DNA from: Actinacidiphila paucisporea
Lineage (GTDB): Bacteria; Actinomycetota; Actinomycetes; Streptomycetales; Streptomycetaceae
DNA: 64,000 nt
Direction: 5' to 3'
Assembly (NCBI RefSeq): GCF_900142575.1
Contig: NZ_FRBI01000011.1
Span: 62,001-126,000, forward strand
Shown: in pieces, positions 1-64,000 of the stretch
How positions within the stretch are numbered: the first letter of the stretch is position 1
Layout of the letters: each line of letters begins with the position of its first letter
The notes under the pieces: generated by a model
What the model was told of the DNA's origin: nothing
Seen by the model: only the letters and a program-made list of their open reading frames with translations
Database searches by the model: none
Position numbers and translations under genes: made by a program

Positions 1-992
1 ACCAGGGCGAGGTCCGCTACGCCCGCGACGCGTTCGAGGGCCTGCGGCTGATGGACGCGCTGATCGGCGTCAAGCGCGGCGTGGCCGGTGCCGCGCTGCC
101 GGAGCTGAAGCAGCGCCGGGTGGCCAAGCGCGAGCAGCCGGAGCCGGCCGAGGAGGTCAACCTCGGCCAGGTCAGGTCCGACGTCGCGACCGACAACCCG
201 GTGCCCGCCCCGCCCTTCTGGGGCAGCCGGGTCGTCAAGGGCATCCAGCTCGCCGACTACTCCGCCTGGCTGGACGAGGGCGCGCTCTTCAAGGGCCAGT
301 GGGGGCTGAAGCAGGCCCGCTCCACCGGGCCGACGTACGAGGAGCTGGTGGAGACCGAGGGGCGGCCGCGGCTGCGCGGGCTGCTGACCCGGTTGCAGTC
401 CGAGAGCCTGCTGGAGGCCGCGGTCACCTACGGCTACTTCCCGTGCGTGTCCAAGGGCGACGACCTGATCGTGCTGCACGAGGACGGCACCGAGCGCACC
501 CGCTTCACCTTCCCCCGGCAGCGCAGGGGGCGGCGGCTGTGCCTGGCCGACTTCTTCCGGCCGGAGGACTCCGGCGAGACCGACGTGGTCGGCTTCCAGG
601 TGGTCACCGTCGGCAGCCGCGTCTCGGAGGCCGCCGCCGAGCTGTTCGCCGCCGACTCCTACCGCGACTACCTGGAGCTGCACGGCCTGTCGGTGCAGCT
701 CGCCGAGGCGCTGGCCGAGTACTGGCACGCCAGGGTGCGCGCGGAGCTGGGCTTCGCGGGCGAGGACCCGGGCGACGTCGAGGACATGTTCGCGCTGAAG
801 TACCGCGGCGCCCGCTTCTCGCTGGGCTACGGTGCCTGCCCCGACCTGGAGGACCGGGCCAAGATCGCGGCGCTGCTGGAGCCGGAGCGGATCGGCGTGA
901 AGCTGTCCGAGGAGTTCCAGCTGCACCCCGAGCAGTCCACCGACGCGATCGTCATCCACCATCCGGAGGCGAAGTACTTCAACGCCCGCTGA
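1..992 (+). CDS. metH: Methionine synthase, cobalamin-dependent, C-terminal part (5' end outside window)
   Basis: Open from the first base (reading frame begins at base 3), so only about 330 C-terminal codons are present. The first residues, around RDAFEGLRLMDALIG, are the end of the cobalamin-binding module. Most of the rest is the AdoMet-binding reactivation domain, ending in the family-typical run GYGACPDLEDRAKI, GVKLSEEFQLHPEQST and HHPEAKYFNAR. The enzyme moves the methyl group of 5-methyltetrahydrofolate to homocysteine through methylcobalamin, and this domain remethylates oxidised cobalamin using AdoMet. The catalytic zinc and folate domains lie upstream of the window. A strong hairpin follows about 110 bases after the stop. 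The family assignment is secure. Confidence 0.95.
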   Translation, partial: QGEVRYARDAFEGLRLMDALIGVKRGVAGAALPELKQRRVAKREQPEPAEEVNLGQVRSDVATDNPVPAPPFWGSRVVKGIQLADYSAWLDEGALFKGQWGLKQARSTGPTYEELVETEGRPRLRGLLTRLQSESLLEAAVTYGYFPCVSKGDDLIVLHEDGTERTRFTFPRQRRGRRLCLADFFRPEDSGETDVVGFQVVTVGSRVSEAAAELFAADSYRDYLELHGLSVQLAEALAEYWHARVRAELGFAGEDPGDVEDMFALKYRGARFSLGYGACPDLEDRAKIAALLEPERIGVKLSEEFQLHPEQSTDAIVIHHPEAKYFNAR

Positions 993-1100
993 GGCGGCGG
1001 CACGGCGGCCCGCACCTGGACGTCGCCGGGCCGTCGCCCGCGCGTCGCGTGCCCGTCGGGCGTGCCGTGGCGGGGGGACGTAGACTGGTCGGTCCGGCAG

Positions 1101-1147
1101 AGGCCGGTCGCCTTCCCGTACGCGGGATGCGGCGACCGGCCTTTGTG
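1101..1147 (+). terminator. Hairpin after metH
   Basis: A perfect 12-bp inverted repeat (1101-1112 with 1131-1142) encloses a smaller CCCG/CGGG stem and is followed by TTTGTG. This looks like an intrinsic terminator for metH. A TAGACT hexamer just upstream (1081-1086) leaves open that the hairpin instead lies in the leader of the downstream HAD gene. Confidence 0.55.
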
Positions 1148-1216
1148 TCCCCCACGAAAGGGCACGTCGGCACCACTGCGGCGCCCGGTCAGCATCCCCG
1201 GCCGAGGAGTGAGCCT

Positions 1217-1933
1217 ATGACCAGCAGCATCCCCGTCGTCGACACCCGTCCGGCGGACGGCCGCGGTCTGCAGGCCGTGCTGCTGGACATGGACGGCACC
1301 CTGGTGGACACCGAGGGCATCTGGTGGGCGGCGGAGACCGGGGTCTTCGCCGACCTCGGCCACGTGCTGGACGAGGTGCACAAGGCGGTCGTGGTGGGCG
1401 GGCCGATGGCCCGCAGCGTCGGCCACCTCATGGAGGTGACCGGCACGACGGCGACGCTGGCGGAGCTGATGGTGGCGATCGACACCCGCTTCGAGGAGCT
1501 GATCGTCCGCGGCGCCCCGCTGATGCCCGGTGCCAGGCGGCTGCTGACCGAACTGGCGGCGCACCGGGTGCCCACCGCGCTGGTGTCCGCCTCGCACCGG
1601 CGCACGATCGACGCGATGCTGCACACCCTGGGCGCGGAGAACTTCGCCTTCACCCTTGCCGGGGACGAGATCGCCCGCACCAAGCCGTATCCGGACCCCT
1701 ATCTGGCCGCCGCGGCCCGGCTGGGCGCCGACCCGGCGGCCTGCGTGGTGGTCGAGGACACCCTCACCGGGGTCGCCGCCGCGGAGGCGGCCGGCTGCCA
1801 GGTGGTCGCGGTGCCGTCAGTGGTGCCGATCGAACCGGCCCCGGGGCGTACCGTGGTCACCTCGCTCGACCAGGTGAATGTCCCTTTTCTGCGGTCCCTG
1901 GTCCGGCGCTCTGTGAACGCGGATCTTCACTGA
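1217..1933 (+). CDS. HAD-superfamily hydrolase (phosphatase/phosphoglucomutase-like)
   Basis: A 238-residue protein. The nucleophile motif DMDGTLVDTEG has Asp24 and Asp26, the serine motif sits near ALVSASH, the lysine is in TKPYPDPY, and the acidic motif is VVEDTLTG. This is the order of a HAD enzyme with an alpha-helical cap of the beta-phosphoglucomutase/phosphatase subfamily. It probably hydrolyses a small phosphorylated metabolite in the cytoplasm; the substrate cannot be told. The ATG at 1217 is preferred because GAGGAGTGAG lies just upstream, whereas the reading frame itself stays open far into metH. It is monocistronic, bounded by a hairpin before and a 315-base gap after. Confidence 0.85.
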   Translation: MTSSIPVVDTRPADGRGLQAVLLDMDGTLVDTEGIWWAAETGVFADLGHVLDEVHKAVVVGGPMARSVGHLMEVTGTTATLAELMVAIDTRFEELIVRGAPLMPGARRLLTELAAHRVPTALVSASHRRTIDAMLHTLGAENFAFTLAGDEIARTKPYPDPYLAAAARLGADPAACVVVEDTLTGVAAAEAAGCQVVAVPSVVPIEPAPGRTVVTSLDQVNVPFLRSLVRRSVNADLH

Positions 1934-2248
1934 GCGTGAAGTCTGAATAAAATCTCACGGAGTGGAATCCGGAGCGTGTGATGATTGTCACACGACACCC
2001 CATCGACAGCGGGTCCCCCGACTGGATGAGATTTCACTTACCGCATCTTTACCCGGGCGAACTGTCCGTTTTGACGTACCGCGGGTCGATAGCCCACACG
2101 TCCGCATATCGGAGGTGAACGTCCTGTTACCGGTATGTAATGTCCCCTCAATCACTCCGTGTCCCGGTGAGCCAAGGCCGCCCCGCTAATGTCCTCGACG
2201 GTCGATGCCGACTCAACCGACCGGCATGTGAGCAAGGGGATTCACTGG
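1934..2248. other. 315-base intergenic region upstream of the peptide ABC operon
   Basis: No gene is visible. It is more AT-rich than its surroundings and holds a Crp-like palindrome at 1976-1993 and an isolated TTGACG at 2071. A weak promoter candidate (GTGAAC at 2115, 17-base spacer, TAATGT at 2138-2143) would give a leader of about 100 bases before the lipoprotein start at 2249. None of the promoter hexamers is close enough to consensus to be sure. Confidence 0.4.
1976..1993. promoter_or_regulatory. Crp-like binding site
   Basis: GTGTGATGATTGTCACAC is a perfect TGTGA-N6-TCACA palindrome. It matches the Crp/FNR-family consensus and also the GTG-N6-GNCAC pattern described for streptomycete Crp. 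It lies 256 bases before the first gene of the peptide transporter operon and about 40 bases after the HAD gene. Function as a cAMP-Crp site is inferred. Confidence 0.5.
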
Positions 2249-3829
2249 ATGTCACGAAACAAGCGTGTCGTCGCCGCAGCCGCCGTGGCCTTCCTGGCCA
2301 TCGGCGCCTCCGCGTGCGGTGGCAAGAAGGACAATTCCTCCAGCAACGGGGAAAGCAGCAGCAGCGGCGGCGGCAAGGGCGCCGTGATCGTCGGGACCAC
2401 CGACTCGGTGTCCTCGCTGGACCCCGCGGGCGCGTACGACTACGGCTCGTGGGAGGTCGTCGACAGCGTCTACCAGAAGGTGATGCACTTCCCGACCGGC
2501 GCCACCACGCCGTCCCCGGACGCGGCCAAGGCCTGCACCTTCACCGACCCCAAGACCTACTCCTGCGACCTGCAGACCGGTCTGACGTTCTCCAACGGCG
2601 ACGCCCTGACGTCGACGTCGGTGAAGTTCACCTTCGACCGGATGCTCAAGATCGCGGCCCCCAACGGCCCGTCGAGCCTGCTGGCCAACCTTGACAGCAC
2701 CACCACGACCGGTCCCGACAAGGTGGTCTTCCACCTCAAGAACCCCGACTCGACCTTCCCCTCGGTGCTCGCCACCGACGCCGGCGCCATCGTCGACGAG
2801 AAGGTCTTCCCGGCCGACAAGCTGCTCGACGGCTCCCACATCATCGGCTCCGGCCCGTACACGCTGGACAAGTACACCGCAAAGCAGCAGGCGTCGCTGA
2901 AGGCGAACCCGAAGTACAAGGGCACCAACAAGCTGAACAACAGCCAGGTCGTGCTGCAGTACTTCTCCGAGGCCTCGGCGCTCAAGCAGGCCGTCAAGGA
3001 CGGCACGGTCACTGCCGCCTTCCGCAGCCTGTCGCCCACCGACACCCAGGACCTGAAGAAGACCTCGGGCATCCAGGTGCTCGAAGGCACCGGTACCGAG
3101 AAGCGCTACCTGGTCTTCGACGCCAAGGTGAAGCCCGCCGACCAGAAGGCCGTGCGGCAGGCCGTCGCCCAGGTCATCGACCGGGCCGGCATCGCCAAGG
3201 ACGCCTACAACAACACCGTGGCCCCGCTCTACTCGATGGTCGGCAACGGCATCGAGGGCCACACGGACGCCTTCAAGGACAAGTACGGCGCCCCCGACAC
3301 CAACAAGGCCAAGGCGCTGCTCAGCGCCGCCGGCATCACCACCCCGGTGCAGCTGGCGTACGCCTGGACGCCCAGCCACTACGGTGCCGCGTCCGCCGAC
3401 GAGGCCACCGCGATCAAGCGGCAGCTGGAGGCCACCGGCCTGTTCAAGGTCACCCTCAGCTCCACCGAGTGGCAGCAGTACCAGAAGGACGAGAAGTCCG
3501 ACACGTACGCCTCGTACATGATCGGCTGGTACCCGGACCTGCCCGACCCCGACAACGACGTCGCGCCGTTCCTGACCAAGGAGCCCTTCCTGGGCACCGG
3601 CTACGTCAACCCGCAGATCCTCACCCTGCTCAGCAAGGAGCAGGGCACGGACGACAAGACCGTGCGCGACCAGGCCTTCGCCGACATCCAGAAGATCGTG
3701 GCGGAGGACGTCCCGATCATCCCGCTGTGGCAGGGCAAGCAGACGGTCGTCATCCGCGACGGCGTCACGGGCGCCGACAAGGCCCTCGACCCGACGATGT
3801 TCCGGTTCTACGAGCTCGGCTCGAAGTGA
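2249..3829 (+). CDS. Oligopeptide/dipeptide ABC transporter substrate-binding lipoprotein (family 5)
   Basis: A 526-residue lipoprotein. Its signal peptide begins MSRNKRVVAAAAVAF and ends in the lipobox ASAC, followed by a Gly/Ser-rich tether. The mature part has the family 5 layout (GTTDSVSSLDPAGAYDYGSWE near the start, SNGDALTSTSVKFTFDRM, and GWYPDLPDPDNDVAPF in the second lobe). It should capture peptides outside the membrane for the permease encoded next. ATG 2249 is chosen over an upstream ATG at 2189 because it directly precedes the signal peptide and has AAGGGGA eight bases upstream. A 16-bp hairpin after its stop may keep this gene expressed above the permeases. A second, related binding protein closes the operon. 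Confidence 0.92.
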   Translation: MSRNKRVVAAAAVAFLAIGASACGGKKDNSSSNGESSSSGGGKGAVIVGTTDSVSSLDPAGAYDYGSWEVVDSVYQKVMHFPTGATTPSPDAAKACTFTDPKTYSCDLQTGLTFSNGDALTSTSVKFTFDRMLKIAAPNGPSSLLANLDSTTTTGPDKVVFHLKNPDSTFPSVLATDAGAIVDEKVFPADKLLDGSHIIGSGPYTLDKYTAKQQASLKANPKYKGTNKLNNSQVVLQYFSEASALKQAVKDGTVTAAFRSLSPTDTQDLKKTSGIQVLEGTGTEKRYLVFDAKVKPADQKAVRQAVAQVIDRAGIAKDAYNNTVAPLYSMVGNGIEGHTDAFKDKYGAPDTNKAKALLSAAGITTPVQLAYAWTPSHYGAASADEATAIKRQLEATGLFKVTLSSTEWQQYQKDEKSDTYASYMIGWYPDLPDPDNDVAPFLTKEPFLGTGYVNPQILTLLSKEQGTDDKTVRDQAFADIQKIVAEDVPIIPLWQGKQTVVIRDGVTGADKALDPTMFRFYELGSK

Positions 3830-3834
3830 CCGAC

Positions 3835-3871
3835 GGCCGGCCCGCGGGGGAGTGACCCCCGCGGGCCGGCC
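3835..3871 (+). terminator. Attenuator-type hairpin between binding protein and permease
   Basis: A perfect 16-bp stem (3835-3850 with 3856-3871) with an AGTGA loop and no U-run lies in the 119-base gap before the first permease. Such hairpins often cause partial termination or protect the 3' end of the binding-protein message. Confidence 0.6.
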
Positions 3872-3948
3872 CCGGCACGCGGCACCCCCACGCGCACCCC
3901 GTCGTCCACTGTCCGGGCCAGACCGGACAGCCACCGGAAAGTCACCGC

Positions 3949-4968
3949 ATGAGCAACACGAGCAAGCAGTCGGGCTCGCTGCGGCGCTACGTCCTCACCC
4001 GGATCGCGCTCGCCGTGCCCATGGTCCTGATCCTGCTGATCCTGGTCTTCGTCATGATGCGGGTGGCACCCGGTGACCCGATCTCGGCGTCGCAGGGCGG
4101 CAAGCTGAACGCCACGGAACTCGCCGCGAGACGGCACGCGGCGGGCTTCGACGCGCCGCTGTACCAGCAGTTCTGGGACTACCTGAAGTCGGTGGTCACG
4201 CTGAACTTCGGCACCACCTTCTCCGACCGCCGCAGCGTGCGCGACATCATCATCGAGAACGGCGGCGCGACGCTGACCCTCACCGCGGGCGCCCTGGTCT
4301 TCGCGACCGTCATCGGCATCCCGGTCGGCCTGCTGGCAGGCCGCTACCGCGACCGCCCGGTCGACGTGATCGCCCGGCTGGCCAGCACCATCAGCTACGC
4401 GGCCCCGGTCTTCGTCACCGCCCCGCTGCTCACGCTCGCCTTCGGCTCCACCTCGGGGCAGGCCTCACCGCTGACCCAGCTCAACGTGCCCACCCAGACG
4501 CACATCCTGATCCTGGACGCGGCGCTGGACGGCGACTGGGGGGCGGTGAACGACATCCTCCAGCACCTGCTGCTGCCGTCCATCGCGCTGGGCCTGCTCA
4601 TCGTCGGCGTCTTCATCAGGATGATCAGGATCAACCTCATCCAGTCGCTGCAAGGCGACTACATCGAGGCGGCCCGCGCCCGCGGCGTCAAGGAACGCCA
4701 TGTGGTGGCCCGGCACGGCTTCCGCAACGCCCTGGTGCCGGTCATCACCGTGCTCGGGCTCCAGGTCGCCATGCTCCTCGGCGGCGCGGTGCTCACCGAG
4801 AAGTACTTCAACTGGCCGGGCATCGGCCGCCAGTTGATCGACTACATCAACCAGCGCGACTACGTCGCCGTGCAGGGCATCGTCACCGTCTTCGCCCTGG
4901 TCGTCGTCGTGATCAGCCTGCTGATCGACTTCGTCAACGCGCTGATCGACCCGAGGGTGCGCTACTGA
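3949..4968 (+). CDS. Peptide ABC transporter permease (DppB/OppB type)
   Basis: A 339-residue inner-membrane protein. An N-terminal helix (RIALAVPMVLILLILVFVMM) is followed by the MRVAPGDP signature, a periplasmic stretch, and five further helices. The cytoplasmic EAA loop reads EAARARGVKERHVVARHG and contacts the ATPase. It forms the heterodimeric channel with the next gene. Its stop overlaps the next start by one base (TGATG at 4966-4970), so the two are translationally coupled. Confidence 0.92.
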   Translation: MSNTSKQSGSLRRYVLTRIALAVPMVLILLILVFVMMRVAPGDPISASQGGKLNATELAARRHAAGFDAPLYQQFWDYLKSVVTLNFGTTFSDRRSVRDIIIENGGATLTLTAGALVFATVIGIPVGLLAGRYRDRPVDVIARLASTISYAAPVFVTAPLLTLAFGSTSGQASPLTQLNVPTQTHILILDAALDGDWGAVNDILQHLLLPSIALGLLIVGVFIRMIRINLIQSLQGDYIEAARARGVKERHVVARHGFRNALVPVITVLGLQVAMLLGGAVLTEKYFNWPGIGRQLIDYINQRDYVAVQGIVTVFALVVVVISLLIDFVNALIDPRVRY

Positions 4969-6011
4969 TGGCCACGACGACTCTCCCCACCGGGCCGATC
5001 GAGCCCGACGCGTCCGCCAAGGGCACCCGCTTCGGCGGCCTGCGCCGGATCACCGCGGCGATCCGCGAGGCCCGCGGCGTACCGAGGTTCATGCTGTGGG
5101 CCGGCGCGGTCATCTCCGCGCTGTTCGTGATCACCGCGGTCTTCGCGCCGCTCATCGCGCCCTACAGCTTCGACACCTACAGGTCCGGCGGGCACAACTT
5201 CCCCAAGCAGGGCTCCCCCGACGGGGACCACTGGTTCGGCACCACCGTGCAGAGCCTCGACGTGCTCTCCCGCACCGTCTACGGCGCCCGCACCGCCCTG
5301 GAGGTGATGCTGCTCGCGGTGGTCTTCTCGCTGATCCTCGGCGTGCTGCTCGGCCTGGTCGCCGGCTACTTCGGCGGCTGGCTCGACCGCATCCTGGTGC
5401 TGGTGATGGACGCGCTGTTCGCCTTCCCCTACCTGCTGCTCGCCATCGTGGCCGGCTTCGTCTTCTCCGGCATCGCCGGCGGCGGCGTGGTCACCGCGGC
5501 GCTGTCCATCACGGTGGTCTACATCCCGCAGTACTTCCGGGTCGTCAGGGCCTCGGCGCTGTCCGCCAGGGAGGCCACCTTCGTGGAGGCCGCCCGCGCG
5601 ATGGGCGCCAAGCCGTCGGTGGTGATCCGCAAGTACCTGTTCGGCAACGTCATCCAGTCCGTCCCGGTCATCACCACCATGAACGCCGCCGACGGCATCG
5701 GCACCCTGGCGGGCCTGGGCTTCCTGGGCCTGGGCATCCAGCCCACCCAGGCCGCCGAATGGGGCTACGACCTGGACCGCGCCATCGACGACGCCAACGC
5801 CGGCATGTGGTGGACCAGCCTCTACCCGGGCCTGGCCATGGTCATCGCCATCCTCGGCTTCACCCTGCTCGGCGAAGGCCTCAACGACGTGCTCAACCCG
5901 ACCATGCGGCGCCGCCGGATCAGCAAGGTGCTGCTGCCCGCCCACACCCGGCGCCGTACCGTCACGGCTCCCGCACTGCCCGATGTTCCCGAAGGTGAGG
6001 CCGTCAAGTGA
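4968..6011 (+). CDS. Peptide ABC transporter permease (DppC/OppC type)
   Basis: A 347-residue partner permease with an N-terminal cytoplasmic segment. Its first helix is around [21 protein letters not shown], then comes the OppC-typical [21 protein letters not shown] region and an EAA loop ([17 protein letters not shown]). The C-terminal tail after NPTMRRRR is longer than usual by about 30 polar residues. It pairs with the preceding permease and overlaps the ATPase gene by four bases (GTGA, 6008-6011). Confidence 0.92.
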
Positions 6012-7069
6012 CCGAACCCGTCCTGTCCGTCCGCGACCTGCGTGTCTGGTACGGCACCGACCGCGGCCCGGTACGAGCCGTGGACGGCGTCACCTTCGAC
6101 GTACGGCCCGGCGAGACCCTCGGCCTGGTCGGCGAGTCCGGCTGCGGCAAGTCCACCCTGGGCCGCGGCGTGCTCGGCCTGACCCCGCCGGCCGCCGCCG
6201 TCGACGGCGAGGTCGTGCTGCGCAGCCCCGGCGGCGCCGGCCGCAACCTGGTCGGCCTGCCCGCCAAGGAGATCCAGCGGCTGCGCGGCCCCGAACTCGG
6301 CCTGATCTTCCAGGAGCCGATGACCCGGCTCAACCCGCTGATGCGGATATCGCAGCACTTCGAGGAAGCGCTGCGCGCCCACCACAAGGGCCTGCCCAAG
6401 CAGGAGATCAAGGCCCGCGCGCTGGCGGCGCTGCGCGGCATGGGTATCCCGGAGAGCCGCTACGGCAGCTACCCGCACGAATTCTCCGGCGGCATGCGGC
6501 AGCGCATCATGATCGCGCTCGCCCTGGTGCTGCGGCCGGCGTTCATCGTCGCCGACGAGCCCACCACCGCGCTCGACGTGCTGGTCGAGGCGCAGATCAT
6601 CAAGATCCTCGCCGACCTGCGGAAGAACTTCGACACGTCGCTGGTGCTCATCACCCACAACCTCGGTATCGTCGCCGAGGCGTGCGACCGGGTCGCGGTG
6701 ATGTACGCCGGTCACATCGTGGAACAGGGCGACGCCCGCGAGGTGTTCGCCAACCCGCAGCACCCGTACACCAGGGAACTGCTCCGCTCGACCATCTCGC
6801 TGTCCACCACCGGGCTGCACTTCATCCCCGGCAGTCCGCCCGATCTGGTGGAACCGCCGCAGGGCTGCCGCTTCCACCCCCGCTGCCCGGTCGCCATGCG
6901 CGGCTGCGCCACCGTGGAGCCGCCCGAGGTGGTCCTGCCGACCGGCGTGGTCAGCGCCTGCTGGCAGCAGGCGATCGAGGCGGACCCCGCACTGGCGGAC
7001 GAGCTCGGACCGGGCGGGCGCGAACCGCTCGCCGCTGTGAAGGAGATCAGCGTTGCTGACGAAGCCTGA
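6008..7069 (+). CDS. Peptide ABC transporter ATP-binding protein (DppD/OppD type)
   Basis: A 353-residue ATPase that powers import. Visible motifs are Walker [11 protein letters not shown]-loop LIFQEPM, signature FSGGMRQR, Walker [13 protein letters not shown] and H-loop LITHN. The C-terminal oligopeptide-transporter domain carries cysteines in [14 protein letters not shown], as in family members with a structural iron-sulfur or metal site. The GTG start overlaps the previous stop, and the 3' end overlaps the next start at 7053. Confidence 0.93.
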
Positions 7070-8408
7070 CATCGAAGAGTCCGGCGAGGGAGCCGCCGGC
7101 GACGTCGGCGAGGCGCTGGTCGAGGCGAGCGGCCTCGAAGTGCACTTCGGCCTGCGCGGCGGCCTGCTCGGCCGTTTCTCCGGCCGCGCCGCCGGCGCGG
7201 TCCGCGCCGTCGACGGCATCGACCTGACCCTGCGCAAGGGCGAGGTGCTCGGCCTGGTCGGCGAGTCCGGCTCCGGCAAGACCACCCTGGGCCGCACCCT
7301 GATCGGCCTGACCAAGGCCACCGCGGGCACCGTCCGCTACCGGGGCCAGGACATCACCGCACTCGGTGAGCGCGGGCTGCGCCCGCTGCGCCGCCGGCTC
7401 CAGATGGTCTTCCAGGACCCGCACGCCTCGCTCAATCCGGCGATGGACATCCGCACCGCCGTCGGCCACCCGCTGCGCATCCACCAGCTGGTCGCCGACG
7501 AGCAGGAGTACGAGGCCAGGGTCGTCGACGCGCTGGAGCGGGTCGGCCTGACCCCGCCGGAGCGCTACCTCGGCAAATTCCCCGGTGACCTGTCCGGCGG
7601 CCAGAAGCAGCGTGCGGTCCTCGCCAGGGCGATCATCGCGGAACCCGAACTGCTGGTCGCCGACGAGCCGATCTCCATGCTGGACATGAGCGTCCGCGCC
7701 AAGATCCTCCAGCTGATGCTGGACCTCAAGCGCGATCTGGACCTCACCTACGTCTACGTCACCCACGACCTGGCCAGCGCGAAGTTCTTCTGCGACACCA
7801 TCGCGATCATGTACCTGGGCCGGATCGTGGAGTACGGGCCCACCGCGGAGGTCTTCGCCAACCCGCAGCACCCGTACACCGAGGCGCTGCTCGCCGCGAT
7901 CCCCGAGCCCGACCCGGAGCGCGCGCTGCCCCGCGAGCTGCCGCGCGGCGAGATCCCCGACGCCGCCAGGCCGCCGATGGGCTGCGCCTTCCACCCGCGC
8001 TGCCCCGTCGCGGTTGAGGCGTGCGGCTGGGAGGCGCGCGATCTGCGCACCCTGCTGGAGAACAGGTGGCTGGAACTCGCCCCCGAAGCGGCAACACGGG
8101 AGAAATCCCTCTTCGCCGACGTCGAGTCACTGGCCGTCGACGGCCTGAGCACCGTCGCTATAGCACCCGGCCGAGGCCACTCACCCGAAGATGTGTTGGA
8201 ATACCTCCGGCATCTGCGCGAGGAGGCATCGCAAGCCGAGCCGCGTGAGCCGTTCTGGCGCGGCGTGGTGTCGATGCACGCCGAAAGCGGCCGGGCCGTG
8301 GTGGAGTTCGCGCCTCCGCGGGATCCGCGCCTCAGCCTGATTCCGGCCACCGGCGTGCAGGTGGCCTGCCATCTGCGTGAGCCCGTCGGGAGCACCACAG
8401 GTACATGA
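7053..8408 (+). CDS. Peptide ABC transporter ATP-binding protein (DppF/OppF type) with C-terminal extension
   Basis: A 451-residue second ATPase of the transporter. It has Walker A GESGSGKTT, Q-loop MVFQDPHASLNP, signature LSGGQKQR, Walker B LLVADEPISMLD, H-loop VTHD, and the [14 protein letters not shown] segment. About 110 residues follow that segment, more than the family norm. They are acidic and contain a helical stretch (EDVLEYLRHLREEAS). The TTG start at 7053 is supported by AAGGAG at 7040-7045. The stop at 8408 touches the following lipoprotein. The role of the extension is unknown. Confidence 0.9.
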   Translation: MLTKPDIEESGEGAAGDVGEALVEASGLEVHFGLRGGLLGRFSGRAAGAVRAVDGIDLTLRKGEVLGLVGESGSGKTTLGRTLIGLTKATAGTVRYRGQDITALGERGLRPLRRRLQMVFQDPHASLNPAMDIRTAVGHPLRIHQLVADEQEYEARVVDALERVGLTPPERYLGKFPGDLSGGQKQRAVLARAIIAEPELLVADEPISMLDMSVRAKILQLMLDLKRDLDLTYVYVTHDLASAKFFCDTIAIMYLGRIVEYGPTAEVFANPQHPYTEALLAAIPEPDPERALPRELPRGEIPDAARPPMGCAFHPRCPVAVEACGWEARDLRTLLENRWLELAPEAATREKSLFADVESLAVDGLSTVAIAPGRGHSPEDVLEYLRHLREEASQAEPREPFWRGVVSMHAESGRAVVEFAPPRDPRLSLIPATGVQVACHLREPVGSTTGT

Positions 8409-8434
8409 GCAGGATAAAGAGGAGAACGACGACG

Positions 8435-10030
8435 ATGAACCGCAAGCTTCTGGTGCTGCCCGCCCTGCTGGGCGTGATGACACCCCTGCTCACCGGGTGC
8501 GGCGGTTCCGGCGGGGGGAGCGGTGGCGGCAAGGCCATCGTCGTCGGCACCACCGACACCATCGAGCTGAGCAAGGACAACCCGGCGCCGCTCGACCCCG
8601 CGACCTCGTACGACAGCGCCACCTGGAACATCTTCTACAACACCTTCCAGATGCTGCTGACCTACCAGCGCGGCAGCACCACGCCGAGCCCGGACGCCGC
8701 CAAGGACTGCCACTACACGGACGTCAGCGTGCTGACGTACCAGTGCACGATGCGCGGGGACCAGAAGTTCTCCAACGGCGACCCGATGACCGCGCAGGAC
8801 GTGAAGTTCTCCATCGACCGGATGCAGAAGATCAACTGGGCGGCCGGTCCGGCCACGCTGATATCCGGCGTCAAGTCGGTGGACGCGCCCGACGACAAGA
8901 CGGTGGTCTTCCACCTCAAGGCGCCGGACGCGACCTTCCCCGCCAAGCTCGCCACGCCCGCCGCGGCGATCGTCGACAAGAACGTCTATGCCGCCGACAA
9001 GCCCTACACCGGCTTCCGGCTGATCGGCTCCGGCCCCTACACGCTCAATTCCTTCGTGCAGGCCAAGCAGGGCCAGTTCTCCAAGAACCCGCACTACAGC
9101 GGCGCCCTGAAGGTCAACAACAGCGCGATCCAGCTGAAGCTGTTCGCCGACCCCCACAAGATGGAGTCCGCGCTGCGCGCCGGCACCATCGACGTGATGG
9201 CCCGCACCCTGAGCCCCGACCAGGTCGGCACCCTGCTCAGCGGCAACGACCCGGACGTCAAGCTCACCGAGTCACCCGGCGGCGAGGCGCGCTTCCTGTT
9301 CCTCAACACCGACGCGCCCGCGCTGAAGAACGTCGCCGTGCGCAAGGCGATGGCCCAGATCATCGACCGGCAGGCGATCACCCGCGACGTCTACAAGCGG
9401 ACCGCCGACCCGCTGTACTCGGTGATCCCGCAGGGCATCACCACCCACACCAACTCGTTCTACAACACCTACAAGGACCCCTCGGTCCCGGCGGCCAAGG
9501 CCCTGCTGCGCGGCGCCGGCGTCACCGACAAGGTCCCGCTGACCATCAACTACCGCCGCGACGTCGGCGGCACGTCGAACGAGGCCGAGGCCAAGACGAT
9601 CGCCCAGCAGCTCAACGCCAGCGGGCTGTTCGCCGTCACGACCAAGAGCGAGCAGTGGAACACCTTCCTCAAGAAGGCCACCAGGCACGAGTACGACGTC
9701 TTCGCCCTCAGCTGGCTGCCGGACTTCCCGGACCCGGACAACTACATCGCGCCGTTCTTCGACAAGGACAACTTCCTCGACCTCGCCTACAACAACAAGA
9801 CGATCCAGGACCAGTTGCTGCCGGCCACCCGCAAGCAGGCCCAGCGCGGGGCGACCACCATGGACTTCACCAGGGCGCAGAACCTGATCGCCGCTGACGT
9901 GCCGATGCTGCCGCTGTGGCAGGGCAAGCAGTACATCGCCGCCCGCAGCAACATCACCGGCGTCGAGTGGGCGCTGAACTCCTCGACCACCACCCAGTTC
10001 TGGGAGCTGGGCCGGGGCCAGAGCGGCTGA
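8435..10030 (+). CDS. Second peptide-binding lipoprotein of the ABC operon (family 5)
   Basis: A 531-residue lipoprotein. The signal peptide MNRKLLVLPALLGVMTPLL ends in lipobox LTGC, followed by a glycine-rich tether. Its architecture mirrors the first binding protein (GTTDTIELSKDNPAPLDPATS, FSNGDPMTAQDVKFSIDRM, WLPDFPDPDNYIAPFF), but the two clearly differ, so they probably take different peptides. ATG 8435 is chosen because AAAGAGGAG lies ten bases upstream. An in-frame ATG at 8405 would add ten charged residues before the signal peptide and would overlap the preceding stop. A strong terminator follows. Confidence 0.92.
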   Translation: MNRKLLVLPALLGVMTPLLTGCGGSGGGSGGGKAIVVGTTDTIELSKDNPAPLDPATSYDSATWNIFYNTFQMLLTYQRGSTTPSPDAAKDCHYTDVSVLTYQCTMRGDQKFSNGDPMTAQDVKFSIDRMQKINWAAGPATLISGVKSVDAPDDKTVVFHLKAPDATFPAKLATPAAAIVDKNVYAADKPYTGFRLIGSGPYTLNSFVQAKQGQFSKNPHYSGALKVNNSAIQLKLFADPHKMESALRAGTIDVMARTLSPDQVGTLLSGNDPDVKLTESPGGEARFLFLNTDAPALKNVAVRKAMAQIIDRQAITRDVYKRTADPLYSVIPQGITTHTNSFYNTYKDPSVPAAKALLRGAGVTDKVPLTINYRRDVGGTSNEAEAKTIAQQLNASGLFAVTTKSEQWNTFLKKATRHEYDVFALSWLPDFPDPDNYIAPFFDKDNFLDLAYNNKTIQDQLLPATRKQAQRGATTMDFTRAQNLIAADVPMLPLWQGKQYIAARSNITGVEWALNSSTTTQFWELGRGQSG

Positions 10031-10047
10031 CGCCGTCCGGAACCCAG

Positions 10048-10089
10048 GGCGGCGGGCCGCGGTCGACCGACCGCGGCCCGCCGCCTTTC
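10048..10089. terminator. Terminator ending the peptide ABC operon
   Basis: A perfect 17-bp stem (10048-10064 with 10069-10085), four-base loop, then TTTCC. It lies between convergent genes, so it can stop transcription from both sides. Confidence 0.8.
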
Positions 10090-10118
10090 CGGGCTCGCCG
10101 GCTCGCGCCGGGGCGTAC

Positions 10119-10790
10119 TCAGCTCGCGCCGGGGCGCACCAGGCCGCTCTCGTAGGCGTAGACCGCGGCCTGCACCCGGTCGCGCAGCCCCAACTTGGTC
10201 AGCACGTGCCCGACATGGGTCTTCACGGTGGTCTCCGAGACGAACAGCTCGGCGGCGATCTCCGCGTTGGACAGCCCCCGGGCCACCAGCCTGAGCACCT
10301 CGACCTCGCGCTCGGTCAGGGTGTGCAGCGGCTGCGGCACCGACTCGTCACCCGACGGCAGCCGGCCCGCGTACTTGTCCAGCAGCCGCCGGGTGATGCT
10401 CGGCGCGAGCATCGCCTCGCCCGCGGCCACCACCCTGATCGCCTGCACCAGTTCGGCCGCCGGGGCGTCCTTGAGCAGGAAGCCGCTGGCACCCGCCCGC
10501 AGCGCCTCGATCACGTACTCGTCGAGATCGAAGGTGGTCAGCACCAGCACCTTCGCCGGCCCCGACCGGTCGGGCCCGGTGATCTGCCGGGTGGCCTCCA
10601 CCCCGTCCATCCGGGGCATCCGGATGTCCATCAGCACCACATCGGGCTGCAGCGCCCGCACCTGGTCCAGCGCCTGCTGGCCGTCCCCGGCCTCACCGAC
10701 CACAGCCAGGTCGGGCTCGGCCTCCAGGATCATCCGGAAACCGGTACGCAGCAGGGGCTGATCGTCCACCAGCAGGACGCGGATCGCCAC
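10119..10790 (-). CDS. LuxR/NarL-family response regulator (no adjacent kinase)
   Basis: A 223-residue regulator. The N-terminal receiver domain has the acidic pocket VDDQP, phospho-acceptor Asp55 in [11 protein letters not shown], and lysine in [10 protein letters not shown]. After a linker, the C-terminal LuxR helix-turn-helix reads [20 protein letters not shown] and [20 protein letters not shown]. It binds DNA when phosphorylated. The GTG start at 10790 has GGAGGAG six bases upstream. It lies 20 bases behind the RecB-like nuclease gene and is probably cotranscribed with it. No histidine kinase gene is adjacent, so it is orphan or paired in trans. Confidence 0.9.
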
Positions 10791-10810
10791 AGGTAACTCC
10801 TCCGTCTTCG

Positions 10811-11683
10811 CTAGACCGGACCATTCTCGCCCACCAGGGACGGCGCACCCGCTGCCACCGCCAGCGGATAGGGCGGGGGGGTTCCGCCGAATTCCGGGCA
10901 GAACGCCTGATGGTCGCACCAACCGCACAGCGGGGTGCGGCGCGGCCGCCAGTCGCCGCTCTCCGTCGCCGCCCTGATCGCCTCCCACAGCGCCAGCAGC
11001 TTGCGCTCGGTGCGCAGCAGGTCCGCCTCCGACGGGTCGTACGTCAGCACGTCCCCGCTGCCCAGATAGACCAGCTGGAGCCGCCGCGGCACCACCCCGC
11101 GCAGCCGCCAGAGCACCAGCGCGTAGAACGACATCTGGAACATCGGCTCGTCGGCATACTCCGGGCGCGGGGCCTTGCCGGTCTTGTAGTCCACCACCCG
11201 CAGGTCGCCGGTGGCCGGCGCGACGTCCAGCCGGTCGACGTAGCCGCGCAGCGTCAGCCCCGACTCCAGCACCGTCTCCACGTACAGCTCGCGCTCCGCC
11301 GGTTCGAGGCGGGTCGGGTCCTCCAGGGTGAACCAGCGGTCCACCAGGGCGCGGGCGCTGTCCAGCCAGCCGGCCAGCGCGGCCGGCTCCGCCGCGTCGA
11401 ACAGCACCGACAGCTCGGGCCTGGCCGCCAGCAGTCGCTGCCACTCGCCCGGCACCAGGTCCCTGGCCCGCTCGGCGGTGCGGTCCGCCGCCGGGGCGTC
11501 GAAGAGCCGCTCCAGCACGGCGTGCACGACCGTGCCGCGGGTGGCGGCCTGGGTCGGCTGCTCGGGCAGCCGGTCGATCACCCGCAGCCGGTACAGCAGC
11601 GGGCAGCGCATGAAGTCGGCCGCGCGCGACGGTGACAGCGACGTCGGCGGTCGCGGCGGAATGCTCTCGGTGCTGGTCCCCAT
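10811..11683 (-). CDS. RecB-family PD-(D/E)XK nuclease with Fe-S cluster motif
   Basis: A 290-residue single-domain nuclease. The core shows [12 protein letters not shown], then [15 protein letters not shown] (the D-x-K part of the active site) and a QMSFYAL helix. Four cysteines (MRCPLLY near the N terminus and [13 protein letters not shown] near the C terminus) fit the 4Fe-4S cluster of AddB/Cas4-type nucleases. Mycobacteria carry a comparable gene next to trmI, and trmI lies close by here. ATG 11683 is used; upstream codons overlap the divergent gene's leader. A role in DNA repair is inferred. No cas genes are nearby, so a CRISPR role is unlikely. Confidence 0.85.
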
Positions 11684-11808
11684 GGGGCACGACCCTACGG
11701 CCTGCCACCGACAAGCCGGTGCCCGCGGGGCGTAACGGCGCAATAGCATGGCAGCGAGGCCTCGATCCGCGCGATCGGTACGAGGTCGGTTCCGAACGAG
11801 GGGAAGCA

Positions 11809-13029
11809 GTGAGCGAGAGCGGTCGGCCGCCGTCCCGGAAGAGCGACGCCCCTGGCCAGGACGCCGACCCCGGCACGTCCGCGCGAGGGCCCGGCGGCGG
11901 GATCCTGATGGGCCGCTTCTTCGGCGTGCCCATCTACGTGGCGCCCAGCTGGTTCCTGGTCGCGGCCCTGATCACCTGGGTCTTCGGCGACCAGCTCGAC
12001 ACCGTGCTGCCCGACCTGGGCGGGGTCCGCTACCTGGTGTCGCTGTTCTTCGCGGTGGCCTTCTACGGCTCGGTGCTGGTGCACGAGCTGGCGCACACCG
12101 TGGCCGCGCTGCGGTTCAAGCTGCCCGTACGGCGTATCCAGCTGCAGTTCTTCGGCGGCGTCTCGGAGATCGAGAAGGAGTCCGACACACCGGGCAGGGA
12201 GTTCGTGCTGGCCTTCGTCGGGCCGCTGCTCTCGCTGATCCTGGCCGGCGCCTTCTTCGGCGGCATGCAGCTGGTCGAGTCCGGGACGGTGCCCGGCGTG
12301 CTGCTCGCCGGGCTGATGATCAGCAACCTGATCGTTGCCATCTTCAACTTCCTGCCGGGCCTGCCGCTCGACGGCGGCCGCATGCTGCGGGCCGTGGTCT
12401 GGAAGATCAGCGGCAAGGCCATGACCGGCACGGTCGCCGCGGCCTGGGTCGGCCGCGGGCTTGCCCTCGCGGTGCTCGTCGGGCTGCCGATGCTCTCCTA
12501 CGCCCGCGGCGGCGACAGCGGCGGCTCCGGCCTCGACTCGCTCACCGACGCGCTGCTCGCCGCGATCCTGGCCGCGATCATCTGGACCGGTGCCGGCAAC
12601 AGCCTGCGGATGGCCAGGCTCCGCGAGCGACTGCCCGACCTGCGCGCCCGCACGCTGACCCGCAGGGCCGTCCCGGTCTCCTCGGACACCCCCCTGTCCG
12701 AGGCGCTGCGCCAGGCCAACGAGGCCGGCGCCAGGGCCCTGGTCGTGGTCGACGGCCGCGGCGCCCCCACCGCGCTGGTGCGCGAGTCCGCGATCGTCAC
12801 CATCCCCGAGCACCGCCGCCCCTGGGTCGCGGTCAGCGGCCTCGCCCAGGACCTCACCCCGGGCATGCGGGTCTCCGCGGAACTGGCGGGCGAAGCCCTG
12901 CTCGACACCCTGCGGGCCACCCCCTCCACCGAATACCTGGTGGTCGAGCCGACCGGTGAGATCTTCGGCGTGCTGGCCACCTCCGACGTCGAGAAGGCCT
13001 TCCTCGCCGCCATGTCGCGCCCCTCCTGA
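11809..13029 (+). CDS. Site-2 protease-like zinc metalloprotease (M50) with CBS domains
   Basis: A 406-residue integral membrane protease. After a polar N terminus come hydrophobic helices. The zinc motif HELAH (His92, Glu93, His96) lies in the second or third helix, and the third ligand is in [12 protein letters not shown]. The C-terminal third is soluble with a pair of CBS repeats ([24 protein letters not shown] onward). It belongs to the group of mycobacterial Rip3, which cut membrane proteins such as anti-sigma factors within the bilayer. The GTG start has GAGGGGA seven bases upstream. It is read divergently from the RecB-like nuclease. Confidence 0.9.
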
Positions 13030-13100
13030 CCGGCCCGCCCGGGCGCCCGGCCGGCCCCCGGGCGGCGGACTCGCCGGTCAGGGGCGGCGGAAAAGCCCGA

Positions 13101-13106
13101 TAAGGT
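13101..13106 (+). promoter_or_regulatory. -10 element (TAAGGT) of trmI
   Basis: TAAGGT ends seven bases before the ATG at 13114, a spacing that would put transcription start at or next to the start codon. The same bases could serve as a ribosome site (AAGGTGA), so the two readings compete. Confidence 0.4.
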
Positions 13107-13113
13107 GATCCCC

Positions 13114-14025
13114 ATGTCCGAACCGACCGGTGCCGCCCGCCGACGCGGGCCCTTCAAAGTCGGGGACCAGGTCCAGCTCACCGACCCCAAGGGACGCCAC
13201 TACACCTTCACGCTCGAAGCCGGGAAGCAGTTCCACACCCACAAGGGTGCCTTCCCGCACGACGAGCTGATCGGTGCTCCCGAGGGCAGCGTGGTCCGTA
13301 CCACGGGAAACGTCGCCTATCTCGCGCTGCGCCCGCTGCTCCCCGACTACGTCCTGTCCATGCCCCGCGGGGCCGCCGTGGTCTACCCCAAGGACGCGGG
13401 GCAGATCCTGGCGATGGCCGACATCTTCGCCGGCGCCCGCGTGGTCGAGGCCGGCGTCGGCTCCGGATCGCTGAGCAGCTTCCTGCTGCGGGCGATCGGC
13501 GACCACGGGATGCTGCACAGCTACGAGCGCCGCGCGGACTTCGCCGAGATCGCCACCCAGAACGTCGAGCGCTACTTCGGCGGCCCGCACCCCGCCTGGC
13601 AGCTCACCGTCGGCGACCTCCAGGACCACCTGTCCGACACCGACGTGGACCGCGTCATCCTGGACATGCTGGCGCCCTGGGAGTGCCTGGAGCCCGTCTC
13701 CAAGGCCCTGGTGCCCGGCGGCATCCTGTGCGCCTACGTGGCCACCACGACGCAGCTGGCACGTACCGTCGAGGCGATCAGGGAGCACGGCAGCTTCAAC
13801 GAGCCGGCCGCCTGGGAGACCATGGTCCGCACCTGGCACGTCGAGGGCCTCGCCGTCCGGCCCGACCACCGGATGATCGGGCACACCGGCTTCCTGCTCA
13901 CCGCCCGCCGGCTCGCCGACGGCGTGGAGCCCCCGCTGCGCCGCCGCCGGCCCGCCAAGGGCGCCTACGGCGAGGACTACACCGGTCCCGGCAGCACGAG
14001 CGGCGGCTCCGGCACCGAGCGCTAG
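13114..14025 (+). CDS. trmI: tRNA (adenine(58)-N1)-methyltransferase
   Basis: A 303-residue TrmI. An N-terminal small beta domain is followed by a Rossmann methyltransferase fold with the SAM motif VVEAGVGSGSL, then VILDMLAPWE in the catalytic region. It makes m1A58 in the T-loop of tRNAs and acts as a homotetramer. The C-terminal tail after RRRRPAKGAYG is a low-complexity Gly/Ser stretch. ATG 13114 is preferred over GTG 13105. In actinobacteria this gene typically sits just upstream of the proteasomal ATPase, as here. A terminator follows. Confidence 0.93.
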   Translation: MSEPTGAARRRGPFKVGDQVQLTDPKGRHYTFTLEAGKQFHTHKGAFPHDELIGAPEGSVVRTTGNVAYLALRPLLPDYVLSMPRGAAVVYPKDAGQILAMADIFAGARVVEAGVGSGSLSSFLLRAIGDHGMLHSYERRADFAEIATQNVERYFGGPHPAWQLTVGDLQDHLSDTDVDRVILDMLAPWECLEPVSKALVPGGILCAYVATTTQLARTVEAIREHGSFNEPAAWETMVRTWHVEGLAVRPDHRMIGHTGFLLTARRLADGVEPPLRRRRPAKGAYGEDYTGPGSTSGGSGTER

Positions 14026-14056
14026 GACACGTGGGTTTTCGGCCAACTTCGCCGCG

Positions 14057-14101
14057 CCGCCGCCGGTTTGTCCGTTCCGGACGAGCCGGCGGCGGTATTT
14101 T
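14057..14101 (+). terminator. Terminator after trmI
   Basis: An 18-bp stem (14057-14074 with 14078-14095, two G-U pairs) closes on a three-base loop and is followed by TATTTT. Good intrinsic terminator form for a high-GC genome. Confidence 0.8.
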
Positions 14102-14202
14102 CGGGGCCTGGGCGCGGCTTGGCCGCCCCCGCCGTGGCGGCGCGGTGTGACGTGTGGCACCATGCTGGCCACCCCCGCAGAACGACCCCAGGAGACAGGC
14201 GA

Positions 14203-14799
14203 GTGCAGCCGTCCGCAGGCCAGGAGCTCCCGCACACCCGCGCCCGCGGTGTCCACTGGATCAGTACGGCCGCCGTCCTCGGCGCCGTGGTCGCCGCGGT
14301 GGCCCTGGTCCAGCCCGCCGACGCCTCGTCCGGCAAGCCGGCCGCCGCCGGCAAGGCCACCGCCAAGCCGGCCGCGGCCGCACCGGTCGCACCCCCCGAC
14401 CCGGCCGCGGCCACCTACCCGCTGAGCTGTCCGGACGGCGCGCGGACCGACGTGGTCGCCAAGGTCTCCGGCGACCTCGACGGCGACGGCCGCCCCGAGA
14501 CCGCCGTGGTGGTGCGCTGCCACACCGACACCGGCACCCCGCCCAGCGGCGTCTACGTCCTGAGCGCGCCCAGAACCGCGGGTGGCCCGCCGCGGATTGC
14601 CGTCACGCTGGTCAAGCCGCAGGACAACCGGCAGGTCACCGGCTTCCGCCTGGAGGGCAGGACCGTCCGGGCCACCGTGCTGGGCTTCTCCTCGGACAGC
14701 GTCCCGCAGTGCTGCCCGGACCTGCGCCGCGACTACTCCTGGGAGTGGCGCGACGGCCGCTACGTGGCCCTTCCGGGCCCCGCCGGCACCAGCGTCTGA
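14203..14799 (+). CDS. Secreted or membrane-anchored protein of unknown function
   Basis: A 198-residue protein. A short cytoplasmic start (RARGVHWIST) leads into one hydrophobic segment (AAVLGAVVAAVALV), an Ala/Lys/Pro-rich linker, and an extracellular domain of about 120 residues with two cysteine-containing regions (LSCPDG, VVVRC and QCCPDL). DLDGDGRPET resembles the calcium-binding or FG-GAP-type loop. GTG 14203 has AGGAG eight bases upstream; codons before it lack coding character and overlap the promoter region. It sits between trmI and the ferredoxin. No enzymatic motif is recognised. Confidence 0.75.
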   Translation: MQPSAGQELPHTRARGVHWISTAAVLGAVVAAVALVQPADASSGKPAAAGKATAKPAAAAPVAPPDPAAATYPLSCPDGARTDVVAKVSGDLDGDGRPETAVVVRCHTDTGTPPSGVYVLSAPRTAGGPPRIAVTLVKPQDNRQVTGFRLEGRTVRATVLGFSSDSVPQCCPDLRRDYSWEWRDGRYVALPGPAGTSV

Positions 14800-14872
14800 G
14801 GACGGGCCGCCCCGACCCTGGTGCGCCGGTGGCCGGCGCCGGGACCGCGCCCGGCCGGGGACCACCCCGGGT

Positions 14873-15163
14873 TCATTCCGCGTCGGGCCCGTAGACCTCG
14901 ACCCGGTCGGCCGCGCGCCGCACATGGATGCAGTCGCCGGGGCACTCCTTGGCCGAATCCACCACATCCCGCAGCAAAGCCACCGGTACGGGTACGGTGG
15001 CACCGGCGGCCTGCCGGAGCTCGTCGTCCTCACCCTTCACGTAGGCGAGGCCGTCGATGTCCAGCTCGAAGACCTCTGGCGCATATTGCACACAGATCCC
15101 GTCGCCCGTGCACAGATCCTGGTCGATCCAGACCTCGAGTGCTTCGGCCGTCTCGTTGCTCAC
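14873..15163 (-). CDS. Ferredoxin
   Basis: A 96-residue, strongly acidic ferredoxin. Cysteines are at 18 and 24 (DLCTGDGICVQYAPEVFEL) and at 74 and 78 (AKECPGDCI). The C-x5-C spacing and the CP motif are those of actinobacterial 3Fe-4S or 4Fe-4S ferredoxins that often feed cytochromes P450. No P450 is adjacent, so the partner is unknown. It is divergent from arc and shares a 240-base control region with it. Confidence 0.9.
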   Translation of the reverse strand: MSNETAEALEVWIDQDLCTGDGICVQYAPEVFELDIDGLAYVKGEDDELRQAAGATVPVPVALLRDVVDSAKECPGDCIHVRRAADRVEVYGPDAE

Positions 15164-15334
15164 GGAAACTCATCCCTGCCGTCGGTCGTTCGGGAAGCAA
15201 CCGCCCTGTCCGGCTGTTGACCGAATCGACGATACAACCGGCGGCTTTCCGGGCGTGCTCGGTGGGTATCTCAGTGGCGGAGGGACGTACGCAAGGGTGA
15301 AGATCGGACACACCGCGATCGTCTTTGTGATCTA

Positions 15335-15348
15335 GGGGTTTCAACCCC
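15335..15348. promoter_or_regulatory. Palindrome over the arc promoter
   Basis: GGGGTT-TC-AACCCC is a perfect 6-2-6 palindrome that covers the -35 region of the arc promoter. A regulator bound here would block polymerase. The regulator is unknown. Confidence 0.35.
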
Positions 15349-15366
15349 CACCGGCCCAGGTAGGGT
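15339..15366 (+). promoter_or_regulatory. Probable arc promoter
   Basis: TTTCAA (15339-15344), a 16-base spacer and TAGGGT (15361-15366) form a vegetative-type promoter about 40 bases before the GTG start. The same TAGGNT type of -10 box recurs upstream of several genes in this locus. Confidence 0.5.
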
Positions 15367-15404
15367 CTGGAAACGTCCAGCTCCCCTTGGAGGAGGTGAG
15401 GACC

Positions 15405-17171
15405 GTGGCGGCCCATGACGACGACATCAACCGTGGCGGCCGACCCGCTCGTGGTTCGGAAGACCCCATGAGCCAGGTCGCCTTTCTTGAGCAGGAGATC
15501 GCCGTCCTGCGACGCAAGCTCGCCGACTCTCCGCGGCACACGAGGATTCTCGAAGAGCGGATCGTCGAGCTGCAGACCAATCTGTCCGGCGTGTCCGGGC
15601 AGAACGAACGGCTGGCGAGCACCCTTCGCGAGGCCCGCGACCAGATCGTGGCCCTCAAGGAGGAGGTCGACCGGCTCGCGCAGCCACCGGCGGGCTTCGG
15701 CGTCTTCCTGCAGGTCAACGACGACGGCACGGCGGACATCTTCACCGGCGGGCGCAAGCTCCGGGTGAACGTCAGCCCGTCGGTCGACCTCGACGACCTC
15801 AGGCGCGGACAGGAGCTGATGCTCAACGAAGCGCTCAACGTGGTCGAGGCGATGGCATTCGAGCGGGTCGGCGACATCGTCACCCTCAAGGAGATCCTGG
15901 AGGACGGCGAGCGCGCCCTGGTGATCGGGCACACCGACGAGGAGCGGGTGGTCCGGCTCGCCGAACCGCTGCTCGACGGCGCCCTGCGCGCCGGCGACGC
16001 CCTGCTGCTCGAACCCCGGTCCGGATACGTCTACGAAAGGGTGCCCAAGAGCGAGGTCGAGGAGCTCGTCCTCGAAGAGGTACCCGACATCGACTACCGC
16101 CAGATCGGCGGCCTGGGCAACCAGATCGAGCAGATCCGCGACGCTGTGGAGCTGCCCTACCTGCACGCCGACCTGTTCAAGGAGTACGAACTGCGCCCGC
16201 CCAAGGGCGTGCTGCTCTACGGCCCGCCCGGGTGCGGCAAGACGCTCATCGCCAAGGCGGTCGCCAACTCGCTGGCCAAGAAGGTCGCCGAGGTCACCGG
16301 GCAGCCGCAGGGCAAGAGCTACTTCCTGAACATCAAGGGCCCCGAGCTGCTGAACAAGTACGTCGGCGAGACCGAGCGGCAGATCCGCCTGGTCTTCCAG
16401 CGCGCCAGGGAGAAGGCGAGCGAGGGCACCCCGGTCATCGTCTTCTTCGACGAGATGGAATCGCTCTTCCGCACCCGCGGCAGCGGCGTCAGCTCGGACG
16501 TGGAGAACACCATCGTCCCGCAGCTGCTCGCCGAGATCGACGGTGTCGAGGGCCTGGAGAACGTCATCGTGATCGGCGCCTCCAACCGAGAGGACATGAT
16601 CGACCCGGCGATCCTGCGCCCCGGCCGGCTGGACGTGAAGATCAAGATCGAGCGTCCCGACGCCGAGGCGGCCAAGGACATCTTCTCGAAGTACCTGGTC
16701 GACACCCTCCCGCTGCACGGCGAGGACCTCTCCGAGCACGGCGGATCGAAGGCGGCCACCGTGGACGCCATGATCCAGTCCGTGGTCGAGCGGATGTACT
16801 CCGAGACCGAGGAGAACCGCTTCCTGGAGGTCACCTACGCCAACGGTGACAAGGAGGTCCTGTACTTCAAGGACTTCAACTCCGGCGCGATGATCCAGAA
16901 CATCGTGGACCGGGCCAAGAAGATGGCGATCAAGGACTTCCTGGACCACGAACAGCGCGGCCTGCGCGTCTCCCACCTGCTCGCGGCCTGCGTGGACGAG
17001 TTCAAGGAGAACGAGGACCTGCCGAACACCACCAACCCCGACGACTGGGCCCGCATCTCCGGGAAGAAGGGCGAGCGGATCGTGTTCATCCGCACCCTGG
17101 TGACCGGAAAGCAGGGCGCCGACACGGGACGCTCCATCGACACCGTGGCGAACACCGGACAGTATCTGTAA
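15405..17171 (+). CDS. arc: Proteasome-associated AAA ATPase (ARC/Mpa)
   Basis: A 588-residue hexameric ATPase that binds Pup, unfolds pupylated proteins and feeds them into the 20S proteasome. An N-terminal coiled coil ([14 protein letters not shown] to EEVDRLAQ) binds Pup; two OB folds follow. The AAA domain has Walker A GPPGCGKT, Walker [10 protein letters not shown] and arginine-finger region LRPGRLDVK. The C terminus ends TGQYL, carrying the penultimate tyrosine that docks into the proteasome ring. GTG 15405 is chosen because GGAGGAGG lies eight bases upstream; an in-frame TTG at 15387 precedes that site. It is followed by a terminator, so dop is transcribed at least partly on its own. 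Confidence 0.97.
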
Positions 17172-17181
17172 GCACTACCCT

Positions 17182-17226
17182 CCGGCTGCGGGTCCCGACA
17201 GCGGGTACCCGCAGCCGGTGTGTTTT
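17182..17226 (+). terminator. Terminator between arc and dop
   Basis: A 12-bp stem (17182-17193 with 17207-17218) with an inner CCCG/CGGG stem is followed by TGTGTTTT. Confidence 0.7.
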
Positions 17227-17264
17227 CCGGCCCGCACGGGCCGGAGCCGGGCAAGGAGGGCCGC

Positions 17265-18776
17265 ATGACCGTACGGCGAGTAATGGGCATCGAGACGGAG
17301 TACGGGATCTCCGTCCCCGGCCACCCGAACGCCAATGCCATGCTCACCTCGTCCCAGATCGTCAACGCGTACGCGGCGGCGATGCACCGGGCGCGCCGCG
17401 CCCGCTGGGACTTCGAGGAGGAGAACCCGCTGCGGGACGCCCGTGGTTTCGATCTCGCACGGGACGCGGCGGACACCACCCAGCTCACCGACGAGGACAT
17501 CGGCCTGGCCAATGTCATCCTCACCAACGGTGCCCGGCTCTACGTGGACCACGCCCACCCCGAGTACTCGTCGCCCGAGATCACCAACCCGCGCGACGCG
17601 GTGCTGTGGGACAAGGCCGGCGAGCGGATCATGGCCGAGGCCGCGGTGCGCGCCGCCCAGCTGCCCGGCGCGCAGCCGATCCACCTGTACAAGAACAACA
17701 CCGACAACAAGGGCGCCTCCTACGGCACCCACGAGAACTACCTGATGAAGCGCGAGACGCCGTTCTCCGAGATCGTCAGGCACCTGACGCCGTTCTTCGT
17801 CTCCCGGCAGGTGGTGACCGGCGCGGGGCGCGTCGGCATCGGCCAGGACGGCCGCGAGCACGGCTTCCAGCTCAGCCAGCGCGCGGACTACTTCGAGGTC
17901 GAGGTCGGCCTGGAGACCACCCTCAAGCGCCCCATCATCAACACCCGCGACGAACCCCACTCCGACGCCGAGAAGTACCGCCGGCTGCACGTGATCATCG
18001 GCGACGCCAACCTCTCGGAGATCTCCACCTACCTCAAGCTCGGCACCACCGCCCTGGTGCTGTCGATGATCGAGGACGGCTTCATCAAGGTGGACCTGGC
18101 CGTGGACCAGCCGGTCCGCACCCTGCACGACGTCTCGCACGACCCCGGCCTGCAACGCCTCATCACGCTGCGCAACGGGCGCACGCTGACCGCCGTCCAG
18201 CTTCAGATGGAGTACTACGAGCTGGCCCGCAAGTACACCGAGGAGCGCTACGGCTCGGACGCCGACCCGCAGACCAAGGACGTACTGGCCCGCTGGGAGG
18301 ACGTGCTCAACCGGCTGGAGAGCAACCCGATGAGCCTGTCGGGCGAACTGGACTGGGTCGCCAAGCTGGAGGTCCTGGAGGGCTACCGGCGCCGCGACAA
18401 CCTGGGCTGGGACGCGGCCCGCCTCCAGCTGGTCGACCTGCAGTACGCCGACGTGCGCCCCGACAAGGGCCTCTACAACCGCCTGGTGGCCCGCGGCCGC
18501 ATCCAGCGGCTGCTGGACGAGCAGGAGACCGTCAGGGCCGCCACCAAGCCCCCTGAGGACACCAGGGCGTACTTCCGCGGCCGCTGTCTCGAACAGTACG
18601 CGGACGATGTCGCCGCCGCCTCCTGGGACTCGGTCATCTTCGACCTGCCGGGCCGTGACTCCCTGCAGCGGGTGCCCACCCTGGAACCCCTGCGCGGCAC
18701 CCGCAAGCACGTCAAGGAGCTCCTCGACCGCTGCCGCACGGCCGAAGACCTGGTTCGCATCCTGTCCGGCGGCTGA
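17265..18776 (+). CDS. dop: Depupylase/deamidase of Pup
   Basis: A 503-residue enzyme with a glutamine-synthetase-like fold, paralogous to PafA. The ATP site begins [10 protein letters not shown], and the catalytic aspartate is Asp95 in [15 protein letters not shown]. The stretch near residues 40-80 is the Dop-loop region absent from PafA. Dop removes Pup from substrates and, where Pup ends in Gln, deamidates it. Here Pup is already encoded with Glu, so depupylation should be its main task. ATG 17265 has AAGGAGG five bases upstream. Confidence 0.96.
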
Positions 18777-18853
18777 AACGGGCCAGAACCGGGAATCAAC
18801 CGGGTAGCACTCGGACGTTGACGTATTCGAGAGCCGGGGACGGGCCCTCCTTG

Positions 18854-18873
18854 TAGGGTCTGATCTTGTAGGG
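18854..18873 (+). promoter_or_regulatory. pup -10 box within a direct repeat
   Basis: TAGGGT at 18854-18859 is a likely -10 box. TTGTAGGG occurs at 18851-18858 and again at 18866-18873, an 8-bp direct repeat with 15-bp period. No good -35 is seen at the usual distance; TTGACG at 18818 is too far upstream. Confidence 0.35.
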
Positions 18874-18898
18874 CACGCAACCGAGCGGGGTGAGGGAC

Positions 18899-19117
18899 AT
18901 GGCAACCAAGGACACCGACGGCGGACAGCAGAAGGCGACGCGTTCCACGGACGAGGTCGAGGAGGTCCAGGAGGACGCCCAGGCCGCCGACGACCTCAAG
19001 GAACGCCACGAGAAGCTCTCGGACGACGTGGACTCCGTCCTCGACGAGATCGACGACGTGCTCGAGGAGAACGCCGAGGACTTCGTGCGCTCTTTTGTGC
19101 AGAAGGGCGGCGAGTAG
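18899..19117 (+). CDS. pup: Prokaryotic ubiquitin-like protein Pup
   Basis: A 72-residue, largely disordered, acidic protein. The C-terminal half ([20 protein letters not shown], then [16 protein letters not shown]) forms the helix that binds Arc's coiled coil. PafA joins its C-terminal glutamate to lysines of target proteins. The reading frame ends GGE, not GGQ, so the product is ready for ligation without deamidation. ATG 18899 gives the standard 72-residue length. It lies 107 bases before prcB. Confidence 0.97.
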
Positions 19118-19183
19118 CCGCTCCCGTCCCGCCCCGCGGCCGTTATCCGGGCCGTGGGGCGGATGGATTTCCGGACCGGCGGG

Positions 19184-19189
19184 TAGGGT
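19184..19189 (+). promoter_or_regulatory. prcB -10 box (TAGGGT)
   Basis: TAGGGT, 36 bases before the GTG start of prcB. No clear -35 partner. It suggests that prcBA can be transcribed separately from pup. Confidence 0.35.
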
Positions 19190-19224
19190 CCGTACCGACC
19201 CCAAGATCGTGTGGAAGGAATCGC

Positions 19225-20070
19225 GTGGAAGCCAACTCTCGCAGCACCGGGCGTCTGCCGGCCGCCTTCCTGACGCCCGGCTCGTCGTCGTTCCTCGACT
19301 TCCTCGGAGCGCACTCGCCCGAGCTGCTGCCGGGCAACCGGACGCTCCCGGCGCTCAAGGGAGCGGTCGAGCTGCCCCACGGCACCACGATCGTGTCCGC
19401 GGTCTTCGACGGCGGGGTCATCCTCGCCGGCGACCGGCGCGCCACGATGGGGAACGTCATCGCGCAGCGCGACATGGAGAAGGTCTTCCCCGCCGACGAG
19501 TACTCGGCGGTCGGCATCGCGGGCACCGCCGGCCTGGCGGTCGAGATGGTCAGGCTCTTCCAGCTGGAGCTGGAGCACTACGAGAAGATCGAAGGCGCCA
19601 CCCTGTCCCTGGAGGGCAAGGCCAACCGGCTGTCCACCATGATCAGGGGCAACCTCAGCATGGCCCTGCAGGGCCTGGCCGTCGTGCCGCTCTTCGCCGG
19701 CTACGACACCGACCGGGAGAAGGGCCGGATCTTCTCCTACGACGTCACCGGCGGCCGCAGCGAGGAGACGGGCTTCGCCGCCACCGGCTCGGGCTCGGTC
19801 TACGCGCGGGGCACCCTCAAGAAGATCTACCGCAAGGATCTGACCGAGCGCCAGCTGTCCACCGCGGTCATCCAGGCCCTCTACGACGCTGCCGACGAGG
19901 ACTCGGCCACCGGCGGCCCCGACATCGCCCGGCGGGTCTACCCGCTCATCACCGTGATGACCGAGGACGGCTTCCGCCGGGTGCCCGACTCCGAGGTCGC
20001 CGCGCTCGCCCGCGAGGTGATCGACGGCCGCCTGGAGCGTCCCGACGGGCCGCAGGCCCAGGTGCTGTGA
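19225..20070 (+). CDS. prcB: 20S proteasome beta subunit
   Basis: A 281-residue precursor. The first 53 residues are a propeptide ending LPHG, after which Thr54 becomes the N-terminal nucleophile of the mature subunit ([20 protein letters not shown]). The lysine and aspartate of the active site lie in GDRRAT and the DME-K region. It forms the two inner heptameric rings of the 20S core. GTG 19225 has GGAAGGAA four bases upstream. It is in an operon with prcA (65-base gap). Confidence 0.97.
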
Positions 20071-20135
20071 CCCCAGGTCAGCCGATCCCCCTCCGCACTG
20101 TCCCAGCGCCGACTGCAGAAAGGCACGGTTAGCCG

Positions 20136-20882
20136 GTGTCCACGCCCTTTTACGTCTCACCCCAGCAGGCCATGGCGGACCGCGCCGAATACGCCCGCAA
20201 GGGCATCGCGCGTGGCCGCAGCGTCGTCGTGCTGCAGTACACCGACGGCATCGTCTTCGTCGCGGAGAACCCGTCCCGCGCGCTGCACAAGGTCAGCGAG
20301 ATCTACGACCGGATCGCCTTCGCCGCGGTCGGGAAGTACAACGAGTTCGAGAACCTGCGGATCGGCGGGGTGCGCTACGCCGACCTCCGCGGATACACCT
20401 ACGACCGGGACGACGTGACGGCCCGCGGCCTCGCCAACGTCTACGCCCAGACGCTGGGCACGATCTTCTCCAGCGTCGGCGAGAAGCCGTACGAGGTCGA
20501 GCTGATCGTCGCGGAGGTGGGCGCCGCCCCCGAGGACGACCAGATCTACCGGCTGCCCCACGACGGCTCCATCGTCGACGAGCACGGCGCGGTCGCGGTC
20601 GGCGGCAACTCCGACCAGATCGGCAGCTACCTCGACCAGCGCCACCGTGACGGCATGACGCTGGCCGAAGCGCTGGCACTGGCCGTGGAGTCCCTCAGCC
20701 GCGACACCAACGGCAGTGACCGCCAGCTGACGGCCGAGCAGCTGGAGGTCGCGGTCCTGGACCGCACCAGGCCGCAGGCGCGCAAGTTCAAGCGCATCCT
20801 CGGGCGCCAGCTCACCCGCCTCCTTGAGGCGGAGAGCGCCGCCACGACCACGACGGACGACCCCTCCGACGAGGAGGAGTAG
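20136..20882 (+). CDS. prcA: 20S proteasome alpha subunit
   Basis: A 248-residue alpha-ring subunit without a nucleophile threonine. The N-terminal gate segment [23 protein letters not shown] is typical, and the fold core shows [18 protein letters not shown]. The C-terminal 25 residues after RLLEAE are acidic, Thr/Asp/Glu-rich and probably disordered. It makes the outer rings that gate entry and dock the Arc tail. The GTG start has a rather distant GAAAGG (13 bases), so translation may depend on prcB. Confidence 0.96.
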
Positions 20883-20983
20883 CCCCCCGACCCCCCCACG
20901 CGCCCCCGAAAAACGCGTGCCCCCTGCGCAAAGGCCGGCCCCCGCCAGGGGCCAACGCCTGCGCGTAGGAGGACGCAGGGCCC

Positions 20984-21113
20984 AAAGGGGCGCGGGGAAC
21001 TGCGCGCCCCGCCGAAGAGGCGGGGAAGAAAGCAACGCACCGCAAGGGGCAATCACCGAGGTGCGCGACCAGCCCCCACCGGGCCGCGGTCAAGCAACGC
21101 ACCGCAAGGGGCA
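20984..21113. repeat. Composite intergenic repeat, copy 1
   Basis: The region between prcA and the LacI-type gene carries AAAGGGGCGCGGGGAACTGC (from 20984), then two identical 22-bp copies (21030-21051 and 21092-21113) that begin AAGCAACGCACCGCAAGG. Between these lies GTGCGCGACCAGCCCC. The same modules recur at 36751-36937. It contains no gene. It is the tail region of both convergent genes and may act in termination; its origin is unknown. Confidence 0.75.
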
Positions 21114-21118
21114 GGACC

Positions 21119-22174
21119 TCAACCGCGCGGCGCCGACGCAGTCGATGCGCGGGGGACGAGCGTGAGGGGGAGTTCGACCGGAGGGGCGGGGCGGCCCGCG
21201 AGGAGGGCCAGCAGGGCCGTCATGCCGTGGCGGCCGATGGACTCCGCGGGGAGCCGGACCGTCGTCAGCTCCGGGTCGAGCGCGCTGGACAGCGCGAGGT
21301 CGTCGAAGCCGGAGACGGACACGTCCTGCGGGATCCGCAGGCCCAGCGCCCGAGCGCCCTTGCAGGCGCCGGCCGCGAGGATGTCGTCGTCGCACAGCAG
21401 TGCCGTCGGCCGGGGCCCGGGCGCGGTCAGGGCGGCCACCGCCGCGTCCCTGGCCGCCGTCACGTCGAGCGCGGAGAGCCGGCGCGGGGCCGGCGGCAGT
21501 CCGGCCGCGGCCAGTTCGGCCGTGACGGCCTCCGTGCGGACCCGGAAGGTCCAGGTGTCCACGTCGGCCGCGATATGGGCGACACGCCGGTGGCCGAGGC
21601 CCAGCAGGTGCCTGGTGACCTGGCGCAGGCCGTCCGCGACGGCGAGGTTGACGGTGGGCGGGCCGCCCGGCACGTCGGGATCGCTGTCGAGCATCACCAG
21701 CGGCAGCCCGCCGTCGCCGATGGCGGCGAGCGCGTCCGCGGCCATGGACGAGGCGATGACGCCGTCGATCGCGGTCCGTGCCGAGCCGAAGGGGTCGCGG
21801 GCCGGGCCGACGCCGGCGGGTGAGGGGTAGAGCACGACGCCGAAGCCGTGCGCGTCGGCCACTTCGGCGGCGCCGGCGTAGACCCGCGCGAAGTATTCGT
21901 GGGTGAGGGCGGGGACGACGAGCAGCGCCGTCCTGGTCGCCCCGAGCCGCAGGCTGCGCGCGGCCAGGTTGGGGCGGTAGCCGAGGTCCCCGGCGGCAAC
22001 CCGCACCGCCCTGGCGGTGCGCTCCGAGACCCGCCCGCGCCACTTGTCCCCGAGCACCAGCGACACCGTCGCCTGCGATACCCCGGCGGCCCGCGCCACG
22101 TCCCGCGACGTGGGCCGCGTACCGCCCGCCCCCGGACGGGGACCGGACCCCGCGTCCGTGTCGGGTTCAGGCAC
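21119..22174 (-). CDS. LacI-family transcriptional regulator
   Basis: A 351-residue repressor. The N-terminal helix-turn-helix and hinge helix read TSRDVARAAGVSQATVSLVL, followed by a periplasmic-binding-protein-like sensor domain (DGVIASSMAADALAAIG, GLRIPQDVSVSGFDDLALSS). It probably binds a sugar or similar ligand and controls the divergent MFS gene. GTG 22174 gives the family's usual length. An ATG at 22237 would add 21 residues and has no visible ribosome site. It interrupts the proteasome locus between prcA and pafA. Confidence 0.88.
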   Translation of the reverse strand: MPEPDTDAGSGPRPGAGGTRPTSRDVARAAGVSQATVSLVLGDKWRGRVSERTARAVRVAAGDLGYRPNLAARSLRLGATRTALLVVPALTHEYFARVYAGAAEVADAHGFGVVLYPSPAGVGPARDPFGSARTAIDGVIASSMAADALAAIGDGGLPLVMLDSDPDVPGGPPTVNLAVADGLRQVTRHLLGLGHRRVAHIAADVDTWTFRVRTEAVTAELAAAGLPPAPRRLSALDVTAARDAAVAALTAPGPRPTALLCDDDILAAGACKGARALGLRIPQDVSVSGFDDLALSSALDPELTTVRLPAESIGRHGMTALLALLAGRPAPPVELPLTLVPRASTASAPRG

Positions 22175-22255
22175 CCGGGGCCCCCTCTCCGCGCTGATCG
22201 CCGCTGTCGCGCGGGTGGACCGCGCAGCTGGCGCCATGGTACGTATGGGCCGGAC

Positions 22256-22267
22256 GTTATACGTAAC
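22256..22267. promoter_or_regulatory. Candidate operator in the LacI/MFS divergent region
   Basis: GTTATACGTAAC is an imperfect palindrome with GTTA/TAAC ends and a CpG inside, midway between the divergent starts. It fits a LacI-type operator only loosely. Confidence 0.3.
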
Positions 22268-22290
22268 ACCAGGCGGCGGGAAGGGGCGGG

Positions 22291-23538
22291 ATGGCCACCG
22301 GTTACGGGGACCTGCTGCGGACACCGCATGCCGCCAGGCTGCTGGGCGGGACCCTGCTGGGCCGGCTGCCCAACGCCATGGCCGCGCTCGCCATCGTTCT
22401 CTACCTGCGCTCGGAGGGTGCCGGGTACGGGCTGGCGGGCGCGCTGTCCGCGGTCTACGGGTGCGCCGTCGCCGTGGGGCAGCCGCTGCTGGGGCGGGCG
22501 GTGGACCGGCGGGGGCAGCCGCGGGTGATGGCGGGGGCAGCGCTGCTGTCGGCGGCCGGGTTCGGGCTGCTGGCCGTCGTCGGGCCCGAGCCGCTGCCGC
22601 TGGCGACCGCGGCGGTGGTGCTCGCGGGGGTCGCCACGCCGCCGCTGGAGGGCGGGCTGCGGGCGCTGTGGCCCGACGTGCTGGGGCGCGAGGACCGGGT
22701 GCAGCGGGCGTACGCGCTGGACGCGGCCGCGCAGGAGGTGCTGTTCGCGGCCGGGCCGCTGCTGGTGACGCTGATCATCGCGGCCGCCTCCCAGGCCGCG
22801 GCGGTGGTCGTGACCGGGCTGCTCGGGGTCGCCGGGACCCTGGTGGTGGTCACCTCCGGGCCCTCGCGGCGCTGGCGGGCCGCGGAGCGCGAGGCGCACT
22901 GGCTCGGCGCGCTGCGCTCGGTGGGCCTGGCGGTGCTGCTCGGCGCCTTCTTCTTCGTCGGCGTCACGCTGGGCGCGATCTCGCTGGCCGCGGTGGTCTA
23001 CGGCGACGCGCACGGCGGCGGCCCGGTGGCCGCGTACGTCCTGGCCGCCAACGGGGTGGGCGCGCTGGCCGGCGGGCTGACGTACGGGGCCAGGGGCTGG
23101 CCGGGGCAGCCGGAGCGGCGACTGCGGGTGCTGAGCGTGGCGCTCGCGCTCTGCTACCCGCCGCTGATGCTCGTGCCGGCGGTGCCCTGGATGCTGCTGC
23201 TCGCCGCGCTGTCCGGGCTCTTTCTGGCGCCCGCGCTGGCCTGCGGCTTCCTGGTGGTCGACCGGCACGCCCCGGCCGGCACGGTGACCGAGGCCTTCTC
23301 CTGGGTGGTGACCGCGGTCGGCGTCGGCGCGGCACTGGGCACCGCGGCCGCGGGAGTGGCCGCGCAACAGGGCGGGGCGGTCGCCGGATTCGGCGTGGCG
23401 GGCACCGGCGCGGTCGTCGCGACGGCCGTACTGCTCTCGACCGGCCGATTCCTGACGGCCCCAAACCTCGACACCCGGCAGGAAAAAGATCCAAACCGTG
23501 CCGTCGAACCCCGTTTCAGCTCAACGCATCAGGCGTAA
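22291..23538 (+). CDS. MFS transporter
   Basis: A 415-residue membrane protein with about twelve hydrophobic helices. Conserved pieces are GRAVDRRGQPRVM (the loop 2-3 MFS motif), GREDRVQRAYALDAAAQEVLF, and an AGGLTYGARGW loop. It is close to streptomycete efflux-type MFS proteins; the substrate is unknown. A GGGAAGGGGCGGG ribosome site precedes ATG 22291. It is divergent from the LacI regulator. The 3' end contains the pafA promoter, and the stop is only nine bases before pafA. Confidence 0.88.
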   Translation: MATGYGDLLRTPHAARLLGGTLLGRLPNAMAALAIVLYLRSEGAGYGLAGALSAVYGCAVAVGQPLLGRAVDRRGQPRVMAGAALLSAAGFGLLAVVGPEPLPLATAAVVLAGVATPPLEGGLRALWPDVLGREDRVQRAYALDAAAQEVLFAAGPLLVTLIIAAASQAAAVVVTGLLGVAGTLVVVTSGPSRRWRAAEREAHWLGALRSVGLAVLLGAFFFVGVTLGAISLAAVVYGDAHGGGPVAAYVLAANGVGALAGGLTYGARGWPGQPERRLRVLSVALALCYPPLMLVPAVPWMLLLAALSGLFLAPALACGFLVVDRHAPAGTVTEAFSWVVTAVGVGAALGTAAAGVAAQQGGAVAGFGVAGTGAVVATAVLLSTGRFLTAPNLDTRQEKDPNRAVEPRFSSTHQA

Positions 23539-23541
23539 TGT
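23514..23541 (+). promoter_or_regulatory. Leaderless promoter of pafA
   Basis: TTTCAG (23514-23519), 16-base spacer, TAATGT (23536-23541), then six bases to the ATG at 23548. Transcription should begin at or beside the start codon, and no ribosome site is present. The promoter overlaps the last codons of the MFS gene. Confidence 0.55.
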
Positions 23542-23547
23542 TCAGAC

Positions 23548-24909
23548 ATGGACCGCCGCATTTTCGGGCTGGAGAACGAGTACGGCGTCACATGCACGTT
23601 CAGGGGACAGCGGCGTCTGTCCCCTGACGAGGTGGCGCGGTACCTCTTCCGCCGTGTCGTGTCATGGGGCCGGAGCAGCAATGTTTTCCTCCGCAATGGC
23701 GCCCGCCTCTATCTCGACGTCGGCTCGCACCCGGAGTACGCCACTCCCGAGTGCGACAACGTCACCGAACTGGTCACCCACGACAAGGCCGGCGAGCGCA
23801 TCCTCGAAGGCCTTCTGGTCGACGCGGAGCGCCGGCTGCACGAAGAGGGCATCGCCGGGGATGTGTACCTGTTCAAGAACAACACGGACTCGGCGGGCAA
23901 CTCCTACGGATGCCACGAGAATTACCTCGTGGCCAGGCACGGGGAATTCTCCCGCCTCGCCGACATCCTCATTCCCTTCCTCGTCACCCGGCAGCTGCTG
24001 TGCGGCGCGGGCAAGGTGCTGCAGACCCCGCGGGGCGCCGTGTTCTGCGTGAGCCAGCGCGCCGAGCACATCTGGGAGGGGGTCAGCTCGGCCACCACCC
24101 GCTCCCGGCCGATCATCAACACCAGGGACGAGCCGCACGCCGACGCCGAGCGCTACCGCAGGCTGCACGTCATCGTCGGCGACTCCAACATGTCCGAGAC
24201 CACGATGCTGCTCAAGGTCGGCGCCACCGACCTGGTGCTGCGGATGATCGAGGCCGGCACCGTGATGCGGGACCTGACCCTGGAGAATCCCATCAGGGCC
24301 ATCCGCGAGGTCAGCCACGACATCACCGGCCGCCGCAAGGTGCGGCTGGCCTCGGGGCGCGAGGCCTCCGCGCTGGACATCCAGCAGGAGTATTACTCCA
24401 AGGCCGTCGAGTTCTGCGAGCGCCGCGGCATCCGCAGCGGCGTGATCGAGCAGGTGCTTGAGCTGTGGGGCCGCACCCTGGAGTCGATCGGCAGCGGCGA
24501 CCTGTCCAGGATCGGCACCGAGATCGACTGGGTCATGAAGTACCAGCTCATCGAGCGCTACCGGAACCGCGACAACATCACCATGTCGCACCCCCGGGTC
24601 GCGCAGATAGACCTCGCGTACCACGACATCCACCGCCGCCGCGGTCTGTACTACCTGCTGGAGCGCAAGGGGCAGGCGGCCAGGATCTGCAACGACCTCA
24701 AGATCTTCGAGGCCAAGTCGGTGCCCCCGCAGACCACCAGGGCCAGGCTGCGCGGGGACTTCATCCGCCGCGCCCAGGAGCAGCGCCGCGACTTCACCGT
24801 CGACTGGGTGCATCTCAAGCTCAACGACCAGGCGCAGCGGACCGTGCTGTGCAAGGACCCCTTCCGGTCGGTGGACGACCGGGTGGAGAAGCTCATCGCC
24901 GGGATGTAG
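23548..24909 (+). CDS. pafA: Pup-protein ligase
   Basis: A 453-residue glutamine-synthetase-like ligase that joins the C-terminal Glu of Pup to substrate lysines using ATP. The ATP-binding glutamate is Glu9 in [10 protein letters not shown], and the catalytic aspartate is Asp57 in [16 protein letters not shown]. The C-terminal domain ends in the family's [11 protein letters not shown]. It is homologous to Dop across its length but lacks the Dop loop. It is separated from pup-prcBA by the LacI/MFS pair and has its own promoter. Confidence 0.97.
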
Positions 24910-24970
24910 CCCGCGTCCCGGGCGCGGCAGCGGCCCCGCCGTCAAGGCAACGGTCGTCACAGCGCACCCA

Positions 24971-25001
24971 CAGGCCCCGTGCGGAACTCGTACGGGGCCT
25001 G
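24971..25001 (+). terminator. Hairpin after pafA
   Basis: A perfect 10-bp stem (24971-24980 with 24992-25001) and 11-base loop, without a U-run. Confidence 0.45.
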
Positions 25002-25011
25002 CGGTACGCCG

Positions 25012-25017
25012 TAGGGT
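25012..25017 (+). promoter_or_regulatory. -10 box (TAGGGT) of the FKBP lipoprotein gene
   Basis: TAGGGT lies 56 bases before the GTG start. It is the same -10 type as at arc, pup and prcB. No clear -35. Confidence 0.35.
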
Positions 25018-25073
25018 GTGGGGCGGTATCAAGACACCTCCGACCCCGACTCCGACCCGAACCGAGGGAATCC

Positions 25074-26102
25074 GTGCGCCGACGCTCCGTATTGCTCGCC
25101 GTGCCCGCGCTCATGCTCACCGCCGCCGGCTGTGGGAACGACTCCAAGAAGAGCGATTCAGCGGCGTCCGACTCGCCTTCGGCCTCGGGCTCGCCGAGCA
25201 CCTCCGCGAGCGCCACGCCCAGCGCGACCCCGAGCGCGACGCCGAGCACCAAGATCGTCAGCGGCCCGGTGCCGAAGGTCACCAGCGGCACCGCCTTCAA
25301 CACCAAGCCGACCGTGGCCAAGGGCACCGGCACCCCGTCCACCGACCTCGCCGTCAAGACGCTGATCCCCGGCGACGGCACCGCGGTGGCTTCCGGCGAC
25401 ATCGTTCAGGTGAACTACCTGGGCCAGGTGTGGAGCACCGCCAAGGTGTTCGACACCAACTTCGGGAAGACGCCCTACGCCTTCCAGACCGGCAGCCAGG
25501 CGGTCATCCCGGGCTTCGAGAAGGCCGTCATCGGCGCCAAGCAGGGCGGCCGGGTCATCACGGCCATCCCGCCGGCCCTCGGCTACGGCACCTCGGGCAA
25601 CGCGCAGGCGGGCATCAAGGGCACCGACACCCTGGTCTTCGTCATCGACGTGCTCAACGTCTACACGGGCAAGGACTCCGCCAAGGGCAAGGTCGTACCG
25701 CAGACCGACGCGAACCTGCCCAAGGTCGGCACGAACACCGACGGCAAGGCGCCGTCCCTCACCGTGCCCAAGACCAAGGCGCCCACCAAGCTGGTCTCCA
25801 CCTACGTGCTGGAGGGCGACGGCAAGACCGTCAAGGCGTCCGACACCCTGGTGGTGCAGTACAAGGGCGTGCTGTGGGACACCGGCAAGGAGTTCGACTC
25901 CAGCTACTCCCGCCACCAGGTCACGCAGTTCCCGCTGGCCAACGTCATCCCGGGCTGGACGCAGGGCCTGACCGGCAAGAAGGTCGGCAGCCGGGTGATG
26001 CTGGTGACGCCGCCGGCCCTGGCCTACAAGGACCAGGCCAACGGACCGGTGCCGGCGAACGCCACGCTGGTCTTCTCGGTGGACATCATCGCGGTTCTGT
26101 AA
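25074..26102 (+). CDS. FKBP-type peptidyl-prolyl isomerase lipoprotein with two FKBP domains
   Basis: A 342-residue lipoprotein. A short signal peptide (VRRRSVLLAVPALML) ends in lipobox TAAGC, then a Ser/Ala/Thr/Pro-rich spacer of about 50 residues. Two FKBP domains follow, the first around VNYLGQVWSTAKVFDTNF to ALGYGTSG and the second from VQYKGVLWDTGKEFDSSYSR to the end. In the second, the usual AYG is AYKD, so it may be less active. It likely folds exported proteins at the membrane surface. GTG 25074 has GAGGGA upstream. A cytoplasmic FKBP follows 40 bases later. Confidence 0.9.
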   Translation: MRRRSVLLAVPALMLTAAGCGNDSKKSDSAASDSPSASGSPSTSASATPSATPSATPSTKIVSGPVPKVTSGTAFNTKPTVAKGTGTPSTDLAVKTLIPGDGTAVASGDIVQVNYLGQVWSTAKVFDTNFGKTPYAFQTGSQAVIPGFEKAVIGAKQGGRVITAIPPALGYGTSGNAQAGIKGTDTLVFVIDVLNVYTGKDSAKGKVVPQTDANLPKVGTNTDGKAPSLTVPKTKAPTKLVSTYVLEGDGKTVKASDTLVVQYKGVLWDTGKEFDSSYSRHQVTQFPLANVIPGWTQGLTGKKVGSRVMLVTPPALAYKDQANGPVPANATLVFSVDIIAVL

Positions 26103-26142
26103 GACTGTCCCGGTTGCCCGCAACCGTACAAGGAGCATCGAA

Positions 26143-26514
26143 GTGAGCATCGAGAAGCCCGAGATCGACTTCCCGGGCGGCGAGCCGCCGGCCGACCTGG
26201 AGATCAAGGACATCTGGGAGGGCGACGGGCCGGTCGCCAAGGCCGGGGACACCGTCTCCGTCCACTACGTCGGCGTGGCGTTCTCCTCCGGCGAGGAGTT
26301 CGACGCGAGCTGGAACCGCGGCGCACCGCTGAAGTTCCAGCTGGGCGTCGGCCAGGTCATCGCCGGCTGGGACCAGGGCGTGCAGGGCATGAAGGTCGGC
26401 GGCCGCCGCCAGCTGACCATCCCGTCCCGCCTCGCCTACGGCGAGCGCGGCGCCGGCGACGCCATCAAGCCGGGCGAGACGCTGATCTTCGTCTGCGACC
26501 TCGTCGCTGTCTGA
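26143..26514 (+). CDS. FKBP-type peptidyl-prolyl cis-trans isomerase (cytoplasmic)
   Basis: A 123-residue single FKBP domain with the complete core (VHYVGVAFSSGEEFDASW, VIAGWDQGVQGMKVGGRR, PSRLAYGERG). It has no signal peptide, so it acts in the cytoplasm. The GTG start follows AAGGAG at a good distance. It sits between its lipoprotein relative and pafB, and a strong terminator ends the unit. Confidence 0.95.
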   Translation: MSIEKPEIDFPGGEPPADLEIKDIWEGDGPVAKAGDTVSVHYVGVAFSSGEEFDASWNRGAPLKFQLGVGQVIAGWDQGVQGMKVGGRRQLTIPSRLAYGERGAGDAIKPGETLIFVCDLVAV

Positions 26515-26520
26515 CAAGGT

Positions 26521-26554
26521 GGTCCCCCCGGACACCACCGGGGGGACCGCTTTT
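26521..26554 (+). terminator. Terminator before pafB
   Basis: A perfect 11-bp stem (26521-26531 with 26538-26548), six-base loop, then GCTTTT. Canonical intrinsic terminator. Confidence 0.85.
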
Positions 26555-26595
26555 CGATACGGTTCGCCGAGCGGACGCACAGAAGGGGGACCGGG

Positions 26596-27534
26596 ATGGC
26601 TATCGCCAAGGCCGAGCGGCTGATGAATCTGGCACTGTGCCTGATGAACACCCGTCGCCCGGTCAGCAAGCGCGAGTTGCGGGCCTCCATCGAGGCCTAC
26701 CACGAGGTCACCTCGGACGACTCCTTCAACCGGATGTTCGAGCGGGACAAGGACGACCTGCGCGAGCTGGGCCTGGTCATCGACACCGTGGAGAACCTCG
26801 ACGGCGAGTACGGCTATCTGGCCCGCAGCGACCGCAACCGGCTGCCCGACATCGCGCTGGACCCCGAGGAGGCCGCCGCCCTGGCACTGGCCGCGAAGGT
26901 CTGGCAGCAGGCCAGGCTCGCCGAGGCCGCCAGCGGGGCGCTGCAGAAGCTGCGCGCGGCCGGGGTGCCGTACGAGGACACCCACAGCGCGCTGGAGCCG
27001 CGGATCCCCACCCCCGAGCCGGCCTTCGAGGCGCTGATGCTGGCCACCCGCGAGCGGCGGGCCGTCGCCTTCGACTACCGCAAGGCCAACGCGGTGCGCC
27101 CCGAGCCGCGGCAGGTCGAGCCGTGGGCGCTGGAGTGCTGGCGCGGCCACTGGTACCTGGCCGGCTACGACCGCGACCGCGGCGCGGTCCGGGTCTTCCG
27201 GCTGTCGCGGATCAGCGGCCGGGTCAAGGCGCGCGGCGCCTTCACCGTCGAGGTGCCCGCGCATGTGGACGTACGCGAGGCCGTGGCGCGGTGGGCCGGC
27301 GAGGGTGCCACCACCACCGCCACGATCCGGCTGCGCCGCGACAGCGGCTATCCGCTGCGGGCCAGGGCGGTGGCCACCACCCCGGTCGACGCGGACTGGG
27401 ACGAGCTGGAGGTGCCCTACGGGCACGGTCTTGACGCCTGGCTCGCCGAGTTCGGGCCCGACGTGGTCGTGCTGGCACCGCAGGAGCTGCGTACCGAGGT
27501 GCTCGACCGGCTGCGCGCGGTGGCCAAGGGCTGA
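26596..27534 (+). CDS. pafB: WYL-domain transcriptional regulator PafB
   Basis: A 312-residue protein. An N-terminal winged helix (AERLMNLALCLMNTRRPVSK, SDDSFNRMFERDKDDLRELG) precedes a WYL domain with the literal motif in GHWYLAGYDRDRG and a C-terminal extension domain. With PafC it activates DNA-damage genes independently of LexA in mycobacteria, the WYL domain sensing single-stranded DNA. ATG 26596 has AGAAGGGGGA upstream. Adjacent to pafC. Confidence 0.93.
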   Translation: MAIAKAERLMNLALCLMNTRRPVSKRELRASIEAYHEVTSDDSFNRMFERDKDDLRELGLVIDTVENLDGEYGYLARSDRNRLPDIALDPEEAAALALAAKVWQQARLAEAASGALQKLRAAGVPYEDTHSALEPRIPTPEPAFEALMLATRERRAVAFDYRKANAVRPEPRQVEPWALECWRGHWYLAGYDRDRGAVRVFRLSRISGRVKARGAFTVEVPAHVDVREAVARWAGEGATTTATIRLRRDSGYPLRARAVATTPVDADWDELEVPYGHGLDAWLAEFGPDVVVLAPQELRTEVLDRLRAVAKG

Positions 27535-27547
27535 GCGGGGGGCGGCG

Positions 27548-27619
27548 ATGAGCGGGGGAGCGGACCGCCGTACGGGCGGCCGGAGGAGCGGGCAGGACGG
27601 CAGGCGGGACACCGGATGA
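27548..27619 (+). CDS. Possible 23-codon leader peptide overlapping the pafC start
   Basis: An ATG at 27548 opens a 23-codon frame (Arg/Gly-rich) whose TGA stop overlaps the pafC ATG as ATGA (27616-27619). GGGGGGCGGCG upstream is a poor ribosome site. It could couple pafC translation or be chance; composition alone does not decide. Confidence 0.25.
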   Translation: MSGGADRRTGGRRSGQDGRRDTG

Positions 27620-28572
27620 GCAACGCGATCGACCAGACCCGCAGGATGCTGTCGCTGGTCACCTATCTGCGCGAGCGGCCCGGCGCCCGGGTCAGCGAGG
27701 TGGCGCGGGCCTTCGGGGTCAGCGAGGCCGAGCTGATCGGCGACCTCAACGTGCTGCCGCTGTGCGGCACCAGCTTCCGCGGCGGCGACCTGCTGGACAT
27801 CGACACCGACGGCGAGCGCATCTGGTGGCACAACCCCGGCACCGCCGACGACGTGGCCCAGCCGCTGCGGTTGGCCGCCGACGAGGCGACCGCGCTGCTG
27901 GTCGCCGCCCGCGCGGTGGCGAACCTTCCCGGCCTGCGCGACAGCGACCGGCAGGCGCTGCTGCGGGCCGGCACCAAGCTGGAGGCGGCGGCGGGCGAGG
28001 CGGCCGGCGGCAGCGCGCAGCTGTCGGTGACCTTCGAGTCCGAGGGCAGCGTCTTCGCCACCGTCGACCGGGCCATCACCGAGCGGCGCCGGCTGTGGAT
28101 GCGGTACTACTCGCCGGCCCGCGACGCGCTGACCGAGCGCGAGGTCGACCCCATCCGGCTGTTCGCGGTCGGCCACACCTACGTCGAGGGCTGGTGCCGC
28201 CTGTCCGAGGACCGGCGGACCTTCCGGCTCGACCGGGTCGCCGAGATCCGCCTGCTCGACGAGCCGTCGGACCCGCCGCGGATCGAGCCGCGCGACCTGT
28301 CGCAGGGACTGGTGCAGCCCGCGGGCGACGACCCCGAGGTGGTCATCGAGGTGGGCCCCGGCGGGCGCTGGGTCGCGGAGTACTACCCGCACGACAGCGC
28401 CGACGAGCTGCCCGACGGCGGCCTGCGGATCACCCTGCGCACCCCCGACCCCGGTTCGCTGCGCCGGCTGGCGCTGCGGCTCGGGCGGGACGGCCGGATC
28501 GTGTCGCCCGCCGAGCTGGCCGGCGACGCCCGCGACGCCGCCGTACTCGCCCTGGCCGGCTACGGGGAGTGA
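27616..28572 (+). CDS. pafC: WYL-domain transcriptional regulator PafC
   Basis: A 318-residue partner of PafB with the same layout. The N-terminal winged helix (VTYLRERPGARVSEVARAFG) is followed by a WYL domain whose core reads VEGWCRLSEDRRTFRLDRV, that is, the WYL signature is degenerate, and a C-terminal domain. PafB and PafC act as a heterodimer in most actinobacteria. The ribosome site is weak (AGGCGGGACACCGG), and the start is overlapped by a short upstream frame. Confidence 0.92.
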   Translation: MSNAIDQTRRMLSLVTYLRERPGARVSEVARAFGVSEAELIGDLNVLPLCGTSFRGGDLLDIDTDGERIWWHNPGTADDVAQPLRLAADEATALLVAARAVANLPGLRDSDRQALLRAGTKLEAAAGEAAGGSAQLSVTFESEGSVFATVDRAITERRRLWMRYYSPARDALTEREVDPIRLFAVGHTYVEGWCRLSEDRRTFRLDRVAEIRLLDEPSDPPRIEPRDLSQGLVQPAGDDPEVVIEVGPGGRWVAEYYPHDSADELPDGGLRITLRTPDPGSLRRLALRLGRDGRIVSPAELAGDARDAAVLALAGYGE

Positions 28573-28582
28573 GGGACCGGCG

Positions 28583-28828
28583 ATGACGGCGACCTGCCCA
28601 CCGCCCGCCGCGGGACCGGCCGTCTTCCGGGCCGGCTGCCCGCACTGCAGGACCAGCTTCGAACTGGGCGCGGACGCGCTGCGGCTGGCCATCGGCGGCA
28701 GCGCGCGGACCACCTTCTACTCCTTCACCTGCCCCGGGTGCGGCGAGGCGGTGCGCAAACCGGCGGGGGAGCGGATCGTGGAGCTGCTGACCGTCGGCGG
28801 CGTCCGTACGATGCGGCTGGAAGGGTAG
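28583..28828 (+). CDS. Small zinc-ribbon protein of unknown function
   Basis: An 81-residue protein with two CxxC pairs (CPHC near residue 19 and CPGC near residue 50) that should bind one zinc ion, plus one further N-terminal cysteine. It is conserved in this position in streptomycetes as far as the context suggests. It starts 10 bases after pafC, so it is probably in the same transcript. No function can be given. Confidence 0.7.
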   Translation: MTATCPPPAAGPAVFRAGCPHCRTSFELGADALRLAIGGSARTTFYSFTCPGCGEAVRKPAGERIVELLTVGGVRTMRLEG

Positions 28829-28831
28829 GCT
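28826..28831 (+). promoter_or_regulatory. -10 box (TAGGCT) of the small membrane protein gene
   Basis: TAGGCT overlaps the stop of the preceding gene and ends eight bases before the ATG at 28840, so the transcript is probably leaderless. Confidence 0.45.
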
Positions 28832-28839
28832 GCCGGACC

Positions 28840-29043
28840 ATGTGGTGGCTCTTTGTCAGCGTCGGCCTGGCGGCAGCGGGACTCGTGGTGCTCGCGGTCT
28901 TCGCCGCCCGGGTCTTCACCGCGGTGCGCGAACTGGCCGCCCAGGTGGCCGCGAGCACCGACGCCCTGACCGCCGCGGGCGACCGGTTGCAGCGGGCCGC
29001 GGCCCCGGTGGCGGAGCGGGCCGGCGAGATCAGCCGCCGCTGA
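28840..29043 (+). CDS. Small membrane protein with C-terminal amphipathic helix
   Basis: A 67-residue protein. Residues 2-26 are one transmembrane helix (FVSVGLAAAGLVVLAVFAA); the rest is a likely long helix with hydrophobic repeats (VRELAAQVAASTDALTAAGD). This resembles short DUF948-like membrane proteins. There is no ribosome site, consistent with a leaderless start after TAGGCT. It lies upstream of tatA. Confidence 0.65.
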   Translation: MWWLFVSVGLAAAGLVVLAVFAARVFTAVRELAAQVAASTDALTAAGDRLQRAAAPVAERAGEISRR

Positions 29044-29279
29044 GCCTGCCACCGGACAGCAGGTGAAGGTACGCTGACCCGGGCGACCCGACCTGGCCCG
29101 GCACCCCCGGCTGCGGACGCGGCAGGGCCGCAACCCGGTGGATTCCGGCGCATATTCCGGCGTTCACCGGCGCACGCTACGATCCATGCGTAGGCGACGG
29201 CCGGAAACGTCCGACGACCGGTCGCCGCAGACGTACCGCACGGACCACGCCGTCAACCCGGTGAGAAGGTAGACCTGTC

Positions 29280-29564
29280 ATGCTCGGCAATCTCAAGCCC
29301 TTTGAACTCGTCCTGATCCTTCTCGTCATCGTCGTCCTCTTCGGCGCCAAGAAGCTGCCCGACGTGGCGCGGTCGATCGGCAAGTCGGCCCGCATCCTCA
29401 AGAGCGAGGCCAAGGCGATGAAGGACGACGACCCGAAGCCCCCGGCCAAGTCCGGCACCGCCGCCCAGGAGCAGGCGCCGGCCCGGACGATCCAGGCCGC
29501 CCCCGGCGACACCGCGAGCGCGCGCCCGGTCACCGAGCAGGACCGCACCACGACCACCGGCTGA
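29280..29564 (+). CDS. tatA: Sec-independent (Tat) translocase subunit TatA
   Basis: A 94-residue protein. The N-terminal helix (LKPFELVLILLVIVVLFGAK) is followed by the KLPDVARSIGKSARILKSE amphipathic helix with the FGxKKLP hinge, then a Pro/Ala/Thr-rich soluble tail. It polymerises into the Tat pore for folded proteins with twin-arginine signals. The 237-base gap upstream holds no other gene; TACGAT at 29178 may be a -10 box. tatC follows 104 bases later. Confidence 0.95.
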   Translation: MLGNLKPFELVLILLVIVVLFGAKKLPDVARSIGKSARILKSEAKAMKDDDPKPPAKSGTAAQEQAPARTIQAAPGDTASARPVTEQDRTTTTG

Positions 29565-29668
29565 CCGGCCACCGGTTACCGGCGGCCCGCCGGTAGACCC
29601 GGGCCCCAGGCGAACGACCCGAGCCGAGACACGCTGCCGACGGCTGCCCGTACGAGACGAGGACGTGG

Positions 29669-30592
29669 GTGCTCAAGACTGCCCGCAAGCAGGAGAAGGA
29701 CCCCGAGGGGCGGATGCCGCTCGCGGACCACCTGCGAGAGCTGCGCAACCGGCTGTTCAAGTCGGTGCTGGCGATCATCGTCATCACCATCGTGGCGGCG
29801 TTCTTCTACAAGCAGATCATCCATCTGCTCCAGCAGCGCATCCCCGACGGGGTGCAGTGCCGCACCAACGCCTCGAAGACCGCCACCGACGGCGAGGCCT
29901 GCGCCCAGATGACCGTCAGCGGCCTGATGGGCGGCTTCTCCATCGCGCTGAAGGTCTCGCTGATGGCGGGCGTGGTCGGCGCGTCACCGATCTGGCTCTA
30001 CCAGCTGTGGGGCTTCCTCGCGCCCGGCCTGCACAGGAACGAGAAGCGCTACACCCTCGGCTTCGTCGGCGCCGGCGTGCCGCTCTTCCTCGGCGGCGCG
30101 GTCCTGGCGTACGAGATCCTGCCGCAGACCGCCAGGATCATGATCGGCTTCGTGCCGAAGGACACCACCAACCTGCTGCCGCTGGACGACTTCCTCGACC
30201 TCGTCGTCCGGATGATCATCGTCTTCGGGCTCGCCTTCGAGCTGCCACTGGTGCTGGTGCTGCTGAATTTCACCGGCATCGTCAGCGGCAAGCGCATGCT
30301 CGGCTGGTGGCGCGGCATGGTCGTGGGCATCACCGTCTTCGCCGCAGTCGCCACCCCCACCGGCGACCCGCTGACCATGACGCTGCTGGCCGCGCCGATC
30401 GTGCTGCTGTACTTCATGGCGATGGGCGTCTGCTTCTTCAACGACTCCCGCCGGGCCCGCCGCCGCGCCGCCGACCCGGACTTCGCGCTCGACCCGGACC
30501 AGGCCTCCAGCCTCGACCACATCCCCGAGCAGGTCGACGCCGACTCCTCGCCGGACGACGGGCGCGGCGACGGCTACGACGACGCGACCTGA
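29669..30592 (+). CDS. tatC: Tat translocase subunit TatC
   Basis: A 307-residue, six-helix receptor for twin-arginine signals. It begins with the conserved PLADHLRELRNRLFKSVL and has PRF-like and LFLGGAVLAYEILPQ regions. It has a long acidic cytoplasmic tail (after NDSRRARRRAADPD) of about 55 residues. The GTG at 29669 is used; GTG 29665 is in another frame. No tatB gene is adjacent, as in streptomycetes, where tatB is elsewhere. Confidence 0.95.
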   Translation: MLKTARKQEKDPEGRMPLADHLRELRNRLFKSVLAIIVITIVAAFFYKQIIHLLQQRIPDGVQCRTNASKTATDGEACAQMTVSGLMGGFSIALKVSLMAGVVGASPIWLYQLWGFLAPGLHRNEKRYTLGFVGAGVPLFLGGAVLAYEILPQTARIMIGFVPKDTTNLLPLDDFLDLVVRMIIVFGLAFELPLVLVLLNFTGIVSGKRMLGWWRGMVVGITVFAAVATPTGDPLTMTLLAAPIVLLYFMAMGVCFFNDSRRARRRAADPDFALDPDQASSLDHIPEQVDADSSPDDGRGDGYDDAT

Positions 30593-30611
30593 CGCCGCCG
30601 GCCCCACACCC

Positions 30612-31499
30612 GTGACCAGCGACATCACCCTGCTCGTCAACCCCACCTCCGGCCGCGGCCGCGGTGCGCGGGCGGCGAGACCCGCCGCCGAGGCCATGCG
30701 CGCGGTCGGCCTGACCGTCCGCACCGTTGTCGGCGTGGACGCCGCCGACGCCCTGGACCGGGCGCACAAGGCCGTCGACGGCGGTACCGGCGCCCTGGTC
30801 GCGGTCGGCGGCGACGGCATGGTCTCCCTCGCCCTGCAGGCGGTGGCCGGCACCGGCACGCCGCTCGGCATCGTCGCGGCGGGCACCGGCAACGACTTCG
30901 CCCGGGTCAGCGGGCTGCCGGTCCGCGAGCCCGCCGCCGCGGGCACCACCATCGCCGAGGCGCTGCGGGACGGCCGCACCCGGTCGCTGGACCTCGGCAG
31001 GATCGGCGAGCGCTGGTTCGGCACCGTCCTGGCCTCCGGCTTCGACTCCCGGGTCAACGACCGCGGCAACCGGATGCGCTGGCCCAAGGGCCGCTTCCGC
31101 TACGACGTGGCGATGCTCGCCGAGTTGGCCGCGCTGCGTCCGATCCGCTACCGCGTGCAGTTCGACGACGCCCCGGAACGCGAGCTGGACGCCACCTTGA
31201 TCGCGGTCGGCAACGGCTCCTCCTACGGCGGCGGCATGCGGATGTGCGCCGACGCCGAGATGGACGACGGCCTCTTCGACGTCTGCGTGGTCGGCCCGTG
31301 CTCCCGCCGCACCCTGCTGCGGGTCTTCCCGCTGGTCTACAGCGGCTCCCACCCCCGGCACCCGGTCGTCACCGTCCACCGCGCCGCCCGGGTCCGGCTC
31401 GCCGCCGAGAACGTCACCGGATACGCCGACGGGGAGCGGATCGGCCCGCTGCCGCTGGAGGCCAGGACCGTGCCGGGGGCGCTGCGGCTGCTGGTCTGA
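30612..31499 (+). CDS. Diacylglycerol kinase-like lipid kinase (DgkB/YegS family)
   Basis: A 295-residue cytoplasmic or peripheral kinase. The N-terminal catalytic domain shows LLVNPTSGRGRGA, the nucleotide loop VAVGGDGMVSLAL and AAGTGNDFARV; the C-terminal beta domain contains GGGMRMCADAEMDDGLFDV. It phosphorylates diacylglycerol or a related lipid for phospholipid turnover. It starts 20 bases after tatC and is likely cotranscribed. Confidence 0.9.
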   Translation: MTSDITLLVNPTSGRGRGARAARPAAEAMRAVGLTVRTVVGVDAADALDRAHKAVDGGTGALVAVGGDGMVSLALQAVAGTGTPLGIVAAGTGNDFARVSGLPVREPAAAGTTIAEALRDGRTRSLDLGRIGERWFGTVLASGFDSRVNDRGNRMRWPKGRFRYDVAMLAELAALRPIRYRVQFDDAPERELDATLIAVGNGSSYGGGMRMCADAEMDDGLFDVCVVGPCSRRTLLRVFPLVYSGSHPRHPVVTVHRAARVRLAAENVTGYADGERIGPLPLEARTVPGALRLLV

Positions 31500-31569
31500 G
31501 CAGGGCAGCCGCACGGCAACCCTGCCCCCGAAGAGAACAAAGATCACGCGGTGTGTCGGTGCTGCCGGG

Positions 31570-31575
31570 TAGGCT
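31570..31575 (+). promoter_or_regulatory. -10 box (TAGGCT) of the helicase gene
   Basis: TAGGCT ends nine bases before ATG 31585. No ribosome site is seen, so the mRNA probably has a leader of zero to three bases. Confidence 0.45.
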
Positions 31576-31584
31576 CGTAGCGAG

Positions 31585-34410
31585 ATGACAGAAGACATGT
31601 CGCCAGCCGAGCGCTACGCCGCCAGCCGTCGCCGCGCCGCAGAGAACGCCACCGCACTCGCACAGTTCCGCGAGCTGTACGAGTTCGGCCTCGACCCGTT
31701 TCAGATAGAGGCCTGCCAGGCCCTGGAAGCCGGCAGTGGCGTCCTCGTCGCCGCCCCGACCGGCTCGGGCAAGACCATCGTCGGCGAGTTCGCCGTCCAC
31801 CTCGCCCTCGCCGAGGGCCGCAAGTGCTTCTACACCACCCCGATCAAGGCCCTGTCCAACCAGAAGTACAACGACCTGGCCAAGCGGTACGGCGCCGAGA
31901 AGGTCGGCCTGCTCACCGGGGACAACAGCGTCAACGGCGACGCACCGGTGATCGTCATGACCACCGAAGTGCTGCGCAACATGCTCTACGCCGGCTCCGC
32001 CGCCCTCGACGGCCTCGGCTACGTGGTCATGGACGAGGTGCACTACCTGTCCGACCGCTTCCGGGGCGCCGTCTGGGAGGAGGTGATCATCCACCTCCCG
32101 CAGTCCGTCACGCTGGTCTCGCTGTCCGCGACGGTCTCCAACGCCGAGGAGTTCGGCGATTGGCTGGACACCGTGCGGGGCGACACCCGGGTGATCGTCT
32201 CCGAGCACCGCCCGGTCCCGCTGTGGCAGCACGTGCTGGCCGGCCGCCGGATGTACGACCTGTTCGAGGAGAAGGCCGGCGCCACCGACAACCGCGGCCG
32301 CCGCGAGGTCAACGCCGACCTCGAACGGCTCGCCCGGATGGAGAACCAGCGCAGCTACCACCCGCGGGCCAAGCGCGGCAAGGAAGCCGACCGGGAGCGC
32401 GAGCGCAGGGCCCGCAGCCGGGTCTGGACGCCCAGCCGCGCCGAGGTCATCGACCGGCTGGACTCCGAGGGCCTGCTGCCCGCCATCACCTTCATCTTCA
32501 GCCGGGCCGGCTGCGAGGCCGCCGTCCAGCAGTGCCTCTACGCGGGCCTGCGGCTGAACAACGAGGAGGCCCGGGCCCGGGTCCGGTCCATCGTCGAGGA
32601 GCGCACCCGCTCCATCCCCGACGAGGACCTGCACGTCCTCGGCTACTTCGAATGGCTGGAGGGCCTGGAGCGCGGCATCGCCGCCCACCACGCCGGGATG
32701 CTGCCCGCCTTCAAGGAGGTCGTGGAGGAGCTGTTCGTCAAGGGCCTGGTCAAGGCGGTCTTCGCGACCGAGACGCTGGCCCTGGGCATCAACATGCCGG
32801 CCCGCTCCGTGGTGCTGGAAAAGCTCGTCAAGTGGAACGGCGAGATGCACGCCGACATCACCCCCGGCGAATACACCCAGCTCACCGGCCGTGCCGGGCG
32901 CCGCGGCATCGACGTCGAGGGCCACGCCGTGGTGCTGTGGCAGCGAGGCTTCGACCCGGGCGCCGTCGCGGGCCTGGCCGGCACCCGTACGTATCCGCTG
33001 CGCTCGTCCTTCAAGCCGTCGTACAACATGGCGGTCAACCTCGTCGGCCAGTTCGGCAGGCACCGCTCCCGCGAGCTGCTGGAGACGTCCTTCGCGCAGT
33101 TCCAGGCCGACCGCTCCGTCGTCGGCATCTCCAAGCAGGTGCAGCGCAACGAGGAGGGCCTGGAGGGCTACCAGCAGTCGATGACCTGCCACCTCGGCGA
33201 CTTCGACGAGTACATGCGGCTGCGCAGGGAGCTCAAGGACCGCGAGGCCGACCTGTCGCGGCAGGGCGCCGTGCAGCGCAGGGCCGCCGCCTCCGACGCG
33301 TTGGAGAAGCTCAAGCCCGGCGACATCATCCACGTCCCCGCCGGCAAGTACGCCGGGCTCGCCCTGGTGCTCGAACCCGGCGTGCCGGCCGGCCGCACCG
33401 CCGGATACCACCCGCGCGACGGCGAATACCACGACGGGCCGCGCCCGCTGGTGCTCACCGCCGAGCGCCAGGTCAAGCGGCTGGCGCAGATGGACTTCCC
33501 GGTGCCCGTCGAGGCGCTCGACCGGATGCGCATCCCCAAGTCGTTCAACCCGCGCAGCCCACAGTCCCGGCGAGACCTCGCCTCCGCGATGCGCAGCAAG
33601 GCCGGCACCGCGGGCTGGGCGGCGCCCTCCAGGCACCGCAAGGAGCGCTCCGCGGCGGCCGACGACACCGAGATCGCCCGGCTGCGCAGCGCGATCCGCA
33701 CGCACCCCTGCCACGGCTGCGACGACCGCGAGGACCACGCCCGCTGGGCCGAGCGCTACCACCGGCTGCGCCGCGACACCCAGCAGCTGGAACGGCGTAT
33801 CGAGGGCCGCACCAACACCATCGCCAGGACCTTCGACCGGGTCTGCGCCGTCCTGACCGAGCTGGGCTACCTCAAGGGCGACCAGGTCACCCCGGAGGGC
33901 CGCCGGCTGGCCAGGCTCTACGGCGAACTGGACCTGCTGGCCAGCGAGTGCCTGCGCGACGGGGTGTGGGACGGCCTCGGCCCCGCCGAGCTGGCCGCCT
34001 GCGCCTCCGCGCTGGTCTACGAGTCCCGGCAGGCCGACGACGCGACCACCCCGAAGCTGCCCAGCGGCAACGCGCGGGCGGCGCTGGGCGAGATGGTACG
34101 CATCTGGGGCCGGCTCGACGCCCTGGAGGAGGACCACAAGATCAACCAGACCGAGGGCGTCGGCCAGCGGGAACCGGACCTGGGCTTCGCCTGGGCCGCC
34201 TACCGCTGGGCGTCCGGGCACCCACTGGACGCGGTCCTCAACGACGCCGACATGCCCGCCGGCGACTTCGTGCGCTGGTGCAAGCAGCTCATCGACGTCC
34301 TCGGGCAGATCGGCAATGCGGCGCCCGACGCCGGACCGGTCAGGCGCAACGCCCGCAAGGCCGTGGACGGGCTGCTGCGGGGCGTCGTGGCCTACTCGTC
34401 GGTGGGGTGA
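31585..34410 (+). CDS. helY: Ski2/HelY-type DEVH-box ATP-dependent helicase
   Basis: A 941-residue superfamily 2 helicase. Motif I APTGSGKT, motif Ia TTPIKALSNQKYND, motif II DEVH, motif III SATVSN, and motif VI QLTGRAGRRGID are all present. After the helicase core come an arch-like insertion and a DSHCT-type C-terminal domain (VRWCKQLIDVLGQIG). Related proteins unwind RNA in decay or ribosome biogenesis; the bacterial role is unsettled. It is convergent with a lipoprotein gene 12 bases away. Confidence 0.93.
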   Translation: MTEDMSPAERYAASRRRAAENATALAQFRELYEFGLDPFQIEACQALEAGSGVLVAAPTGSGKTIVGEFAVHLALAEGRKCFYTTPIKALSNQKYNDLAKRYGAEKVGLLTGDNSVNGDAPVIVMTTEVLRNMLYAGSAALDGLGYVVMDEVHYLSDRFRGAVWEEVIIHLPQSVTLVSLSATVSNAEEFGDWLDTVRGDTRVIVSEHRPVPLWQHVLAGRRMYDLFEEKAGATDNRGRREVNADLERLARMENQRSYHPRAKRGKEADRERERRARSRVWTPSRAEVIDRLDSEGLLPAITFIFSRAGCEAAVQQCLYAGLRLNNEEARARVRSIVEERTRSIPDEDLHVLGYFEWLEGLERGIAAHHAGMLPAFKEVVEELFVKGLVKAVFATETLALGINMPARSVVLEKLVKWNGEMHADITPGEYTQLTGRAGRRGIDVEGHAVVLWQRGFDPGAVAGLAGTRTYPLRSSFKPSYNMAVNLVGQFGRHRSRELLETSFAQFQADRSVVGISKQVQRNEEGLEGYQQSMTCHLGDFDEYMRLRRELKDREADLSRQGAVQRRAAASDALEKLKPGDIIHVPAGKYAGLALVLEPGVPAGRTAGYHPRDGEYHDGPRPLVLTAERQVKRLAQMDFPVPVEALDRMRIPKSFNPRSPQSRRDLASAMRSKAGTAGWAAPSRHRKERSAAADDTEIARLRSAIRTHPCHGCDDREDHARWAERYHRLRRDTQQLERRIEGRTNTIARTFDRVCAVLTELGYLKGDQVTPEGRRLARLYGELDLLASECLRDGVWDGLGPAELAACASALVYESRQADDATTPKLPSGNARAALGEMVRIWGRLDALEEDHKINQTEGVGQREPDLGFAWAAYRWASGHPLDAVLNDADMPAGDFVRWCKQLIDVLGQIGNAAPDAGPVRRNARKAVDGLLRGVVAYSSVG

Positions 34411-34422
34411 GCGGGGGCGCGG

Positions 34423-35007
34423 TCACCCGTGCAGGTTCGTGCAGGTCAACGAGCCGTTGAGGGTGACCACGCCGCCCGTGCCGCCGTAGGCCTGGGCGAT
34501 CTTCAGGTTCTGCACCTTCACCGTCCAGGTGCCGCCGCTCTTCTGCGCGGTCACCGCCTCGGCCTTGGAGACCCGCCCCGAGTATGTCTTCTTGTCCGGG
34601 GCGGCGAAGAGCGCCACCTGGGTGGGGCTGTCGGACGTGGTCGCGATGAAGGACGGGAAGATCTGCGTCTTGGTGAACACGTCGGGCGTGGTCACGCCGA
34701 TCAGCTTGCCGCCCTTGATCTCGCACTTGACGCCGCCGGTGAAGTCGGCGCCACCGGTGTCGTCGCCGGTGAAGTCCAGGTGGCCCTCCGTCTTGCCCGC
34801 GGGTTTGGAGGGCGCGGCGGCGCTGCTGCTCGGGGCGGCGCCGCCGGCGGCCGTACCGTCGGTGGCGGGGCCGCCCGCGGCCGGGGCGGACGTGCTCGAC
34901 TTCGCGCCGTCGGACTTCTTGCCGTCCGACGACGAGCAGCCGGCCAGCGCGGTCGCTGCCAGCGCGGCAGCGAGCGCGCCTGCGGTGAGTATGGTGCGGT
35001 GGCGCAT
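34423..35007 (-). CDS. Lipoprotein of unknown function, distantly like the mycobacterial 19-kDa family
   Basis: A 194-residue lipoprotein. Signal peptide MRHRTILTAGALAAALAATA ends in lipobox LAGC, then an Ala/Ser/Pro spacer of about 50 residues and a beta-rich domain. The domain has two cysteines (VKCEIKGGKLIG and GSLTCTNLHG). Its strand order and C-terminal LTC resemble the LpqH-type 19-kDa lipoproteins, but this is a weak, by-eye resemblance. ATG 35007 is preceded by GAGAGGAA. It faces the helicase gene. Confidence 0.7.
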   Translation of the reverse strand: MRHRTILTAGALAAALAATALAGCSSSDGKKSDGAKSSTSAPAAGGPATDGTAAGGAAPSSSAAAPSKPAGKTEGHLDFTGDDTGGADFTGGVKCEIKGGKLIGVTTPDVFTKTQIFPSFIATTSDSPTQVALFAAPDKKTYSGRVSKAEAVTAQKSGGTWTVKVQNLKIAQAYGGTGGVVTLNGSLTCTNLHG

Positions 35008-35079
35008 GCGGCCGTGTTCCTCTCCCCGTGGGTCTGTGGTGCCGCACAGTGTACGTACCCGCGGTACGAACACCCCGTT

Positions 35080-36711
35080 TCAGGTACGGGCCCGGCCCAG
35101 GTAGCCCCGCCAGCCGCCGTGCGCGGTGATGTCCTCGGCGCCGGCCAGCGCGGCGGGCTCGCACAGGAAGCCGGTCACCTCGGAGCCGTCGCGAAGCGTC
35201 ACCCGGCCCAGCGCCATCGGCCGGGGGAGCCCGGCCACCAGCGCGCCCAGCGCGGCGGGCGCCAGCTCCCACACCTCCGTCTCGATCGCGGCCCCGCCCT
35301 CCGCCACCCGCACCAGGCCCGGCTTGGGCGGCACCGTGTCCAGGGCGTGCAGCCGGTAGGCGGGCGCCGTCGCGGTCGTCGCCGCGAGGCGGGCGCCGAG
35401 CGCGAGCAGCTGCGGATTCAGCGGCTGGCCCGACAGGTGCGCGCCCACCACCGCGAGCCGCAGCGGTGGCTCCAGCAGTTCCGCGACCTGCGCGACGCGC
35501 TCGTCGCAGCCCGCCGCGCCGAGCAGCATCACCCCGAACGGCCGCCCCGCCACCTCGCCCGCCGGCACCGCGACCGCGCACAGGTCCAGCAGGTTCGCCG
35601 AGTTCGTGAAGCGCCCGAGCCGGGTGTTCGCGCCGACCGGGTCGGCGGCGACCTGAGCCGACGTCGGATGGCCCGGCGCGGTCGGCAGCAGCAGCGCGTC
35701 GGCGTCGCCCAGCTCCGCGGCCGCCCGCCGCCGCAGCACGGCCAGCCGCTCTCGGTCCGCGAACAGCCGGTGCGCCGGCAGGTCACGGGCCGCGCGGATG
35801 ATACGGGCCACGGTCGGATCGAGATCCGCGCCGCCGCGCTCCACGAACTCGCCCACGGCCGTGTAGCGCTCGGCGACGAAGGCGCCCTCGTAGAGCAGCG
35901 CGGCCGCCTCGCCGAACGGGGTCAGGTCGATCGTCCGCAGCTGGGCGCCGGCCCGCGCCAGCCGCTCCTGCGCGGCCTCGTAGGCCGCCGCCCAGCCGTC
36001 GTCCAGCTCGCCGAGCTGCGCGGTCGCCGCGACCGCGACCCGCCACGGCCCCGGGCGGCGCGGCGGCGGCACCGGGCTCGCCAGCAGCGCCAGGGCCCTG
36101 CGGGCCTCGGGCAGGGTGCGGGCGAAGACGCTCACGCAGTCCAGGCTCGCGCAGGCCGGCACGACGCCGTCCGTCGACACCAGGCCGCGGGTCGGCTTGA
36201 GCCCGACGATCCCGTTGAAGGCCGCGGGCACGCGGCCCGAGCCCGCGGTGTCCGTGCCCAGCGCCAGGTCCACGAAGCCCAGCGCCACGGCGACGGCCGA
36301 CCCGGAACTCGACCCGCCCGCCACCCTCTCCGGCGCCAGCGCGCTGCTCACCGGGCCGTAGGGGCTCCTGGTCCCGACCAGACCGGTCGCGAACTGGTCC
36401 ATGTTCGTCGTCCCGAGCACGATCGCACCCGCCGCGCGCAAGGCCGCCACGGCCGGGGCGTCGGCCGCCGGCTCGTACCCGTACGAGGGGCATCCCGCGG
36501 TGGTCGGCAGCCCCCGGACGTCGATGTTGCCCTTGACGCCCAGCAGCGTCCCGGCGAGCGGCAGCGCCTCCCCGGCCGCCACCCGGGCGTCGACGTCCTT
36601 CGCCTCGGCCCGCACCTCCTCCTCGGGCCGCAGCCCGATCCACACCTCCGGCCTTCCGGCCCGTTCGATCCCCTCGTACGCCGCCGTGACGCGGCGCTGT
36701 GCGTTGCCCAT
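35080..36711 (-). CDS. atzF: Allophanate hydrolase
   Basis: A 543-residue amidase-signature enzyme splitting allophanate into ammonia and carbon dioxide. The Ser-cisSer-Lys triad is visible: Lys60 in [10 protein letters not shown], serines 134-136 in AGGSSSGS, and nucleophile Ser158 in [16 protein letters not shown]. The C-terminal domain ([15 protein letters not shown] onward) is that of AtzF/DUR1. ATG 36711 is chosen because AAAGGGAG lies eight bases upstream; codons before it are intergenic repeat. It is the last step after the carboxylase and DUF1989 proteins encoded upstream on the same strand, but 291 bases of repeat separate it from the carboxylase. Confidence 0.93.
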
Positions 36712-36750
36712 ACGGTGGGCTCCCTTTCGTTGACACTTCCTACCCGCTGT

Positions 36751-36937
36751 GGCTGGTCGCGCAGTTCCCCGCGCCCCCCGGGTGGTTGCCCCTTGCGGTG
36801 GCGTTGCTTTCTTTCCCGCCCCGTCGGCTGGTCGCGCAGTTCCCCGCGCCCCTGAAAAACGCTCACCCTCCAGGGCCCAACGCCCGCCGCCGGAAGACCC
36901 GAGCCCCAAAGAGGCGCGGGGAACTGCGCGACCAGCC
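36751..36937. repeat. Composite intergenic repeat, copies 2 and 3 (inverted pair)
   Basis: The 25-bp module starting GGCTGGTCGCGCAGTTCCCC occurs at 36751-36775 and 36826-36850 and as its exact reverse complement at 36913-36937, so 36826-36937 can fold as a very long hairpin. GTTGCCCCTTGCGGTGGCGT at 36786-36805 is the reverse complement of the AAGCAACGC module of the copy at 20984-21113. It holds no gene and lies between atzF and the carboxylase gene. Confidence 0.8.
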
Positions 36938-37002
36938 ACCCACGCAGCGGCACCGTGGAGTCCGTAACAGCACCCCGCAGGGGGAGGGCACCCCCCGACG
37001 GG

Positions 37003-40000
37003 CTAAGACGCACCGGAGGTGGGTGGTGGGGCCAGGGTCAGCAGGACCGTGCCGGGGGAGACCTGGTCGCCGGGGGTGACGTGGACGGAGGCGACGCGGC
37101 CGGCGACGGGGGCGGTCACCGGGGACTCCATCTTCATCGCCTCCAGGGTGAGGAGGTGCTGTCCGGCGGTCACCGTGTCGCCGGGGCGGACGGCGAGCCG
37201 CCAGACGCCGGCGGCGAATTCCGCCTCGACGGCGCAGCCGCCGGGAGGGACCGGGATCGTGGAACCCGCGGGGGCCGGCGCCGCGACGGCCTCGGCCCGG
37301 GCGAATTCCCCGGCCTCCTCCCACGCGGAGCGCTCCGCCGCGAAGGCGGACGCCTGCCGCCGGCGGAAGGACTCGATCGGCCCCGCGTTCTCCGCGAGGA
37401 AGCGCTGGTGCTCGGCGAGCGCGAAGTGCCCTTCCTCCACCCGCAGCTGCAGGCGCCCGGCGGCCATGTCGGCCCGCAGGTCGAGGAGTTCCTCCGCGCC
37501 GACCGGATACCACCGGATCCGGTCGAAGAACCGCAGCAGCCACGGCGGCTGCCGGTCCGCGGCCCGCCGCGACCAGACCTGCACGGTGCGGCCGACGAAC
37601 TGGTAGCCGCCCGGCCCCTCCATGCCGTAGATGCACAGGTACGCCCCGCCGATGCCGACGGAATTCTCCGCGGTCCAGGTGCGTGCCGGGTTGTACTTCG
37701 TCGTGACGAGCCGGTGCCGCGGGTCGAGCGGTGTGGCGACGGGTGCCCCCAAGTACACGTCGCCGAGGCCCAGCACGAGGTATTCCGCGTCGAAGACCGT
37801 GCGGTAGACGTCCTCGACGGAGTCGAGCCCGTTGACACGGCGGATGAACTCGATGTTCCACGGGCACCAGGGCGCGTCGTCGCGGACGCCGGCCATGTAG
37901 CGGGCGATGGCCTCCCGGGTCGCCGGGTCGTCCCAGGACAGCGGGAGGTGGACGGTGCGGCTGGGCACGACCAGCTCGTCGGTCGGCGGCAGCGCGTCCT
38001 CGGCCTCGCGGACCAGGTCGAGCAGTTTGGCCGTCGGCAGTTCGTCCGGGTCGACGTGGATCTGCAGCGAGCGGATGCCGGGCGTGAGGTCCACGACGCC
38101 GGGCAGCCGCTGCGCGGCGAGGTGTTCGGCGAGCGCGTGCACCCGCATCCGCAGCGCGAGGTCGAGTTGCATCGGGCCGTATTCGACCAGCAGGTTGTCG
38201 TCGCCGCTGCGCCGGTAGGTCACCGCGGGGCGGCCGGCGGTCGGTTCGGCGCGGCCCAATACGCCGCCGTCGCCCAGCACCGGCCGCGACGGCGCCGGGG
38301 GCGTCGCGGGGGACGACCGCAGCGCCGCGGCCGCGTCCTCAGTGACGGGCACGAAGCGTACGGTGTCGCCGGGCCGCAACTGGCCCAGCTTCCACCGCTG
38401 TCCGGTGACGACGGTGGCCGGGCAGACGAAGCCGCCCAGCGAGGGGCCGTCGGGGCCGAGCAGCACCGGCATGTCGCCGGTGTAGTCGACGGCCCCGACC
38501 GAATACGGCGTGTCGTGGATGTTGGAGGGGTGCAGGCCGGCCTCGCCGCCGTCGCCGCGGGCCCAGCGCGGCTTGGGTCCGACGAGCCGTACGCCGGTGC
38601 GGGCCGAGTTGAAGTGGACGCTCCACGCGGCGGCGTAGAAGTCCTCGATGTCGTCCTCGGTGAAGAACTCCGGTGCCGCGTGGGGCCCTTCGACCGCGCC
38701 GATCGCCCATTCGGTGCCGATCGCGGGGCGCAGCCCGACCGGTACCGGCCGCCCGTCCGCGGTGCCGCCACCGTGCAGGACGTCCGCGGCCCGCAGTGCC
38801 CGGCCGCCGTGCCCGCCGAAGCGGCCGAGCGTGAACGTGGCGGTGCTGCCGAGGAATTCGGGCACGTCGAGACCGCCGGCCAGCAGGACGTACGTGCGCA
38901 GGCCGGCCTCCTGCGGCGCACCGACGTCGAGCACCGCCCCGGCCGGCACGGTCACGGGTTCCCACTGCGGGACCGGCCGCCCGTCGACGGTGACCGGTGC
39001 GGGCGCCCCGGTCACGCAGACGGTGGTGGCGTGGCTGAACCGCAACGCCGGCCCCTGCAGGGTGCATTCGAGCCCGGCGGCCCCTTCGCCGTTGCCCAGC
39101 GCCTCGTTGCCGAGCCGGAAGGACAGGTCGTCCATCGGCCCGCACGGCGGCACTCCGACGTGCCACAGGCCGGTGCGGCCCGGCCAGTCCTGGACGGTGG
39201 TCATCGTGCCGGCGCGGACCACGTCGATCCGCCGCGAGCCGTCGCTGACAGCGTCCAGGGTGGCGGTGCTGTGGGTGGCGGCCCGCAGGTCGGGGTCGGT
39301 GAGAGCGGCCCGCAGCAGCCCGAGGTTGGTCTCGATGCCGTCGACGCGGGTCTCGGCCAGCGCGTCGGCGAGCCGGTCGAGTGCCTCGTCCCGGTCGGCG
39401 CCGTACGCGATGACCTTGGCGAGCATCGGGTCGTAGGAGGTGGTGACCTCGGTGCCGGTCTCGACCCAGGTGTCGACGCGCACGCCGGGCGGGAAGGCGA
39501 CCCGGGTGAGGACCCCGGCGCTCGGCCGGTGCCCGCGTGCCGGGTCCTCCGCGTAGATCCGCGCCTCGACGGCGTGCCCGGCGGGCTCGGGCGGTTCGCC
39601 CGGGCCCGTGCCGTCCATGGCGAGCCGCAGCATCCACTCGACCAGGTCGACGCCGTGCGTCTCCTCGGTGACCGGGTGCTCCACCTGGAGCCGGGTGTTG
39701 ACCTCCAGGAAGTAGGCCTCGGCGCGCTCCGCGTCGTAGACGAACTCGACCGTGCCCGCGGAGCGGTAGCCGACCGACGCGCACAAGGCCCGCGCGCTCT
39801 CGCCGAGTTGCCGCCGTACTGCCGCGGGCAGGCCGGGTGCGGGGGCCTCTTCGAGCACCTTCTGGTGGCGGCGCTGGAGCGAGCAGTCGCGGTCGCCGAG
39901 GGTCACGACCTTGCCGCGGCCGTCGCCGAAGACCTGCACCTCGACGTGCCGGGCGCGCTGCACCAGCCGTTCCAGGAAGACCCCGGCGGAGGAGAACCCG

Positions 40001-40569
40001 GCGGCCGCCGCGCGCTGCACCGGCTCCCAGGCGGCGGCCAGTTCGGCGGCCGAGTGGCAGGCGCGCATGCCGATGCCGCCACCGCCGCCAGTGGCCTTCA
40101 GCATCACCGGGTAGCCGAGCCGGCCGGCCGCGGCGAGCGCGGCGTCCAGGTCGGGGAGCAGCCCGGTGCCGGGCAGCAGGGGGACGCCGGCCGCCTCGGC
40201 GGCGGCCCGCGCGGTGTGCTTGGCGCCGAAGACGTCGAGATGCCGGGGCTCGGGGCCGACGAAGGCCAGGCCGGCGGCCTCGCAGCGGCGGGCGAAGCCC
40301 GCGTCCTCGGACAGGAACCCGTAGCCCGGGTGGATCGCCCCGGCGCCGGTGTCCGCGGCCGCGGCCAGCACCGCGTCGACGTCCAGGTAGCTGGACTTCG
40401 CCGGCGCCGGACCCAGCCGCACCGCGGTGTCGGCGAGATGGACGTGCGGGGCGCCGCGGTCGGGGTCGGAGAAGACGGCGACCGTCCGCAGGCCCATGCG
40501 CCCGGCGGTGCGGATGATCCGGGCGGCGATCTCGCCCCGGTTGGCGACCAGCAGCGTGTCGAAGGTCAT
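37003..40569 (-). CDS. Biotin-dependent guanidine/urea carboxylase
   Basis: A 1188-residue multidomain enzyme. Residues 1-445 are biotin carboxylase (LLVANRGEIAARIIRTAGR, KATGGGGGIGMRA, FLEVNTRLQVEHPVTEE). From about 446 is a KipA-like carboxyltransferase part (TTVQDWPGRTGLWHVGVPPC). From about 780 comes the KipI-like part, and the C terminus carries the biotin carrier with EAMKMES and biotinyl Lys1146. ATP-dependent carboxylation gives carboxyguanidine or allophanate. Its two DUF1989 neighbours favour guanidine over urea as substrate, since they are the carboxyguanidine deiminase partners in the known guanidine pathway. ATG 40569 overlaps the upstream stop by four bases. Confidence 0.9.
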   Translation of the reverse strand: MTFDTLLVANRGEIAARIIRTAGRMGLRTVAVFSDPDRGAPHVHLADTAVRLGPAPAKSSYLDVDAVLAAAADTGAGAIHPGYGFLSEDAGFARRCEAAGLAFVGPEPRHLDVFGAKHTARAAAEAAGVPLLPGTGLLPDLDAALAAAGRLGYPVMLKATGGGGGIGMRACHSAAELAAAWEPVQRAAAAGFSSAGVFLERLVQRARHVEVQVFGDGRGKVVTLGDRDCSLQRRHQKVLEEAPAPGLPAAVRRQLGESARALCASVGYRSAGTVEFVYDAERAEAYFLEVNTRLQVEHPVTEETHGVDLVEWMLRLAMDGTGPGEPPEPAGHAVEARIYAEDPARGHRPSAGVLTRVAFPPGVRVDTWVETGTEVTTSYDPMLAKVIAYGADRDEALDRLADALAETRVDGIETNLGLLRAALTDPDLRAATHSTATLDAVSDGSRRIDVVRAGTMTTVQDWPGRTGLWHVGVPPCGPMDDLSFRLGNEALGNGEGAAGLECTLQGPALRFSHATTVCVTGAPAPVTVDGRPVPQWEPVTVPAGAVLDVGAPQEAGLRTYVLLAGGLDVPEFLGSTATFTLGRFGGHGGRALRAADVLHGGGTADGRPVPVGLRPAIGTEWAIGAVEGPHAAPEFFTEDDIEDFYAAAWSVHFNSARTGVRLVGPKPRWARGDGGEAGLHPSNIHDTPYSVGAVDYTGDMPVLLGPDGPSLGGFVCPATVVTGQRWKLGQLRPGDTVRFVPVTEDAAAALRSSPATPPAPSRPVLGDGGVLGRAEPTAGRPAVTYRRSGDDNLLVEYGPMQLDLALRMRVHALAEHLAAQRLPGVVDLTPGIRSLQIHVDPDELPTAKLLDLVREAEDALPPTDELVVPSRTVHLPLSWDDPATREAIARYMAGVRDDAPWCPWNIEFIRRVNGLDSVEDVYRTVFDAEYLVLGLGDVYLGAPVATPLDPRHRLVTTKYNPARTWTAENSVGIGGAYLCIYGMEGPGGYQFVGRTVQVWSRRAADRQPPWLLRFFDRIRWYPVGAEELLDLRADMAAGRLQLRVEEGHFALAEHQRFLAENAGPIESFRRRQASAFAAERSAWEEAGEFARAEAVAAPAPAGSTIPVPPGGCAVEAEFAAGVWRLAVRPGDTVTAGQHLLTLEAMKMESPVTAPVAGRVASVHVTPGDQVSPGTVLLTLAPPPTSGAS

Positions 40570-41183
40570 CCGCGGGCCTCCGCAGCCTCGGGCGCGGTGA
40601 CCGTCATCCGTACCGGGGTCGGGTCGAAGCCGTTGCAGGGGTTGTTGATCTGCGGGCAGTTGGAGACCAGGACCAGTACGTCGGTCTCGGCCCGCAGGGT
40701 CACTTCGAGGCCGGGCGCGGAGCGGCCGTCCACGATGCCGAGGGTGCCGTCGTCCTCCACGGGGACGTTCATGTACCAGTTGACGTTGCTCACCAGGTCG
40801 CGCTTGCCGAGGCCCCAACGGGCGCCTTCGGCTAGGAAGTTGTCTACGCAGGCGTGCTGCGACCAGGTGTGGTGGCCGTAGCGGAGGGTGTTGGACTCCT
40901 TGGAGCAGGCGCCGGCGATGGTGTCGTGCCCGCCGCAGCCGTCGGCGACGACCGTCATCAGTGCCGTGTGCTCGTCGGACAGCAGCACGCTGCCGGCGGT
41001 CAGGAAGATGTTGCCCTGCGCCTGGATGGTGTCGGGGGCGCTGTAGCGCACGGCGGTGTCGTGGGCGTCGTAGACGAGGAAGTCCACCGCCTGGTTGCCG
41101 TGCAGGTCGGTGATGGTGAGCAGGCCTCCGGCCGGGATCACCGCGGACCAGGGCGCGCGTGCGGGTACGGTCGCGGTCGTCAT
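40566..41183 (-). CDS. DUF1989 protein (urea carboxylase-associated; probable carboxyguanidine deiminase subunit)
   Basis: A 205-residue protein of the DUF1989 family (PAGGLLTITDLHGNQAVDFL, GCGGHDTIAGACSKESN, VNWYMNVPVEDDGTLGIVDG, CPQINNPCNGFDPTP). Such proteins were long called urea carboxylase-associated proteins and have been shown in other bacteria to form carboxyguanidine deiminase, which turns carboxyguanidine into allophanate. The ATG overlaps the preceding gene by one base (TGATG) and the stop overlaps the carboxylase start, so the three are tightly coupled. Which of the two subunits it is cannot be told here. Confidence 0.85.
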   Translation of the reverse strand: MTTATVPARAPWSAVIPAGGLLTITDLHGNQAVDFLVYDAHDTAVRYSAPDTIQAQGNIFLTAGSVLLSDEHTALMTVVADGCGGHDTIAGACSKESNTLRYGHHTWSQHACVDNFLAEGARWGLGKRDLVSNVNWYMNVPVEDDGTLGIVDGRSAPGLEVTLRAETDVLVLVSNCPQINNPCNGFDPTPVRMTVTAPEAAEARG

Positions 41184-41977
41184 CACAGCCCCCTGGCGGT
41201 GAGGTGGTCGGCGGTGTTGGCGAACGCCCTGCCGCTCTCGGGCGTGGCGTCCCACAGCGGGTCCCCGGGGCCGGTCGGCGCGCCGGGCTTGGCCCGTACC
41301 TCCAACGGCCCGCACACGTAGGCCTCACGCGGGTCCAGCGGGTGCGGCACGTTCGCCAGCAGCACGGTCAGCGGCTGCTCGGCGCGCAGGGTCACCGCGG
41401 CTCCCGGCCCCGCGGAGCCGATGAACTCCAGCGAACCGTCGGTGTCGACCCGCACGCCCTGGAAGAACGACAGCGACGGTGGCAGGTCGCGCGGCTCCAA
41501 CCCCTGCTTGGCCCCGGCCAGTTTGAACAGCTCGCGCCCGGCGGGGGACGCGCCCTGCGGCGAACCGTCCCCGTAGCGCGCGGTGTTGCGCGCCGCCGAC
41601 GACGTACCGCACAGCGTGTCGTGCCGGCCGCTGGTGTCGGCGATCAGCGAGGCGAGCACCCGGCCCTGGTCGGACAGCAGCAGCCGGCCCGCGCCCAGGT
41701 AGGCGTTCCACTGCACCTTCACCGTGTCGGCGACGTTCAGCCGCTCCCACGGGCGGCCCTCGGCGAACAGCAGCAGATGCGCGCACGCGGTGCCGGTCGG
41801 GTCGGCGAGCCGCAACTCGGTGCCGCGGGCCAGCACCTTGTGCGTGTAGTTGCCGCCCGCCACCGTCTCGGCCCACACCAGCCCGTCGGGCGCCGGCACC
41901 AGCGGCATCGCGGCCGCCCGCTTGCCGCCCTGCGCCCGGGCATGGTCCCTGGCGCCGTACGTCGTCCCTGTCGCCAC
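41183..41977 (-). CDS. DUF1989 protein (second urea carboxylase-associated/carboxyguanidine deiminase subunit)
   Basis: A 264-residue paralogue of its neighbour. Shared features are RGTELRLADPTGTACAHLLL, GRHDTLCGTSSAARN and LSFFQGVRVDTDGSLEFIG; Cys and His in the HDTLCG region match the partner's HDTIAGAC. It should form a complex with that protein. It is the first gene of the leftward unit. GTG 41977 has GGGAGG seven bases upstream, and the operator 41990-42011 lies directly in front of that ribosome site. Confidence 0.85.
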   Translation of the reverse strand: MATGTTYGARDHARAQGGKRAAAMPLVPAPDGLVWAETVAGGNYTHKVLARGTELRLADPTGTACAHLLLFAEGRPWERLNVADTVKVQWNAYLGAGRLLLSDQGRVLASLIADTSGRHDTLCGTSSAARNTARYGDGSPQGASPAGRELFKLAGAKQGLEPRDLPPSLSFFQGVRVDTDGSLEFIGSAGPGAAVTLRAEQPLTVLLANVPHPLDPREAYVCGPLEVRAKPGAPTGPGDPLWDATPESGRAFANTADHLTARGL

Positions 41978-41989
41978 GGTGCACCTCCC

Positions 41990-42011
41990 ATTTCTGTCGT
42001 GCGACAGAAAT
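41990..42011. promoter_or_regulatory. TetR-type operator 1, in front of the carboxylase operon
   Basis: A perfect inverted repeat with 10-bp arms and 2-bp spacer, core CTGTCG-TG-CGACAG, flanked by TTAGG. On the minus strand TAATTT (42013 to 42008) is a likely -10 box and overlaps the distal arm, so a bound repressor would block the promoter. The same site recurs at 47258-47279. The divergent TetR gene starts 110 bases away and is the obvious candidate to bind it. Confidence 0.75.
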
Positions 42012-42120
42012 TAGGCGGCGGCGAATTCCGGTCCGTTGCCCGCGTGTTGCGCCCGGGTTACCGGCCGCTCACGGCCGCCGCCCCTGCTCGTACGGTCGGC
42101 CGCTGTGCGACGATCACGAG

Positions 42121-42732
42121 GTGACCATCAGCGGACGCCGTGTCGGACGGCCCAGGGCGCAGCCGCGGCCCGACAACGGGATGAGCCCCAAGCAGGAACT
42201 CCTCGCGGCGGCCGCCGAACTGTTCACCACCCGCGGCTACACCGCCACCACCACCCGGGCGGTCGCCGAACGCGCCGGGATGCGGCAGGCGTCGATGTAC
42301 CACTACGTCGGCGGCAAGGAGGACCTGCTCGCCGACCTGCTCGAAGGCACGGTGACCCCGTCCCTGGCCCTCGCCCGCGCCCTGCTGGCCGACCGGTCCC
42401 GCCCCGCCGAGCGCCGCCTGTGGGAACTGGCCGGCGCGGACGTCGAACTCCTCTGCGCAGGACCGTACAACCTCGGCGCCCTCTACCTCCTCCCCGAGGT
42501 GCGGGCCCCCCGCTTCGCCCCCTTCCGCGAGGCGCGCGCCGACCTCAAGTCGGCCTACGCCGCCCTGCTCGCCGCCACGTCGGCCGGCGCGGCCCTCCCC
42601 CCGGACGAGCTCGCCGTGCGCGCCGACCTGCTCTTCGCCCTGATCGAGGGCGTCATCCTCATCCCCCGCCCCCCGGCTCCGACGCTCGCCACCGCCACGG
42701 CCGACGCCGCCCTCCGCGTGGCCGGCTGCTGA
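42121..42732 (+). CDS. TetR-family repressor, probable regulator of the guanidine/urea regulon
   Basis: A 203-residue regulator. The N-terminal helix-turn-helix is LLAAAAELFTTRGYTATTTR followed by AVAERAGMRQASMYHYVGGK. The C-terminal ligand domain is divergent and unassigned. It is read divergently from the DUF1989-carboxylase operon. Shared palindromes in front of that operon and of the distant permease suggest it represses both and is released by guanidine, urea or a product. GTG 42121 has a poor ribosome site (ATCACGAG). Confidence 0.88.
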   Translation: MTISGRRVGRPRAQPRPDNGMSPKQELLAAAAELFTTRGYTATTTRAVAERAGMRQASMYHYVGGKEDLLADLLEGTVTPSLALARALLADRSRPAERRLWELAGADVELLCAGPYNLGALYLLPEVRAPRFAPFREARADLKSAYAALLAATSAGAALPPDELAVRADLLFALIEGVILIPRPPAPTLATATADAALRVAGC

Positions 42733-42887
42733 CCGCGCCCCTGCCGGGCCGCACGCGTGTTTCCCCGCACCTCGGGGTGCTCGGCTCTGCCGCGGGGACG
42801 GGCCACCAGGGCCGCGGGTGATCGACCAGCGCCGCCGACGCCGGGTATCGCGGCGAAGGCCTCGCCCTGAGGCAGGGCCACGCGTGT

Positions 42888-42916
42888 GGGAATCCCGACC
42901 ACGGGATCCCTTCTCC
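42888..42916 (+). terminator. Hairpin downstream of the TetR gene
   Basis: A nine-pair stem with one bulge (42888-42897 with 42902-42910), four-base loop, then TTCTCCT. It lies between convergent genes. Confidence 0.45.
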
Positions 42917-43122
42917 TACCGGTCAGTTCGGTCGGCTCGCTTCGTGATGAGCCGGAGCCTCGCCGGGTCGAGGGCCTTCCACTCACCCGGGCCACGCAGC
43001 GGACGGAGCAGGTACGTGCCGTCGCTGCGTACGTCGGAGAGGGTCGCGTTGCGCCCGGTGGCGGGGTCGTGGACCAGATCGCCGACCCACGGTCGCGCTG
43101 GTATGGATTCCTCGTGGGTCAC
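42916..43122 (-). CDS. Small protein of unknown function, coupled to the ATPase-like gene
   Basis: A 68-residue, basic protein (PWVGDLVHDPATGRNATLSD, GTYLLRPLRGPGEWKALDPA, LRLI). Small proteins of this kind accompany HATPase-type regulators in streptomycetes. The GTG start overlaps the upstream stop by four bases (43119-43122), showing translational coupling. Function unknown. Confidence 0.7.
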   Translation of the reverse strand: MTHEESIPARPWVGDLVHDPATGRNATLSDVRSDGTYLLRPLRGPGEWKALDPARLRLITKRADRTDR

Positions 43123-43538
43123 GCCGGCTCCCCGCTCTTCAGGACGCCCCACACCCGCTTGCCGAATGGCATCTCGTCGGTACCCCACTGCTCGGTCAGG
43201 ACCTCAACGAGCGCCAGGCCGCGTCCGCGTTCCGCGTATTCGTCCGCGTTTCGGCGTTCGGGGCGGATCGTTGAGCGGTCCACGACGTCGATGCGTACGA
43301 GGCCCGGTGTCGGGCGGCTGATGGACACCCGGATGAAGTGACCCGGGGTGTGTTGTGCGGCATTGGCGACCAGCTCTGTGACGACAAGGGCGCTGTCATC
43401 TTCCAAGCCCTCAAGTCCCCAGGCGCATAAAGCGATGCGCACCAGTTGCCGGGCCTTCTCGGCGCTCTCGACGGCGCACGGCAGAGTCTGCGTGTATCCG
43501 GGATGTCCTTGGGGATGTGCGACGGTGCTCACGGGCAT
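43119..43538 (-). CDS. HATPase_c anti-sigma-like ATP-binding protein
   Basis: A 139-residue single GHKL domain. N box ALVVTELVANAAQHT, G1 box RIDVVDRS and G2 box AERGRGLALVEVLTEQWG are present. This matches RsbW/SpoIIAB-like serine kinases or anti-sigma factors that are very numerous in streptomycetes. Codon 37 is TTA (43428-43430), so translation should need the bldA leucyl-tRNA. It heads a leftward two-gene unit divergent from an HTH-TPR regulator. Confidence 0.85.
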   Translation of the reverse strand: MPVSTVAHPQGHPGYTQTLPCAVESAEKARQLVRIALCAWGLEGLEDDSALVVTELVANAAQHTPGHFIRVSISRPTPGLVRIDVVDRSTIRPERRNADEYAERGRGLALVEVLTEQWGTDEMPFGKRVWGVLKSGEPA

Positions 43539-43677
43539 CAGGACCTCGGTCGGTATGGATGGGCCTGATCCAGTGAACGAGTCCTGACCTGTGCTGGGGA
43601 GGAAATATGGCTCCGGTCCGCAGTCGGCGCCACCGGAAATTCCGGTCGTTCGCTACTACGGAGGCGTACTGAATGGC

Positions 43678-43683
43678 TACTTT
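43678..43683 (+). promoter_or_regulatory. Possible leaderless -10 box of the HTH-TPR regulator
   Basis: TACTTT ends six bases before the GTG at 43690. If it is the -10 box, the mRNA is leaderless and the start is 43690 rather than the upstream GTG at 43591. Confidence 0.35.
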
Positions 43684-43689
43684 GGGTCA

Positions 43690-44958
43690 GTGGAGCCGAA
43701 CCGGGACCTCATCAGCGCCTTCGACGAGGCGGGCTTCACCCAGGCCGAGTTGGCCGAGGCGGTGAACGACTGGTTACGACGGCGCGGCCACGCGGGGACC
43801 GTCAGCGACCGGACCGTTCGGCACTGGCTGACCGGAAGGACCCGCTGGCCTCACCCACGTCAACGGGAGGCGTTGGGGGCAGTATTCGGTTGCGCTGCGG
43901 AGGAGTTGGGATTCAGCCCTCCGGCGAGGCCCCGCACTCCCGACGCATCCCCGGAGCCACCCGTGAGGCGACGCGACTTCATCACCGCAACCACCGGTAC
44001 GGCGGCGGCCGTCGCCACGCCGGGCATCGTGAGCCGGCCGCACCAGGTCGGCATCACCGATGTGGTTCGGCTCCGCACCGGCCTCGACGATCTGATGGCC
44101 CTCGACGACACCCGGGGCGGCCACGAGTCCCTTGAGCAGTCCGCTCTGTCCGGGGCGGCAGAGGCCCTGAGAATGCAGAGCCAGGCGGCCTCCCAGCGCA
44201 TCCGACGGCGGCTCTTCAGCGTGGCGGCCGACTTCACCGCCACGGCGGCCTGGTCCGCTCTGGACGCCCGGCACTCCGACCGTGCCGAGCAGCACCTCCA
44301 TCGGGCGCTGTATCTGGCAGGCATGGCCCAGGACTCGGTGGTCGAACTGAGGGTCTGGAATTCCTACGCGATGCTCGCGCATCAGCGTCAGCACTACGTC
44401 CACGCGGTGGACTCCGCCCAGGCCGCTCAGGCCACGGCAGTCGCCCGTAGGGACCCGCTGTTCGCGTCTCTGGCCCATGCCAGGACGGCCGTAGGACACT
44501 CGAACCTTGATGATCGGCAGGCGGCCCTGCGGTCTCTGGGGTACGCCCAGGAGGCTCTGGCGAAGGCCGACTCCACCCAGCCCCGTCCGAGCTGGATCGC
44601 CTTCTACGGCCTGGCTGAGCTGAACGCCGTCACCGCCATCGTCCGAGACCGGATCGGAGACCCGGCGGGGGCCGAAGCCGCCTCGCATCGGGCGCTCTCC
44701 GCGATCCCCGAGCATTTCCGCAGGAATCGGGCACTGGCAACCACGCGACTCGCGCTGTCGCAGCTCCACCAGCGGGAGGCTGACCTGGCCTGCGACACGG
44801 CGGCCTCCGCCTTCACCCTGATGACCGGTAGCCCGATCCCCGGCAGGATGAGGTCACTGCTCGGCGACTTTTACCGCGACTTGATCACCCTGGCGCCGAA
44901 GTCCCCGACCGCGCGAGAGTGGGGCGACCGCTACCGACTCGAATGGAGGCGTGCATGA
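43690..44958 (+). CDS. HTH-TPR transcriptional regulator with internal twin-arginine-like segment
   Basis: A 422-residue protein. The N-terminal helix-turn-helix reads FDEAGFTQAELAEAVNDW and SDRTVRHWLTGRTRWP. A short segment RRRDFITATTGTAAAVATPG looks like a Tat signal but is internal. The rest is helical with TPR-like repeats (AEQHLHRALYLAGMAQDSV, AVDSAQAAQATAVARRD). TTA at 43774-43776 suggests bldA dependence. The start is uncertain: GTG 43690 matches the usual VEPNRDL opening of this family, while GTG 43591 would add 33 residues. It overlaps the GNAT gene by four bases. Confidence 0.8.
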   Translation: MEPNRDLISAFDEAGFTQAELAEAVNDWLRRRGHAGTVSDRTVRHWLTGRTRWPHPRQREALGAVFGCAAEELGFSPPARPRTPDASPEPPVRRRDFITATTGTAAAVATPGIVSRPHQVGITDVVRLRTGLDDLMALDDTRGGHESLEQSALSGAAEALRMQSQAASQRIRRRLFSVAADFTATAAWSALDARHSDRAEQHLHRALYLAGMAQDSVVELRVWNSYAMLAHQRQHYVHAVDSAQAAQATAVARRDPLFASLAHARTAVGHSNLDDRQAALRSLGYAQEALAKADSTQPRPSWIAFYGLAELNAVTAIVRDRIGDPAGAEAASHRALSAIPEHFRRNRALATTRLALSQLHQREADLACDTAASAFTLMTGSPIPGRMRSLLGDFYRDLITLAPKSPTAREWGDRYRLEWRRA

Positions 44959-45479
44959 CGACCCCCATCCTCGACGTGCGTCATTACACCCACGACGACC
45001 TGGCATTGATACGGCAGACGATCCTCGACATCCATGCCGACGCCTACGCGGAGAACATGACCGAGTTCGATGAACGGTTCCCCTGGTTCGTGGACCACTG
45101 GGGCGGCAACCCCGGCTTCGCCTGCGTGATCGCGTATGACGGGGAGCAGGCGGTCGGCTTCGCGTACGGAGCCCCGGCGACCCCTGGGCGTGAGTGGTGG
45201 CGCGAGCACCTCGACCCCGCGCCGGAAAAGCAACGGACGTTCTCGTACTCCGAGCTGGCCGTCCACCCGTACTGGCGGAAGAAGGGCGTCGCAGACCGCC
45301 TCTCCCGCGTACTGATGGACGGTCGGGACGAAGACTTGGCGGTGCTGCTTGTGGACGTCGAGCACCCCCGGGTCCAGGCCCTGTACGAGTCCTGGGGGTA
45401 TCGGAAGGTCGGCGAGCGTCAACCGTTCCCCGACTCACCGGTGTACGCCGTGATGCTGGTCGAGCTGCCGTTGCCGTGA
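44955..45479 (+). CDS. GNAT-family N-acetyltransferase
   Basis: A 174-residue acyltransferase. The acetyl-CoA motif A is YSELAVHPYWRKKGVADRLS, followed by LLVDVEHPRVQALYESWGYR. The substrate is unknown. ATG 44955 overlaps the regulator's stop (ATGA) and has GGAGG five bases upstream, so it is translated with the regulator. Streptomycetes often pair such regulators with a GNAT gene. Confidence 0.85.
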   Translation: MTTPILDVRHYTHDDLALIRQTILDIHADAYAENMTEFDERFPWFVDHWGGNPGFACVIAYDGEQAVGFAYGAPATPGREWWREHLDPAPEKQRTFSYSELAVHPYWRKKGVADRLSRVLMDGRDEDLAVLLVDVEHPRVQALYESWGYRKVGERQPFPDSPVYAVMLVELPLP

Positions 45480-45594
45480 TTGCTGCCATGCGGCTCACGC
45501 GGCGACCGCCGGTACGTGCTTCGCCCTGGCGCGCTTCGCCGTTTCGGCCGGGGTGCGGCTGGACTTCGAAAACGGCCGCCTGATCCGGCGTCGA

Positions 45595-45630
45595 CGTGGT
45601 CCCGGGTCCGGAAGAGGATCCGGGACCACG
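45595..45630. terminator. Bidirectional terminator between GNAT and permease genes
   Basis: A 15-bp stem with one wobble pair (45595-45609 with 45616-45630) and six-base loop, between convergent genes. The remaining bases of 45480-45688 show no recognisable gene. Confidence 0.6.
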
Positions 45631-45688
45631 CGGACAAGCTGCCCGCCGCGGCGAAGTGGACAACGAGCGGGTGTCCGCGAAGCAGGCG

Positions 45689-47236
45689 CTACGGCGTCGG
45701 CGACGCGACCGCCGATGGCGCCGCCTCCTGCGAGGCCGAGCGCCCTCGCAGCGCCCGCCAGGAGAAGCCCGCCACCAGTGCCGCGCCCAGGAAGAGCAGG
45801 GTGAACCACTGGAAGTACCAGTGCGTGCCCGAGGGGTCGTACACCGCGGCGCGGGGCCAGGCGAGGTTGACGGTCATCACCAGGCCGTAGAGGAGGGCGG
45901 CCGCGTTGACCGGGACGCCCCAGCGGCCGAGGGAGAAGACGGGGGCGCCGGACTCGTCCGTCGCGGGGGGAAGGGGCGCGCGCAGGCGGCGGAGCAGGAG
46001 CGGGCCGGTGACCATGGAGTAGGCGAGGTAGAGCATCACGATGCAGGTGGTGCCGATGGCCAGCCACGCCTCGGGCGAGGCGAAGGCGATCAGCAGCAGC
46101 GCCGCGGACAGCACGCCGACGGCCAGGGCGGGGGCGTAGGGCTGGCCGGTGCGGGGGGAGACGCGGGAGAGGGTCGGGGAGAAGGGGAGCGCGCGGTCGC
46201 GGGCCATGGAGAAGAGCATCCGGGTCGCCGACGTCTGGATCGCCAGGGTGGCGACCGCGACCGCGACGGCCACGTCGCAGAGCAGGGCGCGCCCGACGCC
46301 GCTGCCGAGCCGGCTGGTGAGCACGTAGGACAGGCCGTCCGTGCCGAGCCGGCCGTCGGTCAGGCTGGGGGCGGCCAGCAGCGCGGCCAGCACGAGCAGG
46401 GAGGCCAGCAGGCCGGCCGCGGTCAGGGCGGTGAGGATGGTGCGCGGGGCGACCCGCCGCGGGTGGCGGGTCTCCTCGCTCATCTCGCCGGCGCTGTCGA
46501 AGCCGATCATGACGTAGGCCGCGGCGAACGAGCCGACCAGCAGGGCCGATCCGCCGCCCCCGGTGTGCACGGTGACCGCGGGGGAGCGGTCGGCGTGGGT
46601 GAACAGCAGCACGATGATGAGGACGGCGCCGGCGATCTCCGCGGTCACGCCGATCCGGTTGACCAGCGACATGACCTTGTTGTCCAGCAGGTTCACCACC
46701 GTGGTGAGCACCAGCAGCACGATGCCGAGCAGTGCCGCGTTGGCCGCGCCGTCCGAGGAGACCGGTGAGGTGTCGGTGCCGATCAGCTGGAAGCCGGACC
46801 AGACCGCGGGCAGCACCACCTGGAGCGCCAGCGCCGCCGCGGCGACGACCACGATCTGGCCGAGCACCATGATCCAGCCGGCGTACCAGCCGAAGACGGC
46901 GTTGCTGAGCCGGCTGGACCACTGGTAGATGGCCCCCGAGATCGGGTAGCGGGCGGCGAGTTCGGCGAAGCACGCGGCGACCAGCAGCTGGCCGATCAGG
47001 ACGGCGGGCCAGGTCCAGAAGAAGCGCGGGCCGCCGAAGGAGTAGCCGAAGGCGAAGAACTGGAAGACGGTGGTCAGCACCGAGATGAAGGAGAAGCCGG
47101 CCGCGAAGGACGCGTAGCGGCCGAGGCTGCGGTGCAGTTCCTGGCGGTAGCCGAAGTCCGCGAGTCCCGCGGTGTCCTCGGTGCCGTGCTGGTCCGGCGG
47201 TTGCGAACGGGCGTCCGATGGTGCGGTGGCGGTCAT
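45689..47236 (-). CDS. APC-superfamily permease, probable guanidine/urea uptake
   Basis: A 515-residue membrane protein with about twelve helices. The first part, FGYRQELHRSLGRYASFAAG and FAFGYSFGGPRFFWTWP, is typical of the amino acid/choline permease group, and SEETRHPRRVAPRTI is the conserved cytoplasmic loop. Permeases of this group are often linked to urea carboxylase operons. It lies 5 kb from the carboxylase genes but shares their 22-bp operator and flanking TTAGG, which ties it to that pathway. ATG 47236 sits 22 bases from the operator. Confidence 0.88.
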   Translation of the reverse strand: MTATAPSDARSQPPDQHGTEDTAGLADFGYRQELHRSLGRYASFAAGFSFISVLTTVFQFFAFGYSFGGPRFFWTWPAVLIGQLLVAACFAELAARYPISGAIYQWSSRLSNAVFGWYAGWIMVLGQIVVVAAAALALQVVLPAVWSGFQLIGTDTSPVSSDGAANAALLGIVLLVLTTVVNLLDNKVMSLVNRIGVTAEIAGAVLIIVLLFTHADRSPAVTVHTGGGGSALLVGSFAAAYVMIGFDSAGEMSEETRHPRRVAPRTILTALTAAGLLASLLVLAALLAAPSLTDGRLGTDGLSYVLTSRLGSGVGRALLCDVAVAVAVATLAIQTSATRMLFSMARDRALPFSPTLSRVSPRTGQPYAPALAVGVLSAALLLIAFASPEAWLAIGTTCIVMLYLAYSMVTGPLLLRRLRAPLPPATDESGAPVFSLGRWGVPVNAAALLYGLVMTVNLAWPRAAVYDPSGTHWYFQWFTLLFLGAALVAGFSWRALRGRSASQEAAPSAVASPTP

Positions 47237-47257
47237 GGGCCGGCCCCTTAGGTCGGT

Positions 47258-47279
47258 ATTCCTGTCGATCGACAGAAAT
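47258..47279. promoter_or_regulatory. TetR-type operator 2, in front of the permease gene
   Basis: The same palindrome as at 41990-42011, core CTGTCG-AT-CGACAG, with one mismatch in the 10-bp arms and identical flanking AAATTAGG. TAATTT on the minus strand (47281 to 47276) is again the likely -10 box, with TTCGAC 16 bases upstream of it as a possible -35. It indicates shared control with the carboxylase operon. Confidence 0.75.
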
Positions 47280-47416
47280 TAGGGAGCCGGTGTTTCAGTC
47301 GAATGACGTGACCGTGTCCGGCACGGGCCGAAGTGCTCACGTGGCCCGTACGGCCTCCCTGCTTGCCCTTACGTCCCCGCGGCCCCTCGCGTGCGCTGTA
47401 CGCTGGCGCCGAAATT

Positions 47417-47430
47417 CGCGATACATCGCG
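47417..47430. promoter_or_regulatory. Palindrome upstream of the PadR gene
   Basis: CGCGAT-AC-ATCGCG is a perfect 6-2-6 palindrome, about 70 bases before the PadR start, with a related GCGATATG at 47451. TACGGT at 47473-47478 may be the -10 box. A PadR autoregulatory site is possible. Confidence 0.35.
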
Positions 47431-47502
47431 GTTGCCTGATTCCCGCAAACGCGATATGTTCGGCTACGGATATACGGTAGCGAGCATGGCGAGGTGAGAA
47501 CG

Positions 47503-48276
47503 ATGGCGGCACGGCGCAAACTCTCCAACCCGCTGGCCCTGGCGGTCATGGTGCTGCTCGCCGAGCGCCCGATGCACCCGTACGAGATGGCCCGGGTGAT
47601 GCGGCAGCGCGGCAAGGAGCACAGCATCAAGATCAACTACGGCTCGCTCTACACCGTGGTCCAGAACCTGGAGAAGCACGGCTTCGTGACCGTCGCCGAC
47701 GTCCAGCGGCAGGGCAACCGCCCCGAGCGCACCCTCTACGGGCTCACCGAGGAGGGCCGCGTCGAGATGCACGACTGGCTCGCCGACACGGTCGCCGTAC
47801 CGGCCAGGGAGTATCCGGCGTTCGAGGCCGGGCTGTCGCTGATCGCGGCCCTGCACCCGGACGAGGCCGTGGAGTTGCTCACCGAACGGATCGCCGCCGT
47901 GAAGGTCCAGGCCGCCGCCTTCCGCGGGGTGCTGGCCAAGCTCGGCGAGGAACTGCCGCGGCTGTTCCTGCTGGAGACCGACTACAAGGCCCGCATGCTC
48001 GAAGCGCAGGCGGACTGGATCCGCGAACTGCTCGCCGAGATCGCCGCGGGCGAGCTGACCGGCGCCGGGGAATGGCGCAGCTGGCACGAGACCGGCGCCA
48101 TGCCGGACGGGTGGTCGGAGCTGGAGGAGCAGTTCCGCGACCTCGACGCGGCGGACGCGAGGGGCGCCATGAGCCCGGCGGGTGCCTCGCACGCGGCGCC
48201 CGGCGCCCAGGGCACGCGCGCGCCCCGGTCCGGGACCCCTGCCGCCGAGAGGGAGCGCCCCGACGACACCACCTGA
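47503..48276 (+). CDS. PadR-family transcriptional regulator
   Basis: A 257-residue regulator. The N-terminal winged helix reads LALAVMVLLAERPMHPYEMA, NYGSLYTVVQNLEKHGFV and TLYGLTEEGR. A C-terminal helical dimerisation domain follows, with a long Ala/Pro-rich tail of about 45 residues. PadR proteins next to drug-type ABC exporters usually repress them in response to the toxic substrate. ATG 47503 is chosen because GAGGTGA lies five bases upstream; GTG 47494 is in frame. Confidence 0.9.
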   Translation: MAARRKLSNPLALAVMVLLAERPMHPYEMARVMRQRGKEHSIKINYGSLYTVVQNLEKHGFVTVADVQRQGNRPERTLYGLTEEGRVEMHDWLADTVAVPAREYPAFEAGLSLIAALHPDEAVELLTERIAAVKVQAAAFRGVLAKLGEELPRLFLLETDYKARMLEAQADWIRELLAEIAAGELTGAGEWRSWHETGAMPDGWSELEEQFRDLDAADARGAMSPAGASHAAPGAQGTRAPRSGTPAAERERPDDTT

Positions 48277-48289
48277 CCCGGAGCGGCCC

Positions 48290-48321
48290 CCGGCGCCCGC
48301 TGCTGCAACAGCGGACGCCGG
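48290..48321 (+). terminator. Hairpin between PadR and ABC exporter genes
   Basis: A 6+6-bp stem with one mismatch (48290-48302 with 48309-48321) and six-base loop in the 196-base gap. It may partly terminate PadR transcription; no U-run. Confidence 0.4.
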
Positions 48322-48472
48322 AACGCGAACCACCGACCGGACATCCGCGGCAGCGGACGTCGGGCGATCGAGGTGCGGCACACCCACGATAGCCCGGCCC
48401 CTCCCCGCAGGCGTTCCGGTGACCCCGTGCAACCCGACCCGCACGCACGACACACCCGGAGGATCACCGACC

Positions 48473-49507
48473 ATGACCACCGCAGCGCCCGCCGTCGAGG
48501 CGGACGGGCTGATCAAGACCTATCCCGGCGGGGTGACCGCCCTCGACGGCATGGGCATCACCGTCGCCGCGGGCACCGTCTTCGGGCTGCTCGGCCCCAA
48601 CGGCGCCGGCAAGTCCACCACCGTCAAGATCCTCACCACCCTGGCTCGCCCGGACTCCGGCACCGCCCTGGTCGCCGGGCACGACGCGCTGCGGCACCCC
48701 GACCGGGTCCGCCGCGCGATCGGCGTCGTCGCCCAGAAGTCCGGCGCCGACCCGGTCGCCACCGGGCGCGAGAACCTGCTGCTCCAGGGGCGGCTGTACG
48801 GCCGGCGCGGTGCCGAACTCGGCCGCCGGGCCGACGAGTTGCTGGAGCGCTTCGACCTGGCAGCGGCCGGCGGCCGGCTGGTGCGTACGTACTCGGGCGG
48901 CATGCAGCGCCGCCTCGACGTGGCGCTCGGCCTGATGCACCGCCCGCAGGTGCTCTTCCTCGACGAGCCGACCACCGGGCTGGACCCGGAGGCGCGCACC
49001 GCGATGTGGGAGGAGATATCCCGGCTGGCCGGCGAGGAGGGCCTGACGATCCTGCTCACCACGCACTACCTGGAGGAGGCCGACCGGCTCGCCGAGCGCA
49101 TCGCGATCGTCGACCGCGGCCGGGTGGTCGCCGAGGGCACCCCCGACGAGCTCAAGGGCGAACTGCGCGGCGACGCCGTCCACGTGGAGCTGCGCGACAC
49201 CCCCGACGAGGTCGACGCCCGCCTGCTGGCCACCGCGCTGGGCGAGTTCGCCGCGGTGCGCGAGGTGACGGTGGACGGCCGCCGGCTCAGCGCCCGCGCC
49301 GACGACGGGCCCGCCGCCGTACCGCACGTACTGGCCGTCCTCGACCGGCAGGGCGCCGCCGTGGCGACCGTCACCGTGGCCAGGCCGTCGCTGGACGACG
49401 TCTACCTGCGGTACGCGGGGCGGCGGTTCGCCGACGCGGACACCGGCACGGGCGGGAGCGCGGCGAAGGCCGCGGTCCCGGCGACCAGCGCGGGAGGCGC
49501 CCGATGA
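48473..49507 (+). CDS. Drug-type ABC exporter ATP-binding protein (DrrA family)
   Basis: A 344-residue ATPase. Walker A GPNGAGKST, Q-loop VVAQKSGADP, signature YSGGMQRR, Walker B VLFLDEPTTGLD and H-loop TTHY are present. The C-terminal DrrA-type accessory domain is around VTVDGRRLSARADDGPAAV, with a low-complexity Ala-rich tail. With the next gene it forms an exporter for drugs, lipids or antibiotics. ATG 48473 has GGAGG ten bases upstream. The stop overlaps the permease start (ATGA). Confidence 0.92.
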   Translation: MTTAAPAVEADGLIKTYPGGVTALDGMGITVAAGTVFGLLGPNGAGKSTTVKILTTLARPDSGTALVAGHDALRHPDRVRRAIGVVAQKSGADPVATGRENLLLQGRLYGRRGAELGRRADELLERFDLAAAGGRLVRTYSGGMQRRLDVALGLMHRPQVLFLDEPTTGLDPEARTAMWEEISRLAGEEGLTILLTTHYLEEADRLAERIAIVDRGRVVAEGTPDELKGELRGDAVHVELRDTPDEVDARLLATALGEFAAVREVTVDGRRLSARADDGPAAVPHVLAVLDRQGAAVATVTVARPSLDDVYLRYAGRRFADADTGTGGSAAKAAVPATSAGGAR

Positions 49508-50283
49508 GCACCGAAACCCTCTACCAGACCTGGTACATGACGCAGCGCCAGCTGATGGCCATCCTGCGCCAGCCGGTCTTCCTGGTCATCACCCTGGTCC
49601 AGCCGGTCATCTGGCTCTTCCTGTTCGGCTCGCTCTTCCGCAAGGTGGTCGAGCTCCCCGGCTTCGGAGCCGGGTCGTATCTGGACTACCTCGTACCGGG
49701 CGTCGTCGTGATGAGCGCGGTGTCCTCCAACATGTGGGCCGGGATGGGCACGTTGGAGGAGATCGAGCGCGGCACCCTCAACCGCTTCCTGACCACCCCG
49801 GTCAGCCGCACCGCGCTGATGAACGCCAACGTGGTGCAGCAGGGCTGCAGTACGGCCGTCCAGTCGGTGCTGATCGTGCTGCTCGGCAAGCTCGGCGGAG
49901 CCGACTACCCGGGCGGAATCGGCGGGTTGCTGCTGTTGCTGCTCGCCTCGGTGCTGCTCGGAACGATCTTCGGGGCCGGGTCCAACGCGGTGGGCATGCT
50001 GGTCAGGCAGCGCGAGAGCATCATCGGGATCAACTCCTTCCTGCTGCTCCCGCTGACCTTCCTGTCCTCGGCCTTCATGGCGCCCGGCCTGATGCCGTCC
50101 TGGATGCGGCACATCGCCGACTTCAACCCGGTCAACTGGGCTCTGGTCGCCGGACGTTCCGCGATGTCGGCGGACCCGGACTGGGGCGACGTGCTCAGCC
50201 GCGGCGGCGCTCTGCTGGCCCTCGCGGTGGCCGCGGTGTGGCTGTCCACCCGCACCTTCCACTCCTACCAGCAGTCCGTCTGA
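49504..50283 (+). CDS. ABC-2 type exporter permease (DrrB family)
   Basis: A 259-residue membrane protein with six helices (FLVITLVQPVIWLFLFGSLF first) and the ABC-2 signature region LMPSWMRHIADFNPVNWALV. It is the membrane partner of the preceding ATPase. The last codons (QQSV and the stop) lie in the first copy of the repeat unit that continues through 50400, so the C terminus may vary between strains. Confidence 0.92.
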   Translation: MSTETLYQTWYMTQRQLMAILRQPVFLVITLVQPVIWLFLFGSLFRKVVELPGFGAGSYLDYLVPGVVVMSAVSSNMWAGMGTLEEIERGTLNRFLTTPVSRTALMNANVVQQGCSTAVQSVLIVLLGKLGGADYPGGIGGLLLLLLASVLLGTIFGAGSNAVGMLVRQRESIIGINSFLLLPLTFLSSAFMAPGLMPSWMRHIADFNPVNWALVAGRSAMSADPDWGDVLSRGGALLALAVAAVWLSTRTFHSYQQSV

Positions 50284-50400
50284 CCCAGCGGCCCGCTCCT
50301 GCCCAGCAGTCCGTCCGACCCGGCGGCCCGCTCCTGCCCGGCGGTCCGTCTGACCCGGCGGCCCGCTCCTGCCCGGCAGTCCGTCCGACCCGGCGGCCGG
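50281..50400 (+). repeat. 35-bp tandem repeat overlapping the permease stop
   Basis: Three units of 35 bases (50281-50315, 50316-50350, 50351-50385) and a partial fourth. They differ at a few positions; each contains GCCCGCTCCTGCCC and ends AGTCCGTC or GGTCCGTC. The last 13 bases of the permease coding sequence match the unit's end, so the array seems to have grown from the gene's 3' end. Confidence 0.8.
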
Positions 50401-50429
50401 TCACCGCCACGCGCGCGTACGGTGACCGG
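50397..50429. terminator. Terminator between exporter and siderophore-interacting protein genes
   Basis: A perfect 10-bp stem (50397-50406 with 50420-50429) with a 13-base loop, between convergent genes. Confidence 0.55.
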
Positions 50430-50495
50430 CCGCCGGGGGCCGTGCCAGGACGGGCGGGCCGCCGCGTCCGTACCGGCGCCGGCACAGGCGCCGAC

Positions 50496-51344
50496 CTACG
50501 GCCGCTCGCCGGCCTCCTGCTCGCGCTCCACCTCGGCATTCCACTCCCGCTTGGACGACTGCCAGCCGTCCTCGTCGGCGCCGCGCCGCCAGTAGCCGGA
50601 CACCGACAGGCGCTCGCGCGCGACACCGCGCTCCAGCCGCACGAAGCGGCGCAGCTCCTTGACGAAGCCCGCCTCGCCGTGGACGAAGACCTGCACGTCA
50701 CCGGGCGGGAAGTCCAGCGCGGTGACCGCGGCCACCAGCGCCTCGCCGACCGGCCGGTCGCCCCGGTGCAGCCAGACGACCTCCACGTCACCGCGGACCA
50801 GCAGCTTCTGCTCGTCCGCCGGACCCGCGACCTCCACGAAGACCTTCGCGACCGCGCCGGGCGGCAGGTGCTCCACGGCCGCCGCGACGGCGGGCAGCGC
50901 GCTCTCGTCACCGGCGAGCAGGTGCCAGTCGGCCGCCGGGTCGGGGGCGTAACCGCCGCCGGGGCCCATGAAATAGATGCCGTCGCCCGGCCGTGCGGCC
51001 GCCGCCCACGGGCCGGCCAGGCCCTCGTCGCCGTGGTGGACGAAGTCCAGCGCCATCTCGCCGGCCGCCGGGTCCCAGGCGCGTACCGTGTACGTGCGCG
51101 TCCGCGGCCACTGCTCGCGCGGCAGGTCGCGGCGCACCGCTTCGATGTCGAGCGGCTCGGGATAGACCACGCCCTCGGGCGCGAAGACCAGCTTGACGTA
51201 GTGGTCGGTGTAGGCGCCGATCTCCGGCCGGTCGGCCGGGTCGACCACCAGCACCACCCGGATCATGTGCGGGGTCAGCCGCTCGGTGTGCACCACGGTG
51301 GCGTGCCGGGGTGTGGGGGTCCTGCGTGCCGGTCGGTCCGCCAT
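50496..51344 (-). CDS. Siderophore-interacting protein (FAD-dependent ferric reductase)
   Basis: A 282-residue flavoprotein. The FAD site is PRTRTYTVRAWDP, the pyrophosphate part GPGGGYAPDPAADW, and the nucleotide loop LLAGDESALPAVAAA; the last third is the SIP domain. It reduces ferric siderophore inside the cell so iron is released. An iron box that overlaps the -10 region points to DmdR/IdeR repression. ATG 51344 gives the family's usual length. It is monocistronic and divergent from the endoglucanase. Confidence 0.92.
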   Translation of the reverse strand: MADRPARRTPTPRHATVVHTERLTPHMIRVVLVVDPADRPEIGAYTDHYVKLVFAPEGVVYPEPLDIEAVRRDLPREQWPRTRTYTVRAWDPAAGEMALDFVHHGDEGLAGPWAAAARPGDGIYFMGPGGGYAPDPAADWHLLAGDESALPAVAAAVEHLPPGAVAKVFVEVAGPADEQKLLVRGDVEVVWLHRGDRPVGEALVAAVTALDFPPGDVQVFVHGEAGFVKELRRFVRLERGVARERLSVSGYWRRGADEDGWQSSKREWNAEVEREQEAGERP

Positions 51345-51414
51345 GAATCGGGCCCCGCTCTCTGTCGCCTGGGTCGTACGGGCGTACGCCCTGCCGTCCG
51401 CGTCTCGATGGTGC

Positions 51415-51428
51415 TTAGGCAAGCCTAA
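51415..51428. promoter_or_regulatory. Iron box (DmdR/IdeR-like) of the siderophore-interacting protein gene
   Basis: TTAGGCAAGCCTAA is a perfect 6-2-6 palindrome matching 13 of 19 positions of the DtxR-family iron box when extended. On the minus strand TAGGCT inside it can serve as the -10 box, so iron-bound repressor would occlude the promoter. Confidence 0.65.
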
Positions 51429-51515
51429 TCGACCGTCGCGTGCCACCGATTTCCTTCGCTTCACAACTTGAAGGCTGCGCGACCCCTTGACGGCCCTCGG
51501 GTGTCGTCGCTTCCA

Positions 51516-51541
51516 TACAGTTGCCAATGGGAGCGCTCCCA
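51516..51541 (+). promoter_or_regulatory. CebR box and -10 element of the endoglucanase gene
   Basis: TGGGAGCGCTCCCA (51528-51541) is the exact 14-bp palindrome bound by the cellobiose-responsive repressor CebR in streptomycetes. TACAGT (51516-51521) just before it is a likely -10 box, so the operator covers the transcription start. Confidence 0.85.
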
Positions 51542-51553
51542 CACGCTTCCTGA

Positions 51554-53359
<1,806 letters not shown>

Positions 53360-53387
53360 CGCCCGCACGCGGTTCCCCCGCGGTACG

Positions 53388-53423
53388 ACGCCGGCGGGCT
53401 CCCTTCGGGGGGCCCGCCGGCGT
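53388..53423 (+). terminator. Terminator after the endoglucanase
   Basis: A 16-bp stem with one wobble pair (53388-53403 with 53408-53423) closed by the stable TTCG loop. Confidence 0.75.
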
Positions 53424-53456
53424 CCGTGTGAATGACCTCGTGCAGACCCCTAGGCA

Positions 53457-53472
53457 TACCGACTGGTCGGTA
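53457..53472. promoter_or_regulatory. TetR-like operator upstream of the MFS gene
   Basis: TACCGAC-TG-GTCGGTA is a perfect 7-2-7 palindrome of the kind bound by TetR proteins, 64 bases before the MFS start. No TetR gene is adjacent, so the regulator would act in trans. Confidence 0.45.
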
Positions 53473-53535
53473 CTAGCCTCTGGCCACACTCCGTCACTTC
53501 ACCCGGTTTTTTCCCGTACCTCCAGGAGGAGCCGC

Positions 53536-55230
53536 ATGTCCGCAACACCGACGTCGTTCGACGCCAACAGACCCGGACCACAGGCTGCGGGCGGCGACAC
53601 CCGTACCGTGCTGCAGCGGCTCTACCGCCGCGACCTCGCGGCGTACCCGGCCACCGGGCCCCGGATGGCGTATCTGGCCATCGTGGTGGTCACCACGGTC
53701 GTGCTCTACTACATGCTCTACATCCAGTACGCGGTCGCCACGTCGATCATCACCCACTTCGACATGACCTACCGCTACTTCGTGTGGGTCTCGGTGATCG
53801 GCAACGCGGTCGGCGCCTTCGCCTCCCTGGTGGCGGGCCTCGCCGACCGCTGGGGCCGGGCCAACATGGTGGTCTACGGGCTGCTGATCGCCTCGCTGCT
53901 GGTCTTCTTCGGGCTGCCGAACGCCGGCGGCAAGGCGACGTATCTCGTACTGTTCGCGCTGGTCAGCGTCGTCGAGGGCATCGTGCTCGTCGCGACCCCT
54001 GCGTTGATCAGGGACTTCTCGCCGCAGCTGGGCCGGGCCACCGCGATGGGCGCCTGGACGATGGGCCCGGTCGTCGGCAGCCTGGTCGTCACGACCGTCA
54101 CCAGCCAGACCCTGGACACCTCCGGCTGGCAGGACGAACTGCGCTACTCCGCGATCGCCGGCCTGGTCGTCTTCGTCGTGGCGATCTTCGCGCTGCGCGA
54201 GCTGTCTCCCGGGCTGCGCGACCAGATCATGGTCACCCTGCGGGACCGCGCGCTGGTCGAGGCCCGCGCCAAGGGCATCGAGCCGCAGGCCGCAAGGCGC
54301 GGCGAGTGGCGGCAGATGCTGCGCCTGGACATCGCGGGCTCGGGCCTGGCCATCGCCCTCTTCCTGCTGCTGTACTTCGCCGCCGTCGGCAACTTCGTCG
54401 TCTACTTCGCCACCACCTACGGCTACAGCGAGCAGCGCGCCAATGCGGTCGCCAACTGGTACTGGGCCGCCAACGCCATCGCCCTGGTCGTCGTCGGCCT
54501 GCTCTCCGACCGGCTCAAGGTGCGCAAGCCGTTCATGATCGTCGGGGCGGCCGGCTCCATCGTGATGACCGCGATCTTCGCCACCCGGGCCACCCATCCG
54601 ACCACCGACTACTACACCTTCGCCTGGCTCTTCGTGGGCATCGGCGTCTTCAGCGGGGTGGCCTACGGCCCGTGGATGGCGGGCTTCACCGAGACGGTGG
54701 AGAAGCACAACCCGGCCGCGACGGCGACCGGGCTCGCGGTGTGGGGCTGGACGATACGCATCGTGGTCGCGGTCTCCGCGGCCTTCATCCCGGTGCTGGT
54801 CACCTCGGTGACGCCGCTGGTCGACCACGGGGCGCAGGTCACGGCCGCGCAGACGCAGGCGGCGCCGGCGCTGGCGATCGTCGGCGCGCACCCCGCCGTC
54901 TTCGCCGAGCTGGGCAGGTACCCCGCGGGCAAGGCGCCCGCCGACGTCACCGCGCGCGCGGTGCGGGAGGTCGGTCCCGCCGGCCTCGCCACCGTGCAGA
55001 AGGCCCAGCCGCAGCTGGCGGTGCTGCAGAAGTACGGCACGAAGGTCCAGAAGGCCGCGCACGACGGGCCGGGGCAGTGGCGGACCTGGTGGTGGATCTG
55101 CGTCGGCGGCCAGGTCCTCTTCCTGCCGTTCGTCTTCCTGATGGCCGGCCGCTGGAGCCCGCGCCGCGCCCGCGAGGACGCCGCCCTCCACCAGGCGGCG
55201 GTGGATCGCGAACTCGCCGCCCTGACCTGA
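53536..55230 (+). CDS. MFS transporter with long extracytoplasmic insertion
   Basis: A 564-residue major facilitator. The usual loop GLADRWGRANMVVYG is the MFS motif A, and LSDRLKVRKPFMIVG is its repeat in the second half. About 100 residues between the penultimate and last helices (from TPLVDHGAQVTAAQTQAAPA to the WRTWWWICVGG helix) form a large outside loop, unlike most MFS proteins. ATG 53536 has AGGAGGA five bases upstream. The substrate is unknown; the palindrome upstream suggests inducible expression. Confidence 0.88.
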   Translation: MSATPTSFDANRPGPQAAGGDTRTVLQRLYRRDLAAYPATGPRMAYLAIVVVTTVVLYYMLYIQYAVATSIITHFDMTYRYFVWVSVIGNAVGAFASLVAGLADRWGRANMVVYGLLIASLLVFFGLPNAGGKATYLVLFALVSVVEGIVLVATPALIRDFSPQLGRATAMGAWTMGPVVGSLVVTTVTSQTLDTSGWQDELRYSAIAGLVVFVVAIFALRELSPGLRDQIMVTLRDRALVEARAKGIEPQAARRGEWRQMLRLDIAGSGLAIALFLLLYFAAVGNFVVYFATTYGYSEQRANAVANWYWAANAIALVVVGLLSDRLKVRKPFMIVGAAGSIVMTAIFATRATHPTTDYYTFAWLFVGIGVFSGVAYGPWMAGFTETVEKHNPAATATGLAVWGWTIRIVVAVSAAFIPVLVTSVTPLVDHGAQVTAAQTQAAPALAIVGAHPAVFAELGRYPAGKAPADVTARAVREVGPAGLATVQKAQPQLAVLQKYGTKVQKAAHDGPGQWRTWWWICVGGQVLFLPFVFLMAGRWSPRRAREDAALHQAAVDRELAALT

Positions 55231-55241
55231 GGGCTGCTGTC

Positions 55242-55258
55242 CCGGGCGGGCCGCCCGG
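55242..55258. terminator. Small hairpin after the MFS gene
   Basis: CCGGGCGG and CCGCCCGG separated by one base can fold as a compact GC hairpin just after the stop. No U-run. Confidence 0.35.
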
Positions 55259-55328
55259 TCTCCCCGGGACCGTCCCCGGGCCACACGCGCAACTGTGTGA
55301 CCGCGGGGCGCACTTCGGCGCGAGGCGC

Positions 55329-55334
55329 TACAGT
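55329..55334 (+). promoter_or_regulatory. -10 box (TACAGT) of the LuxR/TrmB-type regulator
   Basis: TACAGT ends eight bases before ATG 55343, and no ribosome site is present; a leaderless transcript is likely. Confidence 0.45.
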
Positions 55335-55342
55335 GCGGCGAC

Positions 55343-56338
55343 ATGACCGAACGTCCGTTTGAGGCCCTGGGGTTGAGCCCGGACGCGGACCGGGCGTACA
55401 GCCTGCTGGTGTCGACCCGGGGGATGGGAAGCGGCGAGCTGGCCCGCCAGATGGGCGTCACGGCGGACCGGGGACAGGCGGCCTGCGGGGAGTTGGCGGG
55501 GCGGGGGCTGGTCCGGCGCGGTCGGGACGGCCAGTGGTATCCCGTCCCGCCGCACGCCGGCTTCCGGCCGCTGCTGTCGCGCGCGCAGGAGCAGTTACGG
55601 CTCGGCGCGGAACTGCTCGACCGGCTCGACGTCGAATACCAGCGCGTCCACCAGGCCCACCGTGCCGACGAGGCCGTGCAGGTGGTGGCGGGCCACGCCG
55701 CGATCCGGCGCAGGATCGAGGACTTCCGCGCCTCTGCCCGGCGCGAGATCGCCTCGTTCGTGCCGGGCCCGGCGGTGGCGCCGCGCGAACCGCTGCCCGG
55801 CGGCGTAAGGCGGCGGGTGGTGTTCGAGCGGGCCGGGCTCGAAGCGGCCGGGGCCTTCGGGCCGCCCGGCGACCCGCTGATGTCGGCCAGGGTCGCGGGC
55901 CGGCTGCCGGCCCGCCTCGGCATCGCCGACCGCGAGGTCGCCCTGCTGCCGCCGCCCGCCGCCGACGATGCCGACCCGGTGATGCTGGTGGTGCTGCCCA
56001 GCCCGCTGCTCGACACGCTGACCGCGCTGTTCGACGCGGTGTGGGCGGGCGGGGTGCCGCTGGTGCGCCGCCCGGACGACCGGCAGCCGCGCAGCGCCCT
56101 GCGGTCGCGGATCCTGGCGATGCTGGTGAGCGGCAGCACCGACGCGGCGATGGCCCGCTCGCTCGGCGTGGCGGTGCGCACCGTGCAGCGGCACGTCGCC
56201 GCGATGCAGCGCGAGGCCGGCGTCGACAACCGCATCCAGCTGGTGTGGCATGCTGCCCGGCGCGGCTGGCTCGACGATCTGCCGGGCGAGTTACCGGGCG
56301 GTCATTCCGGGGGAGACGCCCGCCGGCCGTCCGGATGA
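55343..56338 (+). CDS. Two-HTH regulator (TrmB-like N terminus, LuxR-type C terminus)
   Basis: A 331-residue regulator of a streptomycete family. The N-terminal winged helix reads AYSLLVSTRGMGSGELARQM and VTADRGQAACGELAGRGLV, a middle phospholipase-D-like domain follows (VVLPSPLLDTLTALFDAVW), and a LuxR helix-turn-helix lies at the end (SGSTDAAMARSLGVAVRTVQ). Codons TTA occur at 55595-55597 and 56291-56293, so its synthesis should depend on bldA. It stands upstream of the S53 peptidase gene, which it may control. Confidence 0.85.
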   Translation: MTERPFEALGLSPDADRAYSLLVSTRGMGSGELARQMGVTADRGQAACGELAGRGLVRRGRDGQWYPVPPHAGFRPLLSRAQEQLRLGAELLDRLDVEYQRVHQAHRADEAVQVVAGHAAIRRRIEDFRASARREIASFVPGPAVAPREPLPGGVRRRVVFERAGLEAAGAFGPPGDPLMSARVAGRLPARLGIADREVALLPPPAADDADPVMLVVLPSPLLDTLTALFDAVWAGGVPLVRRPDDRQPRSALRSRILAMLVSGSTDAAMARSLGVAVRTVQRHVAAMQREAGVDNRIQLVWHAARRGWLDDLPGELPGGHSGGDARRPSG

Positions 56339-56505
56339 CGGGAAGGCGACTCCGCCCAGCGGGACTCCCGGTGTCAGGTATTCGACAAGGGTTTGACGAA
56401 TCCTTGGTGCATGTGAGGCACAGGTATACGCCAGCGGTCTGATCGACCGTGACCACCGCGGCGGCCGCCGCCGCGGAACGGTCCCACTGCCTCAGGGAGA
56501 ACCCC

Positions 56506-59500
56506 TTGCGCATACCCGTTCCCAGACACAGCCGCCGCACCGCCGGTGTGGTGGCTTCGCTCGCGTCGGCCGCCCTCGCCGTCGTGGGCCTGCAACTCCC
56601 CGCCGCCGCACCGGCGTCGGCCACGCCCTCGCACCGGCCCGACGTCGTACGCCAGTGCGCGGACGCCAAGCCTGGGCAGTTCTCCTGCTTCGCGCTGCGC
56701 AGGACCGACATCCCGGCCAAGGCCGGGCTGCAGCCCGCCGCGACCACCCCCGACGGCTTCGGCGCCACCGATCTGCAGAGCGCGTACGCACTGCCGGCGG
56801 ACGGCGGCGCGGGACAGACCGTGGCCATCGTGGACGCCTACGACGACCCGACCGCGGAGGCGGACCTGGCGGTCTACCGCCAGCAGTACGGGCTGCCGGC
56901 GTGCACCACGGCCAACGGCTGCTTCAGCAAGGTCAGCCAGCGCGGCGGCAGCGACCTCCCCGACCCCGACCCCGACTGGTCGGGCGAGATCTCGCTCGAC
57001 CTCGACATGGTCTCGGCGGCGGCGCCCAACGCCCACATCCTGCTGGTGGAGGCCGACTCGTCCTACTTCGACGACCTGGGCGCCTCGGTCGACCAGGCGG
57101 TCGCGCTGGGCGCGAAGTACGTCTCCAACTCCTACGGCACCGGCTACGACACCACTCCCGGCAGCGGCGAGGACCCGTCAGAGGCCACCAGCATGGACCC
57201 GTACTACAACCACCCGGGCGTCGCGGTCGTCGCGTCGACCGGCGACGACGGCTACGGCGTCAGCTACCCCGCCGTCTCGCCGTACGTCACCGCGGTCGGC
57301 GGCACCGCGCTCACCCGGGACTCCAGCGCCCGCGGCTGGCGCGAGTCGGTGTGGAACAACGCCTACGGCGGCCCCGGTTCCGGCTGCTCGCTCTACGAGC
57401 CCAAGCCCGCCTTCCAGACCGACACCGTCTGCGGCATGCGGGGTGAGGCCGACGTCGCGGCGGTCGCCGACCCGGCCACCGGCGTCGCGGTCTACCAGAC
57501 CTACGGGAACGACGGCTGGGCGGTCTACGGCGGCACCAGCGCCTCGTCGCCGCTGATCGCGGGCGTCTACGCCTCGGCCGGCACCCCCGGCTCCGGCACC
57601 TACCCCAACGCCTACCCGTACGCCAAGCCCGGTTCGCTCAACGACGTGACCGCGGGCGACAACGGCTCCTGCAACCCCGGCGCACTGTGCACCGCCGGCC
57701 CCGGCTGGGACGGCCCCACCGGCCTCGGCACGCCCAACGGGACCGCCGCCTTCGCCAGCGGGCCGCACGGCGTCTTCTCCGGCACGGTCACCGACCACGC
57801 CACCGGCGCCCCGATCGCCGGCGCCGTCGTCAAGGCAGGCGACCACAGCGCCACCACCGCCGCCGACGGCACCTACAAGCTGGACGTACCGCCCGGCAGT
57901 TACGACCTGACCGCCGCCGCGTACGGCTACGCCACCGCTTCCGCGACCGCGGTCGACCTCGCGGACGGCGCCACCGTCACCGAGTCCTTCGCGCTGGACG
58001 CGGTGCCGACCAGGACCGTCTCCGGGCGGGTCAACGACGGTTCGGGGCACGGCTGGCCGCTCTACGCCGCCATCACCGCGGACGGCGTCCCCGGCGGACC
58101 GGCTTTCACCGACCCGGCAACCGGCGCCTACACCCTGACGCTGCCGCAGAACACCACCTACACGCTGCACATCGCCGCCAACTACCCCGGCTACCAGACG
58201 GTGAGCAAGACCGTGCAGGTCGCGGCGGCCGACCAGACGCTCAACGTGGCCGTACCGGTGGACAGTTCCTCCACCAAGGCGCCCGGCTACGCGGTGCACC
58301 TGGACGGCGCCACCGAGCCCTTCACCTCCACCACCGCCCCGCCCACCGGCTGGAGCGTCGTCAACGCCGCGGGCACCAGCGGCGGTTGGACCTTCGACGA
58401 CCCGGGCGGCCGCGGCAACCGCACGGGCGGCAGCGGCGGCTTCGCCATCATCGACAGCGACGACATCGGCCAGAGCCTGGACCAGGACACCTCGCTGCTG
58501 TCCCCGTCCTACGACCTGAGCGCCGACACCGCGCCGATCCTCGGCTTCGACACCGACTACAAGGAATTCTCCAACTCCACCGCCGACGTGGACGTCTCCT
58601 CCGACGGAGGCACGACCTGGTCCACGGTGTGGAAGAAAACGACCACGTCGGTGGCCGGCCCCGCACACGTCGAGATCCCGCTGGGCGACTACGCGGGCAA
58701 GAGCGACGTGCGGCTGCGCTTCCACTACACCGGCACCTGGGCGTACTGGTGGCAGCTGGACAACGTCTTCGTCGGCAAGCGCACCTACGCCCCCGTGCCC
58801 GGCGGCCTGGTGGTCGGCACCGTCACCGACGCCAACACCAAGGCCGGCGTCAACGGCGCCACCGTCACCAGCACCGACCAGCCCGCCGACCACACCACCA
58901 CCAGCGCCACGCCCGACGACCCGAACCTGGGCGACGGCTTCTACTGGACCTTCTCGCACCTCACCGGCAAGCACCCGATCAGCGCGGCGGCCTCGCACTA
59001 CGCCACCGCCTCCGGTATCGCCAACATCCCGGCGGACGGCACCGTCGAGCGCGACCTGACCCTCAAGGCCGGGCGGCTCAAGGTCACTCCCGCCTCGATC
59101 GCCAAGACCGTCGGCTGGGGCAAGAGCGCCTCGCAGAACCTGACGGTCAAGAACACCGGCACCGCGCCGGCCACCCTGACCCTGGGCGAGACCCCGGGCG
59201 GCGTCGTCGTCGCGAAGGCCGGCGCCCCGCTCAACCTCGTCAAGGGCCACTACTCGCCGCTGTCCCTGGCCGCCCACGGCGCGAAGGCCGGCGCCACCTC
59301 CAAGGCCGCCACGCCCGCCGAGGCCGCGGCGGGCGACGCCTGGCAGCCGGTGCCCGACCTGCCGGTCAGCACCGGCGACAACGCGGTCGCGAGCTACCAG
59401 GGCACCGTCTACTCGGCCTTCGGCTACACCGGGGCCGCCGACACCAGCGACCTGTACGCGTACAGCGCCGACAGCGGCGCCTGGACGAAGCTCGCCTCCG

Positions 59501-60651
59501 CCGCCGACACCCGCGAGGCGCCGGCACACGGCATCATCAACGGCAAGTTCTACGCATCCGGCGGCTGGGGCGCCAGCGGCAGCCCCGACGCCAAGCTGGA
59601 GATCTACGACATCGCCTCCAACACCTGGAGCACCGGGGCCAGTTCGCCCAAGCCCTACGCCGGCGCCGGTACCGCGGTGCTGGACGGCAAGCTCTACTCC
59701 GTCGGCGGCTGCACCGCCGACGCCTGCGGCACCACCGACGTGACGGCGTACGACCCGGCCACCAACACCTGGTCCAGCGCCGCCGCCTACCCCGAGGACG
59801 TCGCCTGGGAGTCCTGCGGCGCCGTCAGCGGCAAGCTCTACTGCGCCGGCGGCACCATCGACGCGGGCACCCTCACGCACGGCTACGTCTACGACCCGGC
59901 GTCCGACGCCTGGTCGCCGATCGCCGACCAGCCGACCGACGCGTGGGGCGCCGCCTACACCTCCGCCAACGGCCTGCTGCTCGTCAGGGGCGGCGCCGTC
60001 AACGGCGGCGCCGCGCTCACCAACCAGACCTGGGCCTACCAGCCCGACGACAACACCTGGACCGCCCTGCCCAACTCCACCGCCTCCCTCTACCGCGGCG
60101 GCGGCGCCACCGGCTTCTACGCCGTCGGCGGCCTCGCCGGCCAGGTCCCCGCGAAGACCGCGGAAGTCCTGCCGGGCTACGACCAGACCGACACCGAAGA
60201 CGTCAGCTGGCTGAGCGAGAGCACCGACACGGTCACCCTGCAGCCAGGTGCCAGCACGACCGTCACGGTCACGCTGGACGCGTCCGCGCCGGACATCAGC
60301 CAGCCCGGCACCTACACCGCGGCCCTCGGCCTCGGCTCCGACACGCCCTACCCGCTCACCCCGGTGGGCGTCTCCCTCACCGTCAACCCCCCGGCCACCT
60401 GGGGCAAGATCACCGGAACGATCTCCGCGGCCGGTGCGCCGCTCAGCGGCGCGACGGTACAGATCAACACGTGGGCGACCCACTACACCCTCAAGACCGC
60501 CAAGGACGGTACGTACGCGCTCTGGCTCGACGTCCGCAACAACCCCTTGCAGCTGATCGTCGCGAAGGACGGCTACCAGCCGACGACGAAGACCATCCGC
60601 ATCGTCAAGGGGGCGACGACAACTGCCGACTTCACCCTCCTGAAGGACTAG
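56506..60651 (+). CDS. Very large secreted S53 (sedolisin) peptidase with kelch and regulatory-like domains
   Basis: A 1381-residue exported protein. Signal peptide MRIPVPRHSRRTAGVVASLA (cut near ASA) is followed directly by an S53 domain at about 50-420. The catalytic Glu161 and Asp165 lie in SGEISLDLD, oxyanion Asp247 in STGDDGYG, and Ser345 in GGTSASSP. Two carboxypeptidase-regulatory-like domains, a jelly-roll part, a kelch-like propeller (about 945-1230) and a final regulatory-like domain follow. The usual 180-residue pro-kumamolisin propeptide is missing. TTG 56506 is chosen over GTG 56449 because AGGGAGA lies five bases upstream and it begins the signal peptide. Confidence 0.88.
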   Translation: MRIPVPRHSRRTAGVVASLASAALAVVGLQLPAAAPASATPSHRPDVVRQCADAKPGQFSCFALRRTDIPAKAGLQPAATTPDGFGATDLQSAYALPADGGAGQTVAIVDAYDDPTAEADLAVYRQQYGLPACTTANGCFSKVSQRGGSDLPDPDPDWSGEISLDLDMVSAAAPNAHILLVEADSSYFDDLGASVDQAVALGAKYVSNSYGTGYDTTPGSGEDPSEATSMDPYYNHPGVAVVASTGDDGYGVSYPAVSPYVTAVGGTALTRDSSARGWRESVWNNAYGGPGSGCSLYEPKPAFQTDTVCGMRGEADVAAVADPATGVAVYQTYGNDGWAVYGGTSASSPLIAGVYASAGTPGSGTYPNAYPYAKPGSLNDVTAGDNGSCNPGALCTAGPGWDGPTGLGTPNGTAAFASGPHGVFSGTVTDHATGAPIAGAVVKAGDHSATTAADGTYKLDVPPGSYDLTAAAYGYATASATAVDLADGATVTESFALDAVPTRTVSGRVNDGSGHGWPLYAAITADGVPGGPAFTDPATGAYTLTLPQNTTYTLHIAANYPGYQTVSKTVQVAAADQTLNVAVPVDSSSTKAPGYAVHLDGATEPFTSTTAPPTGWSVVNAAGTSGGWTFDDPGGRGNRTGGSGGFAIIDSDDIGQSLDQDTSLLSPSYDLSADTAPILGFDTDYKEFSNSTADVDVSSDGGTTWSTVWKKTTTSVAGPAHVEIPLGDYAGKSDVRLRFHYTGTWAYWWQLDNVFVGKRTYAPVPGGLVVGTVTDANTKAGVNGATVTSTDQPADHTTTSATPDDPNLGDGFYWTFSHLTGKHPISAAASHYATASGIANIPADGTVERDLTLKAGRLKVTPASIAKTVGWGKSASQNLTVKNTGTAPATLTLGETPGGVVVAKAGAPLNLVKGHYSPLSLAAHGAKAGATSKAATPAEAAAGDAWQPVPDLPVSTGDNAVASYQGTVYSAFGYTGAADTSDLYAYSADSGAWTKLASAADTREAPAHGIINGKFYASGGWGASGSPDAKLEIYDIASNTWSTGASSPKPYAGAGTAVLDGKLYSVGGCTADACGTTDVTAYDPATNTWSSAAAYPEDVAWESCGAVSGKLYCAGGTIDAGTLTHGYVYDPASDAWSPIADQPTDAWGAAYTSANGLLLVRGGAVNGGAALTNQTWAYQPDDNTWTALPNSTASLYRGGGATGFYAVGGLAGQVPAKTAEVLPGYDQTDTEDVSWLSESTDTVTLQPGASTTVTVTLDASAPDISQPGTYTAALGLGSDTPYPLTPVGVSLTVNPPATWGKITGTISAAGAPLSGATVQINTWATHYTLKTAKDGTYALWLDVRNNPLQLIVAKDGYQPTTKTIRIVKGATTTADFTLLKD

Positions 60652-60669
60652 CCCGAAGGTCCGGCACGC

Positions 60670-60706
60670 CCCGGCCGGGCAGGCGCTTCCCGCCTGCCCG
60701 GCCGGG
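60670..60706. terminator. Terminator between the S53 peptidase and GntR genes
   Basis: A perfect 16-bp stem (60670-60685 with 60691-60706) and five-base loop, between convergent genes. Confidence 0.7.
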
Positions 60707-60780
60707 CCCGTCCCGCGACCTCTCCCCGTTCCGCAACGGGGCTGCCCCATACCGGCGCGCAAGCGCCACGCAGCCGGGGC

Positions 60781-61500
60781 TCAGCCCCGCAGGAGGCGCG
60801 CGAGGGTCGCGGACAGCTCGGCGTCGAGGATGCGTGCCGCCTCCTCCACCTCGCCGGAGGCGATCGCCGCGACCAGGGCGGCGTGCGCCGCGTGCCCCGT
60901 CGCGGGGTCGGCGGCGCGCAGGCCGAGCGGGTCGGCGAGGCCGGCCAGGGCCTCCCGCAGCGCCGGCGCGAACTCGGCGAAGAGGTCGGTGAGGACGGGA
61001 TTACCGGCCGCGGCCACGACGGCCGCGTGCAGAGCGATGTCCGCGTCGACAAGGGCGGCATCGACGGGGGCGGCATCGACGAGAGCCGCGTCGTCCGAGT
61101 CCGCGGCGAGGCGCCGCGCGGAAAGCGCCGCGACCATCGCCTCGACGTCCGCCCCGGTGCGCCGCTCCGCGGCGAGCCGTGCCGCCTGCACCTCGAGCAC
61201 GGCCCGCACCTCGTGGACCTCCGCGACAGCGGCCCGCCGCAACCGCGTCCCGAGATCGTCGTGCGGCTCGGTCGAGACGACGAAGACCCCGGCGCCCTGC
61301 CGGGACCTGACCAGGCCGGCCTCGGCGAGCGCCCGTACCGCCTCGCGTACCGTCGACCGCCCGACGCCGAGCGACGCGGCGAGCGCGGTCTCGCCGGGCA
61401 GCTTCGTACCCACCGGCCACTGCCCGCCGAGGATCTGCCCGCGCAGGTGCTCCGTGGCCTGTTCGACCAGCGGGCTCGGCCGCGGGGATCCGGGCGGCAT
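60781..61500 (-). CDS. GntR-family regulator (FadR subfamily)
   Basis: A 239-residue regulator. The winged helix reads GTKLPGETALAASLGVGRST and VREAVRALAEAGLVRSRQGA. The C-terminal helical FCD domain carries metal-binding residues around ADIALHAAVVAAAGNPVL. Between residues about 135 and 160 an in-frame Asp-Ala-Ala-Leu-Val repeat has expanded. ATG 61500 has AGAGGTGAGA eight bases upstream. The regulated genes are not evident. Confidence 0.88.
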   Translation of the reverse strand: MPPGSPRPSPLVEQATEHLRGQILGGQWPVGTKLPGETALAASLGVGRSTVREAVRALAEAGLVRSRQGAGVFVVSTEPHDDLGTRLRRAAVAEVHEVRAVLEVQAARLAAERRTGADVEAMVAALSARRLAADSDDAALVDAAPVDAALVDADIALHAAVVAAAGNPVLTDLFAEFAPALREALAGLADPLGLRAADPATGHAAHAALVAAIASGEVEEAARILDAELSATLARLLRG

Positions 61501-61635
61501 GGCCGTCTCACCTCTCAGGTCGCCTGACCACATTTCGTGACAAAGCGTACCGGCCGTGACGCGGCGGGGCCTCTTCCCGGATGCGGTGGCGGGGCCGGGA
61601 AGGACCGGCACCCCGCCGCCGTCGACCGCGGGCGG

Positions 61636-62448
61636 TCAGGGCCGGTAGACCTTCCCCGGTTCCGGCGCCGCGGGCGCGAGCAGTTCGGGCACCGTCACGA
61701 AGGTGTAGCCCTGCGCCCGCAGCGCGTCGATGATGCCGGGGACGGCGGGCACCGTCCCCGCGTACAGGTCGTGCAGCAGGATGATGCCGTCCCGGCTCGC
61801 GTCCTTGAGTATCCGCCGGTGTATCAGCGCCGAGTCGGTGGTGGCGTAGTCGCTCGCGGTGTCGTTCCACAGCACCTGTGCGAGCCCCAGCTCCTTGCAG
61901 ACCTTGGAGACCTTCGCGTCGGTACGCCCCTGCGGCGGCCGCATCAGGGTGGGCCGCTTGCCCGTCAGCCTCTCCACCTCGACGTCCAGGTGGTCGAGTT
62001 CGGCGCGTATCTGCGCCGGCCTGAGGTCGGTCAGCCGGGGGTGGGTCCAGGAGTGGTTGCCCAGCACGTTGCCGTTCTGCGCCATCTGCTTGACCAGGTC
62101 AGGGTATTTGTCGACATGGTTGTGGCCGAGGAGGAAGAAGGTCACCCGTACCTTCTTCTCTGCCAGCACCTTGAGCAGCGCGGGGGTGTGCTCGCTCGGC
62201 CCGGCGTCGAAGGTCAGGGCTATGCACTTGGCCTTACGGCAGTCCACCGCCCCGGCCGGCAGCGCCCCCTGGGTCCCCGTTCCCGCCTTGCCGTCGGTGT
62301 GCGCGGCCGCCTTGTACGCGGCCTCGCGGGCGCTCTTCGGCGACTGCGCGTCGTAGTGGGCGCAGCCGGTCAGCGACAGGGCCAGCGACGCCGCCGCGAG
62401 CGCGGCGGTCAGACCGGTCCGCCGGACCGTACGGGACGTTTTCGGCAT
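61636..62448 (-). CDS. Polysaccharide deacetylase (NodB/CE4) lipoprotein
   Basis: A 270-residue lipoprotein. Signal peptide ends in lipobox LTGC (Cys29). The CE4 domain shows LTFDAGPSEHT (Asp81 as catalytic base, Ala82 where the second Asp usually binds metal), zinc histidines 132 and 136 in GNHSWTHPRL, RPPQGRT, and the LLHDLY motif. It likely removes acetyl groups from peptidoglycan or chitin-like glycan outside the membrane. ATG 62448 has GGAGG seven bases upstream. Confidence 0.9.
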   Translation of the reverse strand: MPKTSRTVRRTGLTAALAAASLALSLTGCAHYDAQSPKSAREAAYKAAAHTDGKAGTGTQGALPAGAVDCRKAKCIALTFDAGPSEHTPALLKVLAEKKVRVTFFLLGHNHVDKYPDLVKQMAQNGNVLGNHSWTHPRLTDLRPAQIRAELDHLDVEVERLTGKRPTLMRPPQGRTDAKVSKVCKELGLAQVLWNDTASDYATTDSALIHRRILKDASRDGIILLHDLYAGTVPAVPGIIDALRAQGYTFVTVPELLAPAAPEPGKVYRP

Positions 62449-62522
62449 GGCGGATCCTCCGGAAGTCGGGTGCTCGGCTGTGCGATCGCTGTGCGCCGGG
62501 CGGCGCGGCTGGTCACACTACA

Positions 62523-62553
62523 CACCCGCTATACATAGGGCGTATAGCGGGTG
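62523..62553. promoter_or_regulatory. Inverted repeat between exonuclease and deacetylase genes
   Basis: A perfect 11-bp repeat CACCCGCTATA / TATAGCGGGTG with a nine-base centre, AT-rich in the middle. A TAGTGT on the minus strand (62519 to 62514) could be the deacetylase -10 box. It resembles a regulator site more than a terminator, since no U-run follows. Confidence 0.4.
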
Positions 62554-62599
62554 ACCAGCGCCTGGGTCCGAGGCTCCGGCGCTCCGAGGTCTGCCGCGG

Positions 62600-63538
62600 C
62601 TAGCCGCGAGCGGCGAGTGTCCCCACCAGGCGGGAGAGGGAGCCGCCCAGGCCCCAGCGGGTGGCGAGCGCGTCCAGCGCGGCGGGCGACGCCGGGGTGC
62701 GGGGGAGGGCCGGGGCGAAGGCCGGGAGCGGGACGTCCTTCGCGACGGCGACGACCGCGGGGGCGACGTCGAGATAGTCCGCGGCCGCGATGATGTTGCG
62801 CCGCCGCGCGGGCGTCAGGCGCGAGAACGGGTCGACGGCCGCCGCCCGCACCCCGGCGAGGTCGCCGTACTCCGACACCAGCTGCGCCGCGGTCTTCTCG
62901 CCGATCCCCTTCACGCCGGGCAGGCCGTCGCTCGGGTCCCCGCGCAGAGCGGCGAAGTCGGCATACTGCCCCGCCCTTACGCCATAGCGCTCCACGATCG
63001 CCGCCTCGTCGATCACGTCGCAGTCCCCGACGCCCTTGCGCGGATACAGCACGCGCACCCCCCGTGCGTCGTCCACCAGCTGGAAGAGGTCGCGGTCCCC
63101 GGTGACGATCGCGACGGGTCCCGCGGCGGCGGTCGCCAGGGTGCCGATGACGTCGTCCGCCTCGTAACCGGCCACGCCGACACGGGCGACGCCGAGCGCG
63201 TCGAGCACCGCCTCGATGACCGGCACCTGCGGCGAGAGCGTGTCGGGCACCTCCTCGACGTCCCCGCCGTCCTCCACCTCCTCGGCGACGCGATGCGCTT
63301 TGTACGACGGGATCAGGTCGACCCGCCACTGCGGGCGCCAGTCCGCGTCCATGCAGGCCACCAGGTCGGTGGGGGAGTGGTCGGCGACCAGCCGGGCGAT
63401 GAAGTCCAGCAGCCCGCGCACCGCGTTGACCGGGGTGCCGTCGGGCGCCTTCACCGATTCGGGCACGCCGAAATACGCGCGGAAGTACAGGCTCGCCGTG
63501 TCGAGCAGCAGCAGCTTGCCGGTTTTCTGGTCGGTCAC
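62600..63538 (-). CDS. 5'-3' exonuclease (DNA polymerase I-like FEN domain)
   Basis: A 312-residue protein resembling the N-terminal nuclease domain of PolA. Acidic metal-binding clusters are in LLLLDTASLYFRA, GYEADDVIGTLA and IVTGDRDLFQLV; the helix-hairpin-helix region is GDPSDGLPGVKGIGEKTA. It removes RNA primers or 5' flaps during replication or repair. GTG 63538 is used because codons upstream are shadow of the divergent gene; no ribosome site is visible. Confidence 0.92.
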   Translation of the reverse strand: MTDQKTGKLLLLDTASLYFRAYFGVPESVKAPDGTPVNAVRGLLDFIARLVADHSPTDLVACMDADWRPQWRVDLIPSYKAHRVAEEVEDGGDVEEVPDTLSPQVPVIEAVLDALGVARVGVAGYEADDVIGTLATAAAGPVAIVTGDRDLFQLVDDARGVRVLYPRKGVGDCDVIDEAAIVERYGVRAGQYADFAALRGDPSDGLPGVKGIGEKTAAQLVSEYGDLAGVRAAAVDPFSRLTPARRRNIIAAADYLDVAPAVVAVAKDVPLPAFAPALPRTPASPAALDALATRWGLGGSLSRLVGTLAARG

Positions 63539-63574
63539 CGCGCCAGCATCGCACGCACCACCGACAGCGGCCCG

Positions 63575-63580
63575 TACGGT
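63575..63580 (+). promoter_or_regulatory. -10 box (TACGGT) of the substrate-binding protein gene
   Basis: TACGGT ends six bases before ATG 63587, giving an expected leaderless mRNA. Confidence 0.4.
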
Positions 63581-63586
63581 GGGCCG

Positions 63587-64000
63587 ATGGCTCACCTGAA
63601 CCGGGGGCGCGGCCGCGCCGTACGCCGCGTCGTGTCGCTCGTGCCGTCCCTCACCGAGGCCGTCGCCGCGACCGCGCCCGAGCTGCTGGTCGGCGCCACC
63701 GACTGGTGCACCCACCCGGCGGACCTGCCGGTGGCCAGGATCGGCGGCACCAAGAACCCCGACGTGGCGGCGGTCGCCGCGCTCGCGCCCGACCTCGTGC
63801 TCGCCAACGAGGAGGAGAACCGCCCCGCCGACCTGGACGCGCTGCGCGCGGCCGGCCTGACCGTCCTGGTCACCGAAGTGCGCTCGCTGCCCCAGGCCTT
63901 CACCGAACTCGACCGGATGCTCACCGGGGCCTGCGGCCTCCCCCGCCCCGACTGGCTCGACGCGGCCGAGGCCGCCTGGCGGGGCATCGCCCCGGGGCCG
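63587..64000 (+). CDS. TroA/BtuF-like metal-cofactor binding protein (3' end outside window)
   Basis: The first 138 codons of a protein that runs past the window end without a stop. The sequence RRVVSLVPSLTEAVAA, GATDWCTHPAD, IGGTKNPDVAAVAALAPDLV and LANEEENR is the helical-backbone binding fold of cobalamin or iron-chelate binding proteins. No signal peptide is visible after MAHLNRGRGR, so it may act in the cytoplasm, as in many actinobacterial members. Divergent from the exonuclease. Confidence 0.85.
   Translation, partial: MAHLNRGRGRAVRRVVSLVPSLTEAVAATAPELLVGATDWCTHPADLPVARIGGTKNPDVAAVAALAPDLVLANEEENRPADLDALRAAGLTVLVTEVRSLPQAFTELDRMLTGACGLPRPDWLDAAEAAWRGIAPGP

Follow-up and report, generated by a model that had tools for sequence, protein, structure and literature searches.

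The window, by which we mean the whole 64,000-nucleotide stretch of Actinacidiphila paucisporea DNA analyzed here, carries a minus-strand operon with two DUF1989 genes, a carboxylase and an allophanate hydrolase, a regulator gene divergent from it, and a separate permease gene, with a copy of the same inverted repeat ahead of the operon and of the permease. The genes and repeats are as follows, the CgdA name being assigned by family.

35080..36855, minus strand: allophanate hydrolase, start codon uncertain (TIGR02713, 667.9 bits, cut-off 511.05)
37003..40569, minus strand: biotin-dependent urea/guanidine carboxylase, predicted guanidine carboxylase (D695, D937; TIGR02712, 1803.2 bits)
40566..41183, minus strand: UAAP2 (DUF1989), here CgdB, predicted carboxyguanidine deiminase subunit (TIGR03424, 321 bits, cut-off 284.7)
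41183..41977, minus strand: UAAP1 (DUF1989), here CgdA, predicted carboxyguanidine deiminase subunit (TIGR03425, 296.6 bits, cut-off 205.95)
41990..42011, no strand: predicted AmtR operator 1, 22-bp palindrome without mismatch, 12 nt from the start codon of the operon's first gene
42121..42732, plus strand: AmtR, TetR-family repressor, 203 aa (phmmer, AlphaFold2, Foldseek)
45689..47236, minus strand: APC-superfamily permease of the urea/guanidine carboxylase system (TIGR03428, 633.7 bits, below the cut-off of 740.45)
47258..47279, no strand: predicted AmtR operator 2, one arm mismatch, 21 nt ahead of the permease start

A preliminary description of this DNA had proposed a single TetR-type operator for the enzyme operon and the permease alike, and its reading of the letters holds throughout: site 1 (ATTTCTGTCGTGCGACAGAAAT) is a perfect 22-bp inverted repeat, site 2 (ATTCCTGTCGATCGACAGAAAT) repeats it with one arm mismatch, the TTAGG flank is seen at both, TAATTT lies on the minus strand over each distal arm (42008-42013 and 47276-47281), and the TetR gene is divergent from the operon. 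The core CTGTCGNNCGACAG occurs genome-wide only at these two positions (8,162,603 bases, 78 contigs), but because its short reversed control matched three times, the core alone is weak evidence. The whole 22-mer is more telling: at up to three mismatches it is found only at sites 1 and 2 in the 8.16-Mb genome, its reversed control gave no match, and a base-composition estimate predicts 0.013 chance matches. The operator pair is therefore correct as observed and far above chance, and the many unrelated copies that might have undermined it were not found in the genome-wide search.

The operator also follows its genes through relatives. Among 35 genomes of the genus, it is present in 18, CgdA in the identical 18 (so that every genome with the operon's first gene keeps it) and AmtR in 19, an operator-gene co-occurrence with a p of 2e-10. 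One site at the operon and one at the permease were found in 17 of 17 genus genomes having the whole operon region and the permease (the window's and 16 others; G032 has its two sites on separate contigs). Exactly two sites are present in 15 of the 18 operator-bearing genomes, the window's own counted; a universal two-site rule is broken by G022, with one (its permease site stands at 4 mismatches), and by G010 and G013, with four each. Even the arm mismatch is fixed at the permease: 23 of the 25 permease sites carry it, including all 17 from the genus, and none of the 28 operon sites does. Across 296 genomes of the class, CgdA was detected in 25, AmtR in 28 and both in 23 (Fisher p 2.6e-27), counts that treat G193 and G274 as CgdA-negative at the scan threshold, yet their AmtR regions contain CgdA. 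The 24 CgdA-bearing class genomes besides the window's have CTGTC-n4-GACAG by the operon, permease or AmtR exactly in 17 and with one mismatch in 4, and lack it in 3, two of which are without AmtR. The exact core is present in all 19 named Streptomycetaceae loci, 6 of them being DNA already represented among the genus loci, and stands ahead of CgdA in 0 of 57 alphaproteobacterial loci. The association has its exceptions: AmtR occurs without CgdA, at the thresholds used, in G008 of the genus and in G177, G083 and G324 of the class; G315 and an Amycolatopsis locus have AmtR and the operon with no upstream site at up to one mismatch; and a Cellulomonas locus has the exact core with AmtR absent from the locus. 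Genome G140, without an AmtR match in the class scan, has one 2-mismatch match.

These patterns support a TetR-family operator common to enzymes and transporter. In G216, 1.15 Mb separates AmtR from the operon, yet both operators still stand with their genes, which rules out a strictly local regulon; the "local" arrangement first described is thus accidental. Five genus relatives (G006, G014, G017, G027 and G030) have their two sites some 2.5 kb from each other, and in the window additional genes lying between AmtR and the permease bring the spacing to 5.3 kb.

The divergent TetR protein is AmtR. Its best phmmer match in the PDB is 5e57, M. smegmatis AmtR (E=6.6e-42), its AlphaFold2 model has a mean pLDDT of 91.5, and ranks 1-14 of a Foldseek search against the PDB are all AmtR chains. 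The Gln53, Ser55 and Tyr57 with which C. glutamicum AmtR contacts the core motif are kept as Q56, S58 and Y60 (RQASMYHY here vs RQASLYYH), with H and Y as the counterparts of its Y58 and H59. The shared fold notwithstanding, the C. glutamicum system differs in its box (CTAT-N6-ATAG), in a regulon of at least 35 genes, in release by GlnK, and in having AmtR in GlnR's place. Both operators match the non-corynebacterial AmtR box, CTGTC-n4-GACAG within a 22-bp palindrome; the excerpted part of PMC8864220 gives S. avermitilis and others a 22-bp consensus with this core, in which the outer arms read TAt rather than the ATTT found here. The TetR-family reading of the operator was thus borne out but incomplete, since the regulator is a known one with a published site type and target set.

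Binding of AmtR at both intergenic sites of S. avermitilis, which belongs to another genus than Actinacidiphila, was reportedly shown by Chen et al. in 2013. The S. avermitilis AmtR (sav6701) shares the gene set (urea carboxylase sav6698, amidase sav6697, permease sav6709) and, as here, is transcribed opposite to the operon with the permease elsewhere (excerpts of PMC4222082); GlnR half-sites at these promoters and a guanidine reading, both put forward here, are absent from the S. avermitilis passages. M. smegmatis AmtR (msmeg_4300; targets in msmeg_2184-2189) has the same targets and is 47-48% identical in the fold alignment. According to the passages available of PMC4222082, it binds upstream of the homologous permease gene as a repressor of the set, with GlnR higher in the hierarchy; its own gene is unlinked and autoregulated, whereas in the window amtR is divergent from the operon, with operator 1 in the gap between them. 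M. smegmatis GlnR binds the same promoter, as seen by ChIP-seq and gel shift. As AmtR boxes and AmtR control are published for other actinobacteria, the operator pair is a further case of a known kind of regulon.

Additional predicted elements adjoin both operators.

42008..42013, minus strand: predicted -10 element of the operon promoter, TAATTT, overlapping operator 1
42024..42061, minus strand: predicted tandem GlnR boxes of the operon, GTAAC-n6-GCAAC-n6-GCAAC-n6-GAATT
47276..47281, minus strand: predicted -10 element of the permease promoter, TAATTT, overlapping operator 2
47292..47329, minus strand: predicted GlnR half-sites of the permease promoter, GACAC, GTCAT and GAAAC

Of 28 aligned operon promoters, 27 have TAATTT and one has TACTTT; 23 of 25 aligned permease promoters have TAATTT as well, and we infer that it is a promoter element at both sites. 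Upstream of the operon, GlnR-type half-sites at -49, -38, -27 and -16 from the operator (11-bp spacing) are conserved in 28 promoters and follow the tandem a-b-a-b pattern of the GlnR box, gTnAc-n6-GaAAc-n6-GtnAC-n6-GAAAc, except that GCAAC replaces the GaAAc or GTnAC of the consensus. At the permease, where the half-sites are conserved in 23 promoters, three of the four roughly fit the box and the -49 half-site, GGCCC, does not. Mean column identity is 0.904 in half-sites vs 0.633 in spacers for operon promoters, and 0.917 vs 0.715 for permease promoters. Because both operators have conserved GlnR-type half-sites immediately upstream, AmtR is probably not the only regulator in control. The promoter sequences suggest a switch that probably integrates two signals, with GlnR activating and AmtR repressing.

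The earlier suggestion that control does not involve the usual guanidine riboswitch agrees with our searches. No Rfam family reached threshold in the window when all families were scanned, and no guanidine-I riboswitch was found in the genome to which it belongs. An Rfam scan of 24 class CgdA loci (3.6-3.8 kb) and two longer ones likewise gave no family at threshold, these loci extending 1.5 kb past CgdA and the permease promoter lying beyond their reach where the permease is the first gene; control by a riboswitch was accordingly dropped. Guanidine-I was searched genome-wide, and guanidine-II, III and IV were covered by the Rfam scans alone. In the CgdA-bearing class genomes, the guanidine-I search matched only G234, weakly and on another contig. 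An intended positive control, Rfam on 7 of 80 named long CgdA loci, failed, returning only a tRNA, and the riboswitch-positive cases come from the direct guanidine-I search: such a riboswitch precedes related operons in three actinobacteria, in which AmtR was not found, and permease homologues also follow guanidine-I riboswitches. Guanidine-I-controlled utilization operons have the enzyme set seen here, several with an APC permease, but use RNA where this locus has a repressor and operator.

Taken together, we think it very probable that the AmtR operators serve to repress the operon and the permease, that GlnR activates both, and that the output is guanidine import and breakdown. AmtR would bind both palindromes, over the -10 region and the probable transcription start of each promoter, and so repress the CgdA-CgdB-guanidine carboxylase-allophanate hydrolase operon and the APC permease; at nitrogen limitation GlnR, on the adjoining upstream half-sites, would activate both promoters, and guanidine would be imported and broken down to ammonia and CO2. 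As to the signal that releases AmtR, our guess is guanidine or a downstream intermediate such as carboxyguanidine or allophanate.

Release by the PII protein GlnK, so that nitrogen status and no substrate is sensed, is an alternative we regard as unlikely, if deserving of some weight. Such release is reported for C. glutamicum AmtR, whose fold is of the same family, but position 126 is acidic in 69 of 69 compared AmtR sequences and Ile in C. glutamicum. In the available passages of PMC4222082, nitrogen control in M. smegmatis is intact without AmtR and GlnR-dependent, which would make a further signal of nitrogen status superfluous, and the GlnR-type boxes would already provide that input here.

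A less probable alternative, to which we give little credence, keeps the operators and AmtR and has the pathway serve urea, as in the annotation and older AmtR papers. NCBIfam calls the enzyme a urea carboxylase (1803 bits), a putative urea carboxylase figures in Jessberger 2013, and AmtR is tied to urea metabolism in a GlnR review. The specificity position is nevertheless Asp, not Asn: D695 aligns with N1330 of the K. lactis urea amidolyase 5i8i in the printed alignment, and D937, counted by hand on the same alignment, falls at position 1584, these two aspartates being the residues by which guanidine carboxylases are recognized (PMC11410670). Every one of the 76 carboxylases readable in the CgdA-based scan has Asp, which leaves that set without an Asn contrast, the sole Asn seen being that of K. 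lactis. A universal Asp rule is weakened by three riboswitch-controlled actinobacterial operons (L236-L238), whose residue aligned with D695 is Met, not Asp or Asn, so that the residue rule is not absolute. The operon has the pathway's gene set, two DUF1989 subunits plus allophanate hydrolase, and we know of no use for DUF1989 deiminase-type genes in urea carboxylation. Guanidine-I riboswitches stand before related CgdAB-carboxylase operons and homologous permeases, and M. smegmatis AmtR was not released by 0.5-5 mM urea (PMC4222082, in excerpt). The compound imported and degraded is thus most likely guanidine, judging from these sequence signatures. TetR-family genes are numerous in such genomes, but that the palindromes arose by chance or belong to another regulator can be dismissed as extremely improbable, given the 0.013 expected matches, the empty control, the tracking of genes across the genus and the absence of an exact core ahead of CgdA in the alphaproteobacterial loci.

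If AmtR indeed governs guanidine catabolism, a regulator long tied to urea may really serve guanidine. The operator itself is ordinary; the value of this re-reading is that it makes an open statement quickly testable. Excerpts of a 2025 review describe riboswitches as the only known guanidine receptors besides transporters and enzymes, adding that guanidine-binding regulatory proteins may yet turn up (PMC12186494). AmtR is a candidate for such a regulator, with structures solved, operators known and targets resembling guanidine catabolism. We found no AmtR-guanidine link in the literature searched, whose scope mostly excludes subscription papers, and no title on a guanidine-sensing protein among the matches listed; the inducers tried in the M. 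smegmatis study, in the passages available, were urea and amino acids (PMC4222082). We raise, as a tentative proposal that could well prove wrong, that the AmtR proteins of genera other than Corynebacterium act as sensors of guanidine or, alternatively, of carboxyguanidine or allophanate. Were this so, AmtR would be the first guanidine-responsive transcription factor, filling the role that the guanidine-I riboswitch has in related actinobacteria, and what has been published as AmtR-urea regulons would in fact be guanidine regulons, their inducer never having been tried. The inducer could then be held by D107, E126 and E176, acidic residues that are conserved across the 69 AmtR sequences.

Both inverted repeats reported in the preliminary description, at 41990-42011 before the operon (operator 1) and 47258-47279 before the APC permease (operator 2), were confirmed in the window sequence, and that observation of the operator is correct and well supported. 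Across the whole genome (8,162,603 bases, 78 contigs), the 14-bp core occurs in two places only, both of them these operators (3 matches for the reversed core), and the 22-mer with up to 3 mismatches finds the same two places only (reversed control, 0; chance expectation, 0.013 matches from a base-composition estimate). Gene-family profile matches place allophanate hydrolase, "urea carboxylase," UAAP2 and UAAP1 in one minus-strand run, the last two being the DUF1989 pair named CgdB and CgdA, with a TetR-family gene divergent from it; the permease matches the APC permease of the urea carboxylase system, with a profile match below the curated cut-off.

By sequence and predicted structure, the divergent TetR-family protein is AmtR. 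Sequence searches with the 203-aa protein matched AmtR of M. smegmatis (5e57; E=6.6e-42) and C. glutamicum (E about 1e-26), and AmtR chains filled ranks 1 to 14 of a PDB fold search with an AlphaFold2 model (30 sequences, mean pLDDT 91.5). The earlier interpretation, a local regulon of regulator, enzymes and transporter, holds in outline and was already known in kind, as both AmtR and its target set are in print. The gene set with AmtR has been tabulated for ten actinobacteria, including S. avermitilis, and M. smegmatis AmtR is described there as repressing it and as binding upstream of the permease gene in gel shifts, with urea and amino acids having no effect on binding (PMC4222082). The 22-bp AmtR consensus is quoted as TAtCTGTCa-n2-cGACAGATAT in PMC8864220, which cites Chen et al. 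2013 for S. avermitilis AmtR. What is added here is a probable two-input promoter and a proposed re-reading of the AmtR regulon as a guanidine regulon.

When promoters were aligned on the operator, TAATTT overlapped its distal arm in 27/28 operon and 23/25 permease promoters. As a predicted -10, TAATTT would place the transcription start inside the operator; with only 12 nt from operator to operon start codon, the leader would be some 20-30 nt, too short, we infer, for a riboswitch. Upstream of the operator lie half-sites at -49, -38, -27 and -16, an array resembling the GlnR a-b-a-b pattern gTnAc-n6-GaAAc-n6-GtnAC-n6-GAAAc (PMC10704036). Those of the operon read GTAAC (28/28) and then, by majority, GcAAC, GCAAy and GAAnC; in the permease alignment (23 promoters, with L105 and L106 dropped as shifted) the first misfits and the others are GACAy, GTCAT and GAAAC by majority. 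Averaged over columns, identity in the operon promoters falls from 0.904 in the half-sites to 0.633 in the spacers and 0.484 farther upstream; the corresponding permease values are 0.917, 0.715 and 0.434. Shifting the four blocks upstream by one unit, to begin at -60, gives slightly higher scores (0.948 operon, 0.920 permease), so conservation may extend over a longer array. GlnR itself is reported on the promoter of the same permease in M. smegmatis by ChIP-seq and gel shift (PMC3662644). A nearly invariant TGAG at -59 to -56, equally distant in operon and permease promoters, may be one more half-site or something else.

Within the genus, placed as Actinacidiphila by its named near relatives, 18 of 35 genomes have the operator (up to 3 mismatches), and exactly these 18 have CgdA; AmtR is present in the same 18 plus G008. 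Of 39 operator sites, 35 lie at the operon or permease, with both occupied in 17 genomes; the remaining four are in G010 and G013. The arm mismatch of operator 2 is a fixed feature, present in 23/25 aligned permease sites (17/17 in the genus) and 0/28 operon sites. One genus member, G022 (locus L064), retains the operon operator, with its permease site decayed to 4 mismatches, the permease a fragment and no carboxylase or hydrolase match in the fetched region. Loci L073 (G008) and L122 (G177) have AmtR, but genome searches found no CgdA and the fetched regions hold no operator.

In the class sample (296 genomes), searches matched CgdA in 25, AmtR in 28 and the two together in 23. Exact CTGTC-n4-GACAG lies by the operon, permease or AmtR in 17 of the 24 CgdA-bearing genomes other than the window genome; four have it with a mismatch, weak cases because such short matches also arise by chance inside genes, and three have none at these places (G147 and G226, which lack an AmtR match, and G315, which has AmtR). 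In the scan of 80 named loci, the exact core precedes CgdA in 19/19 from Streptomycetaceae (13 outside the genus loci, 6 the same DNA as genus loci) and in 0/57 from alphaproteobacteria, where searches found no AmtR; the remaining four, from other actinobacteria, gave mixed results. A pattern that includes the -10 (up to 2 mismatches) matched 16 genomes, with control columns at 0 throughout, and fell in just two places in each of 8 other CgdA-bearing Streptomycetaceae of the class sample; one matched genome, G140, has no AmtR match. Four loci from one genus of another family (L123, L125, L127, L128) carry two CTGTC-n4-GACAG boxes upstream of amtR itself, which fits autoregulation.

The published criteria for guanidine carboxylase are two Asp residues, at K. 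lactis positions 1330 and 1584, the former setting it apart from urea carboxylase (PMC11410670). In the printed alignment, D695 of the window carboxylase stands opposite N1330 and, by hand count, D937 opposite 1584. Asp occupies the 695 position in 16/16 genus, 24/24 class and 76/76 readable named carboxylases, counts that overlap since some genes were fetched twice. Guanidine-I riboswitch matches occur in 24 genomes, three of which also have AmtR, and in none of these three does the riboswitch locus match the window genes. Two DUF1989 genes and a carboxylase lie behind the riboswitch in three other actinobacteria, G049, G056 and G119, with the permease in front in two of them and no AmtR match in the class genome search; their carboxylases (L236, L237, L238) have Met at the 695 position, neither the Asp of guanidine carboxylases nor the Asn of urea carboxylases, though riboswitch-led. 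Only the permease was found behind the riboswitch in G310, and only a partially matching one, behind a below-cut-off riboswitch, in G241.

In 69 AmtR sequences (63 distinct, window included), the near-constant acidic positions beyond the DNA-binding domain are D107 (69), E126 (68 Glu, 1 Asp) and E176 (69). These carboxylates would suit a guanidinium ion as a possible inducer that releases AmtR, a shared pocket being conjecture. C. glutamicum AmtR answers to GlnK and has Ile in place of E126; it has Glu at the 107 position, and the part compared stops short of 176. A 2025 review (PMC12186494) knows of no guanidine-binding regulatory protein, and no paper joining AmtR and guanidine was found in the mainly open-access literature searched.

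In G010 and G013, the four additional sites retain most of the module, including GlnR-type half-sites.

Extra modules in relatives
L056:3210, L060:4962, L057:4879 and L061:4841, in two relatives (G010, G013), AmtR/GlnR-type

In one setting the module precedes an NCS1 permease, accompanied by a cytosine-deaminase-like gene; in the other its neighbours are an amidohydrolase-creatininase pair (TIGR04448, 264.8 bits; cut-off 235) and an allantoicase. Guanidino compounds are thus a recurrent theme among AmtR targets, since the C. glutamicum AmtR regulon, too, includes creatinine and creatine genes. At both L057 and L061, the module faces allantoicase, away from the amidohydrolase and antisense to an XRE-cupin regulator.

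Between AmtR and the permease, window 43119-45479 holds, as read by eye, a small ATPase-like gene and a GNAT-like acetyltransferase (the latter with a weak rimI match), together with a regulator assigned to the NsdA family by profile; these look like an insertion, since the operators are only ~2.5 kb apart in five genus relatives. Palindromic TATCGCG-type repeats at ~47400-47475, upstream of a PadR-like gene (47494-48276), recur upstream of the permease in several relatives and are possibly PadR operators.
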